Source of the DNA: Gemmatimonadota bacterium | GTDB taxonomy: Bacteria; Gemmatimonadota; Gemmatimonadetes; Palauibacterales; KS3-K002 | NCBI GenBank assembly: GCA_020344015.1 | Contig: CP070812.1 | Span: 4,676,978 to 4,740,977 of the forward strand | Length of the DNA stretch: 64,000 nucleotides | Reading direction: 5' to 3' | In this document: piece by piece, positions 1-64,000 of the stretch | Layout: the number at the start of each line of letters is the position of its first letter | Position numbering within the stretch: position 1 is the stretch's first letter | Program-made: the position numbers and the translations under genes | The notes under the pieces: model-generated | Told to the model about the DNA's origin: nothing | The model's input: the letters and a program-made list of their open reading frames with translations, nothing else | Database searches by the model: none

Positions 1-753
1 CCGAGCGATCACGGGGCGCACGGCGCGCAGGGTCTGCTGCTGCTGCAAGATGACATCGGCTGGATACCTGGGGGGTTTGAAGGTCCGGAGCCGCCGGCGC
101 ACGGCAACATCGCGATCAACGAGGAGCTCTGCATCACCTGCCACGTGGTGCACTTCGAGGTTACCGATCCGGCGTCGGGCGACCACGTCTTCACGTCGGT
201 AGGTCACACGTTCGAGGCGATCCCGTGTCTGGATGCCGAGGGGATACCCGAGGCGCCGGGGACTGACTGTCTGCTGACCGAGCGTGATTTCCGCGCCTGC
301 GCAGGGTGCCACAATAGCGAGACCGCAGCACGCAATCTGTTCGTGGAGAACCGGGACTCGATCAACGTGCTATTGGATCTGCTGTGGGTCGACGATGATG
401 TCAACGGTACCATGGATGCGACGGACAGCGGCCTGCTGCCTCAGGTTCTGGCTCTTAGCCCAACGGACACCACGGAACTTGATCCGCGGGACCAGAAGGT
501 AACCGTTGCCGAGGGCGTCTTCTGGAACGCGCAGATCGCGCACACTTCGGAGCGCGAGTATTTCGCCGGCGCGCTATTCTATGTGGGACTGGCCGGTGAT
601 GACGAAGATGAGCCGCCGGACGGTATCCCGGACGGCATCGAGTGGGACACGCACGAAGCGAGCGGCGACGGTGTCCACAACCCGGACTTCTTGAAGCAGT
701 TGCTCGAGGCGTCGATCGAGGCATTGATCGACCACTATGGTTTGGGCTCGTAG
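1..753 (+). CDS. Multiheme c-type cytochrome, C-terminal part (5' end outside window)
   Basis: The reading frame is open from the first base, so the gene begins before the window. Two CxxCH heme c sites are visible, CITCH near codon 44 and CAGCH near codon 100, plus several free His residues that could be distal ligands. The C-terminal 100 residues carry no heme site and end with an HNPDF-type segment followed by a helix; such tails occur in OmcB/OmcE-like multiheme cytochromes. It is followed by a beta-barrel gene and a second multiheme cytochrome on the same strand, so it is probably the outer-surface or periplasmic partner of an electron conduit. Total heme number, signal sequence and cell location cannot be judged from this fragment. 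Confidence 0.8.
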   Translation, partial: PSDHGAHGAQGLLLLQDDIGWIPGGFEGPEPPAHGNIAINEELCITCHVVHFEVTDPASGDHVFTSVGHTFEAIPCLDAEGIPEAPGTDCLLTERDFRACAGCHNSETAARNLFVENRDSINVLLDLLWVDDDVNGTMDATDSGLLPQVLALSPTDTTELDPRDQKVTVAEGVFWNAQIAHTSEREYFAGALFYVGLAGDDEDEPPDGIPDGIEWDTHEASGDGVHNPDFLKQLLEASIEALIDHYGLGS

Positions 754-770
754 GCTGATAAACGATGGGA

Positions 771-801
771 CTCGGTTCGCGTGCCTACAGCGCGAACCGA
801 G
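771..801 (+). terminator. Perfect 11-bp hairpin after the cytochrome gene
   Basis: CTCGGTTCGCG (771-781) pairs with CGCGAACCGAG (791-801) around a 9-base loop, 18 bases after the stop codon. There is no immediate T-run (TTTT occurs about 25 bases later), so it may be a weak terminator, an mRNA-processing site or a stabilising 3' hairpin. Confidence 0.4.
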
Positions 802-902
802 CTCGCGGCCTGCCGGCTCTGCCGGTTTTGGTCAGACGCCGAATTGAACGGTCATGCCTTGGCGCCGAGGGGAAAGATTTGCAGCTCGCGTCACTGAGTC
901 AG

Positions 903-927
903 CGCAGGCGGGTGGCTCCCGCCTGCG
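903..927 (+). other. Perfect 10-bp hairpin in the leader of the barrel gene
   Basis: CGCAGGCGGG (903-912) pairs with CCCGCCTGCG (918-927) around a 5-base loop, about 60 bases before the GTG start of the barrel gene. No T-run follows. It could be a leader-RNA structure; I do not recognise a known riboswitch. Confidence 0.35.
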
Positions 928-988
928 TGGCGTCGGGCTCGCCATTCCTCGTGCCCACCAAAAAATACCGGGATTCGGGAGGAAAAAA

Positions 989-2539
989 GTGAGGCTTTCA
1001 GGCCTATCTCTGATGCGAGTCGGGGCCCGACTCCAGGTCTGGCGCATCGGGGTCGCATTCCTCGGTGTCGCGCTTGCCTGGAGTGGATGGGGCGCAACCG
1101 CGCTTCTCGCGCAGCAATGGCGAGCTCGGGTCTCCGGTCGGTTCCAGTTTATCGAGGCCCGGGCGCTCGTGCGCGACAGCGTTCTGGAGGCCCTTACGAC
1201 TGGCTCGGGCACTCAGCGGATGGTCGGCGACACAGCCGTTACCTGTACCACAGGCGCTGAGCACTGCTACTTCTACCGTGCTGGCGAGGTCGCGAACAGT
1301 TCTCCGGCGGTCGTTGACGTCGATTTGAGCGTTTTCGGCTTCGGGATCCAGGGGCTGAGGGCGTACGTAAGCACCCGCTTCAGGAACGACTTCTCCGACG
1401 GTACCTATGGGAACGATGAGTTTTGGCCCCGCGGCGACGAGCACTTCGATCTGCTAACGGGCTATGTGGAACTCAACAGGTCCTCGTTTCGAGTGCGCGC
1501 CGGCCGCGACTATCAGGCGAGCGGCCTCGGGTACTATGGTTACGATGGCGGTTCGTTCATCTACCGATTCGCCCCCTGGCGGATTGAGGTCGAGGCTTAC
1601 GGTGGTTGGGGCTTGGCCCGGGGGGTCCCCAGGTCGATTACGTCGGACGAGTTCGGCTCGTTGGGCGAATTCCAGCCGCCGGAGCGCGACTACCTGTTCG
1701 GTTTCCGCGGCTCGGCTCGCCCGACGTCGAACTCGGCGATCGCCGGGATCTACCAGCGGGAGATCCCGACGAACCGCGACGGGATAAGCAGCGAGCGCTT
1801 GGGCTTCGAAGCTTCGTGGTATCCGAAGCGCGAACTATCGCTGCAGGCGCACACCGACTTCGATCTGGCTACGGGCCTATGGGGCAAGGCCGGTCTCAAC
1901 GTCGGTTGGCAGGCCCACGAGAAGGTGTTCGTGCAGGGCAGGGTCTTCCGCTACCGGCCCGTATTCAGCCTGCAGACGATCTGGGTGGCGTTCAGCCCGG
2001 TGCCTTACACCGGCTGGAATCTGTCGCTGGGAGTGCAGCCGCGGTCCGACTTATCGGTGAGGCTCTGGGGTGAGCGACGCAGCTACGCCGACACGGAGGC
2101 GGAAGTCGGGTTCTTCGCCACTACCGATCGCGACTGGCGGGTGGGCGGCACAGTGGGGTGGCGACCGCAGGCGATGGGTGTGCCTTGGGATATCGACGCC
2201 GGCTACTGGCTCAATTGGGGTTTCGGTGCGGCGACCAGTTCGGGTGACGTGCGTGTCGGCCTGCGCCCACGTGACGAGTTGTCGGTGGGTGTCCGCTTCA
2301 CCGCCTTCCAGCAGCTCGATGAATTCCGAGTTGGTGAAGGGCGAGTCTGGGGACTCGGCGGAGATGCTCGCTGGCGGATCCCGGCCGGCACTGTCTGGCT
2401 TTCGGTGGACCGCTACGATCATAACCGACGCATCAACGCCGACATCTCGGAGGATCCGACCCAGCCCGACTGGAGCCAGTGGCGGGTGGCGCTCGGGTTG
2501 TCGTATTACTTGGGTTCGGAACCGGGGAGGTCACAGTGA
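989..2539 (+). CDS. Outer-membrane beta-barrel protein, candidate porin of a porin-cytochrome complex
   Basis: The 516-residue product has a hydrophobic signal-like N-terminus ending in an AQQ-type site, then alternating aromatic/polar beta strands rich in Tyr, Trp and Gly, typical of a large outer-membrane barrel; the last strand ends in LSYYLG. I chose GTG 989 because GGGAGG lies 6-7 bases upstream; the frame is open further upstream but that part does not look like a signal peptide. Its stop overlaps the GTG of the following nine-heme cytochrome, so the two are translationally coupled. Lying between two multiheme cytochromes, it fits the porin of an MtrB/OmbB-like trans-outer-membrane conduit. 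That role rests on context and general barrel character; I did not recognise a specific family motif. Confidence 0.7.
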   Translation: MRLSGLSLMRVGARLQVWRIGVAFLGVALAWSGWGATALLAQQWRARVSGRFQFIEARALVRDSVLEALTTGSGTQRMVGDTAVTCTTGAEHCYFYRAGEVANSSPAVVDVDLSVFGFGIQGLRAYVSTRFRNDFSDGTYGNDEFWPRGDEHFDLLTGYVELNRSSFRVRAGRDYQASGLGYYGYDGGSFIYRFAPWRIEVEAYGGWGLARGVPRSITSDEFGSLGEFQPPERDYLFGFRGSARPTSNSAIAGIYQREIPTNRDGISSERLGFEASWYPKRELSLQAHTDFDLATGLWGKAGLNVGWQAHEKVFVQGRVFRYRPVFSLQTIWVAFSPVPYTGWNLSLGVQPRSDLSVRLWGERRSYADTEAEVGFFATTDRDWRVGGTVGWRPQAMGVPWDIDAGYWLNWGFGAATSSGDVRVGLRPRDELSVGVRFTAFQQLDEFRVGEGRVWGLGGDARWRIPAGTVWLSVDRYDHNRRINADISEDPTQPDWSQWRVALGLSYYLGSEPGRSQ

Positions 2540-3372
2540 GCTTCTATCGTTCAATCATAAGCGCGCTGCTTGTCATCGCTCTATTTGTGGTCGATGCCCA
2601 ATACGGCATCGCGCAGACGGGGCAGATGTCCATGCCGGACAATCATGAGATCGCTGATTTCTGGCTGACCCACGGAAAGTCCGCAAAACAGGACATTACG
2701 TTCTGCGCGGCGTGCCATGCCCGAGAGTACTGCAGCGGCTGCCATGTCAATGCGTCTGCGATTTCCGAGATCCAGGCGCTGCCTTCGAACCCGGATGTGG
2801 CCGACTACGTGGCGAGCCGGGAATGGCCGGCGCCGCCGACCCACACGCCCTTCTTCGTCGAGGATCACCGGGCGGTTGCGGCGAGCATGGCGCAGACTTG
2901 CGCGACCTGCCACGTGGTGGAGCAACAGTGCAACTCGTGCCACATCGGCTCGGAAACGCTGGAGCGGCAGGGCGGCGTCACCGATGTAGACAACTATCAC
3001 CCCCTCAACTTCGTCCAGCGGCACTCGGCGTCGGCCTGGAACCAGGAGAACGAGTGTGCCAGCTGCCACAATCCGGAGACGTTCTGCCGGAGTTGCCACA
3101 CGACCCTGGGGTTCGCCAGTCGCGACGGTAGAACCAATACGGGATTCCACAACGAGAGTTCGAGCTTCGCGTTCGGGCACGGGCAGGCCGCGCGGCAGGG
3201 GCTAGAGCTTTGCGCTTCGTGCCATGCCCAGCAGGACTGCCTGCAGTGCCACTCGGCAAGGGCTGGCCGCAGGGTCAACCCGCATGGCCCGGGCTTCGAC
3301 GCGGAGAAGCTGCGGTCGAAAAACCAAGGGCTGTGCCTGTTCTGTCACTTCTCGGTCCCTGGTGGGCCGTGA
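2536..3372 (+). CDS. Nine-heme c-type cytochrome, periplasmic
   Basis: The 278-residue product begins with a short signal peptide ending in IAQ, then contains nine CxxCH sites: CAACH, CSGCH, CATCH, CNSCH, CASCH, CRSCH, CASCH, CLQCH and CLFCH. They occur as close pairs about 6-10 residues apart, giving a regular heme wire. Size and heme count are near those of MtrA/DmsE (ten hemes, about 330 residues) and OmaB-type periplasmic cytochromes. GTG 2536 has GGGGAGG 5 bases upstream and overlaps the stop of the barrel gene, so the two proteins are probably made in step. Likely job: carry electrons from the periplasm into the barrel. It could instead serve a reductase; no partner enzyme is next to it. 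Confidence 0.8.
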   Translation: MSFYRSIISALLVIALFVVDAQYGIAQTGQMSMPDNHEIADFWLTHGKSAKQDITFCAACHAREYCSGCHVNASAISEIQALPSNPDVADYVASREWPAPPTHTPFFVEDHRAVAASMAQTCATCHVVEQQCNSCHIGSETLERQGGVTDVDNYHPLNFVQRHSASAWNQENECASCHNPETFCRSCHTTLGFASRDGRTNTGFHNESSSFAFGHGQAARQGLELCASCHAQQDCLQCHSARAGRRVNPHGPGFDAEKLRSKNQGLCLFCHFSVPGGP

Positions 3373-3401
3373 CGTGTGAGACGGTCGCGGATTGCGGAAC
3401 A

Positions 3402-3443
3402 CGATGACGCCGGACGCTGACAGCGCCCGGCGTCATCGCTTTT
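3402..3443 (+). terminator. Rho-independent terminator of the cytochrome operon
   Basis: CGATGACGCCGG (3402-3413) pairs with CCGGCGTCATCG (3427-3438), with a further CGCT/AGCG helix inside the loop, followed by CTTTTC. It lies 30 bases after the nine-heme cytochrome stop and closes the conduit operon. Confidence 0.8.
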
Positions 3444-3480
3444 CAGGCTACCCTGCTCTCTCTCGGTCGCGCCCCGGCCG

Positions 3481-4045
3481 GTGGAGGGACGCGTTTACGT
3501 AACACCGGGGCGAGCTGAGGCTGGACGTACCGTCTTCTTGGAGAACCGCTTCAACCAATGCCATAGCGTGCAGGGGGTCGGTGGCCGGTTGGCACCGGAC
3601 CTCGCAGGGCGGAAACGGCAGTGGGGACTGACCGACTTCGCCGCCGCCATGTGGAATAAGGCGCCGGCGATGGTCGAGGCGATGGACGAACTCGCTATGT
3701 CTGCCGCAAAGCTCGGCGGCGGTGAAATGGCTGATCTCGTCGCCTACCTCTACTACGTAGAGTTACTTCGCCGAGCCGGGTGACAGCGAACTGGGCGAGC
3801 AGGTCCTGCATCGCAAAGGGTGCTTGAGTTGTCACGCTCTGCGCGGCAGCGGCGGAACGGAAGCTTCCGATCTCGCCTGGATCAGAGGCATCGGCTCTCC
3901 CGCCGCACTAGCCGCTTCGTTGTGGAACCACTCGGTGAGAATCGCGACCATGCCTCAGGCCTGGCAGGAGGAGTGGCCGAGCTTCGAGGCCGCTGAGATA
4001 GCCGACCTGACGGCGTTTCTGGAGGAGCTGGAGAAGAGCCGCTAA
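3481..4045 (+). pseudogene. Decayed diheme cytochrome c (frameshift, first heme cysteine lost)
   Basis: Two cytochrome c domains are readable but not as one protein. The first (from 3481) has FNQCHSVQG where a CxxCHSVQG heme site is expected; TTC replaces a Cys codon (TGC/TGT) by one base. It ends at a TGA at 3781 just after a VAYLYYVE segment. Removing one T near 3763-3765 restores a frame that reads YFAEPGDSELGEQ and continues into the second domain with a normal CLSCH site and a stop at 4045. No signal peptide can be found upstream, where the previous operon's terminator lies. Three independent defects favour a genuine pseudogene, although the frameshift alone could be a sequencing error. 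Confidence 0.7.
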
Positions 4046-4249
4046 TCCTGCCGGCAACCGCTTGTCACTCCAGTGGCAAACACCTGGCGCCAGCCGGCAT
4101 AACTTGGAGTCTGCTGTCCTTCCGACCGCCTCTTGCCCGTCACTGCGGTCTTGCCTAAGGTTTTTGGCGGAGAGCAGTGGTGAGGTTGCCAACGTCGCGA
4201 CTGGGTGGGTTTCGGCCGGGCACGGCCCCGATCTGAAAGGGAGTTGACC

Positions 4250-4648
4250 ATGAACCATCGACGTACCATCGCAGCGTCAGCCTTCCTAATCGTTGCGCTG
4301 GCGGCATTCGCCTGGCAGCAGGCAGGTTGGACGACCCCGCCGGCGATGACCCACGACGCCGCTGGTCGTGATAACTGCATGATGTGCCATAAGGCGGGGG
4401 CGATGGAGCCGGTGCCCGACGCGCCGGCGGACCATGAAGGGCGCCCGAATGAGATCTGCCTGATGTGTCACGCGCCGGACGCTGCGGTGCAGACGACGGC
4501 ACCACCTGCAACGCCGCACCCGCTGGAGGGTCGCGATAACTGCATGATGTGCCACACTGCCGGCGCGATGGAGCCGGTCCCGGACGCGCCTGCCGACCAC
4601 GAGGGTAGAGACAACCAGTACTGTACGCTCTGCCACAAGCCGGCTTAG
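4250..4648 (+). CDS. Small tetraheme c-type cytochrome with internal duplication
   Basis: The 132-residue exported protein has an N-terminal hydrophobic signal and four CxxCH sites (CMMCH, CLMCH, CMMCH, CTLCH). The sequence is a tandem duplication: each half reads GRDNCMMCH, then AGAMEPVPDAPADHEGR, then a second heme site 24 residues later, separated by a Thr/Pro-rich linker. ATG 4250 follows AAAGGGAG at good distance. It is probably a soluble or anchored periplasmic electron shuttle serving the larger cytochromes nearby. I do not recognise a named family. Confidence 0.75.
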   Translation: MNHRRTIAASAFLIVALAAFAWQQAGWTTPPAMTHDAAGRDNCMMCHKAGAMEPVPDAPADHEGRPNEICLMCHAPDAAVQTTAPPATPHPLEGRDNCMMCHTAGAMEPVPDAPADHEGRDNQYCTLCHKPA

Positions 4649-4664
4649 CGGAAGACTGCCAGCG

Positions 4665-4697
4665 GGGCGCGCCCTCCGCATGAAGGGAGGCGCGCCC
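4665..4697 (+). terminator. GC-rich hairpin after the tetraheme cytochrome
   Basis: GGGCGCGCC (4665-4673) pairs with GGCGCGCCC (4689-4697), extended inward by imperfect pairs, 17 bases after the stop codon. The following ATTTG is a weak T-run, so termination strength is uncertain. Confidence 0.55.
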
Positions 4698-4818
4698 GAT
4701 TTGCGCTCGTGCGCGGCAAGCATCTCTCCAGCTATCCCTATCCCATCATGCTAACCCGGCGCAGAACGATCGCTCCCTGCAATGGCCAGCCCGCGTCGCC
4801 AACTTCAGTGACCGTGCG

Positions 4819-5559
4819 ATGACGATCACGGCAGGGACCGTTTTCGTCTTCGCGCTCGCCACGGCGGCAGCTACCGGCCTCGGCGCGTTACCGTTCCTCT
4901 TCTTTCGCCGCATGACGCGCACCTGGCTGGCGATGGCGAATTCGGTGGCGTCGGGTCTGATGATCGCTGCCAGCTTCGGGCTGATCTACGAAGGGCTCGA
5001 GGCCGGCCTGCTGCAAGTCGTGAGCGGCGCGCTCATCGGTGTCGCCTTCATGGCGATCAGCAGCCACTGGCTCAGAGGCCACCGCGAGCTTGAGCTCGGT
5101 ACGCTGCGCGGTACCGATGCCCTGAAGGCGCTGATGATCATCGGGGTGATGACGCTGCACTCGGTGACCGAGGGCGTCGGCGTCGGCGTCTCGTTTGCCG
5201 GCGGTGAAACGCTCGGCGTGTTCATCACCACTGCCATAGCCGTCCATAACATCCCCGAGGGGTTAGCGATCAGCCTCGTGCTCGTCCCGCGCGGCGAAAG
5301 TGTCCGGCGCGCAGCCGGCTGGAGCGTCTTCTCGAGCCTGCCGCAACCGCTGCTCGCCGTGCCCGCCTTCCTCTTCGTAGCGGCGTTCCAACCCTACCTT
5401 CCCGTCGGCCTCGGGTTCGCCGGCGGCGCCATGATCTGGATGGTGTTCTCAGAGCTGATCCCCGAGGCGTTGGACGACGCATCGAGCCCGGCTGTCGCGA
5501 CAGTGGTGACGCTGTCGCTCATGGCGATGATTGGGTTCCAGTGGTTCCTTCGGGGCTAG
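4819..5559 (+). CDS. ZIP-family divalent metal transporter
   Basis: The 246-residue integral membrane protein has about eight hydrophobic segments and the two hallmark metal-site helices of ZIP transporters: HSVTEG in the fourth and HNIPEG in the fifth. These residues bind Zn, Fe, Mn or other divalent metals during import into the cytoplasm. The overall form, with a charged loop after the third helix, resembles ZupT-like members. It lies just before the hyp genes, so nickel or iron supply for hydrogenase maturation is a reasonable guess, but substrate cannot be read from sequence. No good Shine-Dalgarno precedes ATG 4819. Confidence 0.85.
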   Translation: MTITAGTVFVFALATAAATGLGALPFLFFRRMTRTWLAMANSVASGLMIAASFGLIYEGLEAGLLQVVSGALIGVAFMAISSHWLRGHRELELGTLRGTDALKALMIIGVMTLHSVTEGVGVGVSFAGGETLGVFITTAIAVHNIPEGLAISLVLVPRGESVRRAAGWSVFSSLPQPLLAVPAFLFVAAFQPYLPVGLGFAGGAMIWMVFSELIPEALDDASSPAVATVVTLSLMAMIGFQWFLRG

Positions 5560-5733
5560 CGCCTGTCGCAGAATGCCCCGTCCCGGCCCGTTGCGTCACA
5601 GATCTGCCCGCTTCTGAGATTGCGCCCCCGCTAGTAAAACCCATTATTGGCTACAACTTCCTAGCTGATCCGGCCTGAGCTGCCCGGCGGCCCGCCCTTT
5701 GCCCTCGAAGGGCTCTGTAGGGGAGAAAAGCAC

Positions 5734-6072
5734 ATGCACGAGATGTCGCTCGCGTTGGAGATCCTGTCGATTTGCGAGCGTGAGTTGGGCGGGCTGCCGG
5801 AGACCCAGGTCACGGCGGTTGGTGTGGAGGTGGGCGCATTTTCGGGGGTCGACGCCGACAGCCTCCAGTTCTGTCTCGAGGCCGTGATGTCCGGCCAGTT
5901 CGATGGGGTTCGCTGCGAGGTGGTGCGCCAACCGGGCGAGGCTGCCTGCCCGAGGTGCGACAGGGCGTTCAAGGTGATGCGGGCGCCGTTCGAGTGCCCG
6001 GAGTGTGGTAGCCTGGCGCGTGGCTTCTCGGGTGGGCAGGGCCTTCAGCTCTGCTATCTCGAGGTGGAGTGA
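5734..6072 (+). CDS. hypA: HypA nickel metallochaperone
   Basis: The 112-residue protein starts with MHEMS, whose N-terminal Met and His2 form the nickel site in HypA, and has the two CxxC pairs (CPRC and CPEC) of its structural zinc site. HypA delivers nickel to the large subunit of NiFe-hydrogenase with HypB. The length is typical. AGGGGAG precedes the ATG, and the stop overlaps the GTG of hypB, so hypA-hypB-hypF form one operon. No hydrogenase structural genes are in the window. Confidence 0.92.
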   Translation: MHEMSLALEILSICERELGGLPETQVTAVGVEVGAFSGVDADSLQFCLEAVMSGQFDGVRCEVVRQPGEAACPRCDRAFKVMRAPFECPECGSLARGFSGGQGLQLCYLEVE

Positions 6073-6749
6073 GAGCGGTGAGCGCCGAGCGGGTGGACGT
6101 AGAACAGAAGGTCCTGAGCGCCAACGACCAGATAGCGTCGGAGGTCCGTGGGCGTCTCGCGGGCCATGGGGTCTTCTCGGTCAACATCCTCTCATCGCCA
6201 GGGTCGGGCAAGACGACGCTACTCGAGCGGACCGTAGATCTGTTGAAGCCATCGTTGCGCCTCGCCGTGGTGGCCGGCGATGTCCAAACGCGGAACGATG
6301 CGGAGCGGCTGGAGCGACACGGGATACCGGTGCAGGCGATCGAGACGGGCGGTGGCTGTCATCTGAACGCGCGTCAGGTCTCGGAGAGCCTCGAGTCGCT
6401 CGACCTCGGCGAAATGGACCTGTTGTTCATCGAGAACGTCGGCAACCTGGTCTGCCCGTCGTCGTTTGATCTCGGCGAGTCGCGAAAGGTTGTGCTGTTG
6501 AGCGTGACGGAAGGCGAAGACAAGCCGCTCAAGTACCCGGCGGCGTTCAGGCGTGCGGGCGTTCTGGTGGTTACCAAGGTCGACCTCGTGCCGCACGTCG
6601 AGTTCTCGACCCAGACTGCAATCGAAAATGCGCTGTCGATCAACCCGGATCTCGTCGTCTTATCGACTTCGTCGTATACCGGAGAGGGACTGGACTCGTG
6701 GGCGGAATGGCTCACAGGACAGGTAACGGAGTGTAAGCAAGGCTCATAA
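6069..6749 (+). CDS. hypB: HypB hydrogenase nickel-incorporation GTPase
   Basis: The 226-residue SIMIBI-class GTPase has a P-loop SSPGSGKTT, a GGGCHLNA segment containing the conserved Cys-His metal site of the G domain, an ENVGN switch and a TKVDL guanine-specificity motif. It hydrolyses GTP to drive nickel transfer to hydrogenase with HypA. The His-rich N-terminal nickel-storage region of some HypB proteins is absent. The GTG start overlaps the hypA stop; a second GTG at 6078 is possible. hypF begins one base after its stop. Confidence 0.93.
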   Translation: MRAVSAERVDVEQKVLSANDQIASEVRGRLAGHGVFSVNILSSPGSGKTTLLERTVDLLKPSLRLAVVAGDVQTRNDAERLERHGIPVQAIETGGGCHLNARQVSESLESLDLGEMDLLFIENVGNLVCPSSFDLGESRKVVLLSVTEGEDKPLKYPAAFRRAGVLVVTKVDLVPHVEFSTQTAIENALSINPDLVVLSTSSYTGEGLDSWAEWLTGQVTECKQGS

Positions 6750-6750
6750 T

Positions 6751-9024
6751 GTGCAGGGGCTAAGCCTCAGAGTACGCGGCATCGTTCAGGGTGTCGGCTT
6801 TCGCCCGTTCGTTTTCCAGCTAGCCGAGCGCCACGGCCTCGCCGGCTGGGTACGTAGCACGAGCAGCCAGGTCGAGATCGAGGTCGAAGGAAGCGGGGAA
6901 GCGCTGGCCGGATTCCTCCGTGACCTGCGCGAGTGTGCGCCGCCTCCGACGCGGATAGACGAGATCGAATCGGAGGATCGCCCGGCCTCGGGCTACGGCT
7001 CGTTCGAGATCGTCGAGGGCCACTTCGACCCGGGCTGGCAGTCGATCCCACCCGACACGGCCACCTGCGATGCCTGCCTGGAGGAGACCCTAGATCCTAG
7101 CGATCGGCGTCACCGGTACCCCTTCACCACCTGCGCGCACTGCGGACCGCGCTTCACGATCGTCCAGGAACTGCCGTGCGATCGCAGCCGCACGACGATG
7201 GCCTGCTTCGAGATGTGCGAAGATTGTCGCTCGGAGTACGAGGACCCGCGCGGCCGTCGCTTCCACGCGCAAGCCATAGCCTGCCCCGCCTGCGGGCCGC
7301 GGGTCTGGTTGCAGTGGCCCAACGGTGAGCCCGTGGAGGGCGATCCCATCGATGCGTGTGCTGCGCTGCTCGCTGGCGGGCGCATCGCCGCCTTGAAAGG
7401 GCTAGGTGGCTTCCAGCTCGCCTGCGACGCCACGGACGCCGAGGCCGTCGAGCGACTGCGCACGGGCAAGCAAGTCTACGGGGAGCCGTTTGCCGTGATG
7501 GTGCCGGATCTGGATTGGGCGCGGCGCTTATGCGAGGTCACGCCGGCCGAGATCGAGGCGCTGAAGAGCCACGAGCGGCCGATTGTCTTGTTGCGGCGCC
7601 GGCCCGGCGGCGGGGTTGCCGAGCAGGTGGCGCCCGGCTCGAACACCTTGGGCCTGATGCTTCCTCAGACGCCGCTCGACCATCTCCTGCTGCGTGGGTT
7701 CGACGGTCCTCTTGTGATGACCGGCGGCAACTTGGGCGAAGCGCCGATCGCGGACGGCAACCGGGAGGCGTCGGAAAGACTGAGCGCGACCGCCGACGTG
7801 TTCCTCTTCCACAATCGCGACATCTACGCGCGCTACGGCGCCTCGGTCGTCCGGGTAATGGGAGATACGGCCGTGCCGATCCGCAAGGCCCGCGGCTGCG
7901 CGCCGACTCCGCTGCAGTTACCGCTCTCTGCTGCGCAGGACATACTCGCCGTCGGCGGCCGGAAGAAGAGCACATTCTGCATGGTGAAGGGATCCCAGGC
8001 TGTTGTAGGCCCGCACATCGGGAACCTGGAGAACCTCGAGACCCTTGAGCAATACGAAGCATCGCTCAAGCTGTTCGCGCGGCTGCTCGAGCTGGAGCCG
8101 GGTATCATCGCCCACGACATGCACCCGGACTACCCGTCCACGCATCTGGCACACGAATACCCGGCGCCGTCGGCGTTGCGGGTGGTCGTACAGCACCATC
8201 ATGCGCACGTGGTGAGCGCGATGGCCGAGCATGGCGTCCGCGACCCCGTCATCGGCGTGGCCTACGACGGCACCGGCTATGGTACCGATGGTGCAATCTG
8301 GGGCGGCGAGATTCTGGTCGCCGACTGGAAGTCGTTCCAGCGCGCGGCCCACCTGCGCTACGCGCCGCTGCTCGGTGGTGAGGCGGCGATCCAGAAGCCC
8401 TACCGGATGGCGACAGGATACATCTGGTCGCTCTGCGCGGCTTGCGAAGTCGATTTCGAGGAGTACCTGGGGAGAATACCGATCGGCGAGCGCATTCTGC
8501 TGCGCCGGCAGTTCGAAACGGAGGTGAATACTCCTCCCACGTCGTCGTGCGGGCGTCTGTTCGACGCCGCAGCCGCACTGCTGGGACTGAGCACGGAGGC
8601 GCTGTACGAGGGTCAGCCGGCTGTGGAGCTCGAGGCCGCGGCCGACCCGGCGGTCGACGTCGTCTATCCTTACGACATACTGCGTGACGGTGAAGGCTGG
8701 ATCATCGATCCCGCGGCGACGCTGCGAGCGCTGTGGTGCGAACTGCGCGCCGGCCGCCCGATTCCCACGATCGCTGCCGCCTTCCACAATACGGTGGCCG
8801 ATTTCACCCGCAACGTCTGTGTGGCGGTCCGCGAGAAGTATGGGCTAAAGAAGGTCGTCCTGAGCGGCGGATGCTTCCAGAACGCTCTGCTTACCCGGCG
8901 AATCCTCGACGGCCTCAGCGATGACGGTTTCGAGGTTCTCACCCACCGCGTGGTGCCGCCCAACGATGGCGGGATCTCGCTGGGGCAGGCAGTAGTGGCC
9001 TATGCCCTGACCGAGGGCATTTGA
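6751..9024 (+). CDS. hypF: HypF carbamoyltransferase
   Basis: The 757-residue protein has the full HypF layout: an N-terminal acylphosphatase domain (GIVQGVGFRPFVF), four Cys pairs forming two zinc fingers (CDAC, CAHC, CEDC, CPAC), a YrdC-like nucleotide domain and a Kae1-like C-terminal domain with HHHAHV. HypF uses carbamoyl phosphate and ATP to carbamoylate the C-terminal Cys of HypE, the first step in making the CN ligands of the NiFe site. HypE, HypC and HypD are not in this window, so the rest of the pathway must lie elsewhere. GTG 6751 is placed directly after the hypB stop. Confidence 0.94.
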   Translation: MQGLSLRVRGIVQGVGFRPFVFQLAERHGLAGWVRSTSSQVEIEVEGSGEALAGFLRDLRECAPPPTRIDEIESEDRPASGYGSFEIVEGHFDPGWQSIPPDTATCDACLEETLDPSDRRHRYPFTTCAHCGPRFTIVQELPCDRSRTTMACFEMCEDCRSEYEDPRGRRFHAQAIACPACGPRVWLQWPNGEPVEGDPIDACAALLAGGRIAALKGLGGFQLACDATDAEAVERLRTGKQVYGEPFAVMVPDLDWARRLCEVTPAEIEALKSHERPIVLLRRRPGGGVAEQVAPGSNTLGLMLPQTPLDHLLLRGFDGPLVMTGGNLGEAPIADGNREASERLSATADVFLFHNRDIYARYGASVVRVMGDTAVPIRKARGCAPTPLQLPLSAAQDILAVGGRKKSTFCMVKGSQAVVGPHIGNLENLETLEQYEASLKLFARLLELEPGIIAHDMHPDYPSTHLAHEYPAPSALRVVVQHHHAHVVSAMAEHGVRDPVIGVAYDGTGYGTDGAIWGGEILVADWKSFQRAAHLRYAPLLGGEAAIQKPYRMATGYIWSLCAACEVDFEEYLGRIPIGERILLRRQFETEVNTPPTSSCGRLFDAAAALLGLSTEALYEGQPAVELEAAADPAVDVVYPYDILRDGEGWIIDPAATLRALWCELRAGRPIPTIAAAFHNTVADFTRNVCVAVREKYGLKKVVLSGGCFQNALLTRRILDGLSDDGFEVLTHRVVPPNDGGISLGQAVVAYALTEGI

Positions 9025-9027
9025 TTA

Positions 9028-9069
9028 TCGATGCTCACTGCATGACTACAAATAGGCAGTGAGCATCGA
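9028..9069. terminator. 14-bp convergent hairpin between hypF and the 19-heme cytochrome
   Basis: TCGATGCTCACTGC (9028-9041) is repeated inverted at 9056-9069 around a 14-base loop. The right arm lies inside the last codons of the converging cytochrome gene, so the other arm duplicates coding sequence. No T-run follows on either side. Its core resembles the hairpin at 15485-15522. Confidence 0.5.
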
Positions 9070-11925
9070 ATAGAGTATCAGGAAGATCAACGCGAGTCCC
9101 ACCGCCAAGGCACTAAACCCAAAAACCTTGAAAACTCGCTGGAGCTTCGCCGGGTACTGGTGAGTCATATACTCCTCGAGTCTGCCCGCCCGCACGAGCT
9201 GCTCGTACTCCCGTGGCTTGTCGTGCTTGAGCTCCTCTACAGTAATGCGGCCGGTGAAGATGACCGGATCGATGGGAAACTTGTCCGGCCGGAAGTGGGT
9301 GTTGAAGAAGTGGACAGTGAAGATGAAGGCGACGGCCAGCAAAGCCTCATCGCTGTGCAGGATGGTCGCCACGTTCACCGTCCAGCCCGGCAGCAGCAGG
9401 GTGAAGAACTCGGGGAACCAGAGCAGTAGTCCGGTCGAGCCGATGATGAACATCCCCCAGAAGACTGCGAAGTAGTCGAATTTCTCCCAGTAGGTGTAGC
9501 GTCCGTAGTAGGGACGCGGCCCCGTGCCCAAGAACCACTTGGCCGACGCGATGAATTCCTTGAGATCCGTTTTGTTGAAGATCAAGGAGCTGTCCGAGAA
9601 GATGAACTCCTTCCAGTTCTTACCCGAGGCCTGCTTACGGCGGTAGACGTCGCCCAAGTGGATCAAGAAGACCGTGATCAGCGCGATCGCCGCCAGCCGG
9701 TGCAACACACCTGTCGTGGCGAAGCCGCCGACGGCGCCGGCCAGGACCTGCGCCCAGACCATGTAAGAGAACTTCAGAGTCATGCCGGTGATTGCCAGGA
9801 CGAAAAAGCTGAGCAGCATCACCAGGTGCAACGAGCGCTCGAATGTGGTGAACCTCCGGTAGAGCCGCTCACCGGGTGCCGGCTCGCGGTGTTTCCTCGC
9901 GAATACCCACTCCTCGGGCGAGCGCCAGAGACGCCAGAGCCAGGCGAGCGTGTGGAACGTCGCGAGAGTCAGCGTCCCGACCAGCAGCGCGGTCATCCCC
10001 CAGAACGTCCAGAACAGGTATGGGTACCTCTCCGGGTCGTGGTGCGTGGCGTGGGTCAGGTAGCCGGTGAAGCGGCGGTTGGCCCCGGGGTGGCAGTCGG
10101 CGCAGGTCTCGACGATGTTGCGGCGACTAAGCGTAGACAGGGCGTCGGTGGTCGGGCGGATGTTGTGGGTGCCGTGGCAGTCGTAGCACTTGGCGGCGGC
10201 GGCATCACCCAGCCTGGAGACCTTGCCGTGGAAAGTGTCGAAGAACGTCTCCGACTCCTCTTCGTGGCAGCGGCCGCATTGGTCCATCATCGTCAGCCGG
10301 AAATCGCCCTGGCCGGTTCGGCTGATGGTGTGCGAGGTATGGCAGTCCTCGCAGTTTGGCAGCTCGCGATCCTCGGGCGCGTCCTCTCGGCCTATCCAGT
10401 GGATGCTGCCGCTGTATTCCTCCTCTATGCCGTGATGGCACGTGCCACAGGTCTCCGAGATGTTGTCGCGATGGACCGAGGACTCCGGGTCCTTAGGCGG
10501 GAGTTCCTTGTGCGCCGTGTGACAGCTCGGGCAAGTGGCTGTCACGACGAGGCCGCTCTCCAAGAGCCCTTTGCCGTGGATGCTCATCACGTAGCTGTTG
10601 ACGATGTCCGGGCCGACATAGCCGGCCTCCTCGATGCGGCGGGCTGCAGGCTCACCCTCGCGGTGGCAGCGTGCGCAGAGCTCCGGGACGTTGCTGGCGA
10701 AGGTCGGTGAGGTCGGCCAGATGTTGTCCTGCGTCGCGTGGTGGTCGTGACAATCGAGACAGGTCGGTGCCTCGGGCACTCCTTCCGCAGCCATAAAGCC
10801 GTGCATGCCCGAGGTGTAGTCGTCCACCGGACCTGCATGACAGATGGCGCAGTCGACATTGGCCGCCACCGATGTGGTGCAGGCGCGGACAATCAGCGAC
10901 GGCGTGACGTCAGCATGGCACTGAGCGCATCCCGTTCCGCCGTGTTTGGAAGCGTTGTAGGCGAGCTCATCGACGTAGAGTGAGACCGTCTCACCGTCCC
11001 GCTCCATCGTCAGCTGCGGATCGGAGTGGCAACGCATGCAGTCTGCGTTGGCCGCGCCCGCGTCGTAGAAGACCCTGCGCACTTTGTGCGGCTCGTGGCA
11101 GTCGACGCAGACGGGGATCACGTGCGGCTCCTCTTCCCACAGCCTTCCCTCGATCACCTGCTGGTGCACTTCCTCGATCAGCGCGTGGCACTGCGTGCAG
11201 GTGCCCGACACGTTCGATTCGTGGATGGTCGAGCGAACGTCGGTGTGCGGCAGGATGAAATGTGAGGTGTGGCAAGACGTGCAGACCGCGGTCACGGCCA
11301 GACCCTGTCGAAACAGACCCGCCCCGTGAATCGACATCGAGTAGTTCTGAAGAATCTGGTCCTGCGGTATGTCTCGCGTTCTCGATACCTCCGTACCCTC
11401 CTGATGGCAGCGCCCGCACAGCTGCGGGATGCGGAACACGTAGGTCATCGCCCTGGGGTCGCTGTTCGCCCGGATGTCGTGGGTGCCGTGACAATCCGAG
11501 CAGCTCGGAGCCAGAGGGTCGCCGCGCGCTGCCGCCTGTCCGTGCAGCGAAATGGCGTGTCGAGTGGCCTGATCGTTGTGACAGACGGAGCAATCCGCCG
11601 GCTGTGGCGTCTCCGGATGCGGGAAGGCCAAGCCGCGGTGGCAGTCGGTGCAGAGCACTCCTCGGGCTCCATGCAGCGAGCCCTCGTGGGCCTCCCGTGT
11701 GACTACATAGCGGGACGGGTCCTCCTTGCCGGCAAAGAAGGCCTCGTTCTCATGGCACATCAGGCACACGTCATTGTCCTGCCCTGCGGCCGAGCCGGCC
11801 GTGGCCAGGATCAACGCCGCCAGCGCGGCTGTCGTCTGCGGCCAGCAGCACCAACTCAGCGCCTTCCCTGCCAGGCTCAGGTTCCGTGTCCCTGTTCGCC
11901 GAATGTCGAGGTTTTGCCGCCCCAA
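9046..11925 (-). CDS. Giant cytochrome: 19 heme c sites fused to a membrane cytochrome b domain
   Basis: The protein has a signal segment ending in SAAGQ, then 19 CxxCH sites across roughly 590 residues, then about 300 residues of membrane helices. The membrane part has His pairs (HRLAAIALITVFLIH; HSDEALL with later His) and a cytosolic loop resembling the cytochrome b subunit of formate dehydrogenases and hydrogenases. The heme part is modular: a unit with S-x-HG, CxDCHxxH and CxRCH recurs, and a unit around SIHGKGL occurs twice. It probably moves electrons between the quinone pool and periplasmic or outer-membrane acceptors. I chose TTG 11925 because GAGGA lies 7 bases upstream and it leaves a normal signal peptide; the frame runs on to a GTG at 12069 without a good ribosome site. 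Confidence 0.85.
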   Translation of the reverse strand: MGRQNLDIRRTGTRNLSLAGKALSWCCWPQTTAALAALILATAGSAAGQDNDVCLMCHENEAFFAGKEDPSRYVVTREAHEGSLHGARGVLCTDCHRGLAFPHPETPQPADCSVCHNDQATRHAISLHGQAAARGDPLAPSCSDCHGTHDIRANSDPRAMTYVFRIPQLCGRCHQEGTEVSRTRDIPQDQILQNYSMSIHGAGLFRQGLAVTAVCTSCHTSHFILPHTDVRSTIHESNVSGTCTQCHALIEEVHQQVIEGRLWEEEPHVIPVCVDCHEPHKVRRVFYDAGAANADCMRCHSDPQLTMERDGETVSLYVDELAYNASKHGGTGCAQCHADVTPSLIVRACTTSVAANVDCAICHAGPVDDYTSGMHGFMAAEGVPEAPTCLDCHDHHATQDNIWPTSPTFASNVPELCARCHREGEPAARRIEEAGYVGPDIVNSYVMSIHGKGLLESGLVVTATCPSCHTAHKELPPKDPESSVHRDNISETCGTCHHGIEEEYSGSIHWIGREDAPEDRELPNCEDCHTSHTISRTGQGDFRLTMMDQCGRCHEEESETFFDTFHGKVSRLGDAAAAKCYDCHGTHNIRPTTDALSTLSRRNIVETCADCHPGANRRFTGYLTHATHHDPERYPYLFWTFWGMTALLVGTLTLATFHTLAWLWRLWRSPEEWVFARKHREPAPGERLYRRFTTFERSLHLVMLLSFFVLAITGMTLKFSYMVWAQVLAGAVGGFATTGVLHRLAAIALITVFLIHLGDVYRRKQASGKNWKEFIFSDSSLIFNKTDLKEFIASAKWFLGTGPRPYYGRYTYWEKFDYFAVFWGMFIIGSTGLLLWFPEFFTLLLPGWTVNVATILHSDEALLAVAFIFTVHFFNTHFRPDKFPIDPVIFTGRITVEELKHDKPREYEQLVRAGRLEEYMTHQYPAKLQRVFKVFGFSALAVGLALIFLILYSMLTAYL

Positions 11926-12089
11926 GCCAGTATCCTCACAGTCGTTACGCGCTCCGTTGTAATCCTCAGGGAGCAAATCGTGTGCCCTCAGCGGGGGCCC
12001 CAGACCCCGCTTGAGCTGGCTGGGTACGGCGTGTTGGGCCAGGGGCCGTGGGACATATTGTCCCCACACCGTTCGACGGCCGGCCTCGC

Positions 12090-14273
12090 CTAGTCGGATC
12101 GCTTGAGACGGGCCAGCCGCAACGCGTTGCCGGTGACGGCGAGCGAAGCCCCCATGTCGCCGACGAGGACGGCTGTGATCAAGGTGACCCAGCCGGGCAG
12201 GGTGCCGGCGGCGAGGGAGAACTTGATGGCGATCGAAGCTGCTATGTTCTCTCTGATTACAGCGCCGCTGCGGCGCGAGAGGCGGAAGAGATAAGGGAGG
12301 CAGCGGAGGTCGTCGGCCATGAGGGCGACGTCGGCGGTCTCGAGTGCGACGTCGCTGCCGGCCGCGCCCATGGCGATTCCGACGCTGGCAGTGGCCAGCG
12401 CCGGCGCGTCGTTCACGCCGTCGCCGACCATGGCCACGGCTCCGAGTTCGGCCTCCATCTCGCGAACTGCGGTTACTTTTTCTTCGGGCAACAGCCCCGC
12501 GTGGTACTCATCGACGCCGAGGCGCTGCGCCACGGTGCGCGCCGTGGCCTCGTGATCGCCGGTCAGCATGACGATTCGCCTGATCCCCAACCGGTGGAGT
12601 GCGGCGACTGTTTCCTTCGCTCCGTCGCGTTCGCGATCGGCGACGGCGAGGAGGCCGAGCACGCTCGCATCGGTTCCTACGCAGATCGGGGTGTGCCCAG
12701 CGGCGGCGAGGCGGTCGAGCTCGGCGGCCCAAGGGGCGACGGCGTCTCCAAAGAGCTCCGGTCTTCCGATCTTGTACGGCACTCCGTCGAGCCGTGCCAC
12801 AGCGCCGAGGCCGGGCAGTGCTTCGAAGTCGGATATCTTGTGATCGTTCCCTACGTCCGCTTCCGCAGCGGCCTTGCGGATTGCCTCAGCGATGGGATGC
12901 TCCGAGCGTACCTCGAGAGAGGCCGCGATGCCGAGAAGCTCCCTTTCGGAAGAGCTGGATCCTTCGACGGTACAGACTTCGACGACCGCCAGCTCGCCGC
13001 TGGTCAGCGTGCCGGTCTTGTCGAACGCCACGGCGCGGATCCGCGCCAGCGCCTCGAGATGGACGCCGCCCTTGATCAACACGCCGTTGCGCGCGGCGCT
13101 CGTAATTCCGCTCACCACGGCCACCGGGGTGGAGATGACCAGGGCACAGGGGCAGGAGATCACGAGCAACGTGAGACCGCGAACGAACCAGGTGGTGAAC
13201 GGTGCGGCCAGGACCAGCGGTGGGATCGTCATAACGGCTAGGGCCAGCAGCGTGACCGCCGGAGTGTAGTAGCGTGCAAACTTCTCTACGTAGCGTTCGC
13301 TAGGCGAGCGTGCGGCTTCGGCCTCCTCCACCAGGTGAATGATGTGGGCGAGTGTCGTGTCGCCGGCGCGTTTGGCAGCCTCGACCTCTAGATAGCCCTC
13401 GCAGTTCATTGTGCCTGCGTAGACGTAGGCAGACGGTTCCACGACCACCGGCATCGACTCACCGGTGATCGGGCTCTGGTCGACGGTCGAACTGCCTTCC
13501 CGCACCCAGCCGTCGATCGGCACCTTTTCGCCGGGCATCACCTGAACCCTGTCGCCCGGCTCGATCTCCTCTACGGCGACCGTTACGAACTCGCCGTCGC
13601 GGCGAACCCGCGCTTCCGCAGGTGCCAGGTCGAGCAGCATCTCGATGGAGCGGCGCGCCCGTTCCACGGAGTAACGTTCCAATAATTCGGCGATTCCGAA
13701 CAGAGAGGCGATGCTCGCTGCCTCTACATATTCGCCGATCGCCAGCGCCCCGAAGATGGCGATCGTCATAAGGAAGTTCATGTCGAGCCGGACTATCCTC
13801 GCAGCGCGCAAGCCCTTCGGGAAGAAGTTCAGACCGCCGACTATGGCGGCGACAATAAACAGCACGGCCGCGAGATCGATCGTCCAGGTGAGTCCGCTCC
13901 AGAGGGTCGGGCTCAGGCCCAGCAGGCGAAGCGCCAGCCCGACTGCGATACCGAGCCCCGAGAGATATGTGCGCAGCGCAGCGCGGCCACGCCAAACGCT
14001 CGGCTCTGCCAGCCTCCCTACGCTGCCGAGATCTGTGCCGTCGCTCTCCACCGTGTAACCGAGCGCGCGAACCGCATCCGCGATCGCCCCTTCCTCCAGC
14101 AACGACGGGTCGAAGCGAACCCGCAGGTCCTTCGTGACCACGCGCGTGTCGACATGCTCGATGCCGCTCATCCGCTCGAGCCGGCCGGAGATGCGCAACG
14201 CACAACTGGCGCAGTCCATGTCCGGCACACCTAAGATCAGCTCGCGGGAGGCCCGCTCGCTGTCCCCGCTCAC
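12090..14273 (-). CDS. Heavy-metal P1B-type ATPase (Zn/Cd/Pb/Co exporter)
   Basis: The 727-residue pump has an N-terminal HMA domain with a metal-binding CASC, eight membrane segments with a CPC metal site (SCPCALVISTP), the phosphorylation motif DKTGT, an SEHP motif and the hinge GDGVNDAPAL. It uses ATP to expel soft divalent metals from the cytoplasm and resembles ZntA/CadA. The CPC site alone does not separate Cu from Zn/Cd exporters, but the coupled repressor has an alpha-5 Zn/Co-type site. Its GTG start overlaps the stop of the arsR-type gene (GTGA), so pump and repressor are co-translated. Confidence 0.9.
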   Translation of the reverse strand: MSGDSERASRELILGVPDMDCASCALRISGRLERMSGIEHVDTRVVTKDLRVRFDPSLLEEGAIADAVRALGYTVESDGTDLGSVGRLAEPSVWRGRAALRTYLSGLGIAVGLALRLLGLSPTLWSGLTWTIDLAAVLFIVAAIVGGLNFFPKGLRAARIVRLDMNFLMTIAIFGALAIGEYVEAASIASLFGIAELLERYSVERARRSIEMLLDLAPAEARVRRDGEFVTVAVEEIEPGDRVQVMPGEKVPIDGWVREGSSTVDQSPITGESMPVVVEPSAYVYAGTMNCEGYLEVEAAKRAGDTTLAHIIHLVEEAEAARSPSERYVEKFARYYTPAVTLLALAVMTIPPLVLAAPFTTWFVRGLTLLVISCPCALVISTPVAVVSGITSAARNGVLIKGGVHLEALARIRAVAFDKTGTLTSGELAVVEVCTVEGSSSSERELLGIAASLEVRSEHPIAEAIRKAAAEADVGNDHKISDFEALPGLGAVARLDGVPYKIGRPELFGDAVAPWAAELDRLAAAGHTPICVGTDASVLGLLAVADRERDGAKETVAALHRLGIRRIVMLTGDHEATARTVAQRLGVDEYHAGLLPEEKVTAVREMEAELGAVAMVGDGVNDAPALATASVGIAMGAAGSDVALETADVALMADDLRCLPYLFRLSRRSGAVIRENIAASIAIKFSLAAGTLPGWVTLITAVLVGDMGASLAVTGNALRLARLKRSD

Positions 14274-14662
14274 TCGAGCTCCTCCCGAACGTGCTCCAGC
14301 CCCAGGTCGAACAGCTGGGCCACGTGCTCATCGTCCAGCGCGTAGTAGGTCAGCTTCCCGTCGCGCCGGTGACGTACCAACCGCATTTGGCGCAGCTGGC
14401 GAAGGTGATGCGAGACGGCGGAATGACTCGCGCCTACGGCTGCGGCCAGGTCGCCCACGCAGAGCTCGCGCCCGGCCAAAGCCCTGACGATCTGCAGGCG
14501 CGTCGGGTTGGCGAGGATCTGGAAAGTGTCGGCGATCAAGGTGAGCTCCTGCTCGCTACAGAGGGCGGCGAGAGCGGCGTCGACGGCCTTGGGGTCCACC
14601 AGGTGGAGGTTGTGTGGAGCGCCTGGAAGGGCGGTTTTCGGTACGCGTGAAGAGTTTTTCAT
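14270..14662 (-). CDS. ArsR/SmtB-family metal-sensing repressor
   Basis: The roughly 130-residue winged-helix protein has a helix-turn-helix with SHSAVSHHLRQL. An ELCVGDL segment matches the alpha-3 site position of CadC/SmtB. The C-terminal helix carries DDEHV and LEHVREE, the Asp-His/His-Glu spacing of the alpha-5 zinc/cobalt site of SmtB, CzrA and NmtR. Metal binding should release it from DNA and induce the exporter encoded immediately downstream. I prefer ATG 14662: a -10-like TTATAT ends exactly 6 bases before it. The longer TTG start at 14677 would lie inside that promoter. Confidence 0.88.
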   Translation of the reverse strand: MKNSSRVPKTALPGAPHNLHLVDPKAVDAALAALCSEQELTLIADTFQILANPTRLQIVRALAGRELCVGDLAAAVGASHSAVSHHLRQLRQMRLVRHRRDGKLTYYALDDEHVAQLFDLGLEHVREELE

Positions 14663-14668
14663 ACGTTC

Positions 14669-14697
14669 ATATAACAACGCCGCCGGGCTCAGGGCAA
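14669..14697 (-). promoter_or_regulatory. Promoter of the arsR-type/P-type ATPase operon, leaderless type
   Basis: Read on the minus strand: TTGCCC, a 17-base spacer, TTATAT, then 6 bases to the ATG. No Shine-Dalgarno lies between, so the mRNA probably starts at the ATG. The ATATGAACGTATG segment here is the likely operator region, but I see no clean palindrome. Confidence 0.5.
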
Positions 14698-14712
14698 GGC
14701 CCGACTCGTGCT

Positions 14713-14741
14713 TTGACTCCGGGGCCGCTGCCCCCTAGTTT
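14713..14741 (+). promoter_or_regulatory. Promoter of the coiled-coil gene, leaderless type
   Basis: TTGACT (14713-14718), a 17-base spacer and TAGTTT (14736-14741) lie 7 bases before ATG 14749, with no Shine-Dalgarno between. It is back to back with the arsR promoter, so the two could influence each other. Confidence 0.5.
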
Positions 14742-14748
14742 CGCTCTC

Positions 14749-15438
14749 ATGTTCAAGCGATTTCGCGAGAAGATCGAGCGCGCTCTCGAGCGGCGCGAAG
14801 CGGAGCGCCCGCTGAGCCGGGATGAGGTCGACCGCCTGCTACATGGCATGCGGGAGGAGTTGATCGAGATGAAGGCCCGCATCCCACGGCTGGAGCGCCA
14901 GGCGATGGACCTGGATAAGCGTGCCGCTCACCAGGTGCAGCGTGCCGAGTTGGCATACAACAAGGCGCGTGAAGCGCAGGGGTCGGGCGATATGGACGAG
15001 GCGCAGATGGCGTCGGAAGCGGCGCGGGATGCGCTGAGTCACGCCGAGGATCTGCGCCGGCAGGCCGACGAGTCACGTGGCGAGGCGGAGCGACTGAAGG
15101 GCGAGTACGTCGCGAAGATGGACCAGCTGAAGGAGGCGGAGCGGAACCGCGACGTCTTGATCGCCCGCTCACGCCGCGCCACTACGGCGCGCAAGTTGGA
15201 TGACATGCTGCGGGGCCCGGACAGCGGCCTGGGTCGGTTCGAACGGGCCGAGGATGATATCGAGGCGGCTGAGGATCTAGCGGCTGCCGAGCGCGAGGTG
15301 AGTGAGGCCTTGGGCGAACGTCCGCCTGCGAAGCAGATCGAGACCGATTACGAGCTGCGGCAGCTGGAGGCGGCGAAGGAAGCGGACGAGATCGAGGAGC
15401 GGCTGAAAGAGCTCAAGCGTCAGATGGAGGAAGAGTAG
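14749..15438 (+). CDS. Coiled-coil protein, possibly PspA/IM30-like
   Basis: The 229-residue product is almost entirely charged alpha helix (Glu, Arg, Ala-rich heptads) without signal peptide or membrane segment. Its order of helices (a short basic amphipathic start, a long hairpin-like coiled coil with an AELAYNKAREA segment, then a C-terminal helix) recalls PspA/IM30 membrane-stress proteins, but I see no diagnostic motif. It stands alone, divergent from the metal-resistance operon and closed by a strong terminator. ATG 14749 is the only sensible start; the upstream extension of the frame would overlap the arsR gene. Confidence 0.65.
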   Translation: MFKRFREKIERALERREAERPLSRDEVDRLLHGMREELIEMKARIPRLERQAMDLDKRAAHQVQRAELAYNKAREAQGSGDMDEAQMASEAARDALSHAEDLRRQADESRGEAERLKGEYVAKMDQLKEAERNRDVLIARSRRATTARKLDDMLRGPDSGLGRFERAEDDIEAAEDLAAAEREVSEALGERPPAKQIETDYELRQLEAAKEADEIEERLKELKRQMEEE

Positions 15439-15477
15439 GGGATTCGGGGATTCTGGGATTCGGGGAGTTAGGGAAGA
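15438..15477 (+). repeat. Degenerate 8-bp tandem repeats
   Basis: Five successive octamers: GGGGATTC, GGGGATTC, TGGGATTC, GGGGAGTT, AGGGAAGA. They begin on the last base of the coiled-coil gene's stop codon and run up to the terminator. Confidence 0.75.
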
Positions 15478-15484
15478 ATATTAG

Positions 15485-15526
15485 ACGGTGAACATCGAAG
15501 TATGAGGTTCGATGTTCACCGTTTTT
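15485..15526 (+). terminator. Strong Rho-independent terminator
   Basis: ACGGTGAACATCGAA (15485-15499) pairs perfectly with TTCGATGTTCACCGT (15508-15522) over 15 bp with an 8-base loop, followed by TTTTT. It ends the coiled-coil gene; the converging symporter gene ends 17 bases further on. Confidence 0.85.
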
Positions 15527-15542
15527 CTGTGCGCCTGGGTCT

Positions 15543-17051
15543 CTAGGTGGCTGTAGACGGCTCCGCCGTGCTGTAGAACGGCTCCCACTTCTCGGGGGGC
15601 GGTTTGGCGGTTAACAGGCTCACGATCACCAGCGCGAGTAACGATGCTGTCGCCGCGGGTATGATGATGTAGTCGGTCTCGAGGAACGGTTCGCCGTGAG
15701 ATCGCTGGTTAAACCAGTTGATTATGGTGATCAGTACCGTTACACCCATCCCGGCGACGATCGAAGACACGCCGCCCGCTGTCGTGGTTCGTCGCCAGAG
15801 GAACGCGGCGAGCAGTGCGGGTGTGATGCCCGCGCCTACCATGGTATAGGCGGTGAAGGCCATCGCCAGGATCGTTGTGAACTGTGTCGCCAGCAAGAGC
15901 GCCACGATGCCGAGCACGGCTATCGATACGCGCTGGAAGAGGATGATCGCCCTGTCGTCGGCGTCGGGTTTGATGAACCGCTGGTAGATGTCGCGAGTCA
16001 GGTTGGTGGCGGGCACCATCAAGAACGTGTTACCGGTCGAAAGAATGATCGCCACACCGCCCGACAAGAGCAGTGCTCCCATAATGACCGGCAGGTTCTC
16101 GAACGCGACCTGAAGGATGATGGTCTCTGTTGTAGGTGCATCGTGTGCGAGGGCGCCAGCCGCCGAGGTCGCAGCGGCGTCGACGAAGGCCGGGTCGGTC
16201 CAATGGATGGCCGATCCTATAACAGAAACGACGCAGAGCAGCGTCTCGATCGCCACAACCCCGATGATCATCCCGATGACCGCGCGGCGCGCGGCGCGTT
16301 CGCTTTCCGCTGAGAAGAATTTCTGGTAGATACTGCTTTCTCCCAAGAGCAGGAAGAAAGTCGGGAAAAACACGCCTACGGCCCAGATCCAGTTCCTGCT
16401 GCCGAACGCGGCGAAGTGGTCGGCCGGGATAGCTTCGGCCACGCCGGTCCAGCCACCGGCGGCGTTCAGGGCGAACGGTACGGCCAGGACCACCGAGCCG
16501 ATCATCACGATGCCGTTGAAAACATCGATGGAGACGATGGAGACCATTCCGGCGAGCAGCGTGAACAAGATGATCACGCCGCAGGTGATCATCGCGCCCA
16601 GCTCGGGGCTGACACCGCCGCTGGTGATGATGTTCAAGAGGCGGCCGCCGCCGCGGAACTGGTAACCGGCGATCGACACGTAGGCGATGATGACGGCGAG
16701 CGTGCCGAACACACGGGCCCACTTGTTGTAGCGCTTTTCGAGAATGTCGGGTACGGTATACTCGGCGATTCGGCGGACACGGTGCGCCAGGAAGTAGACG
16801 ACGACGATGCCCACCCAGGCGCCGGCGCTCATCCACAGCTGGGAGAACCCCATCCTAAACGCCAGGCCGGCCCCGCCGAACAGGCTGCCGGAGCCGATCC
16901 AGGTGCATACCAGTGTCCCCACGAGCATCATGACCGGGACGTGGCGCCCGGCCACCATGAAATCCTCCTGGGTCTTGATGCGGCGCGACTTGGAAATGGC
17001 GACGCCGAACAGTAGGAGGACGTACATCGCTATGACCGCGGTGTATACCAT
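15543..17051 (-). CDS. Sodium:solute symporter (SSS family)
   Basis: The 502-residue membrane protein has about 13 hydrophobic helices in the LeuT-fold order of sodium:solute symporters, with the early G-R-H-x-P and WIGSGSLFGG segments, an internal RGGGRLL loop and a GESSIYQKFFSA cytoplasmic segment typical of the family. It should import an organic solute with Na+. The substrate (sugar, amino acid, carboxylate or other) cannot be assigned, and no metabolic partner adjoins it. CTGGAGA precedes the ATG at normal distance. Confidence 0.88.
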   Translation of the reverse strand: MVYTAVIAMYVLLLFGVAISKSRRIKTQEDFMVAGRHVPVMMLVGTLVCTWIGSGSLFGGAGLAFRMGFSQLWMSAGAWVGIVVVYFLAHRVRRIAEYTVPDILEKRYNKWARVFGTLAVIIAYVSIAGYQFRGGGRLLNIITSGGVSPELGAMITCGVIILFTLLAGMVSIVSIDVFNGIVMIGSVVLAVPFALNAAGGWTGVAEAIPADHFAAFGSRNWIWAVGVFFPTFFLLLGESSIYQKFFSAESERAARRAVIGMIIGVVAIETLLCVVSVIGSAIHWTDPAFVDAAATSAAGALAHDAPTTETIILQVAFENLPVIMGALLLSGGVAIILSTGNTFLMVPATNLTRDIYQRFIKPDADDRAIILFQRVSIAVLGIVALLLATQFTTILAMAFTAYTMVGAGITPALLAAFLWRRTTTAGGVSSIVAGMGVTVLITIINWFNQRSHGEPFLETDYIIIPAATASLLALVIVSLLTAKPPPEKWEPFYSTAEPSTAT

Positions 17052-17150
17052 GTTTGGTTCTCCAGGTAGCTCGTTTCTAGGCCCGTGGTGTCGGAAGCGG
17101 CGGCAACGTAAGGCGGCAGACGGGGTTGTAGCAAGGGAGGCTGGTCACCC

Positions 17151-17178
17151 TTGTCAGGGAGCGCCCGGCGCCTAGGAT
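17151..17178 (+). promoter_or_regulatory. Promoter of the histidine phosphatase gene, leaderless type
   Basis: TTGTCA (17151-17156), a 16-base spacer and TAGGAT (17173-17178), with the ATG 6 bases later at 17185 and no Shine-Dalgarno between. Confidence 0.45.
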
Positions 17179-17184
17179 TGGGCC

Positions 17185-17790
17185 ATGGCTGTGGAGATTT
17201 ACCTCATGCGACACGGCGAAACCGAGGCGAACGTCGGGCAGATTCTGATCGGGCGTGAGGATTCGCCGTTCACTGAGTCCGGCTGGCAACAGCCGGTGGA
17301 GGTGGCGCGGCATCTCGTGGGTCGTGATCTGGCCCGCATCTACGCGAGCCCGATGGACCGGACACAGAGGACGGCGGCCCTCGTGCAGGAGACGCTCGAT
17401 CGACTTGTACCCATCGAGTTGGCAGAGTCCATCGCCGAGATCGATGCCGGCGAGTTCACCGGGCTAAGCTTTCCGGAGGTGCGGAGCCTACTCCCGAGCG
17501 ATGCGATACTCGGACAGTTTCACTACCCCGGCGGCGAGTCGTGGCGCGATGTGCAGGAACGGGCGTTGGAGTTCGTCTATGGGTTAGAGGCTCGTCACAG
17601 TAGCGATTCCGTGCTGCTCGTGACTCACGCCGGTGTTATCGCCGGCTTGGTGGCGGAATACCTGGGCGAGCCGATCGAGCAGTACATCCGGACCCGCTTT
17701 GGTCACGACTTCCTGGGTCGTGTCGCCCTGAACGGGGGAACGCTGACGGGTTACGAGAAGATCGCCGGCACTGTAGACAGCTGGGTTTGA
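17185..17790 (+). CDS. Histidine phosphatase family protein
   Basis: The 201-residue protein has the LMRHGETEAN catalytic motif near its start, with the phosphohistidine, a second Arg in SPMDRTQRTA, an acid in EIDAGEFTG and the second catalytic His in VTHAGV. It belongs to the phosphoglycerate-mutase-like branch; candidates are CobC-like, GpmB-like or other phosphomonoesterases, and substrate is unclear. The next gene, a lipoprotein, begins 35 bases downstream and may be cotranscribed. Confidence 0.88.
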   Translation: MAVEIYLMRHGETEANVGQILIGREDSPFTESGWQQPVEVARHLVGRDLARIYASPMDRTQRTAALVQETLDRLVPIELAESIAEIDAGEFTGLSFPEVRSLLPSDAILGQFHYPGGESWRDVQERALEFVYGLEARHSSDSVLLVTHAGVIAGLVAEYLGEPIEQYIRTRFGHDFLGRVALNGGTLTGYEKIAGTVDSWV

Positions 17791-17825
17791 CTGGCAGACA
17801 CCTGGCATAATCGCCGGAGGGTTCG

Positions 17826-18287
17826 ATGACGAAATCAACCTACGCGTGGTGGATCGCCGTCTTGGCACTCGTGGTCGGCCAGCTGGGCTGCGCGACGGGT
17901 GAGCGTGCAGCTGAGCAGCCGGACGAGGCGGCCCGGGAGGCGGAGGTTGAGACGCCGGCTGAGGTGCCGAATGAGAGCCCGGCCGATTCCGAAGAGCGCG
18001 CCGCGGAAGCGGAGCCGGAGATGGACGCGCCTGACGTCGCACCCGAGCGGCGTGGTGCGGTTGCCCCGGCCGCGGAAGTAGAAGCGCGGGTTATGCGCAA
18101 CTGGGTGCTACTGGAGTTCAGCCGCCCGGTGGAGGCGGCCGACATAGAGTGGCTAGCAGCGAACGGCTTCCATGTGGACTCGGTGATGAGCGAGCTTCGA
18201 GTGCGGGGATGGTTCGAGCGCTCCGAGGGCGGAAGGTTGATCGCGGGCGATCCCCGGATCGCCCACGTTCACACTCAGATGCGCTGA
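17826..18287 (+). CDS. Putative lipoprotein with acidic Pro/Glu/Ala linker
   Basis: The 153-residue product has a hydrophobic signal ending in a lipobox (LGC), then a low-complexity stretch of Glu, Pro and Ala of about 60 residues, and a C-terminal folded segment of about 60 residues. The linker probably spans part of the periplasm. GGAGG lies a few bases before the ATG. I do not recognise the C-terminal domain. Confidence 0.7.
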   Translation: MTKSTYAWWIAVLALVVGQLGCATGERAAEQPDEAAREAEVETPAEVPNESPADSEERAAEAEPEMDAPDVAPERRGAVAPAAEVEARVMRNWVLLEFSRPVEAADIEWLAANGFHVDSVMSELRVRGWFERSEGGRLIAGDPRIAHVHTQMR

Positions 18288-18312
18288 GTCGGGCGATCCG
18301 GGTTCGCCGTGG

Positions 18313-18714
18313 CTAGTTGCGTGCGGTTAGGGTAAAGTCGGCTCCGGCTAGTAAGGCGTTATCGCTTCCGGCGACTTCGAGCAAGACGACGGTATAGCTG
18401 CTCGCGAAGCTGCCGTCGGGGACCGAGAATCGGAAGAGTGGTCCCGACGAGCGCTCGCCGATCACCGCCACCTTGACTGTGTCGTTCGAGGCGAACGAGT
18501 AAAGAAGGTCCCCCGCGTTGGCCGCGACGGGCTGAGAGATGCCCTCGCCGATGACCATCACCTTGAATGCTGCTCCGGGACCTGCCGCCGCGCTGACGTC
18601 CACGGTCAACTGACCCGAGCTCGGCGGCTCGAAGCTTTCGCTGCAGGCGGTGACCGACAGTGCGGCGCAGATGACCGCTATCGCGCCGGTCCTGAAAGCT
18701 CGCTGGCTGTTCAT
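18313..18714 (-). CDS. Putative small lipoprotein, hypothetical
   Basis: The 133-residue product has a signal peptide with a lipobox-like VTACS and a beta-rich remainder, probably an Ig-like or cohesin-like sandwich. Its ATG overlaps the stop of the M6 metalloprotease gene (ATGA), so the two are translationally coupled. The protease ends in an EF-hand/dockerin-like segment; a cohesin-type partner role is therefore possible but speculative. Confidence 0.7.
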   Translation of the reverse strand: MNSQRAFRTGAIAVICAALSVTACSESFEPPSSGQLTVDVSAAAGPGAAFKVMVIGEGISQPVAANAGDLLYSFASNDTVKVAVIGERSSGPLFRFSVPDGSFASSYTVVLLEVAGSDNALLAGADFTLTARN

Positions 18715-20714
18715 CGTCCACCCTCCTTGCGGGCCGCCCGCTCGATAAGATAGGCCGACAGACCTGCGGGGACGGCGCCCGTGTACTGCAGGTAGGCCCG
18801 AAAGTCGCCAACGTCGAAGGCGCCGTTCTTGTTACCGATTATGTCCAGATAACGCTGCTCATCCTCTGATAGCACTTGGACCGGGCTCAGCAAGTGATGG
18901 ACGACGTTGTCCAGCAGCAGGTCGGGTCGGGTCACGATAATCGTCACCGTGTCGGTCGAGGACAAAGCGCCCGAAACAGCCTTGCATACTATCTCGAACG
19001 AGCCCTCCTCCTCCAGCGCGCCCGTAATCGCACCGGTAGCTGAATCGAGGACCAACCCCGCCGGTATGTTGTCGCCGCCCGTCCGGGCCCACGTGTAGCC
19101 TCCGGTCCCGCCCGTCGCCTCGAGGGTGTCGGCGTAGCTGGCCCCCATCACACCCACGTTCAGCGTGTCGCTCTGGATCACGACGGGTGCCAGGCCAACG
19201 CTGATCCGGAAAGCGACATCGTCGCCGTTCACCGTGATGCTGTCGACTCGCAGCGCCGTGATGCTGCCATCGTTGAGCCTTGTGTCGGGGAAGGTCGCCG
19301 GGCCGAACTCGACTTTCGAGCTCGAGCCCGGATAGGGATCGCCGGCATCTCCTCGGTTCGCCGTGTAGAGTCCGAGGTGGTCCTGGCCGTCCGCCTGTTC
19401 GAGCTTGACTCCGTGAGGCGTATGTGCGTTGACCTCATTCAAGGGCCTGTGCTGAGCGATTACATCCGGTGCTACGTGCCAGACCAGAAGGCCCTCGCCG
19501 TGCAGGCCGACATCGGAGCCGAGCGCCTGGCGATTCTCGAGCAGGAAGTGCTCGGTCGTGCCGGGCAGGTCGATCCTGAGGGCTGCATCACTCGAGAAGA
19601 CCGGGTTGAGAACGTGCCGGGTCGTGTCGGAGCCGGGCGTAACGGCCTGGACCGTTATCCAGCCGACCTGATCCTTCGACCAAGCGCTCAGGTGGGCCGG
19701 GCTGGCGGGCGTGTTGTAGTTGCCCGAGCCCATGAGCCCCCAGTGTCCGATCCCTTGTGAGGACTGGCCTGTGTCGTAGAGGTCGGGCAGGCCGAGTATG
19801 CCGTGACCCAGCTCGTGGACCATCGTGCCAACCGCCATGTTTTGGGAGGGGTCGCAGCCGGTATTGGGACCACCAACGGCGGATTGAATCACGTAGTCGT
19901 CCACGTACACCCAATCGCTTCCACCCCAGTCGTTGGTTTGGAAGCGCGTACCCTTCCAAGCTCTGTACACCCAACGGTGGGCCCAGATGTGAGAGGAACC
20001 TTGGCAGGCGCCGTCCTGCAACGGATGCAGGATGGCCACCAGGTCCACAACTCCGTCGCCGTCACCGTCGTATTGGCTGAAATCGATGTTCGCGTCGGCG
20101 GCGACGAGCAGTGCTTCGATGAAGTCACCGGTGTGGTCGGTACCCGGATCGAGTCCGTTGTTGCTGCCCTCATACCAGGTGCTGGGACTGTCCATCGTAA
20201 CCCAGTTCACGATGTCGCCGCCCACCGTCAGCAGCCCGTTCGACAGCTCGTCGTAGTACGTCGTGACCGAGTAGGGGGGCGCCGCCACGGCGTTGAACAG
20301 TATGTTGTGCAGCGTTATCGAGTCTGGCAGGGTGGTGTGGGTGCTGTCGCTGAATAGGCCGAGCAAGACCGGAAAGTCGAACGTCCCAGTCACCGCCGCG
20401 CCCGAGGCCCGTGCCACTGCCACCGAGGCCTGCACCCCCTCAAGGTGGGCGTTCAGGCCCCTGTAGTCGCCCGCCCGCACCATCGCCTGGCGTCGCTCCC
20501 TGACCCGACGCGCGTGGTCCCTCCAGACGCGCTGGAACTGGTAGGCGCTCGGGTCCCGGGCCAGCCTCTCGTAGTAGGCGGCGGGCGGTCGCTTACCGGT
20601 TACACGCCCTCGCATTTCGACGTCCTGTGCGCCCAGATCGGCGGGCCCAACCGCCGTGGTGAACGCCAGAATGACCCCGGCCACCAGCGCCGATACCTCA
20701 GATCCTCTCATCAC
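18711..20714 (-). CDS. Secreted M6-family metalloprotease
   Basis: The 667-residue protein has a signal peptide ending near LGAQ, a propeptide-like region, and an M6 catalytic domain with the zinc motif HELGHGILGLPD, where the His residues bind zinc and the Glu is catalytic. A beta-sandwich domain follows (GGTGGYTW, a cadherin/Ig-like putative adhesion repeat with GAITG), and the end carries DIIGNKNGAFDVGDFRAYL, which looks like an EF-hand/dockerin-type calcium loop. It is expected at the surface or outside the cell, degrading protein. It is co-translated with the small lipoprotein downstream. Confidence 0.87.
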   Translation of the reverse strand: MMRGSEVSALVAGVILAFTTAVGPADLGAQDVEMRGRVTGKRPPAAYYERLARDPSAYQFQRVWRDHARRVRERRQAMVRAGDYRGLNAHLEGVQASVAVARASGAAVTGTFDFPVLLGLFSDSTHTTLPDSITLHNILFNAVAAPPYSVTTYYDELSNGLLTVGGDIVNWVTMDSPSTWYEGSNNGLDPGTDHTGDFIEALLVAADANIDFSQYDGDGDGVVDLVAILHPLQDGACQGSSHIWAHRWVYRAWKGTRFQTNDWGGSDWVYVDDYVIQSAVGGPNTGCDPSQNMAVGTMVHELGHGILGLPDLYDTGQSSQGIGHWGLMGSGNYNTPASPAHLSAWSKDQVGWITVQAVTPGSDTTRHVLNPVFSSDAALRIDLPGTTEHFLLENRQALGSDVGLHGEGLLVWHVAPDVIAQHRPLNEVNAHTPHGVKLEQADGQDHLGLYTANRGDAGDPYPGSSSKVEFGPATFPDTRLNDGSITALRVDSITVNGDDVAFRISVGLAPVVIQSDTLNVGVMGASYADTLEATGGTGGYTWARTGGDNIPAGLVLDSATGAITGALEEEGSFEIVCKAVSGALSSTDTVTIIVTRPDLLLDNVVHHLLSPVQVLSEDEQRYLDIIGNKNGAFDVGDFRAYLQYTGAVPAGLSAYLIERAARKEGGR

Positions 20715-21170
20715 CGTCTCCTCGGTCGCCTTCTGGTTAGAGCGCCGTCTACCGCCCTTCGTTAAAGGCGCTTGAAGCCTCTACGTGCCCGTCTCGAGCA
20801 CGCTACACTCCAATCGGGTCGTCGGCGGGGCCTGGTTCGGGGCCTACAGTAGTGGACTGGGAGGTCGCGGGAGGCGAGGGAAACAGCGCTTCTAGTTTAC
20901 CAGAGGCCGCAGAAAGCGTCAACCGTGAGACCTGGCCCGCCGCCCGTCACCGCCAGTGCAGCGCCATCGGCGCTATCCCGCGGCCCAACCGGGAGGGGGC
21001 CGATTTTTGTGAAAGCTGTCTTACACATGAATGTCGAAGGGTGGCCGGTTCGAGATCGTAAACCTATGTTTTCTAAAGGGTTGGGTGATGTGTCGGGCTG
21101 GCGGTGGGTGGCGGAGATCCGTGTGGCCCCCGGGGCGTCCCCGGTCAAGATTGGCTTCACGCCTAGCTTT
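20715..21170. other. Gap without a recognisable gene
   Basis: About 450 bases between the M6 protease start and the HU promoter. I find no credible ORF, tRNA or known small RNA; open frames here lack ribosome sites and protein-like composition. The half next to the protease must hold its promoter, which I cannot place. Confidence 0.5.
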
Positions 21171-21204
21171 TCCCTTGACGATTCAAGGGATTTGGCTGTA
21201 CAGT
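21171..21204 (+). promoter_or_regulatory. Promoter of the HU gene with palindrome over the -35 box
   Basis: TTGACG (21175-21180), an 18-base spacer and TACAGT (21199-21204). The -35 box lies within a perfect inverted repeat, TCCCTTGA (21171-21178) and TCAAGGGA (21183-21190), a plausible operator. Confidence 0.65.
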
Positions 21205-21267
21205 AGAGCCGGCTTCGGCTTCGCCCATGCCCTTTTCGGTCCACCCATCTCCTGAAAGGAGCACGTG

Positions 21268-21555
21268 GTGAACAAAACGGAACTCATTGACAAGCTTGCT
21301 GACGCGACAAGCCTCAGCAAGGCCGACGCTGGCCGCGCGGTCGATGCCCTGTTCGACGTAGACAAGGGCATAATCGCGGGCGCGCTGCGGACGGGAGCGA
21401 AGGTCCAGATCACCGGGTTCGGCACATTCGAGACCCGGAAGCGCGGAGCGCGGATGGGCAGAAACCCGCGCACGGGCGAGCGGATCCAGATTCCGGCGTC
21501 GGTATCGCCGGCGTTTCGTCCCGGGAAAGGGTTGAAGGACGGGGTGAAGATGTAG
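21268..21555 (+). CDS. HU-family DNA-binding protein
   Basis: The 95-residue histone-like protein has the N-terminal helical dimer region (NKTELIDKLA) and the DNA-clasping arm motif GRNPRTGE followed by IPAS. It bends and compacts DNA as a dimer. Two GTG codons are adjacent (21265 and 21268); GAAAGGAG fits either, slightly better the second, which yields the usual N-terminus. It is monocistronic, with its own promoter and a hairpin downstream. Confidence 0.94.
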   Translation: MNKTELIDKLADATSLSKADAGRAVDALFDVDKGIIAGALRTGAKVQITGFGTFETRKRGARMGRNPRTGERIQIPASVSPAFRPGKGLKDGVKM

Positions 21556-21565
21556 GTAGGACGAA

Positions 21566-21602
21566 GGGGGAAGGAGGCCCGCGTGGAGGGCCTGCTTCCC
21601 CC
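21566..21602. terminator. 15-bp convergent hairpin after HU
   Basis: GGGGGAAGGAGGCCC (21566-21580) pairs with GGGCCTGCTTCCCCC (21588-21602) with one mismatch around a 7-base loop. It separates HU from the converging DEAD-box-like gene; no strong T-run is present. Confidence 0.55.
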
Positions 21603-21615
21603 GACACCTCTCAAA

Positions 21616-23061
21616 TCACTCCCTAAAAACCCGCACGCTGGCGGGCCGACCCCGTATTGTCGCTGTCGCCAGAGCCTTGATCACCTTTTCCGCGACCGCG
21701 GCGGCAACTTCCACCGAAGTGTGAGTGTCTCTTATCTCGATGCGGCCGATTCTGTCGCCGGTGACGTTGGCTTCGCCGGTGATGGCGCCGACGAGGTCGG
21801 CGGGTCGCACGCCGTCGCGGCGGCCGACGGCGAAATAGAGGCGCGTCCAGGCTGGTAGAGGGGTCGTGGCGGCTGCCGGCTGGCGTTCGCGCAAGAGAGC
21901 AGTAGCCGCGGCGGCGAGCTGGGTCGGTGTGAACTCGTCGAACAGCTGCTCGATGAGCAGGACGTATGGCTCCAGGTCGGCCTGTGCCGCGGCCTCGCGC
22001 AGCTGTTCGAGGGTGGCTTGGGCCGAGCGGAGCGCCTCGGGCGGGGCAGCGGCACGAAGAGGGCCTCCCTTCAGAGCCAGGAGTTCGGCCAGGCGGGCGA
22101 GGTGGGCGAGCTCAGCGGGTTCGGCGAAGACCACCGTCCGGGCGACGCCCTCGACGAAGGCTATTAGGGTGGGGACGTCGGGCGGGGCTCCCCACGCTAT
22201 CGACAGGTCAGCAGGCTCACCATCACGCTGGCCGCTCCAGTCGATGTGTACGCCGGGCGCACTGGGGCGCTCGGCGATCTCTATTCCACGCACCTGCAGC
22301 TGGTCAGCCAGCGCCCGGGCATGCTCCTCCAGACGGCAGTGGATGCGGCGCCGGGCCTCGCTCTTCGCGCCTCTCTCGCTCAGCAGCCGTACGAGGACGG
22401 GTAGCCATTCGTGCTGCGGAGCGGCCCAGAACTCGAGGTTGACACCCTCGAGCGGGGTAACCTCCGTCGGCAGGTAGGTCAGACGCCGGGCGCGGCGCGC
22501 GTGGCGGTCGATCCAGTCCTCGACCTCCTTGGTGATCTCCGACGTGAGCAGGACGCGTTGTGCCTCTTTCGGGACCTGCGCCGTCAGGGTCTCCAGCGCA
22601 TCAGCTGAACCGAGCGCGACCATGGCGGAGGCGCCGTCAACGACCAGGCTCACCAGCCCCTCCAGCTTGATCGCGGAGTGCTCGACGGCGGCCAACGCAG
22701 CGGCGGGGCTGGCGCAGGCAACCTGCGCGCTCAGCGGCGACTCGGCCCTGACGACGCCCACCGTGAAGCCTCGCGGCTGCAGTAGGCGGTGCAGAACATC
22801 TGCCGTGCGGCCGGCGCCAACGTCGGTGGGGCGCAGCACCAGTGCCTGCGTCAGCGAAGCGGTCCTGTCGATGCGCGCCGCGAGTCCGAGGCCGTAGGCG
22901 AGGGTCTTGCCGCTGCCGGAGGAAGCGATGCCGACCGCGGTCGTTCCCCGAGCGATCACCGGAACGGCCTCTTGCTGCAGCGCCGTGGGCTGTATGAATC
23001 CAAGGCGCCCGAGGAGGTCGACGAGCTCGTCGTCCAGCTTCAACTGCCTGAAGTCGCTCAT
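21616..23061 (-). CDS. Degenerate DEAD-box helicase-like protein with DbpA-type RNA-binding domain
   Basis: The 481-residue protein follows the layout of a DEAD-box helicase: a Q-motif region (GFIQPTALQQEAVP), Walker A (SSGSGKT), a second RecA-like domain and a C-terminal RRM-like domain of the DbpA/CsdA type. However, the DEAD box position reads VVDGASAM, the SAT motif reads TSE, and the expected HRxGRxGR site reads LIAFVEGVAR. It may still bind nucleotide and RNA but should not unwind in the usual way; a ribosome-assembly or RNA-chaperone role is possible. The minus-strand start has an AATCTA (TAGATT on the coding strand) 6 bases upstream. Confidence 0.8.
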   Translation of the reverse strand: MSDFRQLKLDDELVDLLGRLGFIQPTALQQEAVPVIARGTTAVGIASSGSGKTLAYGLGLAARIDRTASLTQALVLRPTDVGAGRTADVLHRLLQPRGFTVGVVRAESPLSAQVACASPAAALAAVEHSAIKLEGLVSLVVDGASAMVALGSADALETLTAQVPKEAQRVLLTSEITKEVEDWIDRHARRARRLTYLPTEVTPLEGVNLEFWAAPQHEWLPVLVRLLSERGAKSEARRRIHCRLEEHARALADQLQVRGIEIAERPSAPGVHIDWSGQRDGEPADLSIAWGAPPDVPTLIAFVEGVARTVVFAEPAELAHLARLAELLALKGGPLRAAAPPEALRSAQATLEQLREAAAQADLEPYVLLIEQLFDEFTPTQLAAAATALLRERQPAAATTPLPAWTRLYFAVGRRDGVRPADLVGAITGEANVTGDRIGRIEIRDTHTSVEVAAAVAEKVIKALATATIRGRPASVRVFRE

Positions 23062-23067
23062 GTCCTC

Positions 23068-23096
23068 AATCTATCACGCGCGGGCCGATTCCGAAG
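23068..23096 (-). promoter_or_regulatory. Possible leaderless promoter of the DEAD-box-like gene
   Basis: On the minus strand TAGATT ends 6 bases before the ATG at 23061. The -35 position reads CTTCGG, a poor match, so only the -10 is persuasive. The GAGGA between them is too close to the ATG for normal ribosome binding. Confidence 0.3.
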
Positions 23097-23210
23097 CTGT
23101 CCGGCCGCCTTGACGTCCCGGTCGGCGACGACCTATGATCGCCGCCGTTCCAGCCGTCGATGCGACCGCGCCCGAGGCGCGGAGAACCTTTAGGGAGAGT
23201 CGAACGGGAC

Positions 23211-23936
23211 GTGAGCAAGGCGATCGTTATCGGTACCAGTTCGGGGATCGGGCGCGCCCTGGTTAAAGTGTTGGCCGCGAACGGCTATGAGGTTGGGCTC
23301 GCAGGCCGGCGCCTCGAGCTGATGGAGGAACTGCGGCGCGAGATCGACACGCCAACCCATCTGAAGGCGATGGACCTCAGCCGGCCGGCCGAGGCGCGGC
23401 GGCTGTTGGTGGAACTGATCGAGGAGATGGGTGAAGTCGAGCTCATCGTGGTCAACTCGGGCGTCGGTCACACCGACCCGCCCTGGGAAATCGAGCTCCA
23501 AATCATCCAGGTCAACGTCCTTGGCTTCGCCGCCGTCGCCAACCGGGCCATGGCCTACCTTATCGAGCGCGGCTCGGGCCATCTGGTCGGCATCTCATCG
23601 ATCGCTGCTCTGCGGGGCCTGAGGGCGGCCTACAGCGCCTCCAAGTCGTTTGACTCGACCTATCTGGAGGGCCTGCGTTTGAAGGCCGACAGGCTGGGAC
23701 TGGATATTACGGTTACCGACGTCAAGCCGGGCTTCGTCGACACCGAGATGACCGCGGGCCGCGAGGGCATGTTCTGGGTCGCGACGCCCGAGGAGGCGGC
23801 CCGGCAGATCTTCACGGCGATACGCAAGAAGAGGCGCCACGTCTACGTGACGAGACGGTGGCGCCTCATGGGCTGGCTGATGAAAGCGCTGCCTTACCCG
23901 ATCGTCTCGCGAGTCGTTCGCCGCCGCTTAGCCTAA
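23211..23936 (+). CDS. Short-chain dehydrogenase/reductase
   Basis: The roughly 241-residue SDR has the cofactor motif GTSSGIG at its start, NSGVG, the catalytic Ser in SSIAALRG and the YSASK catalytic Tyr/Lys pair. Arg residues following the first strand (AGRR) suggest NADPH preference. A hydrophobic C-terminal helix (GWLMKALPYPIV) may attach it to membrane, as in some lipid or sterol SDRs. I chose GTG 23211; the frame extends upstream to 23160 without a better start. Substrate unknown. Confidence 0.85.
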   Translation: MSKAIVIGTSSGIGRALVKVLAANGYEVGLAGRRLELMEELRREIDTPTHLKAMDLSRPAEARRLLVELIEEMGEVELIVVNSGVGHTDPPWEIELQIIQVNVLGFAAVANRAMAYLIERGSGHLVGISSIAALRGLRAAYSASKSFDSTYLEGLRLKADRLGLDITVTDVKPGFVDTEMTAGREGMFWVATPEEAARQIFTAIRKKRRHVYVTRRWRLMGWLMKALPYPIVSRVVRRRLA

Positions 23937-23951
23937 TTGTCCGAGTCCTGC

Positions 23952-24065
23952 TCGTAATCGTTTCTCGTTCTCGTTAACGTTTGTCGTTGTCGTTACCGGC
24001 GGCCAGAATGCGGCGCCGAGAACACGATTACGATCGCGACAATGATCACGATAGCGATAACGAGA
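23952..24065. repeat. Two inverted arrays of degenerate 6-bp repeats
   Basis: The left arm (23952-23995) consists of TCGTTA-type hexamers: TCGTAA, TCGTTT, TCGTTC, TCGTTA, ACGTTT, TCGTTG, TCGTTA. The right arm (24024-24065) has the complementary sense: ACGATT, ACGATC, GCGACA, ATGATC, ACGATA, GCGATA, ACGAGA. The arms could pair as a long imperfect stem in the gap between two converging genes. Confidence 0.75.
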
Positions 24066-24089
24066 CTGAGCCGGACAGAACGAGTTCGG

Positions 24090-24371
24090 TTACCCTTCGA
24101 AGGGCCGCGGATGGTCCATGTCGTAAGGTCGTAGCGAGATCACGCCGCCGTCTGGAACCCCGAGATCTGCCAGGGTGCTGGACTCGTCGAGCAGCTCCTT
24201 CTCGAAGTACTCGACGTAGTAAGTCGACGTGTCTATCGGGCCGCGCCCGAGCAGTTCAGGCAGGGCCCTCTCCTTGACGTCACGCAGCGAAGTGTCGGGC
24301 GCGAACTCCATCTTCTGCTCGCGCCACTCGTCGGGGACGATAACACGGATCTGTATCAACTCTCCGGACAT
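24090..24371 (-). CDS. Ubiquitin-fold (beta-grasp) small protein
   Basis: The 93-residue protein fits a ubiquitin-like fold: two opening strands (QIRVIVPDEW, KMEFAP), a helix (SLRDVKERALPELLG), then YYVEYF, LLDESSTLADLGVPDGGVISLRPYD, the same order as in ubiquitin, YukD/EsaB and related small modifiers. It ends in a flexible tail with a single terminal Gly (RPFEG), not Gly-Gly. It is 17 bases after an 86-residue gene on the same strand, likely an operon. A conjugated modifier, a secretion-system accessory (EsaB-like) or a plain binding domain are all possible; no E1-like gene adjoins it. Confidence 0.65.
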   Translation of the reverse strand: MSGELIQIRVIVPDEWREQKMEFAPDTSLRDVKERALPELLGRGPIDTSTYYVEYFEKELLDESSTLADLGVPDGGVISLRPYDMDHPRPFEG

Positions 24372-24388
24372 CGGCGTCGTCCTTAGGG

Positions 24389-24649
24389 CTAGACGTGAGG
24401 GATCGTGTAGAGGAACCGGAGCGTGACGTCGGTGACGTCGAATCCGACGCCGCGGTCGGTCTCGACGTGAACGGTCGTGTGCCCATGTTCTCTATAGGCC
24501 TTGATCTTCGCGATGCCGATAGCGCCGGAGTACTCGAGTCGGTTCGCGTCGCGCTCTTGGATTGCGAGGCCGGTGTGCTCGCGGTAGAACTCTTCGGCCT
24601 TCTGGATCACATCCTCTGGCGAGAGGTGGGTGGAGACTTCGAAGTCCAT
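24389..24649 (-). CDS. Conserved-looking 86-residue protein of unknown function
   Basis: Starts MDFEVSTHLSPEDV; a helix rich in Glu and Lys follows, then strands ending in TLRFLYTIPHV. It has no signal peptide and no cysteines; the first half is helical and the second half is strand-rich with two His (HGHTTVHVET). The ATG has AAAGGAAAG upstream. It precedes the ubiquitin-fold gene in what looks like a two-gene operon, so the two products may interact. I do not recognise the family. Confidence 0.6.
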   Translation of the reverse strand: MDFEVSTHLSPEDVIQKAEEFYREHTGLAIQERDANRLEYSGAIGIAKIKAYREHGHTTVHVETDRGVGFDVTDVTLRFLYTIPHV

Positions 24650-24740
24650 GGCTTTCCTTTGGCGTTCTGTGGGTCCCGGTGTTCGCGGGGCGAATATTTC
24701 GACTCGCCCCCTTCCCGTCAAGCGGACGGTGGTCGGTGCG

Positions 24741-24831
24741 CCGGTGACCGGTGGCCGGTAGGTCCGGGCCGCGATCTATCGGCGCCGGGGCAGCAAGGTC
24801 ACAGGCCACTGGCTACCGGCTATCGGTTACC
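24741..24831. repeat. Inverted pair of degenerate 7-bp repeats
   Basis: CCGGTGA, CCGGTGG, CCGGTAG (24741-24761) face their relatives in opposite sense at 24806-24831, where the minus strand reads CCGATAG, CCGGTAG, CCAGTGG. The arms could form an imperfect 19-20-bp stem just downstream of the M24 peptidase gene. Confidence 0.65.
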
Positions 24832-24832
24832 T

Positions 24833-26050
24833 TCAGATCAGTCCAACCCGGGTACTCAGCGCCTCCAGGCCGTTCTCCCGCACCACGGCATCATCCTCGA
24901 TTCGCACCCCCCAGCGGCCCGGGAGGTAGATGCCGGGCTCGATGGTGAAGACCATACCGGGCTCGAGGGTCCGCGTATTCCCCTCCACGAGGTAGGGCGG
25001 CTCGTGGCCGTCCATCCCCATGCCGTGGCCCAGCCGGTGAGTGAAGTACGCACCGTAGCCCGCCTCGCGGATGACCCGACGTGCGATCCGGTCGAGCTGC
25101 TGGAATTCCATACCGGGACGGCCGGCGTCGAATGCAGCGGTCTGGGCGCTGAAGACGGTGTTGAAGATTTCGCGATATTCGGGTCCCGGCTCGTCGCCGA
25201 AGAAATGCATGCGGGTGATGTCCGACGTGTACCCCTGGACGCGGCAGCCGGCGTCGACGAGGACGGGCATGCCGTGCTCGAGGCGTCGCCCTTCGGTGCC
25301 GCCGTGGGGCAGGGAGCTCGTGGGTCCGAATTGAACGAGGCCGCCGCCAGCGGCGCCGCGCTCGCGCATCTGGCCGCTCAGATAGCCGGCCACCTCGCGG
25401 TCGGTGACGCCGACCTCGAGGCTGGCGAAGGTAGCGGCAATGGCGGTCTCGGTAATGGAAACGGCGCGGCGGATGAAGCCGATCTCGGTCTCGGACTTGA
25501 TGATCCGCATGCGCTCGAATATCGAGGTCGCATCGGCCAGCTCCCAGTCCGGGAGGGCTCCCTTCAGCCGTTGCGCCATGCCGTAGCGGGTACTCGGCTC
25601 GATCCCGATCCGGCCGGGCCGCAGGCCGGCCAGGGCGTCGGCTACCAGCGAGAACGGGTCCTGTTCCTCTCGCCATCCCCGGACCTCCCCTACAGGACGG
25701 ACGGTTCTTACCACCCGCTCGACCTCGAACTGGGGCGTGACGAAGAGCGGGTCCAGGTGTGCGGTCGGGACTATCAGCGCGATCAGTCGCTCGCTGCGGC
25801 CGAAGTTGCCGCCCGCCAGGTAGGCGAAGTTGGTGGATGGCTCGCAGAACAGGGCCGCGAGTCCGTCTTGCGCCGCGAGCTGCGCGGCCTTGGCCAGCCG
25901 GTCCAGGAACGTGGCGTCCGGCAGCGGCTCTATCCTCTGGCCGGTGGCCGGATCCGGTAGCGTGGTCGCCCCGCCCGGTCGCTCGGGGCCCGGGAAGACC
26001 GCTGCGGCGCCGGCAGTGCCGGTGAGTCTGAGGAAGTCGCGTCGCCTCAT
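24833..26050 (-). CDS. Tat-exported M24 metallopeptidase (Xaa-Pro aminopeptidase-like)
   Basis: The 405-residue protein begins RRRDFLRLTG, a twin-arginine signal. The C-terminal pita-bread domain shows the five M24 metal ligands: Asp in VLVDAGC, Asp in SDITRMHF, His in HRLGHGMGMDGHE, Glu in TIEPG and Glu in RIEDDAV. An N-terminal creatinase-like domain precedes it. It should remove N-terminal residues before proline (or cleave proline dipeptides) in the periplasm, using two Mn or Co ions. No operon partner is evident. Confidence 0.9.
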   Translation of the reverse strand: MRRRDFLRLTGTAGAAAVFPGPERPGGATTLPDPATGQRIEPLPDATFLDRLAKAAQLAAQDGLAALFCEPSTNFAYLAGGNFGRSERLIALIVPTAHLDPLFVTPQFEVERVVRTVRPVGEVRGWREEQDPFSLVADALAGLRPGRIGIEPSTRYGMAQRLKGALPDWELADATSIFERMRIIKSETEIGFIRRAVSITETAIAATFASLEVGVTDREVAGYLSGQMRERGAAGGGLVQFGPTSSLPHGGTEGRRLEHGMPVLVDAGCRVQGYTSDITRMHFFGDEPGPEYREIFNTVFSAQTAAFDAGRPGMEFQQLDRIARRVIREAGYGAYFTHRLGHGMGMDGHEPPYLVEGNTRTLEPGMVFTIEPGIYLPGRWGVRIEDDAVVRENGLEALSTRVGLI

Positions 26051-26132
26051 AAGCCCACCCTGTTGATGGTCGGATTTCGGCCTACATTACCTGCTGTCCA
26101 ACTCGCCTACAACCCTTCTCAGGAAGCGAGCC

Positions 26133-27926
26133 GTGCGTAATTCCCTGCTTCTAATGGCAGTAGCCGTGGCAGCGCTCGTGATCGCATTGCAGACGACGTC
26201 GCGACGCGGTGTAGAATCCACAGCCGACCTGATCCTCGTGGGCGGTGCGATCTACACCGTAGAGGCGGAGCAGCCGCGGGCGGAGGCCGTCGCTGTGCGT
26301 GAAGGCAAGATCCTGGTTGTGGGCGACGAGGGTGATGTCGCGCGCTACAGGGGGCCCGGGACGGCCGTCGTCGATCTGGGCGGTGCGTTCGTCGTGCCCG
26401 GCTTCATAGATAATCACACCCATTTCGATTACGCGGCGCGGCTACTGCTGGGCATCAACCTGCTGGACGTGGCCGACGCCGACCTGCTGGCCGAGCGGGT
26501 GGCGGCGGCCCGGGACCGTCTGCCCGAGGGTGCCTGGATTCTGGACGGCGATTGGGGCGCCTATGAGGAATGGGAGATGGGGTCAACCGGGCGCGAGGAG
26601 GGGGCGGCGCCTGCGGAGAGGTTCAAGCCACACCGCGAAATGATCGACGCGCTCACGCCCGAGACCCCGGTGCTGCTGTCCCGCTGGGACGGGAGTGAGT
26701 ACCTGGCCAACGGCGTGGCGCTCGAGTTGGCGGGGATCACCCGGGAGACCCGCGACCCCGAAGGCGGCACGATCGAGCGCGATCCTGCCACCGGGGAGCC
26801 GACGGGGATCCTGACGGGCCGCGCGGTGGGGTTGGTCCGAAGGGTCATTCCTGAGAAGTCGTTCGAGCAGCGAGTGCTAGAGGCCCGTGTCGCACTGGCG
26901 CGCCTGGCGGAGAACGGGGTCACCGAGATCCACGACATTACGCGTGCGCATCAGATGCAGGTCTTCCAGTACCTGCGTGACAACGGCGAGCTCACCGTGC
27001 GCGTCTATGCGCGGCCGACGCTGGACACCTGGCCGCACCTGGAGGCGCTGGGGATCGGCGAGGGATACGGCGACGGGTATCTCAGGGTCGGCGGCCTCAA
27101 AGGCTTCGTTGACGGCATCATGGGGAACTCCGGTGCCCGGTTCAGGGAGCCCTACGATCACCAACCGGAGAACAGCGGTATCTGGCGCCAGCACGTGCTG
27201 CAGCCGCCGGGGATGGCCGAGCTGATCCGCGGCGCCGACGCGGCGGGGATGGACGCGCACGTCCACGCCATCGGCGACCTGGCGGTGGATACGCTGCTCG
27301 ACTGGTTCCAGATGGCGATCGAGGCCAACGAGCCCCGCGACCGTCGCTTCCGCATGATCCACGCTCAGGTCATCGAGGAGGACGACTTCGCGCGCTTCGG
27401 TGAGCTTGGGATCATCGCCGAGGTGCAGCCCTACCACGCCATCGATGACATGCGTTGGATGGAGGAACGGATCGGCCATGAGCGCTGCAAAGGTGCCTAC
27501 CCGTTCAAGTCACTGGTCGAGGGTGGCGCCCTCCTCTCGTTCGGTTCCGACTGGCCCGGCACCAACGCGGCCTGGTACCCGGCGAAGCCGCTGCTCGGCA
27601 TCTATGCCGCGGTGACGCGCCAGACGCTCGACGGCACACCGGAGGGCGGCTGGTTCCCGGAGGAGCGGATCGATGTCGAGACCGCGATCCGTGCTTACAC
27701 GATCAATAACGCCTACGCTGCCCGGATGGAGGACATGAAGGGCAGCATCCGGGCCGGCAAGGTCGCCGACTTCACGATCCTCGATCGTGACCTGCTCGAG
27801 ATCGAGCCGGCGGAGATCAAGGACGTGAGTGTGCTCGGTACGATCCTGGATGGGCGTGTGATGTTCGCGGACCCCGGGCTCGCAGACCTGGCGAAGCTGC
27901 TCGACCCGGCCGCGCACGCTAGATGA
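26133..27926 (+). CDS. Exported metal-dependent amidohydrolase (YtcJ-like)
   Basis: The 597-residue protein has an N-terminal hydrophobic segment, then an amidohydrolase domain with HTHFDYA, a GGLKGFVDGIMG core segment, HVHAIGD, HAQVIEEDD and FGSDWPG, the set typical of the YtcJ/AepA-like branch of amidohydrolases. Family members hydrolyse amide or ester bonds, but natural substrates are mostly unknown. GTG 26133 follows CAGGAAGCGAG. Its stop overlaps the ATG of the following membrane protein gene. Confidence 0.88.
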   Translation: MRNSLLLMAVAVAALVIALQTTSRRGVESTADLILVGGAIYTVEAEQPRAEAVAVREGKILVVGDEGDVARYRGPGTAVVDLGGAFVVPGFIDNHTHFDYAARLLLGINLLDVADADLLAERVAAARDRLPEGAWILDGDWGAYEEWEMGSTGREEGAAPAERFKPHREMIDALTPETPVLLSRWDGSEYLANGVALELAGITRETRDPEGGTIERDPATGEPTGILTGRAVGLVRRVIPEKSFEQRVLEARVALARLAENGVTEIHDITRAHQMQVFQYLRDNGELTVRVYARPTLDTWPHLEALGIGEGYGDGYLRVGGLKGFVDGIMGNSGARFREPYDHQPENSGIWRQHVLQPPGMAELIRGADAAGMDAHVHAIGDLAVDTLLDWFQMAIEANEPRDRRFRMIHAQVIEEDDFARFGELGIIAEVQPYHAIDDMRWMEERIGHERCKGAYPFKSLVEGGALLSFGSDWPGTNAAWYPAKPLLGIYAAVTRQTLDGTPEGGWFPEERIDVETAIRAYTINNAYAARMEDMKGSIRAGKVADFTILDRDLLEIEPAEIKDVSVLGTILDGRVMFADPGLADLAKLLDPAAHAR

Positions 27927-29317
27927 ACGAACTCGGGTCGATGGGCGCCGGTGCGCCCCGGGCGGAGGGCCGGTCCGTGAGACCGGCGCCCTGGCTCGTC
28001 GCGCTGCCGGCGCTCCTGTTTCTCGCGACGGCTGCGGCGCTGATGCTCCGCCGGGTCGAACCGTTCGTCAACTACTTCTACATCTCCGCCTGGTATCCCA
28101 CCCTTTTTGTGCTGGACGCCGCCGTGGCGGCTCGTAGCGGGCGCTACTTCCTGCTCTCACGCCCACGCTTCGCGCTCTCGCTGCTCGCCTGGTCCGCCGT
28201 ACTCTGGTTCTTCTTCGAGTTGGTCAACTTCCGGGTCGCGAACTGGTACTACGTCTTTCTGCCGCCCGACAGACCGATCCGCTGGCTGGGTACGACGGTG
28301 TCTTTCGCCACCGTGCTCCCTGCGATCTTCCTGGCTGAACGCTGGCTGGCGGCGCGAGGTGCCCTCGAGGGCATCCGTTGGCCGACGTTCAAAGTGAGCC
28401 GCCGCACCCTGCTCGGCGTGTTTCTGACGGGGGTCGCGTTCGCCGCCCTCTCGCTGGCCTGGCCGCGGATATTCTTCCCGATGATCTGGGGCGCGCTGAC
28501 GCTACTGCTCGAGCCGTGGAACTACGTGCACGATCCGAAGCGCTCGCTGCTCGCCGACCTCTCGCAGGGTCGGCCTGCACGCCTGCTCCGCTTCCTGGTC
28601 GGCGGCCTGGCGATCGGCTTCATCTGGGAGATGTACAACATCGAGGCGCGCTCGAAGTGGATCTACACGGTCCCGGGATTCGAGAGCCTGAAGCTGTTCG
28701 AGATGCCGCTGGCCGGCTTCCTCGGTTTCCCGGTCTTCGCGCTCGACTGCTTCGTCGTCTACCAAACGTTGGTGTTGGCCCATGTGGCGATCGCGCCGGG
28801 CGCGGATCGATCGGCAGACGTTCCGCGGCCGAGCCCGCGTCGCACGGCGCTTGCCGCCGTTGCCGCCGCGGCATTCTCGCTCGCGGTGCTCTTCGGCATG
28901 GACCGTTGGAACACCGACTCGCTGCGGCCACTTCTGAAAGACCTATGGCTGGTCGAGTCGGCGGAACGCGAGCGGCTGGCCGCGACTCCTTATGCCAACC
29001 TATTCGTGCTGGCGGGCGCTCAGCCGGCTGAGGTCGCCGGCCGCGCCTCCGTTAGGTTGTCGCAGGCTGGGGAGTGGATCGCGGCGGCGCAGCTATCGAC
29101 CCTGCGGGGTATCGGGACCGAGAACGCCAGGTTGATTTGGGAGGCGGGTATTTACTCGGTAACACAGCTCGCCGAGTCGGAGCCCGGCGAGCTGAGCGCG
29201 CGCCTGCGAGGCATGACCCGGCGGCCGAGGGCGGCCACCGCACCCAAGGTCAGGGTCTGGGTGCTGGCGGCCCGGCGCGTTACCGGCGCGGGCGGTTGGG
29301 AATGGGCGACCCGCTAA
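27923..29317 (+). CDS. Multi-pass membrane protein with helix-hairpin-helix-like C-terminus
   Basis: The 464-residue product has about nine hydrophobic segments rich in aromatic residues in its first 320 residues, then a soluble tail with TLRGIGTENARLIWEAG and a SVTQLAESEP segment, like the helix-hairpin-helix of DUF4332-type domains. No catalytic motif is apparent. The ATGA overlap with the amidohydrolase and overlap with the methyltransferase gene downstream place it in a three-gene operon. Confidence 0.7.
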   Translation: MNELGSMGAGAPRAEGRSVRPAPWLVALPALLFLATAAALMLRRVEPFVNYFYISAWYPTLFVLDAAVAARSGRYFLLSRPRFALSLLAWSAVLWFFFELVNFRVANWYYVFLPPDRPIRWLGTTVSFATVLPAIFLAERWLAARGALEGIRWPTFKVSRRTLLGVFLTGVAFAALSLAWPRIFFPMIWGALTLLLEPWNYVHDPKRSLLADLSQGRPARLLRFLVGGLAIGFIWEMYNIEARSKWIYTVPGFESLKLFEMPLAGFLGFPVFALDCFVVYQTLVLAHVAIAPGADRSADVPRPSPRRTALAAVAAAAFSLAVLFGMDRWNTDSLRPLLKDLWLVESAERERLAATPYANLFVLAGAQPAEVAGRASVRLSQAGEWIAAAQLSTLRGIGTENARLIWEAGIYSVTQLAESEPGELSARLRGMTRRPRAATAPKVRVWVLAARRVTGAGGWEWATR

Positions 29318-29976
29318 CGGCGCGCGGCGGCATGGACGACGGTATCCGAGAGGCATGCGAGCGCTACGTAGCCGATCTCTTCGCCCCCGAGGATGAAGTG
29401 TTGGTCGAGCTGCGGCGCGCGATGGGCGAGGCGGGCCTACCGCAGATCTACATCAGCGCCGAGGAGGGGAAGCTGCTACAGGTGCTGCTGCGGGCCATCG
29501 GCGCCAGGCACGTCCTCGAGCTGGGAACTCTGGGCGGCTACAGCGCGATCTGGATAGGTCGGGCGCTGCCTCCCGACGGCCGACTGGTCACGATCGAGAA
29601 GCGGGCCGACCGTGCAGAGCTAGCGCGAGAATTCATCAACCGCGCCGGACTGACCGACCGTGTCAAAGTGATGGTCGGCGAGGCGGGTTCGCTGCTCGAA
29701 GGTCTGTCTGCAGAGGCGCCGTTCGACGCGGTGTTCATCGACGCCGACAAGGAGGGGTACCCCGCCTACCTCGAGTGGAGCGCCGAGCACGTGAGGCAAG
29801 GGGGGTTGATCATCGCGGACAATGCACTGAAGGGTGGACGGGTCGTGGAGCGCGACAGCGAGAATCCTGCGGTCCTCGGGATTCAGGAATTCAATCGCCG
29901 CGTCGCCCAGGACTCGCGATTCACGTCGATCATCGTACCGACCCGAGACGGTGTGGCGATCGCATTGGTCAATTGA
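29302..29976 (+). CDS. O-methyltransferase, caffeoyl-CoA/catechol type
   Basis: The roughly 224-residue class I methyltransferase has the SAM-binding LELGTLGGYSAIW motif, VTIEKR after the second strand, FIDADKEGYPAYLEW with metal-binding Asp, and DNALKGG, the pattern of Mg-dependent O-methyltransferases. It moves a methyl from SAM to a catechol-like hydroxyl; substrate unknown. ATG 29302 overlaps the end of the upstream gene by 16 bases; ATG 29332 is an alternative. Confidence 0.87.
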   Translation: MGDPLTARGGMDDGIREACERYVADLFAPEDEVLVELRRAMGEAGLPQIYISAEEGKLLQVLLRAIGARHVLELGTLGGYSAIWIGRALPPDGRLVTIEKRADRAELAREFINRAGLTDRVKVMVGEAGSLLEGLSAEAPFDAVFIDADKEGYPAYLEWSAEHVRQGGLIIADNALKGGRVVERDSENPAVLGIQEFNRRVAQDSRFTSIIVPTRDGVAIALVN

Positions 29977-29985
29977 GGCTCTAAC

Positions 29986-30831
29986 GTGAGAGTCAACTAT
30001 CATATTCACAACCAGTATTCGAGCGACGGTCGCGGCAGCACCGAACAGGTGTGCGAGATCGCGGCGCAGCTCGGGTTCGAAGAGATCTGCTTCACCAATC
30101 ACGCCGAGACCTTGAGCCCGACGGGCGATGAGTGGATGCTGGACCTGGTTGAAGCCCGTCAGCGGTACGAGCAGCTCCAGCACGAGATCGAGCGGCTCCA
30201 ACCCGATTACCCCGAGTTACGCATCTTGCTCGGGGCAGAGTTCGAGTATCGGCCCGAGTGGGTGGAGACGCTCGACGCGCTGACCGACTCCGTCGACTTC
30301 GATCTGATCATCGGTTCCCTGCACGTAGTGGACGGTGAGCAGATCTCCGGCGGCGCGGTGAGCAGCTACTTCAAGACCCGCGATGCTTCGGAGGCCTATG
30401 GCCGCTACTTCGAGGCGCTGGCCGAGATGCTGGAGTGGGGCGGCTTCGATGTGGTTGCCCACCTGGACATGGCGAAGCGGTTTGGCGTCAAGCACTACGG
30501 GCCCTTCAAAGCCAAGCCGTTCGAGTCGCAGATACGGGGGCTGCTGGAGACCATGGTCTCCAAGGGTCTGGGGTTGGAGGTGAACACCTCGGGCGTCGTC
30601 CAAGCGCCGGCCGAGCCCTACCCCTCCCTCGACATCCTCAAGCTGGCGAAGGACGCCCATGTCGCTACGGTGACCATCGGGACAGACAGCCATGTCCCGA
30701 CGAGCTTCGAGCAGGGTTGGGATGTCGGCGAACAGATGCTGAGGCAAGCCGGCTTTGGCGAGATCACCCTCTTCAGTCACCGCATCCGGAAGAACGTGCC
30801 ACTGGAACCTGAGCCCGAAGAAGCGGAGTAG
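29986..30831 (+). CDS. PHP-family phosphatase, histidinol-phosphatase-like (HisJ/HisK type)
   Basis: The 281-residue PHP protein has the metal ligands HIHNQYSSDG, TNHAE, a Glu in GAEFEY, GSLHVVDG, HLD and a late TDSH. That set and length match bacterial HisJ-type histidinol-phosphate phosphatases, which finish histidine synthesis, though other PHP phosphoesterases look alike. GTG 29986 lies 9 bases after the methyltransferase stop. The next gene is HisF-like, which strengthens a link to histidine metabolism but not proof. Confidence 0.8.
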   Translation: MRVNYHIHNQYSSDGRGSTEQVCEIAAQLGFEEICFTNHAETLSPTGDEWMLDLVEARQRYEQLQHEIERLQPDYPELRILLGAEFEYRPEWVETLDALTDSVDFDLIIGSLHVVDGEQISGGAVSSYFKTRDASEAYGRYFEALAEMLEWGGFDVVAHLDMAKRFGVKHYGPFKAKPFESQIRGLLETMVSKGLGLEVNTSGVVQAPAEPYPSLDILKLAKDAHVATVTIGTDSHVPTSFEQGWDVGEQMLRQAGFGEITLFSHRIRKNVPLEPEPEEAE

Positions 30832-30837
30832 CAGCAG

Positions 30838-31581
30838 CTGCAGTTCAAGCGGATCATCCCCAGCCTCGCCCTTACCAGCGACGGGGCACTGGCCGATGCG
30901 TTGCCCGTGCTCGACGAACCTATTGACCCGGCCGAAGCGGCCGCCGCCTACGCCGAGGCCGGTGCGGACGAGATCATCTTCGTCGCCCGGGCCGCGCCGC
31001 TCGAACCTCTGTGCGAGGTGGCCCAGCGCGTCGCGCCTGGCCTGACGATCCCGTTCGCCTTCTGGACCGACCTAACGACCGCGGCCGAGGTCGGCGATCT
31101 GCTAGCCGCCGGTGCCGCGCGGGTCGCCATCCAGAAGGCGGCTCTCGACGATCCGGATCTCATCACCAAGCTCGCCCGCGAGTTCGGGTCCGAGGCGATC
31201 GTCGTTGCCATCACCGCCGCCGGTGCCGACGAGAGCTGGCGAGTCTACGACGAGCCCGGCGGTGCGGCCTGCGAGTGGGATGCGCTGACCTGGGCCAAGG
31301 TCGTGGAGGCCCAGAGTGGCGGCGCGATCATCGTCGAGTCGCCGGGCGGCGGCCTGCACGGCGAACCCTACGATCTCGAGCTGCTGCGGTCGGTGAGTGC
31401 GAACGTGGCGAGACCCGTGATGGCGGCGGGCGATGCAGGCTCTGTAGAAGATCTGTTCGACGCCCTTATGATCGGCGACGCCGACGCGGTCCTCGTGAAC
31501 TCGCTCGCACACTCGGGCAAGGCGACCGTGAAGGAGATTAAGGACTTTCTATCCGAGCACGGACTCTCTGTGCTCCGCTAG
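30838..31581 (+). CDS. HisF-like barrel protein lacking the catalytic aspartates
   Basis: The roughly 247-residue protein aligns by eye over its length with HisF, the cyclase subunit of imidazole glycerol phosphate synthase: KRIIPSL at the start, EAGADEIIF, GAARVAIQKAAL, YDLELLRSVS and VMAAGDAGS. But the IPCLDV position reads IPSLAL (Asp11 lost), the SIDA position reads AITA (Asp130 lost) and the SMDRDG loop is ESPGGG. Only a CTG at 30838 (with AGCGGAG upstream) gives full length; TTG 30901 would cut off the first barrel strand. Probably a paralogue with another task, next to a PHP phosphatase. Its stop overlaps that of the converging S9 peptidase. Confidence 0.7.
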   Translation: MQFKRIIPSLALTSDGALADALPVLDEPIDPAEAAAAYAEAGADEIIFVARAAPLEPLCEVAQRVAPGLTIPFAFWTDLTTAAEVGDLLAAGAARVAIQKAALDDPDLITKLAREFGSEAIVVAITAAGADESWRVYDEPGGAACEWDALTWAKVVEAQSGGAIIVESPGGGLHGEPYDLELLRSVSANVARPVMAAGDAGSVEDLFDALMIGDADAVLVNSLAHSGKATVKEIKDFLSEHGLSVLR

Positions 31582-33731
31582 AGATCGGGTCTCACGTGTC
31601 GCTGGAAGAATTCGAGGATGCGCAGCAACCGATCGATGCGCAGTAGCGGCTCGCCCGTGCATGACAGGTCGTGCCCTTCCCGCGGATAGCGCACGTACTC
31701 CACCGGCTTCTTCAGAACCTTCAGCGTCCGATAGAGCATCTCCGACTGCGAGACACCGGTTCGCAGGTCGCGATCCGAGTGGATGATGAGGAGCGGCGTC
31801 TCGATCTGGTGCGCGTAGGTGATCGGTGATTCGCGGCGCAGGACCTCGGGATCCTCCCACGGGTAGGCGTTGAACTCGAAGGGTACCAGCATCCACGCGT
31901 TGCCTTCGCCGAAGAACGTGGCCAGGTCGTAGACGCCGCGCTGGGCGACCGCTGCGGCGAAGCGGTGGTCGTTGCCGACCAGGTAGGCGGTCAAGTAGCC
32001 GGCATAGCTACCGCCGGTGACGACCATGCGATCCTCGTCGACGATCCCACGGGCGACAATAGAATCGACCGCGGTGAGCACGTCACGCATCGGCCCGTCG
32101 CCCCAGGCGCGTTGGATCACGTACTTGAAGTCGTACCCATAGCCGCCGCTGCCCCGCGGGTTGGTGTAGAGAACGAAGTAACCGTTCGCGGCCAGCAACT
32201 GGAACTCGTGCCACATGGTCCGCTCACCGGGGCCCCACATCGCATGGGGGCCGCCGTGGATCTCGACGGCCAGCGGGTACGTCTCGTTGTTGCGATAGCC
32301 GACGGGTTCGATCAACCAGCCCTGCACGCGTCGGCCGTCGAAGCTCTCGTACCAGAAACCGCGGTGCGGCTGTACGAAGATCCCCGACAACCACCCAGTG
32401 TTCAGGTCGGTGATTCGGCGCTCGTCGTCGCCGTCGACGTTAGCTACGTAAACCTCGGACGGGTTGGCCGGCTGGGTGACTACGAATGCGAGCTTCTCCC
32501 CGCTCAGGTCGAAGGAGAGCACACCGCGCTCGCCTGAGACCACCTGGCGGATCTGGCCGTTATCGAGCGCTGCGCGGTAGATGGGGACCGTGCCGTGCAC
32601 GCCCGCGCTGAAGTAGATGGAGCTTCCGTCGGCGGACCAGTGGTATTGACGCGCGCCGCGGTCCAAAGGCCGGCTGACCCATTCGACATTGCCCACCAGA
32701 CCACTCTCGAGCAGCTCGAGGACGCCGACTATCGTGTTGGCCGCCGACGGCTCCGTCGTGTCGCGGGCCGCGAAGGCGATGTGGGTACCGTCAGGTGACC
32801 AGGACGGGTTGAAGACGTTGTACCCCGGTATGTCGATCATCCGCGGCTCGCCGCCCTCCGCGTCCATGATGTACAGCTCGTTCTTCAGCGAGTAGTCGGG
32901 GTGAACTCCGTTAGTGATGTCGGCGATGAAGGCGATCTGGCGACCGTCGGGAGAGAACATCGGCGCGAAGAAGTCGTAGGGTCCGTCGGTGAGTCGGCGG
33001 GGCTCGCCACGCTCGAGATCGATCGCATAGATGTGATTCCAGTACTCGATCGGGTTGAGCCCGCGTTCGCCCTGGAAGTCTAGGCGCGTGATTACGGCGG
33101 GCTCCTCTTGCTCGGCGTTCGTCGCCAACCAGGCGCGGATCGCTGCCAGCGAGCCCCACATCGCCGCCTCGTCCGCGCCCTCTGTCTCGCCTTCGGTCTC
33201 ACGCTCGGCCTCACCTTCGGCCTCCTCCAGTTCGCGCGTCGTCAACGACGAGCCGAAGAGGAGAGTGCTTCCGTCCGGCGACCAGACTGGGTTGGACGCG
33301 CCGTTCTCCAGGTCGGTGAGCGCCCACGGCTCGCCGCCGTCGAGCGGCAGGATGAAGACCTGCGCGCCGTCCCCTCCGCGGTTCGATACGAAGGCGATCT
33401 TCGACCCATCGGGTGACCATACGGGATCGCGATCGCGGACGGCGCCGCGGGTCAACTGCCGTACCGGGCCCCCGTTTACACCGGCCAGCCAGAGGTGACT
33501 GTAGTAGGCGTCAGCGGCCGAGTCGATCTGTGTCAGCACGAACGCGACCTGCTGACCGTCGGGTGAGATGGCCACGTCGCCCGCCGTGCGGATCCGGTAG
33601 AGATCGTTCGCCTGGATCGGCCGTTTGTCCTGGGCGATCGCCTGGTGCGCTGTGGCGAGGGTGACTGCGATTAGCAGACAGACGGCTACGGTGAAGCGAC
33701 TGCCGAACGAGGTTGAGGTGCTCGACGACAT
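31578..33731 (-). CDS. Exported S9 prolyl-oligopeptidase-family serine peptidase
   Basis: The roughly 717-residue protein has a signal peptide ending in IAQ, then a seven-bladed propeller built of TolB/WD40-like SPDG repeats (ISPDGQQVAF, WSPDGSKIAF and others), and an alpha/beta-hydrolase domain with the nucleophile motif GGSYAGY, Asp in HSDRD and His in REGHD. It resembles acylaminoacyl-peptidase or DPP IV-like enzymes and probably trims short peptides in the periplasm. ATG 33731 has AGAGG 5 bases upstream. Confidence 0.9.
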   Translation of the reverse strand: MSSSTSTSFGSRFTVAVCLLIAVTLATAHQAIAQDKRPIQANDLYRIRTAGDVAISPDGQQVAFVLTQIDSAADAYYSHLWLAGVNGGPVRQLTRGAVRDRDPVWSPDGSKIAFVSNRGGDGAQVFILPLDGGEPWALTDLENGASNPVWSPDGSTLLFGSSLTTRELEEAEGEAERETEGETEGADEAAMWGSLAAIRAWLATNAEQEEPAVITRLDFQGERGLNPIEYWNHIYAIDLERGEPRRLTDGPYDFFAPMFSPDGRQIAFIADITNGVHPDYSLKNELYIMDAEGGEPRMIDIPGYNVFNPSWSPDGTHIAFAARDTTEPSAANTIVGVLELLESGLVGNVEWVSRPLDRGARQYHWSADGSSIYFSAGVHGTVPIYRAALDNGQIRQVVSGERGVLSFDLSGEKLAFVVTQPANPSEVYVANVDGDDERRITDLNTGWLSGIFVQPHRGFWYESFDGRRVQGWLIEPVGYRNNETYPLAVEIHGGPHAMWGPGERTMWHEFQLLAANGYFVLYTNPRGSGGYGYDFKYVIQRAWGDGPMRDVLTAVDSIVARGIVDEDRMVVTGGSYAGYLTAYLVGNDHRFAAAVAQRGVYDLATFFGEGNAWMLVPFEFNAYPWEDPEVLRRESPITYAHQIETPLLIIHSDRDLRTGVSQSEMLYRTLKVLKKPVEYVRYPREGHDLSCTGEPLLRIDRLLRILEFFQRHVRPDL

Positions 33732-33812
33732 CGGAACCTCTGTTTCAAGAACCACCAGACAGGCTCGAATCGGCTCAGCCGATGGAACGCGCGCGGGGGA
33801 GGAAACGGATCC

Positions 33813-34073
33813 TTACAGCCGGCCGCCCGGTCCGTCGATCGGGCAGTACACGTTCAGGTGACCGCAGCGGCTGCAATGCCAGCCGACCCACTCGGGCGGC
33901 AGGGCGGCATCGCTACGGCGCAGCGACCGGAAGCGCAGATGGTGGCCGCTGCGGCCGAGGAACACGTGACAGCCCGGCAGCTGGCAACGAACCCGGTGAC
34001 CCGGCGTGATCTCCTGCGGGTAGAGCCAGTCGCGGAGCGCAACAACCGTCTGGCCAAGGCGATCCCTTATCAT
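33813..34073 (-). CDS. Small putative zinc-ribbon protein
   Basis: The 86-residue product has two Cys groups, CQLPGC and CSRCGHLNVYC, plus several His and an RFRSLRR basic patch, suggesting a zinc ribbon that might bind nucleic acid. It lacks a signal peptide. No Shine-Dalgarno is clear before the ATG. It is upstream of the S9 peptidase on the same strand with an 81-base gap. Could be a true small gene or chance; composition of the Cys pairs favours the former. Confidence 0.45.
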   Translation of the reverse strand: MIRDRLGQTVVALRDWLYPQEITPGHRVRCQLPGCHVFLGRSGHHLRFRSLRRSDAALPPEWVGWHCSRCGHLNVYCPIDGPGGRL

Positions 34074-34146
34074 CGCGTCGTAAATGTAGGGTAGCCACCG
34101 GGTTCGGGAAAGGCCGAATATTACCCGAAGGCGGGGAAAAAGCTCG

Positions 34147-34263
34147 AAATTCGACAGTCGACGTTCGACGATCGACTTCCGAGTTTAGCTGCGATGATCG
34201 ATGTTCGATGTTCGGTGTTCGATGCTCGGCGTTCGATCGTCGACGGTGGATGGTCGACGTTCG
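34147..34263. repeat. Degenerate 7-bp tandem array downstream of the four-helix-bundle gene
   Basis: On the plus strand about 16 heptamers of form NNNNTCG: AAATTCG, ACAGTCG, ACGTTCG, ACGATCG, ACTTCCG, AGTTTAG, then a 5-base interruption (CTGCG), then ATGATCG, ATGTTCG, ATGTTCG, GTGTTCG, ATGCTCG, GCGTTCG, ATCGTCG, ACGGTGG, ATGGTCG, ACGTTCG. It ends 3 bases before the gene's stop codon. Confidence 0.85.
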
Positions 34264-34266
34264 CTG

Positions 34267-34659
34267 CTACTGGGATTTCAGCTTTTCGTTACGACTAGCT
34301 GTGCGGATACTCGTGTAGATGATGGCGACGGCGCGGTCGGTGTCGCTGATCGATTCATCGATCTCGGATGGTTCGCCGATGCCCAGCCGCTGCAGGTAGC
34401 GTAGCCAGGTCATCGTCTCTCGTAGCTCCTTGAGGCAGAGGCGAAGCTTGTACACGAAGTCCTTCCGGGATTCGGCGGCGCTGGCCTCGGCGTGGAGTGG
34501 GGCGGGAGCCGTTCCGCAGCGCAGCAACTGCCCCGCCACGTGCTTGGCCACCCTTGTCGAAGGTAGGCTATCGCAAACCGTACTTATGCGAACTGCGAGG
34601 TCGATGAGGCGATCCTGTAGATCGTACTCCGTCGTCGGACAGTCGGGGGGCGTTGCCAT
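34267..34659 (-). CDS. Four-helix-bundle protein (23S rRNA intervening-sequence/Avd-like family)
   Basis: The roughly 130-residue protein carries the family pattern: YDLQDRLIDLAVRI, then LLRCGTAPAPLHAEASAAESRKDFVYKL split over helices two and three, then KELRETMTWL. The fold is shared with IVS-encoded proteins in 23S rRNA genes and with Avd of diversity-generating retroelements. Function is unknown. GGAGG lies 5 bases before ATG 34659. The gene is framed on both sides by degenerate heptamer arrays, so it looks like a discrete cassette. No reverse transcriptase or template repeat is nearby and it is not in an rRNA gene. Confidence 0.85.
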   Translation of the reverse strand: MATPPDCPTTEYDLQDRLIDLAVRISTVCDSLPSTRVAKHVAGQLLRCGTAPAPLHAEASAAESRKDFVYKLRLCLKELRETMTWLRYLQRLGIGEPSEIDESISDTDRAVAIIYTSIRTASRNEKLKSQ

Positions 34660-34675
34660 CGAAACCTCCGGGTTG

Positions 34676-34757
34676 AACATCGAAAGTCGAGAGTCAGCCG
34701 TCGTACATCGTCTGGAAACTCGGACGTCGAACACCGGCTGTCGGCTGTCGAATGTCC
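34676..34757. repeat. Degenerate 7-bp tandem array upstream of the four-helix-bundle gene
   Basis: Plus-strand heptamers: AACATCG, AAAGTCG, AGAGTCA, GCCGTCG, TACATCG, a 5-base interruption (TCTGG), then AAACTCG, GACGTCG, AACACCG, GCTGTCG, GCTGTCG, AATGTCC. Same NNNNTCG pattern, same sense and a similar 5-base break as the array on the other side of the gene. Confidence 0.8.
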
Positions 34758-34813
34758 AACCTGCCCCTCAACAAACCATCAACACCTCTGGCGGGGTCAT
34801 CCCCTGGATTCGG

Positions 34814-35248
34814 TCACTCTCCGATGATCTTCAAGACAATCCGCTTCGGTCGGCGACCATCCCACTCACCGTAGAACACCGCCTGCCAGGGTCCCAGGTC
34901 GAGTCGCCCATCGGTCACTGGGATGATCACCTCGTGCCCAATGGTGAGGTTCCGCAGGTGTGCCGCTCCGTTGTCCTCACCGGTCCGGTTGTGCAGGTAG
35001 TCGTCGCCGCGCGCGGGGTGGGCGGTCCACGGTGCTACCGCGCCTTCCAGCCAGTCATAGATGTCCTGGTGCAGCCCCGACTCGTTGTCGTTGATGAAGA
35101 CCGACGCGGTGATGTGCATCGCACTCACGAGGCAAAGTCCCTCCTGGATTCCGCTCTTGGCCACCTCATCCTGCACCCACGGAGTGATGTGGATGATCTC
35201 TTGCTGCTTCTTCGTGTTGACCGTCCGATATTCCGTATGCGATCTCAT
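34814..35248 (-). CDS. YjbQ/UPF0047 family protein
   Basis: The 144-residue single-domain protein has the UPF0047 pattern: [43 protein letters not shown] and [13 protein letters not shown]. Members show a beta fold with conserved His and Asp residues; weak thiamine-phosphate synthase activity has been reported for YjbQ homologues, but the physiological role is not settled. AGAGGTGAT precedes the ATG. Between it and the upstream gene lies a hexamer repeat array. Confidence 0.88.
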
Positions 35249-35285
35249 TGTATCACCTCTGTTTCAATCATCCCCGCTATCTCCC

Positions 35286-35345
35286 TCGTCATCGTCATTG
35301 TTGTCGGTATCGGTATCGTTATCGTTGTCGTTGTCGTTATCGTCT
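35286..35345. repeat. Degenerate 6-bp tandem array
   Basis: Ten hexamers in perfect register: TCGTCA, TCGTCA, TTGTTG, TCGGTA, TCGGTA, TCGTTA, TCGTTG, TCGTTG, TCGTTA, TCGTCT. Same TCGTTR family as the left arm at 23952-23995. It fills the gap between the TPR protein's stop and the YjbQ start. Confidence 0.85.
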
Positions 35346-35349
35346 CGAC

Positions 35350-36087
35350 TCACCGCAACCCGCGCTCGCGCAGATAACTCTCCGCCCGACCCCGTCGCTC
35401 GGGCAGCGCCCGGGCGTGATCCATGTACTCGGGCCGCGAGGCGGCGACGTCAGGCGTGTAGGCGTCGAGGAAGCGCTGCCAGAACTGAGCTGCCTGGCCC
35501 TCATCCCCCAGCGCCTCGTGGGCTCGCGCGGATATCGAGAGCGCCAGGAGATGATCCGGGACCTGGGCCATCATCGTGTCTGCCTGGGCGAGGGCGCCTT
35601 GGGGCCGACCAGCTGCCAGCTCGAGTAGCGCTAGGTGGTAGCGGGCGTCGAGATCTAGGGTGCTCAGTTGCTGGTAGGCGGTGATTGCCATCGGGATGGA
35701 GCGCTGCGCGTTGGCCATATCTGCTGTCTCGTAGGCCGACATCGCCTGGTTGAAGAGCTGATCGGCGGACGCCCTGGGCGTCAGCGGCTGGGTCGAGGCC
35801 GTGGCGGCGGGGTCGCCCACCGCGCCGATGGGGATGGACTGGGCCTGTTGCTGGCTGCCGGTGTCGCCCCGGCCGAAGACGAGGAACGCGTATACGATGG
35901 CGAGCGCGATGACCGCGAGCCCAAAGGCACGCAGCCCGGTGAGGCCTCGCATCTTGCCGTTGGGTTTGGCATCGGCGCCGAACGGATTACCACACTTGCG
36001 GCAGAAGCGGTCGCCGGGGTCGCGAGTCGCGCCGCAGGCGGGACAGTAGCGATCGGGGTCGCCCGGTTTGGACTGTTTCCTGTTCAT
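35350..36087 (-). CDS. Membrane protein with zinc ribbon and TPR-like repeats
   Basis: The roughly 245-residue protein has an N-terminal zinc ribbon (CPACG and CRKCG), one transmembrane helix (FGLAVIALAIVYAFLVF), a disordered Gln/Pro/Ala linker and a C-terminal helical region with TPR-like units (ARYHLALLELAAGRPQGALAQA). The ribbon should be cytoplasmic and the TPR part periplasmic. Such proteins are common in this kind of genome but unassigned; a scaffold for envelope complexes is likely. ATG 36087 gives the simple start. Confidence 0.75.
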   Translation of the reverse strand: MNRKQSKPGDPDRYCPACGATRDPGDRFCRKCGNPFGADAKPNGKMRGLTGLRAFGLAVIALAIVYAFLVFGRGDTGSQQQAQSIPIGAVGDPAATASTQPLTPRASADQLFNQAMSAYETADMANAQRSIPMAITAYQQLSTLDLDARYHLALLELAAGRPQGALAQADTMMAQVPDHLLALSISARAHEALGDEGQAAQFWQRFLDAYTPDVAASRPEYMDHARALPERRGRAESYLRERGLR

Positions 36088-36213
36088 CTGTACCACTCTT
36101 TTTCAACGGGCTCGGTTGCGTTGGCTCTGGAACGGACGATAATCTAGGGGCTGCCAGTGCCTTGGGAAGGGCGAAGTCGAACCTTTTCACCTTTAGAGTG
36201 AGAACGCACGGCG

Positions 36214-37314
36214 TTGTCTGAGTTTGGCAAATACTTCCTTCCCGGCCCGACTGAGGTGAGGCCGGAGGTGCTCGACTCCATGGTGCGCCCGGTCATCGGC
36301 CATCGCGGGCCGGCCATGGAGGCGCTGATGGAGCGGGTGCAGCCGCGCCTGCGGCAGCTCTTCCGGACGGCGCGGCCGGTATACGTGTCGACCTCGTCGG
36401 CCACTGGGCTGATGGAGTCGGCGATCCGTAACTGCGCGCCGCAGAGGGTGTTGTCGCTGGTATGCGGTGCGTTCAGCGAGCGTTTCTACAAGATCGCTGT
36501 GGCGTGTGGCAGGGAGGCGGACCGTATCGACGTGGACTTCGGTGAATCGAACGAGCCGGGCCAGCTGATCGACGCGCTGGGCGGCGGTGGCTACGACGCG
36601 GTCACGGTCGTGCACTCGGAGACGTCTACCGGTGTGCTGAATCCGCTAGGCGAGATCGCTGCGGCGGTCAGGGAGGCGTCACCCGGGACGCTCGTCCTGG
36701 TGGATTGTGTCACCTCGCTGGCGGCCACCCCCGTGGAGGTCGACGACTGGGGACTCGATTTCGCGCTCACCGGATCTCAGAAGGGTATGGCGCTGCCGCC
36801 CGGTCTGGCGTTCGGGGTGGCGTCGCAGCGCGCCTACGAGCGGTCGCTGGAGACGCCAGGGCGCGGTCTGTACTTCAGCTTCGAGGCGTTCGAGGGCGCC
36901 GTTGCACGTAACCAGACGGCGAACACGCCGGCAGCCTCGCTGCTGTATGCCCTCGATGTGCAGCTGGAACGGATCGAGGCGGAGGGGCTCGAGGCCCGCT
37001 GGGCCCGGCATCGTGCGATGGCCGAGCGGACGTGGGCTTGGGTCGACGAGATGCGTGAGGGCCGTGGTCTCGACCTGCGCGTCCTGGCGGCTGAGGGTCG
37101 GCGCTCCCCGTCGGTAACCTGCGTGGCCGTCCCCGAGGGGCTGAGCGGCGTGGAGATTACACGGCGAATGGCCGAGCGGGGATACACCATCGCTTCCGGC
37201 TATGGTAAACTCAAGGAGAGCACATTTCGGATCGGGCATATGGGCGACCACACGATCGAGGAGCTCGACGCCTTGCTGGAAGAGCTGGCGTCTGTGATCA
37301 CTGGACGAGGGTAG
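36214..37314 (+). CDS. Class V aminotransferase, probable phosphoserine aminotransferase
   Basis: The 366-residue PLP enzyme has FLPGPTEVRPEV at its start, an HSETSTG segment and the PLP-binding Lys in TGSQKGMALPPG. These features match alanine-glyoxylate/serine-pyruvate aminotransferases, a group in which some members act as phosphoserine aminotransferase. The next gene is serA, 3 bases downstream, so conversion of 3-phosphohydroxypyruvate to O-phosphoserine is the most likely role. TTG 36214 is the only usable start, because an in-frame TGA lies at 36199. Confidence 0.82.
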   Translation: MSEFGKYFLPGPTEVRPEVLDSMVRPVIGHRGPAMEALMERVQPRLRQLFRTARPVYVSTSSATGLMESAIRNCAPQRVLSLVCGAFSERFYKIAVACGREADRIDVDFGESNEPGQLIDALGGGGYDAVTVVHSETSTGVLNPLGEIAAAVREASPGTLVLVDCVTSLAATPVEVDDWGLDFALTGSQKGMALPPGLAFGVASQRAYERSLETPGRGLYFSFEAFEGAVARNQTANTPAASLLYALDVQLERIEAEGLEARWARHRAMAERTWAWVDEMREGRGLDLRVLAAEGRRSPSVTCVAVPEGLSGVEITRRMAERGYTIASGYGKLKESTFRIGHMGDHTIEELDALLEELASVITGRG

Positions 37315-37317
37315 GGC

Positions 37318-38967
37318 ATGGCTGGACCCGCTTCCTACAGAGTCTTGCTGGCAGACGATATCGTGCCCCAGGGCATCGAGATCCTCGAGGCGGCGGAGAA
37401 CCTCGAGGTCGACGACCGTGCCGGGATCAACGCGTCGGAACTGGCCGAGATCGTCGGCGAGTACGATGCCTTGATCGTTCGCAGTCGGACAAAGGTGACG
37501 AAGGAGATCCTCGAGGCGGCTACGCGATTGAAGGTTGTGGGCCGCGCCGGGGTCGGCGTAGACAACATCGATGTCGACGTCGCGACCCGGCAGGGCATCG
37601 CCGTGCTCAACGCGCCGGGCGGCAACGTGATCTCGGCCGCGGAGCACACGATCGCGCTCATGCTGGCGTTGGTTCGCCACATTTCGAGAGCCGACGCGTC
37701 TCTCGGGCGCGGCGAGTGGGAGCGCAAGCGGTTTCAGGGCATCGAGCTCTACGGCAAGACGCTGGGGCTGGCCGGTGCGGGCCGGATCGGCTCTGAGGTG
37801 GCGAAGCGCGCCCGAGCCTTCGGAATGCGAATCGTGGCCTACGATCCGTACCTGTCACGCGAGCGGGCGGAACAGGTGGGCATCCAGCTGGTTACCCTGC
37901 CCGACCTATTCGAGCAGGCGGATGTCATCAGCGTCCACGTACCGCTCACGGATGAAACCCGAGGGATGATTGGTTCGGTAGAGCTGGCGCTGATGAAGCC
38001 GACCGCCTACCTGGTGAACGCCTCGCGGGGCGGCGTGGTGGATGAGAAGGCGCTCGCCGAGGCGCTGCGCAGCGGGCGGCTGGCTGGCGCAGCGCTCGAC
38101 GTCTTCGAGGAAGAACCGGTCTCCCCGGACAACCCGCTTCTCGGTCTGGATAGCGTCGTTGCAGTGCCACACCTGGGCGCTGCCACGCGTGAGGCGCAGA
38201 CGAGCGTGAGTGTGGAGATCTGCGGGGCAGTTCGCGATGCGCTGGTCACGCGAGACTTCCGTTCCGCGGTCAACGTCCCGGAGCTCTCGTCGCAGCAGGC
38301 CGATCTCGCCCCGCTGCTCAATATCGCCCACCAGCTCGGCCGGCTCCTCTGCGGCCTGACCCACGGTAGCTACCGGGACCTCGAGGTGCGCTACGGCGGT
38401 GCCCACGAAGCTGCGCTGCGCGCGGTGGCCGCGGCGGCAGCCCAGGGTCTGCTGTCCGATATCGTTGCCAGCCCACTCACGCTGGTTAACGCGCTGCACG
38501 TGGCTACTGACCGGGGCCTGTCGGTGAGCCAAGTCTGGCTGGGCGGCACGGCGGCGACCGGTGAGGTGGTCGAGCTTCGCCTGACGACGGCCGATGACTC
38601 GCTGCGGGTCGCCGGGGTCCTCCTGGCGGGGAACCACCCACGCATCACCAGGATCGGTGACTACCGGGTGGATATCCAGCCGCGCGGCACGATACTCGTG
38701 CTACGCAACCGGGACGTACCCGGCGTGGTCGGGAAGGTAGGTAGCGTGCTGGGGGACGCCGGCGTCAACATCGCCGAGTACCACCAGGCGCGGCAGGAGG
38801 CGGGCGGCGAAGCGTTGGCGGCTATCGCCGTCGACGGCTGCGTGGAACGCCCAGTCATCGAGACACTAGAGGCTCTCGACGACGTGATCGGCGTCTGGCA
38901 GATCGAGCTTCCCGAGGCGGTCGAGAGCGTAGTAGCCACACAGGGGCGGCTGGAAGAGGGCGGCTGA
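37318..38967 (+). CDS. serA: D-3-phosphoglycerate dehydrogenase
   Basis: The 549-residue protein has the long-form layout: substrate domain (RSRTKVTKEIL), NAD domain (GAGRIGSEVAKRA, then YDPYLS), catalytic HLGAATREAQ, an intervening ASB domain and a C-terminal ACT domain (RDVPGVVGKVGSVLGDAGVNIAEY). It oxidises 3-phosphoglycerate to 3-phosphohydroxypyruvate, the first step of serine synthesis; the ACT domain suggests serine feedback. The adjacent aminotransferase makes the next intermediate, O-phosphoserine, which is also the substrate of the CysM-type pathway 5 kb away. Confidence 0.95.
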   Translation: MAGPASYRVLLADDIVPQGIEILEAAENLEVDDRAGINASELAEIVGEYDALIVRSRTKVTKEILEAATRLKVVGRAGVGVDNIDVDVATRQGIAVLNAPGGNVISAAEHTIALMLALVRHISRADASLGRGEWERKRFQGIELYGKTLGLAGAGRIGSEVAKRARAFGMRIVAYDPYLSRERAEQVGIQLVTLPDLFEQADVISVHVPLTDETRGMIGSVELALMKPTAYLVNASRGGVVDEKALAEALRSGRLAGAALDVFEEEPVSPDNPLLGLDSVVAVPHLGAATREAQTSVSVEICGAVRDALVTRDFRSAVNVPELSSQQADLAPLLNIAHQLGRLLCGLTHGSYRDLEVRYGGAHEAALRAVAAAAAQGLLSDIVASPLTLVNALHVATDRGLSVSQVWLGGTAATGEVVELRLTTADDSLRVAGVLLAGNHPRITRIGDYRVDIQPRGTILVLRNRDVPGVVGKVGSVLGDAGVNIAEYHQARQEAGGEALAAIAVDGCVERPVIETLEALDDVIGVWQIELPEAVESVVATQGRLEEGG

Positions 38968-39017
38968 GGCCGGTCCTCCCTTACTGGCCCCGGAGCGGCG
39001 CTGGCGCTATTTTGCAC

Positions 39018-39038
39018 ACGGGTGGTCCCCCCACCCGT
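39018..39038 (+). terminator. Terminator of the serine operon
   Basis: ACGGGTGG (39018-39025) pairs with CCACCCGT (39031-39038) around TCCCC, followed by TTCTTG, about 50 bases after serA. Confidence 0.6.
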
Positions 39039-39099
39039 TCTTGCCTGAGCTTCCCACCCATACACCCGTCATCTGAATGGGCTGGGACGGAGTCCCACG

Positions 39100-39507
39100 A
39101 TGGATCGACGCGGTGTCACGCTGGTCGAGCTGCTTATCACTATGGCACTCATGGGTCTCCTAGCGGCCATCGTCACGAAGGCTGTCACCCGAAAGACCGC
39201 GGCCGCCCAGGCGGTGCTGAAGTCGGATCTCCGCAACATGGCGGTGGCCCAGGAAGCCTACTTCTCGGACCACCTGGCCTACGCGGAGAGCGTCGATGAG
39301 CTGGAGTTCCAGGCCAGCCAAAAAGTCAACTTCTTGCTCCGTGCGGACGCCACCGGGTGGGCCGCCCGCTCCAGCCACGAGCTGAACCCGGAGTACAAGT
39401 GCGCGCTTTACATTGGCAGGAGCGTCGAGCCTTACTCGCCGTCGCTGGAGGAGGGGAAGATCAACTGCATGCCGCGCTCGGGAGGTGGCGGCTGTTCGGG
39501 CGGGTAG
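39100..39507 (+). CDS. Type IV pilin-like protein
   Basis: The 135-residue product has a prepilin leader of five residues (MDRRG) followed by VTLVELLITMALMGLLAAIV with Glu at position 5 of the mature chain, the standard prepilin-peptidase site and assembly helix. The body has a Cys pair (YKCALYI, INCMPRS) and a Gly-rich end with CSGG. It resembles minor pilins or type II secretion pseudopilins. No pilus assembly genes are nearby, so it is an orphan. GGACGGAG precedes the ATG. Confidence 0.85.
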   Translation: MDRRGVTLVELLITMALMGLLAAIVTKAVTRKTAAAQAVLKSDLRNMAVAQEAYFSDHLAYAESVDELEFQASQKVNFLLRADATGWAARSSHELNPEYKCALYIGRSVEPYSPSLEEGKINCMPRSGGGGCSGG

Positions 39508-39535
39508 TCCGGCCGGCGGCAGGTGAGTCTCCGGA

Positions 39536-39808
39536 CTACCCGCCCGACCCTTCTTCGCCGCTGTCAGGGGGGGCGTCACGGCTACGCTCCTCCAGCGGCC
39601 CGTAGACGGCTGCTTCCCAGATCTCCTGAGCCAGCCATTCGATACGCTCACGCGCTTCTTCCAGCTGTTCCGGTGACATGTCCGATGCCGATCTGTAGAG
39701 ATGCCGGGCGAGGTCCATTATCTGGTCGAGCCGCTCCCTGAGCTCTAGGTTGTGCCGGCGCTCGTGTCCGGTCGACGCATCGCTTTGTGCCGCCTTGTCA
39801 TCAGACAT
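39536..39808 (-). CDS. Hypothetical helical protein
   Basis: The 90-residue product is charged and mostly helical (RERLDQIMDLARHLY, SPEQLEEARERIEWLAQEIWEA) with Gly/Ser/Asp-rich tails at both ends and no signal or membrane segment. It lies 6 bases after the P1 peptidase gene reads away... that is, upstream of it on the minus strand the peptidase stop is at 39815, so it is the downstream member of that operon. Family not recognised. Confidence 0.55.
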   Translation of the reverse strand: MSDDKAAQSDASTGHERRHNLELRERLDQIMDLARHLYRSASDMSPEQLEEARERIEWLAQEIWEAAVYGPLEERSRDAPPDSGEEGSGG

Positions 39809-39814
39809 CTGGCA

Positions 39815-41035
39815 CTACCTCCTGATCGCGCCGTAGCGCTCGAGTATCTCGAGGGTCTCCTCTATCGGCAGCGCCTCGGCGGTACCGCGATGGCCGCTCA
39901 CGCTGACTGCCCTGAACAGCGAGTTGTAAATCGCTTCCTCGGTCGCTTCCACGACGGCTTGAAAGAGAGGTGACATGGCCGAGTTGGGCAGATCGGCCAC
40001 TTCGCGTGGCGTTCGCTCGCTGCCGATGCGTCTTACCGACTCGGCGGTCGAGAATGCGATGATGTAGTCGCCGCTTCCATTCGTGCTGATCGAGCCGGTG
40101 CGGGCAAGGCCGTGGACGGCGCGGGCCGCCAGGCGTTCCAGGTTGCGGTTCGACAGTGGGGCGTCGGTCGCCACGACGATCATGATCGATCCGTCGCCGC
40201 GATCGTCGCCCTCCGCGTCACGCTCGGGCTCGACGTAGCGGCGGAATGCGTAACGACCCAGCTCGCGGCCCACCGGCGCTCCCGCGATCGTCAGGATTCC
40301 GCCGAAGTTCGACTGCACCAGCACACCGACCGTCCAGCCGCCGAGCTCCTCCGGTAGGACCCGCGAGCTCGTGCCGATCCCGCCCTTCCAGCCGAAGGCC
40401 ATGGTGCCGGTGCCGGCGCCTACCGCTCCTTCTTCCACGGGCCCACCGCGCGCCGACTCCAAAGCGCTGACCACATGCTCGGCTCGAATGGGCCGTTCGC
40501 GAATGTCGTTCAGGAAACCGTCATTCGTCTCGCCGACCACCGGGTTGATCGAGCGGACGCGCTCCATGCCCGGTTGCGCGAGCAGGTACTCGATCAGCGC
40601 ATCGGCGACGCGCCAGACGCAGAGTGTGCAGGTCAGAGCGATGGGCGTCTCCAGCTCGCCCAGTTCGCGGAGCTGGGTCACGCCAAGCAGCTTGCCAAAG
40701 CCGTTGGCTACGTACAGGGCAGCGGGCACGCGCTCGTCGAACAGGTTGCCGCCGTGGGGCAGGATGACCGTTACTCCGGTTCGTACCGAGTCGGCCTCCC
40801 ACACCGTCGTCTGTCCCACCGCCACGCCCATTACGTCGCTGATCGCGTTGTAGCGGCCGGGCTCGAAGATCCCGGGTGCCACGCCGACATCACGCGCCCG
40901 GGGACGGCTGTCCTGGGCTTCAATGTCGCTGGCCATGAACGTGATCGTGATAGTTGACGCCAGGAAACTCGCTTTCCGGGCATGGGCCGCCATACGGCGG
41001 GCCGGCGATCGCAGCTTGCATTTCGTGATTTGCAT
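39815..41035 (-). CDS. P1-family peptidase (DmpA-like aminopeptidase)
   Basis: The 406-residue protein has a signal-like N-terminus, then the DmpA fold: NAISDVMGVAVGQTTV, an NPVVGETNDG segment, and GAGTGTMAFGWKGGIGTSSR, in which family members cut themselves before the Ser nucleophile (IGT/S) to give two chains. These enzymes are N-terminal nucleophile aminopeptidases acting on D- or L-amino-acid amides and peptides. The first 20 residues look over-long for a signal; an internal start near codon 15 is possible. Confidence 0.88.
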   Translation of the reverse strand: MQITKCKLRSPARRMAAHARKASFLASTITITFMASDIEAQDSRPRARDVGVAPGIFEPGRYNAISDVMGVAVGQTTVWEADSVRTGVTVILPHGGNLFDERVPAALYVANGFGKLLGVTQLRELGELETPIALTCTLCVWRVADALIEYLLAQPGMERVRSINPVVGETNDGFLNDIRERPIRAEHVVSALESARGGPVEEGAVGAGTGTMAFGWKGGIGTSSRVLPEELGGWTVGVLVQSNFGGILTIAGAPVGRELGRYAFRRYVEPERDAEGDDRGDGSIMIVVATDAPLSNRNLERLAARAVHGLARTGSISTNGSGDYIIAFSTAESVRRIGSERTPREVADLPNSAMSPLFQAVVEATEEAIYNSLFRAVSVSGHRGTAEALPIEETLEILERYGAIRR

Positions 41036-41069
41036 GGTTTGCCACTGCGCTATGGGCTATGGCTGGCGC

Positions 41070-41861
41070 TTACTTTCCGAGGTGACGTTCCCGGGCCTTG
41101 GCGGCCATGTCGGGCCTCTTGGTAACGATGCCGTCGACGCCCCATTCGAGCAACCGCTCCATATCCGCTTCTTGGTCGACCGTCCAGACGTGCACGCGCA
41201 TGCTTAGAGCGTGAGCTCGCTCGACCAGGCGCGGCGTTACGACGCGCAGTCCCCAGTGGCGTTCCGGGATCTGCAGCGCGTCCACCCGCTTTCCCCAGAA
41301 CCCGTCGGTGCGAGTCCAGTGCAGGAGCATAAAACCCAGCATCTGGTCGAGTGTGGCGCTGCGGGGGCCGGACCAGTCGCGCATGGCGGGCCCTCGCTGC
41401 CACGAGTACCAGGAGGCGATCAGGACGCGCTCGCGGGCGCCTTGCTCGTCGATCAGTCGGCGCGTGGGTTCCGCCGCTCGCCGCTCTTTGATATCTAGGT
41501 TGAAGCGGGTATCTGGAAATTCCTCCAGCACCTCGGCGAGTGTGAGGATGGACTGGCCGGTGCCGCGGTAGGGATAGCTGATACCGCCGTCAGGTGAATA
41601 GCGGTGACCCGCATCGAAGCTGCGCAACTCGCTCAGCGTATAGCGGCCGACCGGACCCGAGCCCTCCGTGTTCTCGGACAGGTCGCCGCCGTGGTGGAGC
41701 ACCGGATGCCCGTCACTCGAGAGGTGCACGTCGGCCTCGATGGCGTCGGCTCCCTGCACGAGGGCTATGCGCAGCGCTTCCAGCGTGTGATCCGGCGCGT
41801 AGGCGGAGGCGCCACGGTGCGCCAAAATCATTGGCTCGTTGCAGAAGAAGTCGTGCGGCAT
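41070..41861 (-). CDS. Glycerophosphodiester phosphodiesterase
   Basis: The roughly 263-residue protein has the family's catalytic motifs: HRGASAYAPDHT, then AIEADVHLSSDGHPVLHH with the metal ligands, and a late VWTVDQEADMERLLEWGVDGIVT. It cleaves glycerophosphodiesters to glycerol 3-phosphate and an alcohol. No signal peptide, so cytoplasmic. ATG 41861 overlaps the stop region of the upstream fusion gene and has a GGAGCG nearby. It may be the last gene of the sulfur-carrier operon, with no evident functional link. Confidence 0.9.
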   Translation of the reverse strand: MPHDFFCNEPMILAHRGASAYAPDHTLEALRIALVQGADAIEADVHLSSDGHPVLHHGGDLSENTEGSGPVGRYTLSELRSFDAGHRYSPDGGISYPYRGTGQSILTLAEVLEEFPDTRFNLDIKERRAAEPTRRLIDEQGARERVLIASWYSWQRGPAMRDWSGPRSATLDQMLGFMLLHWTRTDGFWGKRVDALQIPERHWGLRVVTPRLVERAHALSMRVHVWTVDQEADMERLLEWGVDGIVTKRPDMAAKARERHLGK

Positions 41862-41866
41862 CGCTC

Positions 41867-43327
41867 CTAGTACTTCGCCATGGTCGGATCCACCTCGTCC
41901 GACCACGCTAGTAGCCCGCCCGTCAGGTTTGACGCGTTACTGAACCCGGCATCCATTAGCAGGCGAACGGCGTAGGCGCTACGCCGCCCGCTGCGGCAGA
42001 TGACGACGATCTCCTCGTTGCTCTGGACGAGTCGCGCCATGCTCGCGGGGAACTCCTTCAAGGGGATCAGTTCGGCCTCGTCTAGCCTCGAGATGTTCAA
42101 CTCGCTGGGCTCGCGGACGTCGATCACGCGGATCGGGTCGCCTGCATCGAGGCGCGCCTTGAGTTCGGGGGCCGTGATCACGGGAACGCTCGCCTCGAGC
42201 CGGCGCCCCTCCGCCTCCGCTTCACGGATACCGCAGAACACCTCGTAGTCGATCAGTTCCTTGACCGTTGGGTTCTCACCGCAGATCGGGCACGCGGGAT
42301 CCTTGCGCAGTTTGAGCTCGCGGAATCGTACGCGTAGCGCATCGAAGAGCAGCAGCCGCCCGACGAGCGGGTCGCCGGCGCCGAGGATCAGCTTGAGCGT
42401 TTCGTTCGCCTGGAGTGCTCCGATGATCCCCGGCAGTACGCCCAGCACGCCGCCCTCAGCACAGGAAGGTACCAGACCCGGCGGCGGCGGCTCGGCATAG
42501 AGGCAGCGGTAGCAGGGACCCTGCTTCGCGTAGAAGACCGAGACCTGACCCTCGAAACGGAAGATGGACCCGTAGACGTTCGGGATACCCATCAGCACGC
42601 AGGCGTCGTTGATCAGGTAACGGGTCGGGAAGTTGTCGGTCCCGTCGACGACGATGTCGTATCCCGAGAGGATATCCAGCGCGTTGTGCGACGTCAGACG
42701 GACCTCGTGGCCCTCGATCTCGATCCCCGGGTTTACGTCGAGCAAGCGATCCCGTGCCGACTCAAGCTTCGGCCGGCCGACGTCGCGGGTCCCGTGCACG
42801 ATCTGGCGCTGAAGGTTGCTGGATTCGACCACGTCGAAGTCGACGAGCCCGATCGTGCCCACACCGGCGGCGGCCAGATAGAGAGAGGCGGGAGAGCCGA
42901 GGCCGCCGGCCCCGACGAGTAGGACGCGCGCCTGCTTCAGTTTCTTCTGCCCTTCCGGCCCGACCTCCGGGAGAATCAGGTGCCGGGCATAGCGGCTCAT
43001 CTCTTCGGGTGAGAACTCTACTTCCTTCACTTCCACCGCCGTAGCCACTCCGCCGGCGATCGACGGGACGATCCTGATCTCGTCGCCCACCGCCAGGCCG
43101 GCGTCTTCCTTGCCTTCAAGGTAGCGGATGTCCTCGTCGTTTAGGTAGATGTTGACGAAGCTCCGCAATTTGCCGTCGTCGGAGTAGAGATGCCGCCTAA
43201 GCTCTATGTAGCGCGAGGTAAGCTCGGACAAAGCCTGGGCCACGGTGCCCGCATCTAACGTTACCGAGTCGCGGCCCTCGGTGAACTGTCTGAGCGGTGC
43301 GGGAACGATGACTGTGATCTGGTTCAT
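41867..43327 (-). CDS. Fusion of ubiquitin-like sulfur carrier, E1-like MoeB/ThiF enzyme and rhodanese
   Basis: The 486-residue protein has three parts. Residues 1-93 are a CysO/MoaD/ThiS-like beta-grasp domain ending in IAGG at 92-93. Residues about 107-345 are an E1-like adenylyltransferase with GAGGLGSP for ATP, DFDVVESSNLQRQ and two Cys pairs for zinc (CYRC, CPIC). Residues about 370-486 are a rhodanese with the active loop CRSGRRS. Together these could adenylate the carrier's Gly-Gly end and load sulfur. Here Gly-Gly is internal, so cleavage or an unusual mechanism is needed. The ATG overlaps the stop of the JAMM protease gene, which follows the CysM-type gene, the same partners as in the mycobacterial mec-cysO-cysM cluster. 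Confidence 0.9.
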   Translation of the reverse strand: MNQITVIVPAPLRQFTEGRDSVTLDAGTVAQALSELTSRYIELRRHLYSDDGKLRSFVNIYLNDEDIRYLEGKEDAGLAVGDEIRIVPSIAGGVATAVEVKEVEFSPEEMSRYARHLILPEVGPEGQKKLKQARVLLVGAGGLGSPASLYLAAAGVGTIGLVDFDVVESSNLQRQIVHGTRDVGRPKLESARDRLLDVNPGIEIEGHEVRLTSHNALDILSGYDIVVDGTDNFPTRYLINDACVLMGIPNVYGSIFRFEGQVSVFYAKQGPCYRCLYAEPPPPGLVPSCAEGGVLGVLPGIIGALQANETLKLILGAGDPLVGRLLLFDALRVRFRELKLRKDPACPICGENPTVKELIDYEVFCGIREAEAEGRRLEASVPVITAPELKARLDAGDPIRVIDVREPSELNISRLDEAELIPLKEFPASMARLVQSNEEIVVICRSGRRSAYAVRLLMDAGFSNASNLTGGLLAWSDEVDPTMAKY

Positions 43328-43830
43328 TTATCCTCTGTTCCTGTCGTCACTAATCCTTTGTAATTCATCTCGACTGCATCGAAGGCGTCACGGTCGTCTG
43401 CCAACCGCCAGGCTCGGGCGTCCGCCATCCGTCCGTCCACGACGCTGACTATGAGGTAGACGTACCAGGGCCAGGCGTGCTCGCGGTCGAACTCCGAGGG
43501 GAGGGGCGGAGCGTCGGGATGGGAGTGATAGTAGCCGACGACCTGGAGGCCGGCCTCGGAAGCGCGACGCTCGAGCGCCAGCACGTCGTCCGGACCGATC
43601 AGGTAGCGCCGGCGGCGCTCCTCATTTCTGACGTTATGCGAGGGGACCGCTTCGACGACCTCGACCGTGGTCTCCTCATGCACGGTCCCTAGGAGACCGC
43701 CAGGAGCTTCCTCGGGATAGATGCCCTCGACGTGCCGGCGTATTAGCGCCAGCACTTCCCGGCTGACCACGAGCCGGGCGCCCAGGTCATCGCCCGTCTT
43801 GCTACTCGATCTCACGGCGTCCCACCCCAT
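43324..43830 (-). CDS. mec: JAMM/MPN metalloprotease, Mec+-like
   Basis: The 168-residue protein has the JAMM zinc site HSHPDAPPLPSEFD with an upstream Glu in PEEAPGGLLG. In Mycobacterium, Mec+ releases newly made cysteine from the C-terminus of the sulfur carrier CysO. Here its start overlaps the cysteine synthase gene by 19 bases and its stop overlaps the carrier-E1-rhodanese fusion gene, so the three are translated together. It might also cut the fusion after the carrier's internal Gly-Gly. Confidence 0.88.
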   Translation of the reverse strand: MGWDAVRSSSKTGDDLGARLVVSREVLALIRRHVEGIYPEEAPGGLLGTVHEETTVEVVEAVPSHNVRNEERRRRYLIGPDDVLALERRASEAGLQVVGYYHSHPDAPPLPSEFDREHAWPWYVYLIVSVVDGRMADARAWRLADDRDAFDAVEMNYKGLVTTGTEDK

Positions 43831-44792
43831 AGTCCGAGGCTCAGGTAGCGATCCGCGCCATCTGGAAAGATCACTACCAGGCAGGCGGCTGCCAACTCGG
43901 GGAACTCGGAAGCAACACGGCGCGCGGCGACCGCGGCGGCGCCCGACGACAAACCGACAAGCAGCCCGAAGTCACGGGCGAGCTGCCGGGTCATGTCGTA
44001 GGCCTCCTCGGTGCGCACCCGCAGCGTGCGGTCGGGCAGCGACGCGTCGTAGATGGGCGGGATGATAGACGTCGGCAGGTGCTTCAGGCCCTCGATTCCG
44101 TGAAAGCCGTCATCGGGCTCCACGGCGATCAGCTCGATTCCGGGATCGCGCTCCTTGAGGTGGCGCCCCGTCCCCATGATTGTGCCTGTGGTTCCGAGGC
44201 CCGCCACGAGGTGCGTGACCTCGCCGGCGGTGTCCTGCCAGATCTCCGGCCCGGTGGTCTCGTAATGTGCCCGCGCGTTCGCCGGGTTTCCGTACTGGTC
44301 GGCGTAGTAGTATAAGCGGGGCTCCTCGGCTGCCAAGCGGCGGGCCTGCCTGATCGCCCCGTCCGAACCCTCCAGCGGGTCGGTCTCGACTACCTCGGCG
44401 CCGTAGGCGCGGAGCAAGGCCTTCCGTTCCTCGCTGGCGTTGGCCGGCAGGCAGATGGTGACCCCGAAACCCCTTGCGGCGCCGAGCATGGCGTAGGCGA
44501 TGGCTGTATTGCCCGAGCTAGCGTCGAGCAAACGTTTGGCCGGCAGCTGGCCCTGCCGCTCGGCGTCGAGGACGATGGCACGAGCGGCTCGATCCTTCAC
44601 CGAGCCCCCGGGGTTCAACCACTCCGCCTTCGCAAGCACGCGTACCGTCGACACCAGGCCGGGGAAGCGAAGCGGTAGCAGCGGCGTGCCGCCGATGAGA
44701 TCGGCGATGCTCCGGGGCGGACCCGGCGTCGGCGTCGATGCCACCGCGGGTAGCGTCGCCGCTGCGTGCCTTGTCACGATTCGCATGATCAT
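43812..44792 (-). CDS. cysM: Cysteine synthase, CysM-like (probably O-phosphoserine-dependent)
   Basis: The roughly 326-residue PLP enzyme has GGTPLLPL, the PLP Lys in NPGGSVKDRAA, the substrate loop DASSGNTAIAYA and the phosphate-binding GLGTTGTIMGTG. It joins a sulfur donor to activated serine. Coupling with a JAMM protease and a CysO-like carrier matches the mycobacterial CysM route, which uses O-phosphoserine and carrier thiocarboxylate rather than O-acetylserine and sulfide. That substrate choice is inferred from context. ATG 44792 has GGTGG upstream; a long upstream extension of the frame is not protein-like. Confidence 0.88.
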   Translation of the reverse strand: MIMRIVTRHAAATLPAVASTPTPGPPRSIADLIGGTPLLPLRFPGLVSTVRVLAKAEWLNPGGSVKDRAARAIVLDAERQGQLPAKRLLDASSGNTAIAYAMLGAARGFGVTICLPANASEERKALLRAYGAEVVETDPLEGSDGAIRQARRLAAEEPRLYYYADQYGNPANARAHYETTGPEIWQDTAGEVTHLVAGLGTTGTIMGTGRHLKERDPGIELIAVEPDDGFHGIEGLKHLPTSIIPPIYDASLPDRTLRVRTEEAYDMTRQLARDFGLLVGLSSGAAAVAARRVASEFPELAAACLVVIFPDGADRYLSLGLWGGTP

Positions 44793-45015
44793 TACGCCAC
44801 CAATAGAAAACGGCCGCGCGCCTCGGGGCGGCGGCCGGTTCGGGTGCTTGCTCTCGATTACTTTTAGTCTAATCCGATCTTGCGCTCCATAGACACCCGA
44901 CACTCTCCGGCACAGCGCCCCAGGCGCTGCCAGGACAGGCGCAGCTTCTACAGGTTCGTGCGTGTAGGCCCATGAACGTCTTTCTTCCGGTCGCCAGTAA
45001 CCCGGCACTCGCCCG
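44793..45015 (-). promoter_or_regulatory. Structured leader of the cysM operon, possible attenuator
   Basis: On the minus strand two hairpins precede cysM: CAGCGCC/GGCGCTG (44913-44929, 3-base loop), and nearer the gene CGGCCGC/GCGGCCG extended by CGCC/GGCG (44811-44837) followed by TTTT, about 15 bases before the ATG. The second looks like an intrinsic terminator just ahead of the start codon. A short leader ORF between them (MERKIGLD) has no Cys codons. I recognise no known riboswitch class. Confidence 0.45.
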
Positions 45016-45053
45016 AAAAACGTACGAGCCGCCGGTCCGGTTCCCGGCGGCTC
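45016..45053 (-). terminator. Terminator of rpe
   Basis: On the minus strand GAGCCGCCGG pairs with CCGGCGGCTC (45026-45053), followed after five bases by TTTTT (45016-45020). It ends the rpe transcript. Confidence 0.75.
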
Positions 45054-45103
45054 AAAAGCCAATTCTCCGGGGGCTGGGGACTTGCCACCCGATCTCCCTT
45101 ATC

Positions 45104-45784
45104 TCATACGTCGACGGCCAAACTGCGGCGAATCGCCTGGATGTTCTCCACGACGGAGCCCTTGGCGAACACCGCCGACCCGGCCACCAGGACGTTGGCG
45201 CCGAATTCCACGACTGCCGGGGCCGTCGTCGCGTCGATGCCGCCGTCGACCTCGATATGTACGTGCGGCAGGCCCGCCGACTCGAGCAACCGGCTGAGGC
45301 GTGTGATCTTCGGCAGGCTCTCACGTATGAAGCTTTGGCCGCCGAAGCCGGGGTTCACGGTCATCACGAGGACTAGGTCGAGGAAAGGGAGGACTTCGAC
45401 TAGCGTGTCGACCGGGGTCGATGGGTTGAGGGCGACGCCCGGCCGCGCGCCCAGCTCGTGTATTCTCTGCACCGAGCGATGCAGGTGTGGGCACGTCTCC
45501 TGGTGAACGGTGAGCCGATCGGCGCCGGCGCTCACGAAATCTTCTAGGTAGCGGTCAGGATTCTCGATCATCAAGTGGACATCGAGGGGGAGCTTGGTGG
45601 CTCGCCGTGCCGCTTCGACGACTAGTGGGCCGATCGTGATGTTGGGGACGAAGTGCCCGTCCATCACGTCTACGTGTATCCAGTCGGCGCCACCCTTCTC
45701 GGCCTCGGCGATCTGTTGGCCGAGCTTCGTGAAGTCGGCACTCAAAATGCTGGGAGCGATTAGTGCCTGCATCGGGGCGTGCAC
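45104..45784 (-). CDS. rpe: Ribulose-phosphate 3-epimerase
   Basis: The 226-residue barrel enzyme has APSILSADF, the [12 protein letters not shown] metal and catalytic region, [19 protein letters not shown] and EVDGGI. It interconverts ribulose 5-phosphate and xylulose 5-phosphate. The start is GTG 45784 or ATG 45772 (MQALIAPS), the latter closer to the usual N-terminus. Confidence 0.94.
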
Positions 45785-45819
45785 TCTTCTCGTGTTGGGA
45801 GATTGAAATCCACGACTGA

Positions 45820-47007
45820 TTATACTATTCCAAGCTTGTCCCCGACCTTCTTCATCGCGTCGAGCACGGCATCGAGATGTTCCGTCTCGTGTGCCGCCGA
45901 GATCTGGCAGCGGATGCGCGCTGTACCGTGCGGTACCACAGGGTAGCCGAAGCCGATCACGAAGACACCCTCGTCGAGGAGCATCCTGCTCATGCGGATG
46001 GCTTCGGCGGTCTCCCCGATGATGATCGGTACTATGGGCGTGTCGCCTTCGACGGGCTTGAAGCCCGCCTCGAGCAACTCCTCGCGAAAATACGCCGTAT
46101 TGTCACGGAGCTTCTGAACCCGCTCGGGATGCCGCTCGAGGTATTCGATCGCTGCCAGCGAGTGGGCGGTGGTGGCCGGTGGTAGCGCGTTCGAGAAGAG
46201 CATCGGTCGCGAGCGCTGCGTCAGATAATCGGTAAGCTCCTCGGGGCCGGCCGTGAAACCGCCGGCGGCACCGCCCAGTGCTTTGCCGAGCGTGCTGGTG
46301 ATGACGGGCACTTTGCCATGCAGCCCGTAGTGCTCGGGTGTACCGCGACCGGTCTCTCCCAGCACGCCGGTGGCGTGTGAGTCGTCGACGGCGACAACCG
46401 CGTCGTACTTTTCCGCCAGCTCGAGAATGTCGGGCAGTCTGCAGATGTCGCCCTCCATCGAGAAGATCCCGTCTGTGATGATGAATCGGTGTCTAGCACT
46501 CTGTGTGTCCTTCAGCGCCTGCTCCAACTCACCCATGTCGGAGTGCTTGTAGATCTTGCGGTTTGCCTTCGTCATTCGCACGCCGTCGATGATCGACGCG
46601 TGGTTAAGCTCGTCCGAGATCAGCGCGTCTTCATCTTCCAGAAACGTCGGCGTCAGTCCCGTGTTGGCGTTCCAACATGAGACGTAGGTGAGTGCCGACT
46701 CAAGACCGAGGAAGCTGGCAATCTTCTGCTCGAGTTTCTTGTGTAGCGTGAACGTACCGCAGATGAAGCGGACCGATGATGTGCCGGCACCGAACTCCTC
46801 GTATGCATCCCTGCCGGCTGCCACGACCTCCGGAGTGTTGCAGAGGCCCAGATAGTTGTTCGAGCAGAGGTTGACCACTTCAGCGCCGGTCTCGTCGATT
46901 TTGACCACGGCGTCCTGTGGCGAATCGAGGTGTATTAGCTGCTTGTAGACACCCCGCTCCTGCATTTCCTTCAGTTCGTGTCGCAGCCGCTCGAACAGCC
47001 CGCTCAT
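45820..47007 (-). CDS. kbl: Glycine C-acetyltransferase (2-amino-3-ketobutyrate CoA ligase)
   Basis: The 395-residue alpha-oxoamine synthase has [36 protein letters not shown] and the PLP Lys in [10 protein letters not shown]. It splits 2-amino-3-ketobutyrate with CoA into glycine and acetyl-CoA in threonine breakdown, or runs the reverse. The N-terminal [10 protein letters not shown] and SNNYLG pattern match Kbl better than BioF or HemA, although some family members in related bacteria have other roles. No threonine dehydrogenase gene is adjacent. Confidence 0.9.
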
Positions 47008-47046
47008 GCGCCTTGCCTCCGGGTGGTTTCTTGGGATGGCCGTCGA

Positions 47047-47181
47047 TCAGTCGGCGGGCGGCTCGTCCTTGCTTCGCACCGCGACCTGGTGGTCGCGGAC
47101 CCCGAGCAGTCCCCAATAGATGATCGCTGCGCTTCCCAGGATCAGTATCGGAACGAGAATCGCCCCTTCGAGCCCCATCAT
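47047..47181 (-). CDS. Small single-pass membrane protein (44 residues)
   Basis: Starts MMGLEGA; a hydrophobic helix of about 24 residues follows (AILVPILILGSAAIIYWGLLG) in two-part form, then a short charged tail RDHQVAVRSKDEPPAD. GGAGAAA lies 9 bases and GGAGG 0-3 bases upstream of the two ATGs. It is 39 bases before kbl on the same strand. Composition and ribosome site are convincing for a real short gene; role unknown. Confidence 0.5.
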   Translation of the reverse strand: MMGLEGAILVPILILGSAAIIYWGLLGVRDHQVAVRSKDEPPAD

Positions 47182-47466
47182 CCTCCGGTTTCTCCTTTGC
47201 TGCCACGGCAGCGGCTGGTGGTCGATTCGGAATCGAGTGCTGGCTAACTATGGGCAGCGGCCGGGGGGCGGGCAAGAGTGAAGCGGGACCGCCGGCGTGC
47301 GCGTAGTGAAGAGTGCGAGCGCGGGCGTGGCGGGAGGGGTCGGGCAGCCGGCTTGGCAGGTAAGTCGTTTTCTTTGATGAAGTTACGATTCCGAGTCGGC
47401 AGCCCGCCCTTTTCCCTGGGCACCCCCTCGTCTAGTTTTCGTTACTACGGTGAGGATCTTGAATCG

Positions 47467-48114
47467 ATGGCATCGGAACGGATCGGACAGCGTGTCAGAC
47501 GGGAGCGCGAGGTGTGGCGCCTCGGGCTGCTCCTTTCCGTGCTGTTCCACCTGATCTTGCTGCTGCTGTCCAACACGGTGGTGGACATAGGGCGGTCGGC
47601 CGCCGGGCCGGCCAGGGGCAGCGCACTGGCCGCGCCGGGCGAAGATGCCATGGTCTCAGTCGTTCTGCCTCCACGGACCGAGATCTGGATCCCGCCGCGC
47701 CCCGAAATCCCGTTGATCGATCCGGTAGAGGTGGAGGTTCCTTTCCCGGAGATGGCCGAGAACTGGGTCGAGTTACGGCCTCCGCAGGAGCGCGTCGGTC
47801 CCGGCGTTCCTGGAGGGGAAGGCAGTGGGGCTGGGGGCGATGCGAGTGAGGGGAACCAGCAGACGATACCCATCCCGAAGGGTATCATCATGGCGCCCCT
47901 GGACCGACCGCGGTCGGTGCGGGGACACGAGGTGACCGTACACGTCCTTGTTAACGCGGCCGGCGTGGTGGAAAGCGTTTATCTCGATCCGCCGACCCCG
48001 GATGGGGGGTATAACGAGGCGCTGATCCGTGAGGCGCGGGATTGGGTCTTCGCGCCGGCGGTAAGACAAGGTCAACCCGTTGCCATGTGGACGAGTTACA
48101 CCTGGAGACTGTGA
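47467..48114 (+). CDS. TonB-like energy transducer
   Basis: The roughly 215-residue protein has one N-terminal membrane helix (GLLLSVLFHLILLLLSN), a Pro-rich periplasmic linker (PPRTEIWIPPRPEIPL) and a C-terminal TonB domain with YNEALIREARDWVFAPA. It couples the proton gradient to outer-membrane transporters, or acts structurally. It is the first gene of a six-gene envelope operon; its stop overlaps the GTG of the porX-like gene. ExbB/ExbD are not in the window. GAGGAT precedes the ATG. Confidence 0.82.
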   Translation: MASERIGQRVRREREVWRLGLLLSVLFHLILLLLSNTVVDIGRSAAGPARGSALAAPGEDAMVSVVLPPRTEIWIPPRPEIPLIDPVEVEVPFPEMAENWVELRPPQERVGPGVPGGEGSGAGGDASEGNQQTIPIPKGIIMAPLDRPRSVRGHEVTVHVLVNAAGVVESVYLDPPTPDGGYNEALIREARDWVFAPAVRQGQPVAMWTSYTWRL

Positions 48115-49697
48115 CGAGCACAGGGAAGTCACCGAGAGGACGAATACTGTGGGTCGATGATGAGATCGACCTGTTGTTGCCCCATCGGCTGGTCCTCGAG
48201 CAACGCGGCTACGAGGTCGACACCTCGCCCAACGGCGACGACGCCTTGAGCCAGATCCGGCGCCACCCCTATGACCTGATCATCCTTGACCAGGAGATGC
48301 CGGGGCGGACGGGCACGGAGATGCTGCGAGAGATCCGCACCGTCGACTCTCGCATCGCCGTCGTGATGGTCACGAAGAGCGAGGAAGAGACGACGTTGCG
48401 GGAAGCTATCGCTCGGCGAGCCGACGACTATATCACGAAGCCGACGAGCCCCCGCCAGGTGGCATCGGTCGTTGCACGCCTGCTCGAAGGACCCGGGCTC
48501 CGTCATGAGCAGATAGCACGTGATTTCGTGCGTGCGTTTTCCGAACTACGCGCCCGCATAGACGGCGCCCAGACTTCACGAGACTGGACAGACCTGTACT
48601 CCGAGCTCATCAACTGGGATCTGCTGCTGAGCGAAGCTGATGAGTCGGGCTTGCTCGAGTCGTTGCACACGCTCAGTGGCGATGCCCAACGCGAGTTCAC
48701 CGAGTTCGTGATCGCCAACTACGCGGCATGGGTCGCGAAGGGTGCCAGCGATCGCCCGTCGCTTTCTGTCGACGTGATCCCGCACTTCTTCCTACCCCTG
48801 TTGGCGCGCGGTAAACCCGCAGTGCTCATCGTGGTCGACTGTCTGAGATTGGACCAGTGGCGCGCCCTGCAGCCGGTTATCGAGGAGGATTTCGAGGTCG
48901 AATCCGACCTCTACATCTCCATCTTGCCCAGCGCCACGCCCTATGCTCGAAACGCGATATTCGGCGGAGTCTTCCCTGACGAGCTGGCGGAGCAGCGCCC
49001 GGGCTGGCCGGAGTCCCATGAGGAATCGGGTCTCAACTCTTTCGAGGATGAGCTGTTCAGGCAGCAGATCGAACGGCTCACCGGCGGCTCGCTGCCCACC
49101 CATTATGAGAAGGTACACACGCTCGCCGACGGCGAGGGAATGCTGCGGCGTCTGGCGGCGCTGCTCGATGAGCCGCGCGCTATAGGGATCGTATTCAATT
49201 TCGTTGATCTGCTCACGCACGGTCGCGGTGAGTCGCAGTTGCTGTTCGAGATGGCGCGCGACGCAAAAGCGCTGCGCCGGCTTACGGTGACCTGGTATAG
49301 GGGCTCCGATCTGCGAAAAGCGCTGAAGCTGCTCCGCGCCAGGGGAGTCCGGGTCTTGCTGACGACGGACCACGGATCGGTGCATTGTCATCGGCCGGCA
49401 ACGGTGTTTGCCAAGCGGGACGCAACGGCGAACCTGCGCTACAAATGCGGCGACGACCTGCGGGCCGAGAATCCGGAAACGGCCTTCACGGTCGAGGACG
49501 GGGAGTCGATCCGACTTCCACGTGGAGGCCTGAAGACGAACTATCTGATCGCGCGTGAAGATTACTTCTTCGTCTATCCAACGAAGCTGCGCGAGTACCA
49601 GTCTCGCTACCGGGATAGCTTCCTGCATGGCGGTGTCAGCCCGGAGGAGATGATCCTGCCTGTGGCCCTGCTCAAACCGCGAGGTGAGGCACGGTGA
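48111..49697 (+). CDS. porX: PorX-like response regulator with PglZ phosphatase-like domain
   Basis: The roughly 528-residue protein has an N-terminal receiver (WVDDEIDL, phosphoacceptor Asp near residue 60 in LDQEMPG, conserved Lys in KPTSP) and a C-terminal PglZ domain of the alkaline-phosphatase superfamily: VVDCLRLDQW with metal ligands, SATPYARNAIF with the Thr nucleophile, and TTDHGSVH. This matches PorX, which in Bacteroidota controls type IX secretion and hydrolyses oligonucleotides. All key residues are present. It is co-translated with the tonB-like gene before and the msbA-like gene after (GTGA overlaps). Confidence 0.88.
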   Translation: MTSTGKSPRGRILWVDDEIDLLLPHRLVLEQRGYEVDTSPNGDDALSQIRRHPYDLIILDQEMPGRTGTEMLREIRTVDSRIAVVMVTKSEEETTLREAIARRADDYITKPTSPRQVASVVARLLEGPGLRHEQIARDFVRAFSELRARIDGAQTSRDWTDLYSELINWDLLLSEADESGLLESLHTLSGDAQREFTEFVIANYAAWVAKGASDRPSLSVDVIPHFFLPLLARGKPAVLIVVDCLRLDQWRALQPVIEEDFEVESDLYISILPSATPYARNAIFGGVFPDELAEQRPGWPESHEESGLNSFEDELFRQQIERLTGGSLPTHYEKVHTLADGEGMLRRLAALLDEPRAIGIVFNFVDLLTHGRGESQLLFEMARDAKALRRLTVTWYRGSDLRKALKLLRARGVRVLLTTDHGSVHCHRPATVFAKRDATANLRYKCGDDLRAENPETAFTVEDGESIRLPRGGLKTNYLIAREDYFFVYPTKLREYQSRYRDSFLHGGVSPEEMILPVALLKPRGEAR

Positions 49698-51532
49698 AGA
49701 TCTGGTCCCGGCTGGCTGGGTACCTCAAGCCCTACAGTGCGTTGGTGGTGGTGAGCCTGGCTGCCATGGGGATCGGCTCGCTGCTCGACGGCTTTTCGAT
49801 GATCCTGCTCATCCCGTTCCTCCGTTCACTGTTCGGGGATGCAGCGGTGTTGCCGGGTGCAGGCAGCTTGGTGGAGCGAGCGCTGGACGTCGTCATGGGC
49901 CCTCTCCTGGCCGGCGCCAGCCCGAATGAGGCGCTGCGTAACTTGGTCATCGTCGTGATGGCTGCGATCGTGCTGAAGAACGTCTTCTTCTATGCGGCGG
50001 CCGCGTTGGGTGTGACGGTGCAGGAACGCGTCGCCCGTGACATGCGGAACCAGCTTTACGGTCACCTTCAGCGGCTGCCGCTCGGTTTCTTCGATCGCAG
50101 CAAGACGGGCCAGTTGGTGGCGCGCGTATTCACCGATACCAACACGACGAAGGAAGTCTTCAGACGAACGATGGTTGAGGCCCTCAAGCACATCGTGTCG
50201 CTGGTCGCCTTCGTGTCGGTGCTCTTCCTCATCTCCTGGAAGCTGACGCTACTGGCGCTCGTGGTGGCACCGCTTTTCCTCGGTTTCCTGAAGCCGATGC
50301 TATATCGGCTGCGCCGCGGATTCCGGCGCGCATACGACGCACAGGGCGAGCTGACGAGCATGCTGCAGGAGACCGCGTCGGGTGCGCGATTGGTGAAGGC
50401 ATACCGGGCCGAGGAGTACGAACGGATTCGCTTCGGTACCACGAACCGTGCGTTCTACAAGAATGCGGTCCGTGCGGAACGCATTAGCCTGTTGAGCGCA
50501 CCGCTCTCCGAGTTGCTGGGCGCGGTTGTGACGCTGGTGCTGGTTTGGGTCGGCGCACAGTTCGTGTTCAGCGGGGAAATGAGCGCCGAGGCGTTTCTCA
50601 CCTTTCTGACAGTGTCGTTGCGCGTACAGTCGCCGCTGAAAGGCTTGACGATGTTCCCGGCGCGGGCGCAGGCGTCGTTCGCTGCGGGAGAAAGGTTCCT
50701 CGAGATACTTGACACCGGTGTCGAGCCGGTTTCCGCCGGCGGTCGCCGTGTGGATGGGCTTGAACGCGAGGTGGCCTATGAAGACGTCCACTTCGCCTAT
50801 GACGGCGAGGAGTCCGTGCTGCGCGGTGTGAGCTTCAAGGTGAAGCGCGGCGAAGTCGTTGCCCTGGTTGGACCGTCTGGAGGGGGAAAGAGCACGTTGG
50901 TCGATCTCTTGCCTCGCTTCTACCAACCGCTCAGCGGACGCATCGCGCTCGACGGCGTTGACATTGGGGAGATCCAACTCGACTCGCTGCGCGAGCTGTT
51001 GGGCGTCGTCTCGCAAGAGACGATCATCTTCCACGACACCGTCCGGGCCAACATCGCCTACGGGGCTCCCGATCGCTACAGCCAAGAGGAGATCGAAGCG
51101 GCGGCGATCGCGGCGAACGCCCACGAGTTCATCGTGCGTCTTCCGGAGGGCTACGATACGCTTCTCGGCGATCGCGGTGTCCGGCTGTCGGGCGGCCAGC
51201 GCCAGCGGATTGCCATCGCACGAGCCATCCTGCGGGATCCACCGCTCCTGATCTTCGACGAGGCCACCTCAGCGCTTGACACCGAATCCGAGCGGTTGGT
51301 GCAAGGCGCCATCAATCGATTGTTGGCCAATCGCACGGTCATCGTCGTCGCCCACCGCCTGTCGACGATCAAAGGCGCGCACCAGATCATTGTCGTCGAC
51401 GACGGTGAGATCGTGGAGTCGGGCCGCCACGAGGAATTGCTGGCGCGGCAGGGACCCTACCGTCGGCTCTACGACTTGCAGTTCGATGTAGCCGCCGGCC
51501 AGATCGCCGGCGGCGAGGTGGAATCCAGCTGA
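49694..51532 (+). CDS. ABC transporter, MsbA-like lipid flippase
   Basis: The 612-residue half transporter has six membrane helices, then an ATPase domain with Walker A GPSGGGKST, the signature LSGGQRQRIAIARA, Walker B LLIFDEATSALD and HRLSTI. In order and neighbours (an LpxL-like acyltransferase next) it fits MsbA, which flips lipid A core across the inner membrane; other exporters have the same form. GTG 49694 overlaps the porX-like stop. Confidence 0.87.
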   Translation: MKIWSRLAGYLKPYSALVVVSLAAMGIGSLLDGFSMILLIPFLRSLFGDAAVLPGAGSLVERALDVVMGPLLAGASPNEALRNLVIVVMAAIVLKNVFFYAAAALGVTVQERVARDMRNQLYGHLQRLPLGFFDRSKTGQLVARVFTDTNTTKEVFRRTMVEALKHIVSLVAFVSVLFLISWKLTLLALVVAPLFLGFLKPMLYRLRRGFRRAYDAQGELTSMLQETASGARLVKAYRAEEYERIRFGTTNRAFYKNAVRAERISLLSAPLSELLGAVVTLVLVWVGAQFVFSGEMSAEAFLTFLTVSLRVQSPLKGLTMFPARAQASFAAGERFLEILDTGVEPVSAGGRRVDGLEREVAYEDVHFAYDGEESVLRGVSFKVKRGEVVALVGPSGGGKSTLVDLLPRFYQPLSGRIALDGVDIGEIQLDSLRELLGVVSQETIIFHDTVRANIAYGAPDRYSQEEIEAAAIAANAHEFIVRLPEGYDTLLGDRGVRLSGGQRQRIAIARAILRDPPLLIFDEATSALDTESERLVQGAINRLLANRTVIVVAHRLSTIKGAHQIIVVDDGEIVESGRHEELLARQGPYRRLYDLQFDVAAGQIAGGEVESS

Positions 51533-51564
51533 CCCGCCTACGCCATCTAGTCGAGTACGGGGCC

Positions 51565-52440
51565 GTGAAGTTGGCCTTCGGCCTGCTGGGCCGTGCCCCG
51601 CGGCTGAGCGAGCGTCTGGGCGCCAGGCTTGGCAGGCTGGCCTATCGCCTGGGCTGGCGTCGTCGGGTGGTCGAGTCGCAGCTGGCGCAGGCGTATCCGG
51701 AGGGCGACGCGGAATGGATCCGAGGCACAGCGAGATCGTGTTACGAGCATCTGGGCCGCGAGTGGTTCGCGGTACCGGCGGTGGCCCGGGGCGGACTGGA
51801 GGAGGTTCGCAGGCGCGTAGACTTCGGCGAAGGGCTTGAAGCGTTGCAGGCGGCTTACGGGGAGGGACGCGGCGTGGTTGTGGTGAGCGGGCATTTCGGC
51901 AACTGGGAGTTCGCCGGCTCGGCGCTGGCTGCCAACGGTTTCCCGGTCGACGCCGTCTGGCAGCGGCTGAAGAACGAGTCACTCGGTCGCTTGGTGGTGG
52001 AGACTCGGGAGCGGTTGGGGATGAAGCTGATCGAGCGCGGCCAGGCTTGGGATCGTCTGATGAATAGCCTCGCCGCCGGGCGTGTACTCGCTTTCGTTGC
52101 CGATCAAGATGCGCGGCGTAGCGGCGTCTTCGTTCCCTTCTTCGGACGACTCGCGTCGACCCACCGCGCCCCGGCGCTGCTGGCGCTGAGAGCCTCAACC
52201 CCGTTCTTCGTGGGCGGCGTCCATCGGGTCGGACCACAACGCTACAAGGCGTGGGTGGTGCGGCTCGACCCGCCGGTTGGCCTCGACAGCAGGCAGCAGG
52301 TCCTCGAGCTCACACGCATGTGGACGAGCGAGCTGGAGCGGCGCATCCGACTTTCGCCCGAGCAGTATTTTTGGCATCATAAGCGTTGGAAGACTGTGCC
52401 ATCGGGAACAGCACAGGCGGCCGGTGGTATCAGGACATAG
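51565..52440 (+). CDS. Lauroyl/myristoyl acyltransferase, LpxL/HtrB-like
   Basis: The roughly 291-residue protein has an N-terminal amphipathic helix region, the catalytic HFGNWEFAG motif (HX4E) and WHHKRWK near the end, as in LpxL/LpxM, which add secondary acyl chains to lipid A. The frame is open further upstream: CTG 51529, with GAGGTGG 7 bases before and overlapping the msbA-like stop, would add 12 residues (TRLRHLVEYGA) that fit the family better than GTG 51565. Member of the envelope operon. Confidence 0.87.
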   Translation: MKLAFGLLGRAPRLSERLGARLGRLAYRLGWRRRVVESQLAQAYPEGDAEWIRGTARSCYEHLGREWFAVPAVARGGLEEVRRRVDFGEGLEALQAAYGEGRGVVVVSGHFGNWEFAGSALAANGFPVDAVWQRLKNESLGRLVVETRERLGMKLIERGQAWDRLMNSLAAGRVLAFVADQDARRSGVFVPFFGRLASTHRAPALLALRASTPFFVGGVHRVGPQRYKAWVVRLDPPVGLDSRQQVLELTRMWTSELERRIRLSPEQYFWHHKRWKTVPSGTAQAAGGIRT

Positions 52441-52508
52441 AATCTAAGCGACTTGCCGCACCGCAGAGTGATCTTGTGGTAGCGGAGACCGCATAACGAA
52501 GAAAAACT

Positions 52509-53231
52509 GTGATCTATATCTGCATTCCCGCGCACAACGAGGAACGGACCGCGGGCGTCTTGTTATGGAAGATCCGCCAGGTCATGTCCGAGTTCAGGCG
52601 CGACTACGAAGTGTTGCTCCTCGATGACGCTTCGACCGATCGCACATTCGAGGTCGTAGCGCCTTACGCGCAGGTGCTGCCACTTACCATACTCCGCAAC
52701 GAGACCCGCAGAGGCCACGGCGCCTCGCTCGAGCGCCTGCTGCGCGAGGCGGTGGCGCGATGCGCCTACCCGCGACGAGACGCTATAGTCACCCTGCAGG
52801 CCGACTTCACGGACGAACCGCTGGCGATCCCCGGGTTGGTCAAGCGAATCGAAGGCGGCGCCGACCTCGTCGTCGCGACTCAGCAGCCGAACGGCGCTCC
52901 GGTACCACTGGCAATTCGCTGGGTCCGCAGAGGCCTGCCATGGTTGGGACGCAAATACGAGTTGCCGGAAGGACTCAGCGATCCGATCTCCGGGCTGCGG
53001 GCCTACAGGGTCGGGCTGGTCAAGCGGGCTTTCCGCGATCGGGACGACAAGCCGTTGCTGAAGCGTGACGGCTGGGCGGCGAGCCTCGAACTGCTCTCGG
53101 CGGTTGCGCCACACACGAAGCGGGTCGAGGAGACAAAGTCGGAGGTTCGTTATGATAGGCAGGCGCGTTCGAGCCGCCTGTCGGTCTGGCGAGCGGCCCG
53201 CGTCTACATCGGATTATTGAGGCAAAGATGA
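52509..53231 (+). CDS. Glycosyltransferase family 2
   Basis: The 240-residue GT-A enzyme has CIPAHNEERT, LLDDASTDRT, GHGASLERLL, the metal-binding LQADFTDEP and a DPISGLRAYR segment, like dolichol-phosphate mannosyltransferase-type GT2 proteins. It has no membrane helices. It probably transfers sugar to a lipid carrier or surface polymer. GTG 52509; its end overlaps the next gene (ATGA). Confidence 0.86.
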   Translation: MIYICIPAHNEERTAGVLLWKIRQVMSEFRRDYEVLLLDDASTDRTFEVVAPYAQVLPLTILRNETRRGHGASLERLLREAVARCAYPRRDAIVTLQADFTDEPLAIPGLVKRIEGGADLVVATQQPNGAPVPLAIRWVRRGLPWLGRKYELPEGLSDPISGLRAYRVGLVKRAFRDRDDKPLLKRDGWAASLELLSAVAPHTKRVEETKSEVRYDRQARSSRLSVWRAARVYIGLLRQR

Positions 53232-54016
53232 GGTTCTTAACTGGAGTCGCGCTGCTGGGCCTGCTGGTCCCGGCTTCGGCCATCGCTCAAGACGACCCGC
53301 CGGCGGACTCGGGCGGTGTCACGATCGCCGAGGTGCCGTTCGGGATCGGCGAGCGCATGGACTATCGTGTGAAGTTTGGCCCGCTCAAGGTTGGGCAGGC
53401 CCATATGGAAGTGGAAGGGCTCGACACGATCGCTGGTAACGCCACGTACCATCTGCGGTTCCACATGAGCGGCTCCGTTCCCTTCTACAAGTTGGATGAC
53501 ACACAGCAGTCGTGGCTCGACGTCGCGCTGCTTGCGACGCGCCGCTACCATCAGGATTCCCACCAGGGTAGTTACGAGCGGTATCGCGAGTACGAGTTCG
53601 ATCTCGAGCAGGGGGTTCGCACTGGGCTGGAGGGGGAGACGGATTCCATTCCTGAGATGGCGTTGGACGAGGCTGCGTTTATCTATTTCGTGCGCTCCAT
53701 CGAGCTCGAAGTGGGAGAGACCTACGAATGGAACCGATACTACCGTTACGATAGGAATCCGGTGGTCCTACAGGTGCTGCGTAGAGAACGGGTTAGAGTC
53801 CCGGCCGGTGAGTTCGAGACGATTGTCGTGCGACCGATCATCAAGACGGGTGGAATCTTCGCCGAGGGCGGCGAAGCAGAAGTCTATATAACCGATGACG
53901 ATCTTCGTGTGCCGGTGCGGCTAAACAGCAAGATGAAGGTCGGGTCGGTGACACTCGAGCTCACAGAATACAGAGAAGGTCAGAAGCTCACGCCGGAGAT
54001 GATAGGAAGTCGCTGA
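53228..54016 (+). CDS. DUF3108 periplasmic protein
   Basis: The 262-residue exported protein has a signal peptide ending in AIAQ and the DUF3108 pattern: GERMDYRVKFGPLKVGQA, RYHQDSHQGSYERYREYEFD, and FAEGGEAEVYITDDDLRVPVRL. The fold is a beta-rich scaffold thought to sit in the periplasm; function not established. It ends the envelope operon, so a role in lipid or polysaccharide handling is plausible. ATG overlaps the GT2 stop. Confidence 0.85.
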   Translation: MRFLTGVALLGLLVPASAIAQDDPPADSGGVTIAEVPFGIGERMDYRVKFGPLKVGQAHMEVEGLDTIAGNATYHLRFHMSGSVPFYKLDDTQQSWLDVALLATRRYHQDSHQGSYERYREYEFDLEQGVRTGLEGETDSIPEMALDEAAFIYFVRSIELEVGETYEWNRYYRYDRNPVVLQVLRRERVRVPAGEFETIVVRPIIKTGGIFAEGGEAEVYITDDDLRVPVRLNSKMKVGSVTLELTEYREGQKLTPEMIGSR

Positions 54017-54035
54017 GCTCACGGCCCGGCGGCTG

Positions 54036-54839
54036 TCACACCGTCTCCTTCAAGTCCTCAGCGAAAAATCGCACTATCGATCGCGAGACCACGTCCGGGG
54101 CGCTGACCATCGGAAGATGGCGCGCCCCCGGAACGACCTCCAACTGTCCGTTCGGCAGTCCATCGACGATCGTTCGCCCGTGTGCGGCGGGTGTCAGGCC
54201 GTCTTTTTCACCCCAAATCACGAGAGTCTTAGTGCGAATACGGCCGAGCGCCGGCCGTATGTCGTGGTCGCGAAGCTCGTTTACGCCATTCAGCATGCTG
54301 CGCGGCCCCGCTCTGAGCATGTCGCCGATAAACGTCGAGTAGAACCGCAACGGGCACCAGGACCAGAATTGCAGGACGCGACCGAGCGCCCGGCCTGGAC
54401 CGACACCAGGCACGCCGGCGCTGTCTAGCAGAACCAGTCGGCGTACGCGACCGCCGTAGTCCGCAGCGATCTGGGCAGCGATCGCGCCACCCATCGAGTG
54501 GCCGCAGAGGAAGAATTGTGCGAGTCCCATACGGTCTACGAGCTTGATAACGGCGCGTGCGGCGTCAGCGATGCCCAGCATCGGGCCCGGCGAGCGGCCG
54601 AATCCTGGCAGATCGGGCGCGATCAGGCGCAGACTTGCCGACGATAGCTCCGGGAAAAGAGGAAACCACCAGCGAGAGGAACCGCCGAGGCCGTGCAACA
54701 TGACGAGCGGTGCGCCGACGCCGGCCTCGAAGTAGTAGAGGCGGAGACTGCCCTCCTGTAGCTCGCGGCGCATGACCACCCGCGAGGTCAGCATCCCCGC
54801 GCGGGGCCCTTTCGCTGTCAAGATCCGACGCTTCCCCAT
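54036..54839 (-). CDS. Alpha/beta hydrolase
   Basis: The roughly 267-residue protein has LVMLHGLGGSSRWW (oxyanion region), PDLPGFGRS, the nucleophile GHSMGGAIA, Asp in GEKDGLTP and His in GARHLPM. Esterase, lipase, haloperoxidase-like and C-C hydrolase roles are all possible. ATG 54839 has AGGAGG 6 bases upstream and overlaps the end of the HyuB gene by 22 bases, so the two are cotranslated. Confidence 0.86.
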   Translation of the reverse strand: MGKRRILTAKGPRAGMLTSRVVMRRELQEGSLRLYYFEAGVGAPLVMLHGLGGSSRWWFPLFPELSSASLRLIAPDLPGFGRSPGPMLGIADAARAVIKLVDRMGLAQFFLCGHSMGGAIAAQIAADYGGRVRRLVLLDSAGVPGVGPGRALGRVLQFWSWCPLRFYSTFIGDMLRAGPRSMLNGVNELRDHDIRPALGRIRTKTLVIWGEKDGLTPAAHGRTIVDGLPNGQLEVVPGARHLPMVSAPDVVSRSIVRFFAEDLKETV

Positions 54840-56428
54840 CCTCCGCCTCCTGGTGTTCGGATGCTGATGATGTCTCCCGGGCGCGCTTCGATGGCGGACT
54901 TGCCTGTGAGTTGTGTCCAACTGCCATCGCGGTTCAGCCAGCTCTCGCCGCAGGAGCCCGGTGCGCCGCCCTGAGCGCCGCACGGCGGATAACGTCGCCG
55001 CTCAGCTAGGAGGTTGACGCTCGCCGAGGTTAGCAGTTCGATGTCCCGGCGTAGGCCATCGCCGCCGCGCTGCAGTCCGGCGCCACCCGAGCCACGACGC
55101 AGCGAGTAATGCCGCACGCGCACCGGGATCTCGTGCTCCAGCGCTTCGATAGGCGTGTTGAGCGAGTTGGTCATGTGGGTATGGACGCCCGAAAGTCCGT
55201 GGCGCTCCGGCCCACCCCCCATCCCGCCTCCCACCGTCTCGTAGTAAGCGAAAGAGCGACCCGTCCGCGGGTCCACGCCGCCTACGGTGAAGTTGTTCAT
55301 CGTCCCGCTCGAGCAAGCTGGTATTAGGTCGGGCAGCGCCTGACCAAGGGTGCGGAACACGACGTCAACGATCCGCTGCGACGTCTCCACGTTTCCCGCT
55401 GCGACGGCGGCCGGCGGACGGGCGTTCACCACGGTGCCCGGCGGTGCGACGATGGTTACGGCTGGCATGGCGCCACCTCCTGCGGGAAGCGGCGTCCCGA
55501 GGGTTGCTTCGGCAACGCAGCGCAACACGTAGCGGACGGCCGACTCGGTGATAGCTGCCACCGCATTGATGTTGCCGGCGACCTGCGTCGCCGTGCCGCT
55601 GAAGTCGACTCGCATCTTCTCGCCGCGGACCGTGACCGTGACGGCGATCGGCACAGGCTCATCGACCACACCATCGTCGTCCATGAAATCCTCTGCTGCG
55701 TACTCGCCGTCCGGGATGCGTTCGATCACCGCGCGCACCAGCCGGTCGGCGTAGTCGGCGAGAGCAGCGAAGGCGGCGGTGAGCATCTCGGTGCCGCCGC
55801 GAGCCGCCAGCTCCTGGAGCCGCCGCACTCCCACGTCGAGCGCGGCAAGCTGGGCGTGGAGGTCGCCCTCTCGCTCCACCGGCGTCCTGACGTTGGTAAG
55901 CAGTAGCCGCCAAACATCGGTCTGGATGGCCCCGCGCCGCACTAGGAAGACTGGGGGGATCCGCAGCCCCTCCTGATAAATCTCTCGCGACAGCGGCATC
56001 GATCCGGGCGCCAGACCCCCGATGTCTGCATGGTGGGCCCGCGAGGCGACATAGGCGATCGGGCCGCCGGACTCCTCAACCCAGACGCCGCGCACCGCTG
56101 TGAGGTCGGGAAGGTGAGTGCCCCCGTGGTACGGGTCGTTCAGCACAACCACATCTCCCTCTTCCAGGCTGATGTCGGCCAGGGCGGCTTCCACGCTCTG
56201 GGGGATGGCCCCCAGGTGTACGGGCATGTGGTCGCCGAGAGCGACCGGCCGGGTCTGCGCGTCGCAGATCGCACAGCTATAGTCGCGCCGCTCCTTGATG
56301 TTTGGCGAGTAGGCGGAGCGCCGTAAGGCCGCTCCCATCTCCTCGGCGATGGCCAGCAACAGCGAGCGGTAGACCTCCAGCCGTATCGCATCGAGTCGTG
56401 CCGAGCCGTCGGGTTGCACCGATTGCAT
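54818..56428 (-). CDS. Hydantoinase B/oxoprolinase family protein
   Basis: The 536-residue protein matches HyuB: EVYRSLLLAIAEEMGAAL, SPNIKERRDYSCAICD, NDPYHGGTHLPDLTA, and late GGGMGGGPERHG and RTPGGGGWG. HyuB-type subunits usually pair with HyuA to hydrolyse hydantoins or 5-oxoproline with ATP, or act in acetone-carboxylase-like enzymes. No HyuA gene is present on either side here, which is unusual. The next gene in the operon is an alpha/beta hydrolase. Confidence 0.88.
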   Translation of the reverse strand: MQSVQPDGSARLDAIRLEVYRSLLLAIAEEMGAALRRSAYSPNIKERRDYSCAICDAQTRPVALGDHMPVHLGAIPQSVEAALADISLEEGDVVVLNDPYHGGTHLPDLTAVRGVWVEESGGPIAYVASRAHHADIGGLAPGSMPLSREIYQEGLRIPPVFLVRRGAIQTDVWRLLLTNVRTPVEREGDLHAQLAALDVGVRRLQELAARGGTEMLTAAFAALADYADRLVRAVIERIPDGEYAAEDFMDDDGVVDEPVPIAVTVTVRGEKMRVDFSGTATQVAGNINAVAAITESAVRYVLRCVAEATLGTPLPAGGGAMPAVTIVAPPGTVVNARPPAAVAAGNVETSQRIVDVVFRTLGQALPDLIPACSSGTMNNFTVGGVDPRTGRSFAYYETVGGGMGGGPERHGLSGVHTHMTNSLNTPIEALEHEIPVRVRHYSLRRGSGGAGLQRGGDGLRRDIELLTSASVNLLAERRRYPPCGAQGGAPGSCGESWLNRDGSWTQLTGKSAIEARPGDIISIRTPGGGGWGSVGS

Positions 56429-56533
56429 GTCGTGAGTCTGTCTTTATTATTATGCTGTTCGCTGACAGCTGCTCGCTGCGGCTCTCCCGGAGAGTTCAGC
56501 GATGCAGTGTAATTGTAGGTAGAGGAGGCTGCC

Positions 56534-56818
56534 TTGGGCAAACGCAGTAAGGAGGCTAGGTCTGAACCTTCAGTGTTCGATAAAGCGCGAAACGAGTTGA
56601 TGGGCCAGATCAGGCACTGTGGGGTGCTGGGGGCCACCGAGGAACAGCAAGACGCCTGGTTCAAAGAGACGATACAGTACCTGGCGAAGCGCTATCCGTC
56701 GGTGACCGAGGAGGAACTGGCTGAGCTCGATGCAATCGGCCGGCGCTACTGCCAGCCGGTCATATCGTATGGCTCGCACGGCGGTCGAAGCCGATCGGAC
56801 AGCGAGGGCACGAACTGA
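56534..56818 (+). CDS. Small conserved-looking protein, unknown function
   Basis: The 94-residue product is charged and helical with ATEEQQDAWFKETIQYLAKRYP and a C-terminal basic/serine tail. No signal peptide or membrane segment. TTG 56534 has AGGAGG 5 bases upstream, a near-ideal ribosome site, and a terminator follows 20 bases after the stop. It is monocistronic. Family not recognised. Confidence 0.65.
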   Translation: MGKRSKEARSEPSVFDKARNELMGQIRHCGVLGATEEQQDAWFKETIQYLAKRYPSVTEEELAELDAIGRRYCQPVISYGSHGGRSRSDSEGTN

Positions 56819-56837
56819 AGGTAGGGGAAACGACATC

Positions 56838-56864
56838 ACCCTGGCCACGCCGGGGTCCTTTTTT
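56838..56864 (+). terminator. Rho-independent terminator
   Basis: ACCCTGG (56838-56844) pairs with CCGGGGT (56850-56856) including one G-T pair, followed by TTTTTT (56859-56864). Confidence 0.75.
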
Positions 56865-56881
56865 GCTCTCCGTTCGCTTAG

Positions 56882-58261
56882 ATGACGACACTTGAGGTCT
56901 TGTGGAGGCTGTTGGCCGTCCTCCTTCTGGTGGGCGCCAACGGCTTCTTCGTTGCGGCGGAATTCGCTCTCGTCAGCGCCGACGAGAGCCGGCTCGCCGG
57001 TCTGGAGGAAAGAGGCGATCGTCTGGCGCGTGCTGTCAGGCGGGCACGCGATGATCTCAACCTGTATCTGTCGTCCTGCCAGATCGGTATCACGCTCGCC
57101 TCCCTGGGACTGGGCTGGATCGGGGAGCCCGCCATCGCGCAGACCTTGGTTGCCCTTTTCTCGGGCGTTCCCGAGCCGTTCGATCTGATCGCCAGTCACA
57201 CCGTCGCCGTGGTCATAGCCTTTACCCTCATCACCTATCTGCACGTCGTGCTGGGCGAGGTGGCGCCCAAGGCGCTGGCGATCTTCCATCCAGAAGCCCT
57301 GTCGCGCTGGATCGTGAGGCCGCTCGTCGTCTTCACGCGCGCGGGCTGGCCGTTGATCTGGTCGATGAACGAGTCGGCGAACTGGCTACTGCGGGTGTTC
57401 GGCGTGCGACTGCCCACCGAGGCCGAACGAGTGCATAGCCCAGAAGAGATCATGGTGCTCGTCAAGCGGAGTCATGACGTTGGAAAGGTGGAGCGGGACG
57501 AGCAGGCGATGATCCACGGCGTCTTCGAGCTGACGCGCACGGTGGCGCGTGAGGTGATGACGCCGCGGCCGGACATCGTGGCCGTGCCCACCAACGTCGG
57601 CTTCGAGGAGGTAGTGGCGACGGCAGGACGCTCCGGCCATTCCCGTTTGCCTGTGTACAGGGACAGCCTAGACAACGTGGTCGGTGTCGTCTTGGCGAAG
57701 GACCTGCTGACGCTCGCCGGCGTGCAGGGGCCTGACGACTTTGACGTCACAAAGATCATGCGGGAGCCATACTTCGTACCCGACACGAAGTCGGTGGGCG
57801 AACTGCTGGCCGAGTTACGCCGCCTAAAGATCCATATGGCGATCGTCGTGGACGAGTTCGGCGGCACCGACGGTCTGGTGACGCTCGAGGACCTTATCGA
57901 GGAGATCGTCGGTGAGATCTACGACGAGTACGACGAGGCACATCCGGTCTATACGACGACGCCGGGCGGCCAGCCGCTCATCGACGGTGGCGCGCCGATC
58001 GACGAGGTGAATGAGAAATACGAGCTCGAGCTTCCCGAGGAAGACTATGATACGCTGGGTGGTTTTATACTCGGCGAGCTGGGGCACGTACCGAAGCGAG
58101 GCGACGTCGTTCGTGTCCCGGGCGCGGAACTCGTGGTCGAACGAGTCGACAATCGTCGCGTGCGGCTCGTACGACTGCTAAAGAGCGATGAGGAAATCAC
58201 AAGGACGCCGCGTGCGAGCCGGGGAGAAGACGGCAGTGGGAAGGTCCCCGCTAAGGACTGA
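56882..58261 (+). CDS. Hemolysin C/CorC-like membrane protein with CBS domains
   Basis: The 459-residue protein has an N-terminal DUF21/CNNM membrane domain (NGFFVAAEFALVSADESRL, SSCQIGITLASLGLGW, GEVAPKALA), two CBS domains (MTPRPDIVAVP; FVPDTKSVGELLAELR with IVVDEFGGTDGLVTLEDLIEEIVGEIYDE) and a C-terminal CorC/HlyC transporter-associated domain. Such proteins act in Mg2+ or Co2+ export and regulation, possibly with nucleotide sensing by the CBS pair. Confidence 0.92.
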   Translation: MTTLEVLWRLLAVLLLVGANGFFVAAEFALVSADESRLAGLEERGDRLARAVRRARDDLNLYLSSCQIGITLASLGLGWIGEPAIAQTLVALFSGVPEPFDLIASHTVAVVIAFTLITYLHVVLGEVAPKALAIFHPEALSRWIVRPLVVFTRAGWPLIWSMNESANWLLRVFGVRLPTEAERVHSPEEIMVLVKRSHDVGKVERDEQAMIHGVFELTRTVAREVMTPRPDIVAVPTNVGFEEVVATAGRSGHSRLPVYRDSLDNVVGVVLAKDLLTLAGVQGPDDFDVTKIMREPYFVPDTKSVGELLAELRRLKIHMAIVVDEFGGTDGLVTLEDLIEEIVGEIYDEYDEAHPVYTTTPGGQPLIDGGAPIDEVNEKYELELPEEDYDTLGGFILGELGHVPKRGDVVRVPGAELVVERVDNRRVRLVRLLKSDEEITRTPRASRGEDGSGKVPAKD

Positions 58262-58316
58262 AAGAACTGCCTGTGTTGCACGGGGTTCGAGTGTCGGATT
58301 TTGACATTGAATAGAC

Positions 58317-58916
58317 ATGGATGATCTGGATCGCCTTTACTACGAGTTCGTGGAGATACTCCGCCGAGAGCGACCGTCGGCGCTGAAGGACGAAGCGCTG
58401 ACTATCGCCGAGGTTCACGAGCAGATCATACCCTATCGCCGGATTCGCAATCGGGTGGGGCTCGGGTCGCACGATGACTACGAGGCGACGCTCTCGCGTC
58501 TGTTGGCTGGGGAACGTGATTATCTGCTCGGCGATCGCGATGTGCAGGAGGAACTGAGGGCTGGACTGGCGGAGTCACTACCCGACATCCGTCGCTTCCT
58601 CGCGTTCCCGGACGTCCGCGTCCGGCTCAATGCCGAGAAGGTGCCACCGCCTGGAGACATTCGCTATGCGCCCCCCGAGCTGCGTGAGGGGGTCGATTGG
58701 GTGAGCGAAGCGATCGAGAGCCACGAGGAGGAGCGCGTGGCCGAGTCACAGGTCAGCGACGAGCCGGCGGCCGAGCCCGAACCTGCCGCGCCTTCATACT
58801 GCCCGATCTGCGGCGGCGAAGCTCCCGGATCGGCTGCGTTCTGCCCATTCTGTGGCCGCCGACTAACCCCGGAAGCTTGTCCGACCTGCGGCGCGGACCT
58901 GCACCCCGTCTGGTAG
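58317..58916 (+). CDS. Zinc-ribbon protein, apparently truncated by an amber codon
   Basis: The 199-residue product has a helical N-terminal half, an acidic Pro/Glu/Ala linker and a C-terminal zinc-ribbon region: CPICGG with CPFCGR, then CPTCGADLHPVW and a TAG stop. Directly after the TAG the same frame reads FCSQCGTPRPGMESSA and a TGA at 58965-58967. FCSQCG is exactly the missing second half of the ribbon opened by CPTCG. A CAG-to-TAG change, a sequencing error or readthrough would explain it. Function unknown; the order recalls other double-zinc-ribbon proteins. Confidence 0.7.
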   Translation: MDDLDRLYYEFVEILRRERPSALKDEALTIAEVHEQIIPYRRIRNRVGLGSHDDYEATLSRLLAGERDYLLGDRDVQEELRAGLAESLPDIRRFLAFPDVRVRLNAEKVPPPGDIRYAPPELREGVDWVSEAIESHEEERVAESQVSDEPAAEPEPAAPSYCPICGGEAPGSAAFCPFCGRRLTPEACPTCGADLHPVW

Positions 58917-58963
58917 TTCTGCTCGCAGTGCGGGACACCGAGGCCAGGCATGGAGAGTTCTGC

Positions 58964-58992
58964 TTGACGGGGCTTGGGAGGCTCGGTATTAT
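58964..58992 (+). promoter_or_regulatory. Strong sigma-70-type promoter of the lipoprotein cytochrome c gene
   Basis: TTGACG (58964-58969), a 17-base spacer and TATTAT (58987-58992), about 130 bases before the cytochrome start. The leader between is long and has a normal ribosome site at its end (GGAGGT). Confidence 0.7.
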
Positions 58993-59125
58993 CCGTTCCC
59001 AAATTCACCCGTCTTAGAGTTTTGAACGCAGTCTGCTGTCGGCGTCGGCGATCCGTCGCACGCTCAGGACCGGGTAGGCGCGCCGGTCGAGACGACTGCT
59101 TTGTAACCACACTGGAGGTAAGAAG

Positions 59126-59587
59126 ATGTCTCGCAAGAACGCAGTGATGGCTCTGGGCATGGCGCTCGGGATGGCAGCGTTCGTGGCTTGCTCCGGCGGT
59201 GATGCCGGGTCGCAGGAGGCGGCCTCGGGCGCGATGGCGGAGGGTCAGGAGACCGCGGCGGCTGAGGTCGAGCAGCAGATGGAGTTGCCCGAGGGCGTGA
59301 CGATGGAGATGGTGAACCAGGGCCAAGAGGTTTATGCTGGCGCCGGTCTCTGCTACGTGTGTCATGGCGCCGAGGGTCAGGGCATGCCGGGACTGGGCGC
59401 CAATCTGACCGACGACGAGTGGGTTCATGGAGATGGTTCGTTCGATGCTCTGGTCGCGACCGTGATGGACGGCGTCGACTCGGGCGCGTCCACCACAGGT
59501 ACCGCCATGCCGCCGAAGGGTGGGAGCGGGATCAGCGACGAGCAGGTACGACAAGTCGCTGCCTACGTTTGGACGCTGAGTCAGTAG
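59126..59587 (+). CDS. Lipoprotein cytochrome c, single heme
   Basis: The 153-residue product has a signal with a lipobox-like FVACS, an Ala/Glu/Gln-rich linker, and one class I cytochrome c domain: GQEVYAGAGLCYVCHGAEGQG with heme Cys-Cys-His and a late TAMPPKGG that supplies the Met ligand, then SDEQVRQVAAYVWTLS. It should be tethered to a membrane in the periplasm and pass electrons one at a time. GGAGGT precedes the ATG at good distance and a strong promoter lies upstream. Confidence 0.9.
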   Translation: MSRKNAVMALGMALGMAAFVACSGGDAGSQEAASGAMAEGQETAAAEVEQQMELPEGVTMEMVNQGQEVYAGAGLCYVCHGAEGQGMPGLGANLTDDEWVHGDGSFDALVATVMDGVDSGASTTGTAMPPKGGSGISDEQVRQVAAYVWTLSQ

Positions 59588-59766
59588 TACGTCAAGCCGA
59601 TCGAACGCCAGCAGCCGGATGCTCCCGGCGGCTCGACCCGTCCGCAGATTCGCGGGCTCGAGTGCCGGGGGTTTCTCATCTCCTGCGGTCCTCGCGCGTG
59701 CCTAACCCGGCGGCTAAGTTTTGACTGGGTTCTCCGGTCGACATACCCAACATCCGGGGGTTCATC

Positions 59767-60654
59767 GTGGAAGCACTACTCGCTGCCCTAGCCGTGGCCG
59801 GCGCCACCGCCCTGGCCACCAGTCTCAGAATACTCTGGGAGTACGAACGCGCGGTCGTGTTCAGGCTCGGACGTTTGCGTGGAGCCCGCGGACCCGGACT
59901 CATCTTCCTGGTCCCGTTCGGTATCGAGCGCATGCAGCGTGTCAGCCTGCGGATCGTCGCAATGGATATCCCGCCGCAGGATGTCATCACGCGGGACAAT
60001 GTCTCGGTGAAGGTGAATGCGGTCCTTTACTTCCGCGTCTCGATTCCTGTGAAGGCGATCGTGGAGGTGGAGGATTTCCTGTTCGCTACGTCGCAGCTCG
60101 CGCAGACGACGCTCAGGTCGGTTATCGGGCAGGCAGAGCTCGACGACCTGCTCGCCGAGCGGGAGAAATACAATGACATGCTTCGCACGATCATCGACGA
60201 ACAGACCGACTATTGGGGCATCAAGGTGACGGCAGTCGAAGTGAAAGACATCGATCTGCCCCAGGAGATGAAGCGGGCGATGGCCCGGCAGGCCGAGGCG
60301 GAACGTGAGCGGCGCGCCAAAGTCGTCAACGCGCTCGGCGAGCATCAGGCGTCACGCAAGCTCGTGGCGGCGGCCAAGATCATGAGCGCCGATCCGGCCG
60401 CCCTGCAGCTGCGCTTCCTGCAGACTGTGTCGGAGATCGCCGCGGAGAACAACTCCACCACACTCTTCCCGATCCCGATGGAGCTATTCGAGGCGTTCAG
60501 GCGAAGGACCCAGCCCGGGACCGAAGAGCTGGAAGAGGAGATGCTCGACGAAGCGGAGGACGATACTCCGGAGCTGCCGCCGGGGATGGAGCTGCCAGGT
60601 CGGCTGGCGTCCGGCGAGCCAGCCAGTGCGGAGAGGAAGAAGAAGGACGAGTGA
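59767..60654 (+). CDS. Slipin/stomatin-like membrane protein
   Basis: The 295-residue SPFH protein has one N-terminal membrane helix, [11 protein letters not shown] and [31 protein letters not shown], then [18 protein letters not shown] and a long coiled coil ending in an acidic/Lys tail. Stomatin-like proteins build membrane microdomains and often pair with NfeD, which is not seen here. GTG 59767; TTGACT-17-TACCCA at 59721-59749 is a possible promoter. Confidence 0.9.
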
Positions 60655-60702
60655 GAAGCTGTTCCCGGTGCTAGCCGGGCAAACGTTATAGGCCTACAGT
60701 CG

Positions 60703-61500
60703 ATGGAATCGGGCGGCGGACGCTATCTCACGCGCCGAGATCTCGAGGCCGTTATCCGCAGGGCGGCGGAGCTCGAAACCTCAGGCGGCAGTACAGTACC
60801 CGAGCTGAGCGAGGCCGATGTGGTGCGCATCGCTCAGGAGGTTGGCCTTTCGGAGGCCAACATCCGACGGGCGTTGGCCGAGCATAGCAGCAGCGCTGAG
60901 ATGCTGCTGGCGGATCGCGGCGTGATCTCGCGGCTCTGCGGCTCCGGCCTGGTAACGGCGAGCCGCACCGTGTCGCGGTCAGCGGAGGAGGTTACGGCCG
61001 AGCTCGAGAATTACTTCCAATCGCATCAAAGCCTTCAGCTAGTGAGGCGTACGCAGCACACGTCGCTCTGGGAACCGGACAAGAGTGTGGTCGCATCCGT
61101 CGTGCGGGGGCTCGATGTGTTCGGGCGGGGCTACAAGCTGGCTAAGAGAGGCCGGGCCGTAGAGCTTCGCGTGGTTCCATTGAGCGAGGAATCCTGCCGG
61201 ATAACGCTGACCTCAGACCTCGGCAATGAACGCGCCGGTTGGTTCTGGGGATTCGGTGTCGCGGTGGGCATGCCGCTGACCTGGGTGTGGCTCATGTTCA
61301 TTCTGGAGGGGGGCTTCATCCCAGATCCGTGGCTGCTGGCCACACCGGGCATCATCGCCAGCACGGTGGCGCTGGCTCGGGTCGGCTATCGCCGGGGCGT
61401 GGAGAGGATGCGCCTAGTCCTGGACGGCCTCCTCGACCGCCTCGAGCATGACGAACCGCTGGAGCCGCCGCGGCCGTCGTGGCGTGACCTACTCAAGTGA
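60703..61500 (+). CDS. Hypothetical protein with helical N-terminus and two membrane helices
   Basis: The 265-residue product starts with a helical region (DLEAVIRRAAELE, EADVVRIAQEVGLSEANIRRALAEH, like the SHOCT/DUF1707-type helical modules seen ahead of membrane domains), a beta-rich middle and two membrane helices (GFGVAVGMPLTWVWLMFIL, LATPGIIASTVALARV) with a charged C-terminus. No catalytic motif. It follows slipin by 48 bases and a terminator follows. Confidence 0.65.
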   Translation: MESGGGRYLTRRDLEAVIRRAAELETSGGSTVPELSEADVVRIAQEVGLSEANIRRALAEHSSSAEMLLADRGVISRLCGSGLVTASRTVSRSAEEVTAELENYFQSHQSLQLVRRTQHTSLWEPDKSVVASVVRGLDVFGRGYKLAKRGRAVELRVVPLSEESCRITLTSDLGNERAGWFWGFGVAVGMPLTWVWLMFILEGGFIPDPWLLATPGIIASTVALARVGYRRGVERMRLVLDGLLDRLEHDEPLEPPRPSWRDLLK

Positions 61501-61530
61501 AGCCTGGCTGTGGCAAAATAGACAAAATTG

Positions 61531-61575
61531 GCCCTTCCTCGTAGGTGGTGTGACCTTGAGAAAGGGCACGTTTTT
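61531..61575 (+). terminator. Rho-independent terminator before recF
   Basis: GCCCTTCCTC (61531-61540) pairs with GAGAAAGGGC (61558-61567) with one mismatch, followed by TTTTT (61571-61575). Confidence 0.65.
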
Positions 61576-61584
61576 AAATAGATT
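61556..61584 (+). promoter_or_regulatory. Promoter of recF, leaderless type
   Basis: TTGAGA (61556-61561), a 17-base spacer and TAGATT (61579-61584); the recF GTG follows after 6 bases with no Shine-Dalgarno. It overlaps the terminator of the previous gene. Confidence 0.5.
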
Positions 61585-61590
61585 TTCCAG

Positions 61591-62727
61591 GTGATACTCC
61601 AGCGGTTGCGTCTCCGTAATTTCCGGAATTTTGAGGACGAGGTCGTCGATTTTCCGGAGCGCGGCGCCGCCCTGATCGGCGATAACGGTCAGGGTAAGAC
61701 CAACCTGCTGGAGGCCGTCTATTACCTGGAGATCTTCCGCTCGTTCCGCGGGGCGCGGGATGAGCAGCTTATCACCTTCGGGTGCGGGCACTTCCGGGTC
61801 GAGGCCCAGATCTCGGCGGGCGCTGACGGCGAGGAGGTGGAGGTGGCGGCAGGTTACGCGCGGGAAGGCCGCCGCAAGAAGGTGACGGTCGAGGGCCACG
61901 AGCCCGAGCGCGTTGCTGAGGCCATCGGCCGGGTCGGAGCAATCGTCTTCACCGCCAGCGACGTCGAAATCGTCGCCGGAGGTCCCGGCGCGCGGAGACG
62001 CTTTCTCGACATCATGCTCTCGCTTGTGGAGCCCGGATACGTTACAGCTCTGCAGCGCTACCGGCAGGTTCTGGCCCAACGCAATGGCCTGCTCAGGGAC
62101 GATGCCGGCCCGAGCGAGCTGCTGGCTTGGAATGCGGGGCTGGTGAACGAGGGCAGCCGCATCGCCGAGGCGCGAGCGCGTTGGGTGAGCGCCAGGGCGC
62201 CGAGTTTCACCCGCTACTACGGCGCGATCTCGGGAGACCAGGAGGCGGGGATCGAGTATTCGCCGTCGATCCCGGCGCCGGCCGGCGCCGAATCGGCGCT
62301 CGCCAGAGAGGCTTGGGCTGAGGCTTTTCACATGGAGGTCGAGCGGCTCGCCGCCAGAGAGAGGCGCCGCGGTGTGACCCTGGTCGGACCGCACCGCGAT
62401 GATCTCCGTTTCTGGGTGAGTGGCGGCCCGGACGCCGTGGGCTTGAGGGGCTTCGGATCTGCGGGACAGCAGCGAAGTGCTGCGGTGGCGTTGAGGCTTG
62501 TGGAGGCTGAGACGCTGCGAGCCGCGCACGGCAGGCGCCCCATCGTGATGCTGGACGACGTGTTTGCCGAGCTCGACCCGCTGCGGGCAGAGCGTGTGGC
62601 GGAGCTGTTTACGGCGGAAGATTGGGGACAGGTTATCGTCACGTCACCGAAACCGAGCGAGTTCGCGTTCATGCGCGATAGCCTGACCGAGTATCGGGTC
62701 CTGGACGGCACGGTGGTTCCAGTATGA
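61591..62727 (+). CDS. recF: DNA replication and repair protein RecF
   Basis: The 378-residue SMC-like ATPase has RLRNFRNF at its start, Walker A GDNGQGKTNLLEA, the GVTLVGPHRDDL segment, signature GFGSAGQQRSAAVALRL and Walker B MLDDVFAELD. It loads RecA at gaps with RecO and RecR. A DUF721 gene and gyrB follow directly, the usual block near the origin, but dnaA and dnaN, which normally precede recF, are absent here. GTG 61591 agrees with the family N-terminus. Confidence 0.95.
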   Translation: MILQRLRLRNFRNFEDEVVDFPERGAALIGDNGQGKTNLLEAVYYLEIFRSFRGARDEQLITFGCGHFRVEAQISAGADGEEVEVAAGYAREGRRKKVTVEGHEPERVAEAIGRVGAIVFTASDVEIVAGGPGARRRFLDIMLSLVEPGYVTALQRYRQVLAQRNGLLRDDAGPSELLAWNAGLVNEGSRIAEARARWVSARAPSFTRYYGAISGDQEAGIEYSPSIPAPAGAESALAREAWAEAFHMEVERLAARERRRGVTLVGPHRDDLRFWVSGGPDAVGLRGFGSAGQQRSAAVALRLVEAETLRAAHGRRPIVMLDDVFAELDPLRAERVAELFTAEDWGQVIVTSPKPSEFAFMRDSLTEYRVLDGTVVPV

Positions 62728-63038
62728 GCGAAGAGCGTGGCGGATCGCCTCGCCCCGTGGGAGGGCTGGTCGAGGAACTGCTTCGCGCGCGCGGCCTGCT
62801 GGACGGCGTGCAGCGTGCGTCGACGATCGACGACTGGGCCGAGCGAGTCGGTCCGCAGATCGCGCGGATCGCCACACCGGTGGGTTTCGACCGCGGCATA
62901 CTGTTTGTGGAAGTGCGCTCGTCAGCCTGGCTGATGGAGCTCGAGATGCAAGAGCGGCGTATCCTCGAGCGGCTCAACCTGGGCCGCGGCCGGGCCGGCT
63001 TCAAGAAGATCGTCTTCAGGCTCGCCCAGGGCGGTTAG
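62724..63038 (+). CDS. DUF721 protein, DciA-like
   Basis: The 104-residue product matches the DUF721 family: LVEELLRARGLLDGVQ, WAERVGPQIARIATPVGFDRGILFVEVRSSAWLMEL in two parts. Some members, DciA, help load the DnaB helicase. Its ATG overlaps the recF stop, and gyrB follows 45 bases later, the classic recF-DUF721-gyrB order. Confidence 0.87.
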   Translation: MSEERGGSPRPVGGLVEELLRARGLLDGVQRASTIDDWAERVGPQIARIATPVGFDRGILFVEVRSSAWLMELEMQERRILERLNLGRGRAGFKKIVFRLAQGG

Positions 63039-63083
63039 CAGGCTGAGGACTGTGTAAGAGTCGAGGAGTAAAGAGGAAGAGCA

Positions 63084-64000
63084 ATGGCAAAGCGATCGGG
63101 GACTGGGAAGAAAGAGGCGGCGGCGAAGAGGAAGCAAGCCAACCGCGGCAAGCCGAAGGCACGTGCCGTACAAGCGAGCCGGGCCAAGGCATCGGGCAAG
63201 TCGCAGGCCAAGCGCGGCACGGCCAAGGCCACGGCCGGCAAGCGAAAAGCGTCGGGGGGTGCCGGTTACACCGCGGGCAAGATCCAGGTCCTCAAGGGAC
63301 TGGAGGGTGTGCGCCGGCGGCCGAGCATGTACATCGGCTCCACCTCCGGCCGCGGTCTTCATCACCTCGTTTTCGAGGTCGTAGACAACTCGATCGACGA
63401 AGCGATGTCGGGCTACTGCGACCAGATCGACGTCTGCATTCACCCGGACAACTCGGTGACTGTGATCGACAACGGACGCGGTATTCCGGTAGACGTCCAC
63501 CCCACGGAGAAAGTGCCGGGCGTCGAGCTGGCCATGCTCACTCTGCATGCCGGGGGAAAGTTCGACAAGGAGTCGTACAAGGTGTCGGGCGGACTTCATG
63601 GAGTGGGCGTCTCGGTGGTGAACGCCCTCGCCGAGTGGCTCGAGGTCGAGATTCACCGCGACGGCAAGATCTGGCGCCAGAAGTACGGCCGGGGTCGCAA
63701 AAAGAGCGAACTCAAGGCGGGCGGAAAGACGGATAAGACCGGCACCTTGGTGGCGTTCAAGCCGGATCCCGAAGTCTTCACCGAGCTCGAGTATGACTTC
63801 GATACGCTGGCGACACGGCTCCGCGAGCTGGCCTTTCTGAATCGCGGCGTGAAGATCACGCTGAAGGACGAGCGGCAGGGTAAGGAGAAGAAGAGCAAAT
63901 TCCAGTACGACGGCGGCATCAAGGAGTTCGTGAAGTACCTACGCGGCAACCGCAAGGCACTGTTCGCCGATGTAATCTACATGGAGGCGAAGCGTCCCGA
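63084..64000 (+). CDS. gyrB: DNA gyrase subunit B, N-terminal part (3' end outside window)
   Basis: The open frame runs off the window after 305 codons. From about residue 64 it is standard GyrB: KIQVLKGLEGVRRRPSMYIG, the ATP-site Glu/Asn of EVVDNSIDEA, DNGRGIPV, LHAGGKFDKESYKVSGGLHGVG and VNALAEWL. Residues 1-63 form an extra tail of Lys, Arg, Ala and Gly (KKEAAAKRKQANRGK and similar), like a histone H1 or H-NS-type basic tail; most GyrB proteins begin at the KIQVL region with fewer than 15 extra residues. GAGGAAGAG precedes ATG 63084. No in-frame start lies closer to the conserved region, so the tail is probably real. Confidence 0.93.
   Translation, partial: MAKRSGTGKKEAAAKRKQANRGKPKARAVQASRAKASGKSQAKRGTAKATAGKRKASGGAGYTAGKIQVLKGLEGVRRRPSMYIGSTSGRGLHHLVFEVVDNSIDEAMSGYCDQIDVCIHPDNSVTVIDNGRGIPVDVHPTEKVPGVELAMLTLHAGGKFDKESYKVSGGLHGVGVSVVNALAEWLEVEIHRDGKIWRQKYGRGRKKSELKAGGKTDKTGTLVAFKPDPEVFTELEYDFDTLATRLRELAFLNRGVKITLKDERQGKEKKSKFQYDGGIKEFVKYLRGNRKALFADVIYMEAKRP

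Follow-up and report, generated by a model that had tools for sequence, protein, structure and literature searches.

A likely porin-cytochrome conduit of Gemmatimonadota outside the MtrB and MtrA sequence families

The stretch of DNA analysed here (64,000 nucleotides; the window) comes from a member of the Gemmatimonadota, family Palauibacteraceae, and starts with three genes in a row on the forward strand: the 3' end of a multiheme cytochrome gene (1-753), a gene for an exported beta-barrel (989-2539) and a gene for an exported nine-heme cytochrome (2536-3372). Does this row encode a conduit for electrons across the outer membrane, and does it belong to a known family? An earlier note, made from the sequence alone, had proposed such a conduit in a probable member of the Gemmatimonadota. 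Its phylum, the three genes in a row and the GTG/TGA overlap of the last two held, the reading frames being confirmed. It had named two refuters, namely a barrel that proved to be a small closed pore or an unrelated porin, and a first gene without export signals in its upstream part; neither occurred. The Geobacter criteria for an outer-membrane conduit are a periplasmic multiheme cytochrome, an integral beta-barrel and an outer-membrane redox lipoprotein (PMC6148476). Since all three are present and the refuters are absent, the reading as a porin-cytochrome conduit is supported. We consider it likely, with a sequence family absent from the model libraries searched; complex formation, conduction and direction are inferred.

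Earlier hints of extracellular electron transfer (EET) in the phylum comprise one MtrCAB member in one survey (PMC8805035), one CbcL-type and two ImcH homologues in another (PMC6295460), and metagenome reports of Cyc2, multiheme or iron genes (PMC9769843, PMC8478452). Metal respiration has been proposed for the window's own order (PMC10469786). The conduit was found undescribed in the open-access literature searched, including the examined parts of the papers bearing on the topic (PMC12133095, PMC7198977, PMC11495043, PMC6137239, PMC8805035, PMC6295460, PMC5566968, PMC9769843, PMC8478452, PMC6148476, PMC10469786). The 42 new accessory families of MHCscan (PMC11475568) and a figure of clusters by phylum (PMC13264449) could not be resolved, which leaves room for an earlier sighting without a name. 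The searches yielded no expression or physiology data on the conduit.

The split lipoprotein gene and the downstream cytochromes

The frame at 1-753 runs open at the left edge of the window and holds the last 250 codons of a multiheme lipoprotein gene, with two of about nine CXXCH motifs. Because a 100-N gap stops one base before base 1, this edge is an assembly artefact and not a biological end; the source assembly contains gaps, and this one splits the first gene of the locus. Another gap of this assembly is bordered by the 5' part of such a gene (L004:7934-9109), which encodes the lipobox LGLALGAC and nine CXXCH. This part matches the window with 90% identity across 379 bases (genome match 1484728-1485106), the opening 71 bases being identical. 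A GGDEF (diguanylate-cyclase) gene is found upstream of this piece, as in a gap-free locus of the same genus (L135) with the order GGDEF, nine-heme lipoprotein, barrel, ten-heme cytochrome. Because of the sequence match and this neighbour, the two pieces very probably form one locus. The remaining 10% of mismatches may point to mixed strains or alleles, which is an inference.

A count of hemes and a search for a lipobox upstream of base 1, proposed in the earlier note, were thus possible in homologues, whereas the window itself holds the 3' part only. A lipobox and nine CXXCH are present in the first-gene homologues of L004, of Kutchimonas (L058) and of L135, where the whole gene encodes a nine-heme lipoprotein. 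In the Kutchimonas locus, all three genes are complete. Among the 33 lipoprotein homologues with ≥ 7 hemes, a script detected a lipobox in 28, and inspection by eye added two canonical and three near-canonical ones. With lipobox and hemes the criterion of a redox lipoprotein is met; its surface exposure is inferred. In the proposed mechanism, the lipoprotein would sit at the outer surface and exchange electrons with an extracellular substrate, for which mineral, humic matter or another cell is inferred as the acceptor.

The lipoprotein has a heme-free C-terminal part and bears a weak likeness to the cytochrome c554 and DmsE families. Both features favour an alternative that we regard as unlikely, in which the conduit leads to a dedicated extracellular reductase, or the lipoprotein itself carries out a surface reaction (compare DmsEFAB for dimethyl sulfoxide), instead of open-ended mineral respiration. 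It is also favoured by a frame resembling, by eye, a molybdopterin enzyme, which adjoins the block in L050, one of 20 loci whose genes were listed individually. Against it, no such enzyme recurs in these 20 loci (among the 68 named loci, neighbours other than cytochromes lack a systematic annotation), and the lipoprotein scores far under the NCBIfam cut-offs.

Downstream of the three genes, on the same strand, lies a decayed remnant (3463-4045) of a gene which in relatives encodes a cytochrome c of four tandem monoheme units; its 5' half is gone, the reading frame is disrupted and it lacks one CXXCH. With this fourth cluster gene decayed, the locus may be partly eroded in the source genome. 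It is followed by a gene for a small exported tetraheme cytochrome (4250-4648, + strand; open frame from GTG 4205), a candidate periplasmic carrier.

Barrel, cytochrome and their conservation in the phylum

The barrel frame is open from ATG 854 to 2539, and the likelier start is GTG 989 behind GGGAGG (by eye), which gives 516 codons. A signal peptide was recognized by eye to about residue 41, leaving a mature part of 475 residues; C86 and C93 are invariant. The AlphaFold2 model (pLDDT 88.6, pTM 0.81) has 25 strand elements, 23 of them of ≥ 10 residues, and no extra plug domain; the strand count is uncertain. Nearly all listed structure matches are outer-membrane barrels, with MtrB at rank 25 in Foldseek. 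A large barrel is thus predicted confidently, and the criterion of an integral outer-membrane beta-barrel is met at the level of a model prediction.

These fold matches are unspecific: diffusion and Occ/OprD porins rank among the best, and MtrB does not stand out. They speak for the possibility of an ordinary uptake porin that merely shares a transcript with soluble periplasmic cytochromes. The general Pfam model Porin_4 is likewise weakly matched by 4 of 61 barrel members, and OMP_b-brl by four. Conservation was not significantly higher in lumen-facing than in lipid-facing barrel residues (p = 0.34), a comparison which is partly circular, as the faces were set by hydrophobicity. Lumen conservation adds no support for a bound partner and was dropped as an indicator of a wire in the pore. 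We nevertheless consider the uptake porin very unlikely: a multiheme gene follows the barrel in every one of the 61 loci with room for it, a four-base overlap joins the two genes in 42 of 55, and barrel, cytochrome and surface lipoprotein are kept together over a deep tree.

For the nine-heme cytochrome, the frame spans 2479-3372, and the likelier start is GTG 2536 behind GGGGAGG; this GTG (2536-2538) and the TGA of the barrel (2537-2539) share the letters GTGA. A signal peptide was seen by eye, so that the criterion of an exported periplasmic multiheme cytochrome beside the barrel gene is met. The protein contains nine CXXCH, arranged as four diheme repeats plus one heme, and exactly nine further histidines, which are kept in 53 to 60 of the 60 rows of the alignment. 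The mature part has 28 residues per heme, the precursor 31. In the proposed mechanism, its bis-histidine hemes would be the wire across the outer membrane, sheathed by the barrel. This placement is inferred, since only single chains were folded and hemes are absent from the models. The AlphaFold2 model of the cytochrome is poor (pLDDT 68.3, pTM 0.39), and a structure search with it gave one chance match (E 9.4) and no match in the VIA search. A likeness to DsrJ (18 of 60 members match that model at E 0.01, best 9.4e-6; the window protein reaches 19.9 bits, with a cut-off of 100) was rejected as common CXXCH spacing.

Barrel relatives were found in 84 of 298 Gemmatimonadota genomes (~28%), source genome included. 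A search for synteny in related genomes, likewise suggested in the earlier note, showed that the arrangement recurs: a multiheme gene lies directly downstream of the barrel in 61/61 named loci with ≥ 900 bases there and directly upstream in 48/53, and the same-genus locus L135 is syntenic. Of the five loci that the upstream script did not pass, one has a barrel frame over-extended past a 17-heme gene (L060) and one an intervening cytochrome-b-like frame (L095, the same locus as L050); L064, L090 and L106 stay misses. The downstream start overlaps the barrel stop in 51 of the 55 scorable loci, 42 of which have the four-base overlap of the window. The spread over 84 of 298 genomes and the constant downstream neighbour make the gene arrangement more than chance.

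The partner cytochromes of 60 complete relatives carry 9 to 18 hemes, and 51 of them have 16. The nine hemes counted in the earlier note, instead of the ten of known systems, thus held as a number and represent one state of a mostly 16-heme family. In the tree, the incomplete partners of L060, L064, L065 and L073 were labelled 16-heme by default. If the reading is true, wires of differing length on one barrel form a natural series, and a dedicated conduit in about 28% of the sampled genomes revises the piecemeal view of EET in Gemmatimonadota.

A scan of contigs with one peptide pattern gave 68 loci, 65 of them titled Gemmatimonadota or a synonym or subgroup beginning with Gemmatimonad; the other three are one Kutchimonas, one Longimicrobiales and one 'uncultured bacterium' (L056), apparently of the window's family. 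The family may be confined to the Gemmatimonadota, though a scan with one pattern could miss more distant relatives.

Electron supply and direction of flow

On the reverse strand at 9046-12069, a gene that is syntenic within the genus encodes a 19-heme cytochrome (19 CXXCH) fused to a membrane b-type cytochrome of the cytochrome b561/FdnI-like type. The protein matches the formate-DH-gamma model at 2.7e-11 (residues 738-960, under its cut-off) and Ni_hydr_CYTB at 1.8e-8 (residues 739-917, above its cut-off). It meets the definition of CbcL/MtoC/MtrH, i.e., an N-terminal part with 3-23 CXXCH and a C-terminal HydC/FdnI-like b-type cytochrome, known members having 3-23 hemes and 416-1034 aa (PMC6295460). 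As a candidate quinol dehydrogenase it probably feeds the conduit, an inference: electrons would most likely pass from the quinol pool to this protein and on to the conduit, perhaps via the small tetraheme cytochrome.

Outward flow is itself inferred, and a less likely possibility is that the same conduit runs inward and passes electrons of an external donor, for instance Fe(II), to the quinone pool or an oxidase, as in MtoAB/PioAB. In favour of this, CbcL/MtoC/MtrH homologues are present in reducers and oxidisers alike (PMC6295460), and relatives within the order are regarded as facultative aerobes, the majority of which also respire nitrogen oxides (PMC10469786). Against it, a surface lipoprotein cytochrome is present here which MtoAB and PioAB lack (PMC5566968), and the co-occurrence with hydrogenase across the phylum, though not in the source genome, favours an electron sink over a source.

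A strong [NiFe]-hydrogenase match was found in 50 genomes, 43 of which carry the barrel, and six of the other seven carry MtrB. Any hydrogenase match occurs in 52/84 barrel genomes vs 31/214 others. The genus-level table gives 33/56 barrel genera vs 2/63 others (p about 4e-12). The statistics treat genomes as independent; the genus table softens shared ancestry and does not remove it. Moreover, the cut between strong and weak matches (E 1e-90) was picked after the list had been viewed, and two of the 50 strong matches are gene fragments (G125, G041). The co-occurrence suggests hydrogen-fed extracellular respiration in the phylum and not in the source genome, which has no PF00374 or PF14720 match. 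A hydrogenase was hence rejected as conduit partner there, though the window contains hydrogenase maturation genes (5734-9024, + strand: hypA 5734-6072, hypB 6069-6749, hypF 6751-9024).

A bolder reading, which we hold only tentatively and judge a little more apt to fail than to stand, sees a conduit family of the Gemmatimonadota with a diheme-repeat wire of variable length (9 to 18 hemes). The variation would lie at the N-terminal end, which faces the periplasm, with an unchanged barrel and nine fixed heme positions toward the C-terminus; in the phylum, the family would serve chiefly for extracellular respiration fed by hydrogen. Through the hydrogenase link, a specific physiology can be tested.

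Relation to known conduits

The likeness to MtrCAB and OmbB-OmaB-OmcB claimed in the earlier note is supported for the functional class and not for the MtrB/MtrA sequence families. No PF11854/TIGR03509 (MtrB/PioB) match was found among 61 barrel members at E 0.01, the source genome has no PF11854 match elsewhere, and the barrel-family profile gave no PDB sequence match at E 10. As a control, a profile of four real MtrB sequences from the same phylum found 6R2Q chain B at 3.7e-57. With hhalign, the barrel family aligned to MtrB with a probability of 38% over 181 columns. TIGR03508 (MtrA/DmsE) was matched by 2 of 60 cytochrome members at E 0.01 (best 4.1e-5) and by the window protein not even at E 1; with nine CXXCH it also fails the ten-heme criterion for MtrA/DmsE. 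The nine-heme-family profile gave no match to 6R2Q chain A at E 10 (best PDB match 2e84, E 0.0024), and the control profile of four real MtrA sequences of the phylum found that chain at 1.1e-83. The hhalign probability to MtrA was 96%, but over only 48 columns around the CXXCH motifs. Membership tests are thus not met, neither of the barrel for MtrB/PioB nor of the cytochrome for MtrA/DmsE. The same gene set recurs across the phylum, and a sequence relation to the Shewanella version is not detectable. The family would provide a search profile for a pathway missed by the Pfam and NCBIfam models used.

In organization, the locus resembles MtrCAB, MtoAB and PioAB (6R2Q) in combining a barrel with an exported multiheme wire of few residues per heme, and MtrCAB also in its surface lipoprotein cytochrome. 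Some mtr/mto clusters likewise adjoin CbcL-like inner-membrane partners (MtrH/MtoC), whose multiheme c-type N-terminal and FdnI/b561-like C-terminal parts recur in the 9046-12069 protein; Geobacter CbcL has nine hemes vs 19 here (no direct sequence comparison). Differences are the widely spaced single heme motifs of MtrA of the same phylum vs the tight diheme repeats here, and the 26 strands of MtrB vs about 23 long strands in the window barrel. The three-part logic is shared with Geobacter OmbB-OmaB-OmcB and ExtABCD/ExtEFG, whereas gene order and heme numbers differ (no sequence comparison); in the Ext clusters the barrels have 18 to 21 strands and both the periplasmic and the lipoprotein cytochromes 12 hemes, and extEFG sits within a hydrogenase-family transcription unit (PMC6148476). 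PCC3 and PCC4 (He et al. 2017, PMC5566968) are porin clusters without homology to the two established types, a trait that the present locus may share. PCC4 differs in having no extracellular cytochrome (PMC5566968). PCC3 shares extracellular and periplasmic multiheme proteins but their median heme numbers are 34 and 21, its barrel reaches 42 strands and its inner-membrane protein has 5 helices (PMC5566968), whereas the window family, for which no sequence comparison with either was made, has 7-9 hemes outside, 9-18 inside and about 23 strands.

Gene layout, the interrupted first gene and conservation

The three-gene locus, read in the earlier note as a candidate porin-cytochrome conduit, is a real and conserved conduit-type set of a new sequence family; formation of a complex, conduction, direction and acceptor have not been shown. 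All three genes lie on the plus strand: a cytochrome gene of which only the 3' end is present (1-753, two CXXCH), an exported beta-barrel (989-2539, GTG start likelier) and an exported nine-heme cytochrome (2536-3372), whose GTG overlaps the TGA of the barrel gene. The latter two have good ribosome-binding sites by eye.

A 100-N gap immediately precedes base 1 of the window; the genome is a single scaffold of 4.8 Mb. At a second gap edge of this genome (L004), the 5' part of a matching cytochrome gene was found, with a lipobox, nine CXXCH and a diguanylate cyclase gene as upstream neighbour. It shares 90% identity with the window across 379 bases, the initial 71 being identical. The gap-free locus of the same-genus genome G299 (L135) has the order diguanylate cyclase, nine-heme lipoprotein, barrel and ten-heme cytochrome, and further contains a four-heme protein of 411 residues, a tetraheme cytochrome, frames resembling hypB and hypF (by eye) and, in convergent orientation, a 19-heme/cytochrome b gene. 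In Candidatus Kutchimonas denitrificans (L058), a nine-heme lipoprotein gene immediately precedes the barrel gene. The first gene (1-753 plus the missing 5' part) therefore in all likelihood encodes a nine-heme lipoprotein. The scaffold is assembled with 100-N joins (among them L004:9110-9209 and L003:9879-9978, locus coordinates), and its order is doubtful because two pieces of probably one locus sit about 3.2 Mb apart.

Kutchimonas is the nearest named relative (78% barrel identity); a Gemmatimonadota bin is closer (L055, 88%). The coordinates of the Kutchimonas locus coincide with genome G301, a member of the family to which the window's genome belongs, and the locus is listed under Candidatus Palauibacteraceae in the tree. 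Palauibacterales include Kutchimonas (PMC10469786); the section of that paper dealing with these organisms does not mention multiheme conduits.

Of 298 genomes from the phylum Gemmatimonadota, 84 contain relatives of the barrel. Scanning 84,980 species with a pattern yielded 68 barrel loci, all placed in this phylum. A multiheme gene follows the barrel in every one of the 61 loci with ≥ 900 bases 3' of a complete barrel gene, and another lies directly 5' in 48/53 loci with ≥ 1.5 kb before it. The barrel stop is overlapped by the cytochrome start in 51 of 55 scorable loci, by exactly four bases in 42. Homologues of the lipoprotein (n = 33) have 7 (2), 8 (25) or 9 hemes (6). A 17-19-heme gene is additionally present in 25/39 loci with ≥ 4.5 kb upstream, being a cytochrome-b fusion in L102 and L114. 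In Palauibacteraceae, the DNA upstream is free of gaps in three loci (L057, L058, L135), and no such gene lies there.

The proposed nine-heme wire and the barrel

Heme numbers of the 60 complete downstream partners are 9 (2), 10 (1), 11 (1), 12 (2), 13 (1), 14 (1), 16 (51) and 18 (1). Longer homologues align with the nine-heme protein through their C-terminal part, and their surplus hemes sit N-terminally. The nine-heme protein is laid out as four units, each a histidine pair followed by a tightly spaced CXXCH pair, and ends with a single histidine and a single CXXCH. Nine of its 18 histidines lie within CXXCH and nine elsewhere, which, as inferred from sequence alone, is the number full bis-histidine ligation would need. 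The nine CXXCH are kept in 57 to 60 of 60 rows, and the other histidines in 53, 57, 59, 59, 60, 60, 59, 60 and 60. Residues per heme amount to 28 in the mature part and 31 in the precursor; the smallest ratio cited by He et al. is ~33, for MtrA homologues (PMC5566968). Palauibacteraceae with 9 or 10 hemes group in a single clade of the barrel tree, beside L037, a relative with 16 hemes; the tree requires partners to have switched between short (9-12) and long three times.

The barrel was modelled with AlphaFold2 on 61 sequences (pLDDT 88.6, pTM 0.81). The model has 25 strand elements, 23 of them with ≥ 10 residues, and just two short helices. Foldseek matched porins (MOMP, BpsOmp38, Occ) and usher pores, with MtrB at rank 25. 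The best VIA-align match was a siderophore receptor (Z 18.6, rmsd 4.3, 361 residues), closely followed by usher pores and Occ porins. Because these matches are close to tied, only the fold class follows from the predicted structure. C86 and C93 (precursor numbering), separated by six residues, are invariant in both the 18-row and the 61-row alignments, lie near the beginning of the second long strand in the model and possibly form a disulfide. Conservation of lumen-facing positions was not significantly higher (p = 0.34).

Comparison with MtrAB and association with hydrogenases

Neither MtrB_PioB nor TIGR03509 was among the profile matches of the 61 barrels. Elsewhere in the phylum PF11854 exceeded the cut-off, in 25/298 genomes, and four real MtrB from such genomes were aligned as positive control, as were the decaheme proteins paired with them. 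Control profiles matched the MtrCAB structure 6R2Q at 3.7e-57 (MtrB, chain B) and 1.1e-83 (decaheme partners, chain A), while the conduit barrel and cytochrome profiles matched neither chain. By these profiles, the pair does not belong to the MtrAB sequence families. Profile-profile comparison gave a probability of 38% across 181 columns for the barrel versus real MtrB, and 96% for the cytochrome versus real MtrA, but across just 48 columns of CXXCH motifs.

Strong [NiFe] large-subunit matches (best E < 1e-90) were obtained in 50/298 genomes, two of them gene fragments. The barrel is present in 43 of these 50 compared to 41 of the 248 others (odds ratio 31, Fisher p 3e-21) and, at genus level, in 33/35 hydrogenase genera; six of the seven strong-hydrogenase genomes without it have MtrB over the cut-off. 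Weak matches (33 genomes), used as internal control, showed no association (9/33, p = 1). In L038 (genome G269), hydrogenase small- and large-subunit genes lie 3' of the conduit on the same strand. A large subunit occurs in the flanks (up to 6 kb) of just 4/68 named loci, many being truncated by contig ends. Counting against a hydrogen link, no [NiFe] large-subunit match was found in the window's genome (~92% complete) or in G183, matches in G299 are weak only, and the small-subunit domain is absent from all three. The sole hydrogenase trace found in the window's genome is hyp genes (hypA, hypB and hypF, 5734-9024, plus strand), near the conduit.

Neighbouring genes and proposed working

Region 3463-4045 is a decayed gene with its first half gone, the frame broken and one CXXCH lost; the intact counterpart in relatives lies 3' of the nine-heme gene, and its product of ~410 residues has four domains of the monoheme cytochrome c type. 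Two side observations concern relatives: a further nine-heme frame divergent to the conduit, in which a possible lipobox precedes a collagen-like GPEGPEG stretch (L036:9681-11165, genome G158), and a molybdopterin oxidoreductase-like frame (by eye) adjoining the conduit block (L050:2823-4835).

In the proposed working, quinol would be oxidised by a CbcL/MtoC/MtrH-like protein of 1007 residues (9046-12069, minus strand), in which a part with 19 CXXCH is fused to a membrane part resembling cytochrome b561/FdnI. Electrons would cross the periplasm, perhaps via the tetraheme protein (4250-4648, plus strand), a candidate periplasmic carrier, and then enter the nine-heme wire inside the barrel and leave through the lipoprotein. 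A quinone-linked chain is supported since cytochrome-b/multiheme fusions directly adjoin the conduit in L102 and L114. The direction of electrons is not proven and outward flow remains a proposal; the CbcL family is thought to operate in both directions (PMC6295460). In size, the 19-heme fusion comes near the maximum given for CbcL-type proteins. Compared to known conduits the logic is familiar, and the sequence, the distribution and the architecture of the wire are new.

What the first reader, a model, noticed from the sequence alone, without database searches (positions are those of the whole stretch)
34147..34757. Four-helix-bundle gene framed by degenerate heptamer arrays: possible unrecognised mobile or diversifying cassette
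Both flanks of this 130-residue IVS/Avd-like gene are NNNNTCG heptamers in the same sense, about 16 units on one side and 11 on the other, each with a single 5-base interruption (CTGCG, TCTGG). The downstream array stops 3 bases from the stop codon; the upstream array stops before the ribosome site. The family is known as insertions in 23S rRNA genes and as the accessory protein Avd that binds nucleic acid in diversity-generating retroelements. Here it is outside any rRNA gene and without reverse transcriptase. Matched flanking arrays suggest the protein recognises, makes or moves with these repeats.
Basis: partly seen in the sequence, partly recalled or inferred. Interest (0 to 1): 0.8.

Follow-up and report, generated by a model that had tools for sequence, protein, structure and literature searches.

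The report
Hairpin mobile element with helix-bundle gene
The small gene and its two seven-letter-repeat flanks form one insertion whose flanks are mirror images; many unrelated bacteria carry the same layout together with numerous gene-less copies, so it looks like an overlooked kind of mobile DNA and a likely source of heptamer repeats known in bacteria for decades.

Summary
The TIGR02436/PF05635 gene (34267-34659, minus strand) lies between the two strongest period-7 stretches of the window. The arrays are inverted, not same-sense (the TCGA core is palindromic), and the two "interruptions" are mirror images. The block (about 34143-34757) is an insertion: six relatives of the same family have the flanking genes next to each other without it. 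The host genome carries at least 13 gene-less copies (155-186 bp) with conserved ends and a conserved hairpin. Each of its four TIGR02436 genes has arms with 3-9 gene-less relatives in a sixth of the genome. Among 80 loci of the close subfamily from many phyla, 81% of 74 testable have inverted arms (1% expected), mostly period 7. In 150 Gemmatimonadota, every array-positive genome carries the gene. In cyanobacterial plasmids the flanks look like the known heptamer repeats; plasmids 97-99% identical give exact empty sites, with 5-bp duplications over the upstream stop codon. The host genome has no detectable reverse transcriptase or Y1 transposase. Best reading: an IVS-like mobile element outside rRNA, with the helix-bundle protein as its own mobility or recognition factor. 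The mobility is well supported; the protein's chemistry is inferred.

The parts
34143..34757 (-). whole element: inverted heptamer arms with the helix-bundle gene in the loop
   Evidence: Termini match the ends of the gene-less family (GACATTCGACAGCCGACAGCC ...); absent between the same two genes in six relatives of the same family. Left end approximate.
34267..34659 (-). four-helix-bundle (S23/IVP, TIGR02436/PF05635) gene, 130 aa, ATG at 34659
   Evidence: AlphaFold model pLDDT 93, best PDB matches 2rld, 2gsc, then Avd 4dwl/8ub7
34665..34669 (-). GGAGG ribosome-binding site of the gene
   Evidence: sequence
34724..34757 (-). outer part of the gene-upstream arm (conserved element end GGACATTCGACAGCCGACAGCC)
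34676..34708 (-). inner heptamers of the upstream arm
34194..34264 (-). inner heptamers of the gene-downstream arm
34143..34178 (-). outer heptamers of the downstream arm
34814..35248 (-). flanking gene YjbQ/UPF0047 (not part of the element; one side of the empty site)
33813..34073 (-). flanking conserved 86-aa ORF (other side of the empty site)
   Evidence: follows YjbQ directly in G001-G005 and G007
24725..24831 (.). gene-less hairpin of another family (CCGGTGA/TCACCGG heptamers, arms like those of cassette L003) in the same window
   Evidence: third highest lag-7 score of the window; sequence

Best explanation
The feature is an autonomous copy of a small mobile element: two inverted arms of degenerate heptamers, able to fold into one long hairpin as RNA or single-stranded DNA, with a single gene, the S23/IVP four-helix-bundle protein, in the loop. 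Gene-less copies with the same arms spread in the same genome, as REPINs do beside a RAYT gene or MITEs beside a transposon. Shown: the architecture, its spread across phyla, insertion relative to empty sites, dispersed gene-less families, association of arrays with the gene, and purifying selection on the protein. Inferred: the protein, probably a pentamer like its relatives 2gsc, 2rld and Avd, binds its own arms and serves as the mobility or recognition factor. It promotes insertion into short intergenic sites, typically over the stop codon of the upstream gene, with a staggered cut that leaves about 4-5 duplicated bases. Arm length then changes by gain or loss of whole repeat units. Whether the protein cuts DNA itself, through its invariant Gln, Glu and Glu, or recruits host enzymes is not known. 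The 23S rRNA intervening sequences would be the special case of this element lodged in an rRNA hairpin.
For: Inverted arms: up versus reverse-complemented down, median alignment score 40 in 74 named loci of the close subfamily from many phyla, against 20 direct, 19 with another locus and 19 control; 81% exceed the 99th percentile of control. In 48 loci of the wider family 65% exceed it, against 0.4% of mismatched pairs. Period 7: flank lag-7 means 0.547/0.528 against 0.38 in 1518 control blocks, while lags 5, 10 and 11 stay near control. Insertion: six relatives have YjbQ and the 86-aa ORF adjacent without it. In plasmids 97.7-98.9% identical the empty site AAAAAGTAATTAAC is filled as AAAAAGTAAT-element-GTAATTAAC, a 428-bp net insertion; a second site shows duplication of TTCTA and a third of TTAG. 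The chance of an apparent duplication of 5 or more is 0.007 per site. One site occurs empty, with the gene, and as a gene-less hairpin. Cassette ORF 99.7% identical where flanks are 82-94%. Gene-less copies: 13 of 155-186 bp, alignable end to end with the most conserved positions at the termini; hairpin pairs 88% formed against 21-43% when slid. Each of the four cassettes of the genome has its own gene-less relatives. Association: all 14 array-positive Gemmatimonadota genomes other than the seed carry the gene (81 of 149 do; P 1e-4, relatedness ignored). Lag-7 arrays per Mb: 31 and 10 in G000 and G001, against 0 in G003 and G016 without the gene. Protein: dN/dS 0.12-0.30; three residues invariant in 107 divergent sequences.
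Against: No experiment shows that the protein moves or binds anything, and the family has no known catalytic activity. About 19% of close and 35% of wider family loci lack detectable inverted arms; some have arms of period 8-10 or without arrays. Target duplications are clear at only two sites (a third is suggestive) and cannot be seen at the more diverged ones or in the window. Fewer than half (19 of 41) of the sampled array sites in G000/G001 score as hairpins above control, so many are degenerate or single-armed. Sharing of a site by near-identical cassettes could come from homologous recombination rather than insertion.
Confidence: 0.66

Rival explanations
1. The cassette is mobile, but the helix-bundle gene is a passenger or helper, and an unlinked host or element-encoded enzyme (transposase, integrase, repair or replication machinery) does the moving.
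For: The protein is only 130 residues with a fold (S23, Avd) not known to cut DNA; gene-less copies move without encoding anything; a 5-bp duplication is typical of DNA transposases.
Against: No common partner is known: Y1 transposases and RVT_1 reverse transcriptases are not detected in the host genome and Y1 is found in only 44 of 150 genomes. The association of arrays is with this gene across loci and genomes, each cassette matches its own gene-less family, and the protein is under purifying selection.
Confidence: 0.2
2. No mobility by the cassette: heptamer arrays arise by slippage at transcription-terminator palindromes and are kept alike by template switching; the protein is a host factor that binds these hairpins (terminator or RNA-stability protein) and its gene sits among them for regulation.
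For: Gene-less hairpins sit where relatives have plain terminators (G003, G005 at the H+-PPase gap); arrays lie just after stop codons; slippage was proposed for heptamers in the literature quoted by PMC4692102.
Against: Exact insertion of arms plus gene into nearly identical plasmids, end-to-end alignable copies at unrelated places with the termini most conserved, and cassettes younger than their flanks are not explained by slippage.
Confidence: 0.1
3. It is a stripped diversity-generating retroelement: an Avd-like protein with variable repeats rewritten by a reverse transcriptase in trans.
For: Fold matches Avd (4dwl, 8ub7).
Against: No RVT_1 hit in the host genome; only 24 of 150 Gemmatimonadota have one, while 82 have the gene. 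The NCBIfam match is TIGR02436 only. No template/variable repeat pair was seen, and array variation is dispersed.
Confidence: 0.02

Closest known systems
23S rRNA intervening sequences (IVS) with an S23p ORF (Coxiella, Leptospira; PMC4990558)
   Same: Same protein family in the loop of a stem formed by terminal inverted repeats; an insertion called selfish, with a mobility role for the ORF proposed in 1993 (cited in PMC4990558).
   Different: Here outside any rRNA gene, with arms made of degenerate heptamers, many gene-less copies, target duplications and hosts in many phyla.
REPIN/RAYT (TnpA-REP) systems
   Same: A gene with its own flanking palindromic repeats and a cloud of gene-less intergenic copies per family.
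   Different: RAYT is a Y1 HUH transposase. The protein here is an unrelated helix bundle, and the host genome has no detectable Y1 transposase.
Cyanobacterial STRR heptamers and heptameric G-rich repeats of Xanthomonas and Nostoc (PMC4692102), TAACTGA repeats (PMC4679880)
   Same: Intergenic degenerate heptamers, often in inverted pairs, close to the stop codon of the upstream gene (Rehm et al. report 70 inverted pairs in X. campestris ATCC 33913). Heptamers of this look flank S23 genes in Nostoc and Calothrix plasmids, and the solved S23 protein 2gsc (XCC0516) comes from X. campestris (that it is the same strain is my own knowledge).
   Different: Those papers name no associated gene or origin; the link to the helix-bundle gene is made here.
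Avd of diversity-generating retroelements
   Same: Four-helix-bundle fold (Foldseek prob 1.00, TM 0.7-0.8).
   Different: No reverse transcriptase, template or variable repeat; only 17-18% identity.
MITEs
   Same: Short non-coding inverted-repeat copies with flanking duplications.
   Different: The related full-length copy carries no recognisable transposase.

Membership tests
S23/IVP four-helix-bundle family (TIGR02436/PF05635) | Profile match above curated cut-off | tested here: met
   65 bits (cut-off 24) and 41.5 (33.8)
S23/IVP four-helix-bundle family (TIGR02436/PF05635) | Four-helix-bundle fold as in 2gsc/2rld | tested here: met
23S rRNA IVS element | ORF of the S23p family between terminal inverted repeats | tested here: met
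23S rRNA IVS element | Lies inside a 23S rRNA gene helix | tested here: not met
   Between YjbQ and an 86-aa ORF; empty in relatives
23S rRNA IVS element | Stem cut by RNase III | not testable with these tools
   -
Diversity-generating retroelement | Reverse transcriptase of the DGR clade in the genome | tested here: not met
   0 RVT_1 matches in G000; genome about 92% complete
Diversity-generating retroelement | Template/variable repeat pair | not tested
   No dedicated search; none noticed near the gene
REPIN/RAYT | Y1 (HUH) transposase encoded with the repeats | tested here: not met
   PF01797: 0 in G000
REPIN/RAYT | Gene-less palindromic copies matching the repeats flanking the gene | tested here: met
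DNA transposon / MITE | Terminal inverted repeats and target-site duplication | tested here: met
   Inverted arms; 5-bp duplications GTAAT and TTCTA at two plasmid sites; not resolvable at the window site
DNA transposon | Recognisable transposase in the element | tested here: not met
   Only PF05635 in the element
Cyanobacterial STRR | Degenerate intergenic tandem heptamers | tested here: met
   Flanks of S23 genes in Nostoc/Calothrix plasmids; chromosomal STRRs not tested

The most novel reading that the evidence does not exclude
A new class of transposable element in which a 130-residue four-helix-bundle protein, with no relation to any known transposase or reverse transcriptase, is the recombinase or the obligate mobility factor. 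It recognises hairpins of its own heptamers and inserts at stop codons; its gene-less offspring are the source of the heptamer repeats (STRR, GGGAATC, TAACTGA and others) over-represented across bacteria, and 23S rRNA intervening sequences are one branch of it.
Probability: 0.45. Interest if true: 0.95.

Novelty: new variant of a known kind. Interest (0 to 1): 0.86.

Why it matters
Heptamer repeats have been known in cyanobacteria for decades (cited in PMC4692102) and are over-represented in many bacterial genomes, and S23/IVP proteins have been an orphan family with solved structures and no function. If the two are parts of one mobile element, both puzzles become testable together: the repeats get an origin, the protein gets a substrate, and the old suggestion that rRNA intervening sequences are mobile gets a non-rRNA system with empty sites to work with. 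A mobility protein without a known catalytic domain would also be of mechanistic interest.

Tried and rejected
Reverse transcriptase (PF00078) and Y1 transposase (PF01797) as the obvious engines: absent from the host genome. RNA folding energy of array sites against random windows: not informative in this GC-rich genome; alignment of arms was used instead. Search for the family in phage records: no match. Same-sense (direct) arrays as the rule: direct scores are at background in most loci, although a few (L083, L323) do have direct arrays. RNA versus DNA hairpin: G-U-compatible changes slightly outnumber A-C changes in the 13 hairpins (41 against 26, p 0.04; counted by hand, test), too weak to decide; RNAalifold's covariation term is about zero. 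The second-phylum association test agrees (4 of 4 array-positive genomes have the gene) but is too small to count alone. Chromosomes of Xanthomonas and Nostoc could not be reached with the tools left. Literature searches found no paper linking the family to repeats; subscription journals and preprints are not held.

Full report
What is in the window. The ORF at 34267-34659 (minus strand, 130 aa) belongs to the S23/IVP four-helix-bundle family (PF05635, TIGR02436). Its AlphaFold model (pLDDT 93) matches 2rld and 2gsc best and Avd next. The two highest lag-7 self-match scores in the 64 kb are the two flanks of this gene. Aligned as reverse complements they match along their length (score 62; independent score 38 against 22 direct), including the two 'interruptions', which are mirrored copies of CCGAGTTTAGCTGCG.

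It is an insertion. In six relatives of the same family (G001-G005, G007) YjbQ is followed at once by the 86-aa ORF (MIRDRL...HLNVYCPI); only this genome has the element between them. A DNA search with one gene-less copy finds some 13-15 dispersed places in the 4.8-Mb genome, including both arms of the window element. Thirteen gene-less copies are 155-186 bp, align end to end, and are most conserved at their termini (GACATTCGACAGCCGACAGCCG ... CGGCTGTCGGCTGTTGAATGTC). Their pairing forms one long hairpin: 88% of cells paired, against 21-43% when one arm is slid by 1-3 columns, and the covariation score exceeds all shuffles. The tool warns that a structure derived from the alignment favours itself, so this is support, not proof.

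More than one family in the genome. The genome has four TIGR02436 genes, each with its own arms: GGAATCCG, a 55-bp inverted repeat, CCGGTAG, and TCGACAG. In a 0.8-Mb sample the arms of the four have 9, 3, 7 and 4 gene-less relatives; samples of G003, G016 and G046, which lack the gene, have 1, 0 and 0. Lag-7 arrays per Mb: G000 31, G001 10, G003 0, G016 0. G046 has 15, but equally at all lags, that is, low complexity.

It is general. Eighty named loci of the same subfamily from Planctomycetota, Verrucomicrobiota, Bacteroidota, Desulfobacterota, Chloroflexota and others have period-7 flanks on both sides (means 0.547 and 0.528 against 0.38 in 1518 control blocks). Their flanks match each other in inverted orientation (81% above the 99th percentile of control) and not those of other loci. 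The unit differs from locus to locus (GAATRTC, GATTGAY, AAAATGC, GTCCAAC, GGAATCCG and so on), but the two arms of one locus agree. In the wider family of Gemmatimonadota 65% of 48 loci have inverted arms, against 0.4% of mismatched pairs, with periods 7, 8, 9 or 10. The arm upstream of the gene is purine-rich (0.61 against 0.43). Among 150 Gemmatimonadota genomes, every one with TCGA- or AGCT-type period-7 arrays carries the gene (15 of 15, P 1e-4 without the seed and without correction for relatedness). Desulfobacterales and kin agree, 4 of 4.

Link to known heptamers. In the plasmid collection nearly all hits of the family are cyanobacterial. Their S23 genes are flanked by inverted heptamers: GGGAGTA, GGGTGTA, GGTGACA, GGGAACA, AGTCAGA. 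Cyanobacteria are where heptamer STRRs were first described, and Rehm et al. (PMC4692102) report 186 GGGAATC arrays with 70 inverted pairs in X. campestris ATCC 33913, close to the stop codon of the upstream gene, without an explanation of origin. The solved S23 protein 2gsc (XCC0516) comes from X. campestris. Neither that paper nor the TAACTGA paper (PMC4679880) mentions S23 or helix-bundle genes.

Exact empty sites. Site 1 (type IV secretion operon): Trichormus variabilis and Scytonema are filled; Nostoc linckia, Tolypothrix and N. carneum are empty; flanks 97.7-98.9% identical; net insertion 428 and 414 bp; GTAAT duplicated. Site 6: TTCTA duplicated. Site 4 (ribonucleotide reductase genes): TTAG. 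All three duplications cover the stop codon of the upstream gene. By simulation an apparent duplication of 5 or more has a chance of 0.007 per site. Site 2 exists empty, with the gene, and as a gene-less hairpin. At sites 2 and 6 the cassette ORF is 99.7% identical while flanks are 82-94%, so the cassette is younger than its surroundings. At a cas6-cas4 spacing, Anabaena sp. 90 has the cassette and a 98.7%-identical Dolichospermum plasmid does not, although that spacing has diverged otherwise.

The protein is used. dN/dS is 0.12 (two plasmid sites), 0.19 (G000 against G001) and 0.30 (window against G005). In 107 sequences only three residues are invariant, Gln42, Glu56 and Glu79 (L001 numbering), with Arg45 at 97%. 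These could be an active site or a buried polar network; nothing here decides it.

How it most likely works. The element is an arm-gene-arm unit that can fold on itself. Its protein most likely binds the arms, as the related Avd binds nucleic acid, and brings about insertion with a short stagger in intergenic DNA at stop codons; gene-less copies are moved in trans. No RVT_1 or Y1 transposase was found in the host genome, so neither a retroelement nor a REPIN/RAYT mechanism fits, within HMM sensitivity and 92% completeness. The chemistry is inferred, not shown.

Novelty. The nearest known kind is the 23S rRNA intervening sequence: same protein family and the same stem-ORF-stem layout (PMC4990558). 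It differs in place, heptamer arms, gene-less families and target duplications. I file it as a new variant of that kind; if the protein is shown to be the recombinase it becomes a new class of mobile element.

Noticed in passing
window 15435-15520: Directly after a TAG stop codon: GGGGATTC-type octamers followed by a GAACATCGAAG/TTCGATGTTC hairpin; looks like further gene-less elements.
   Followed up: partly
window 35286-35343 and 23951-23995: Period-6 arrays (TCGTTA / TCGTTN) in intergenic DNA; G004 has a period-6 inverted hairpin (L189) at an orthologous gap that holds a heptamer hairpin in G000.
   Followed up: no
L154, L184, L186, L188 (H+-PPase / YchF GTPase gap): The same gap holds unrelated heptamer hairpins in G000 and G004 and plain terminator hairpins in G003 and G005, as if elements prefer or replace terminators.
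   Followed up: partly
L143 and L011: The orthologous gap between a DMT transporter and an antiporter holds a gene-less hairpin in G000 and a different helix-bundle cassette in G001.
   Followed up: partly
L323, L326 (plasmids of Pseudanabaena and Anabaena sp. 90): Helix-bundle cassettes with heptamer arms lie between cas6 and cas4 of type I-D CRISPR operons in two different cyanobacteria.
   Followed up: partly
G175, G091, G107, G151: Genomes with 20-63 exact period-7 arrays of one core (TCGA or, in the backwards control, AGCT); all carry several TIGR02436 genes.
   Followed up: no
G374:C1:3084233-3086626: Four TIGR02436 matches with stop codons within 2.4 kb, apparently a tandem cluster of decayed copies.
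   Followed up: no
L002: The second gene of the host genome has a near-perfect inverted repeat of about 55 bp as arms, with little heptamer structure; similar in L026, L027, L121.
   Followed up: no
L083, L105: Bacteroidales and Melioribacteraceae loci where the whole array hairpin is itself repeated in tandem downstream of the gene.
   Followed up: no
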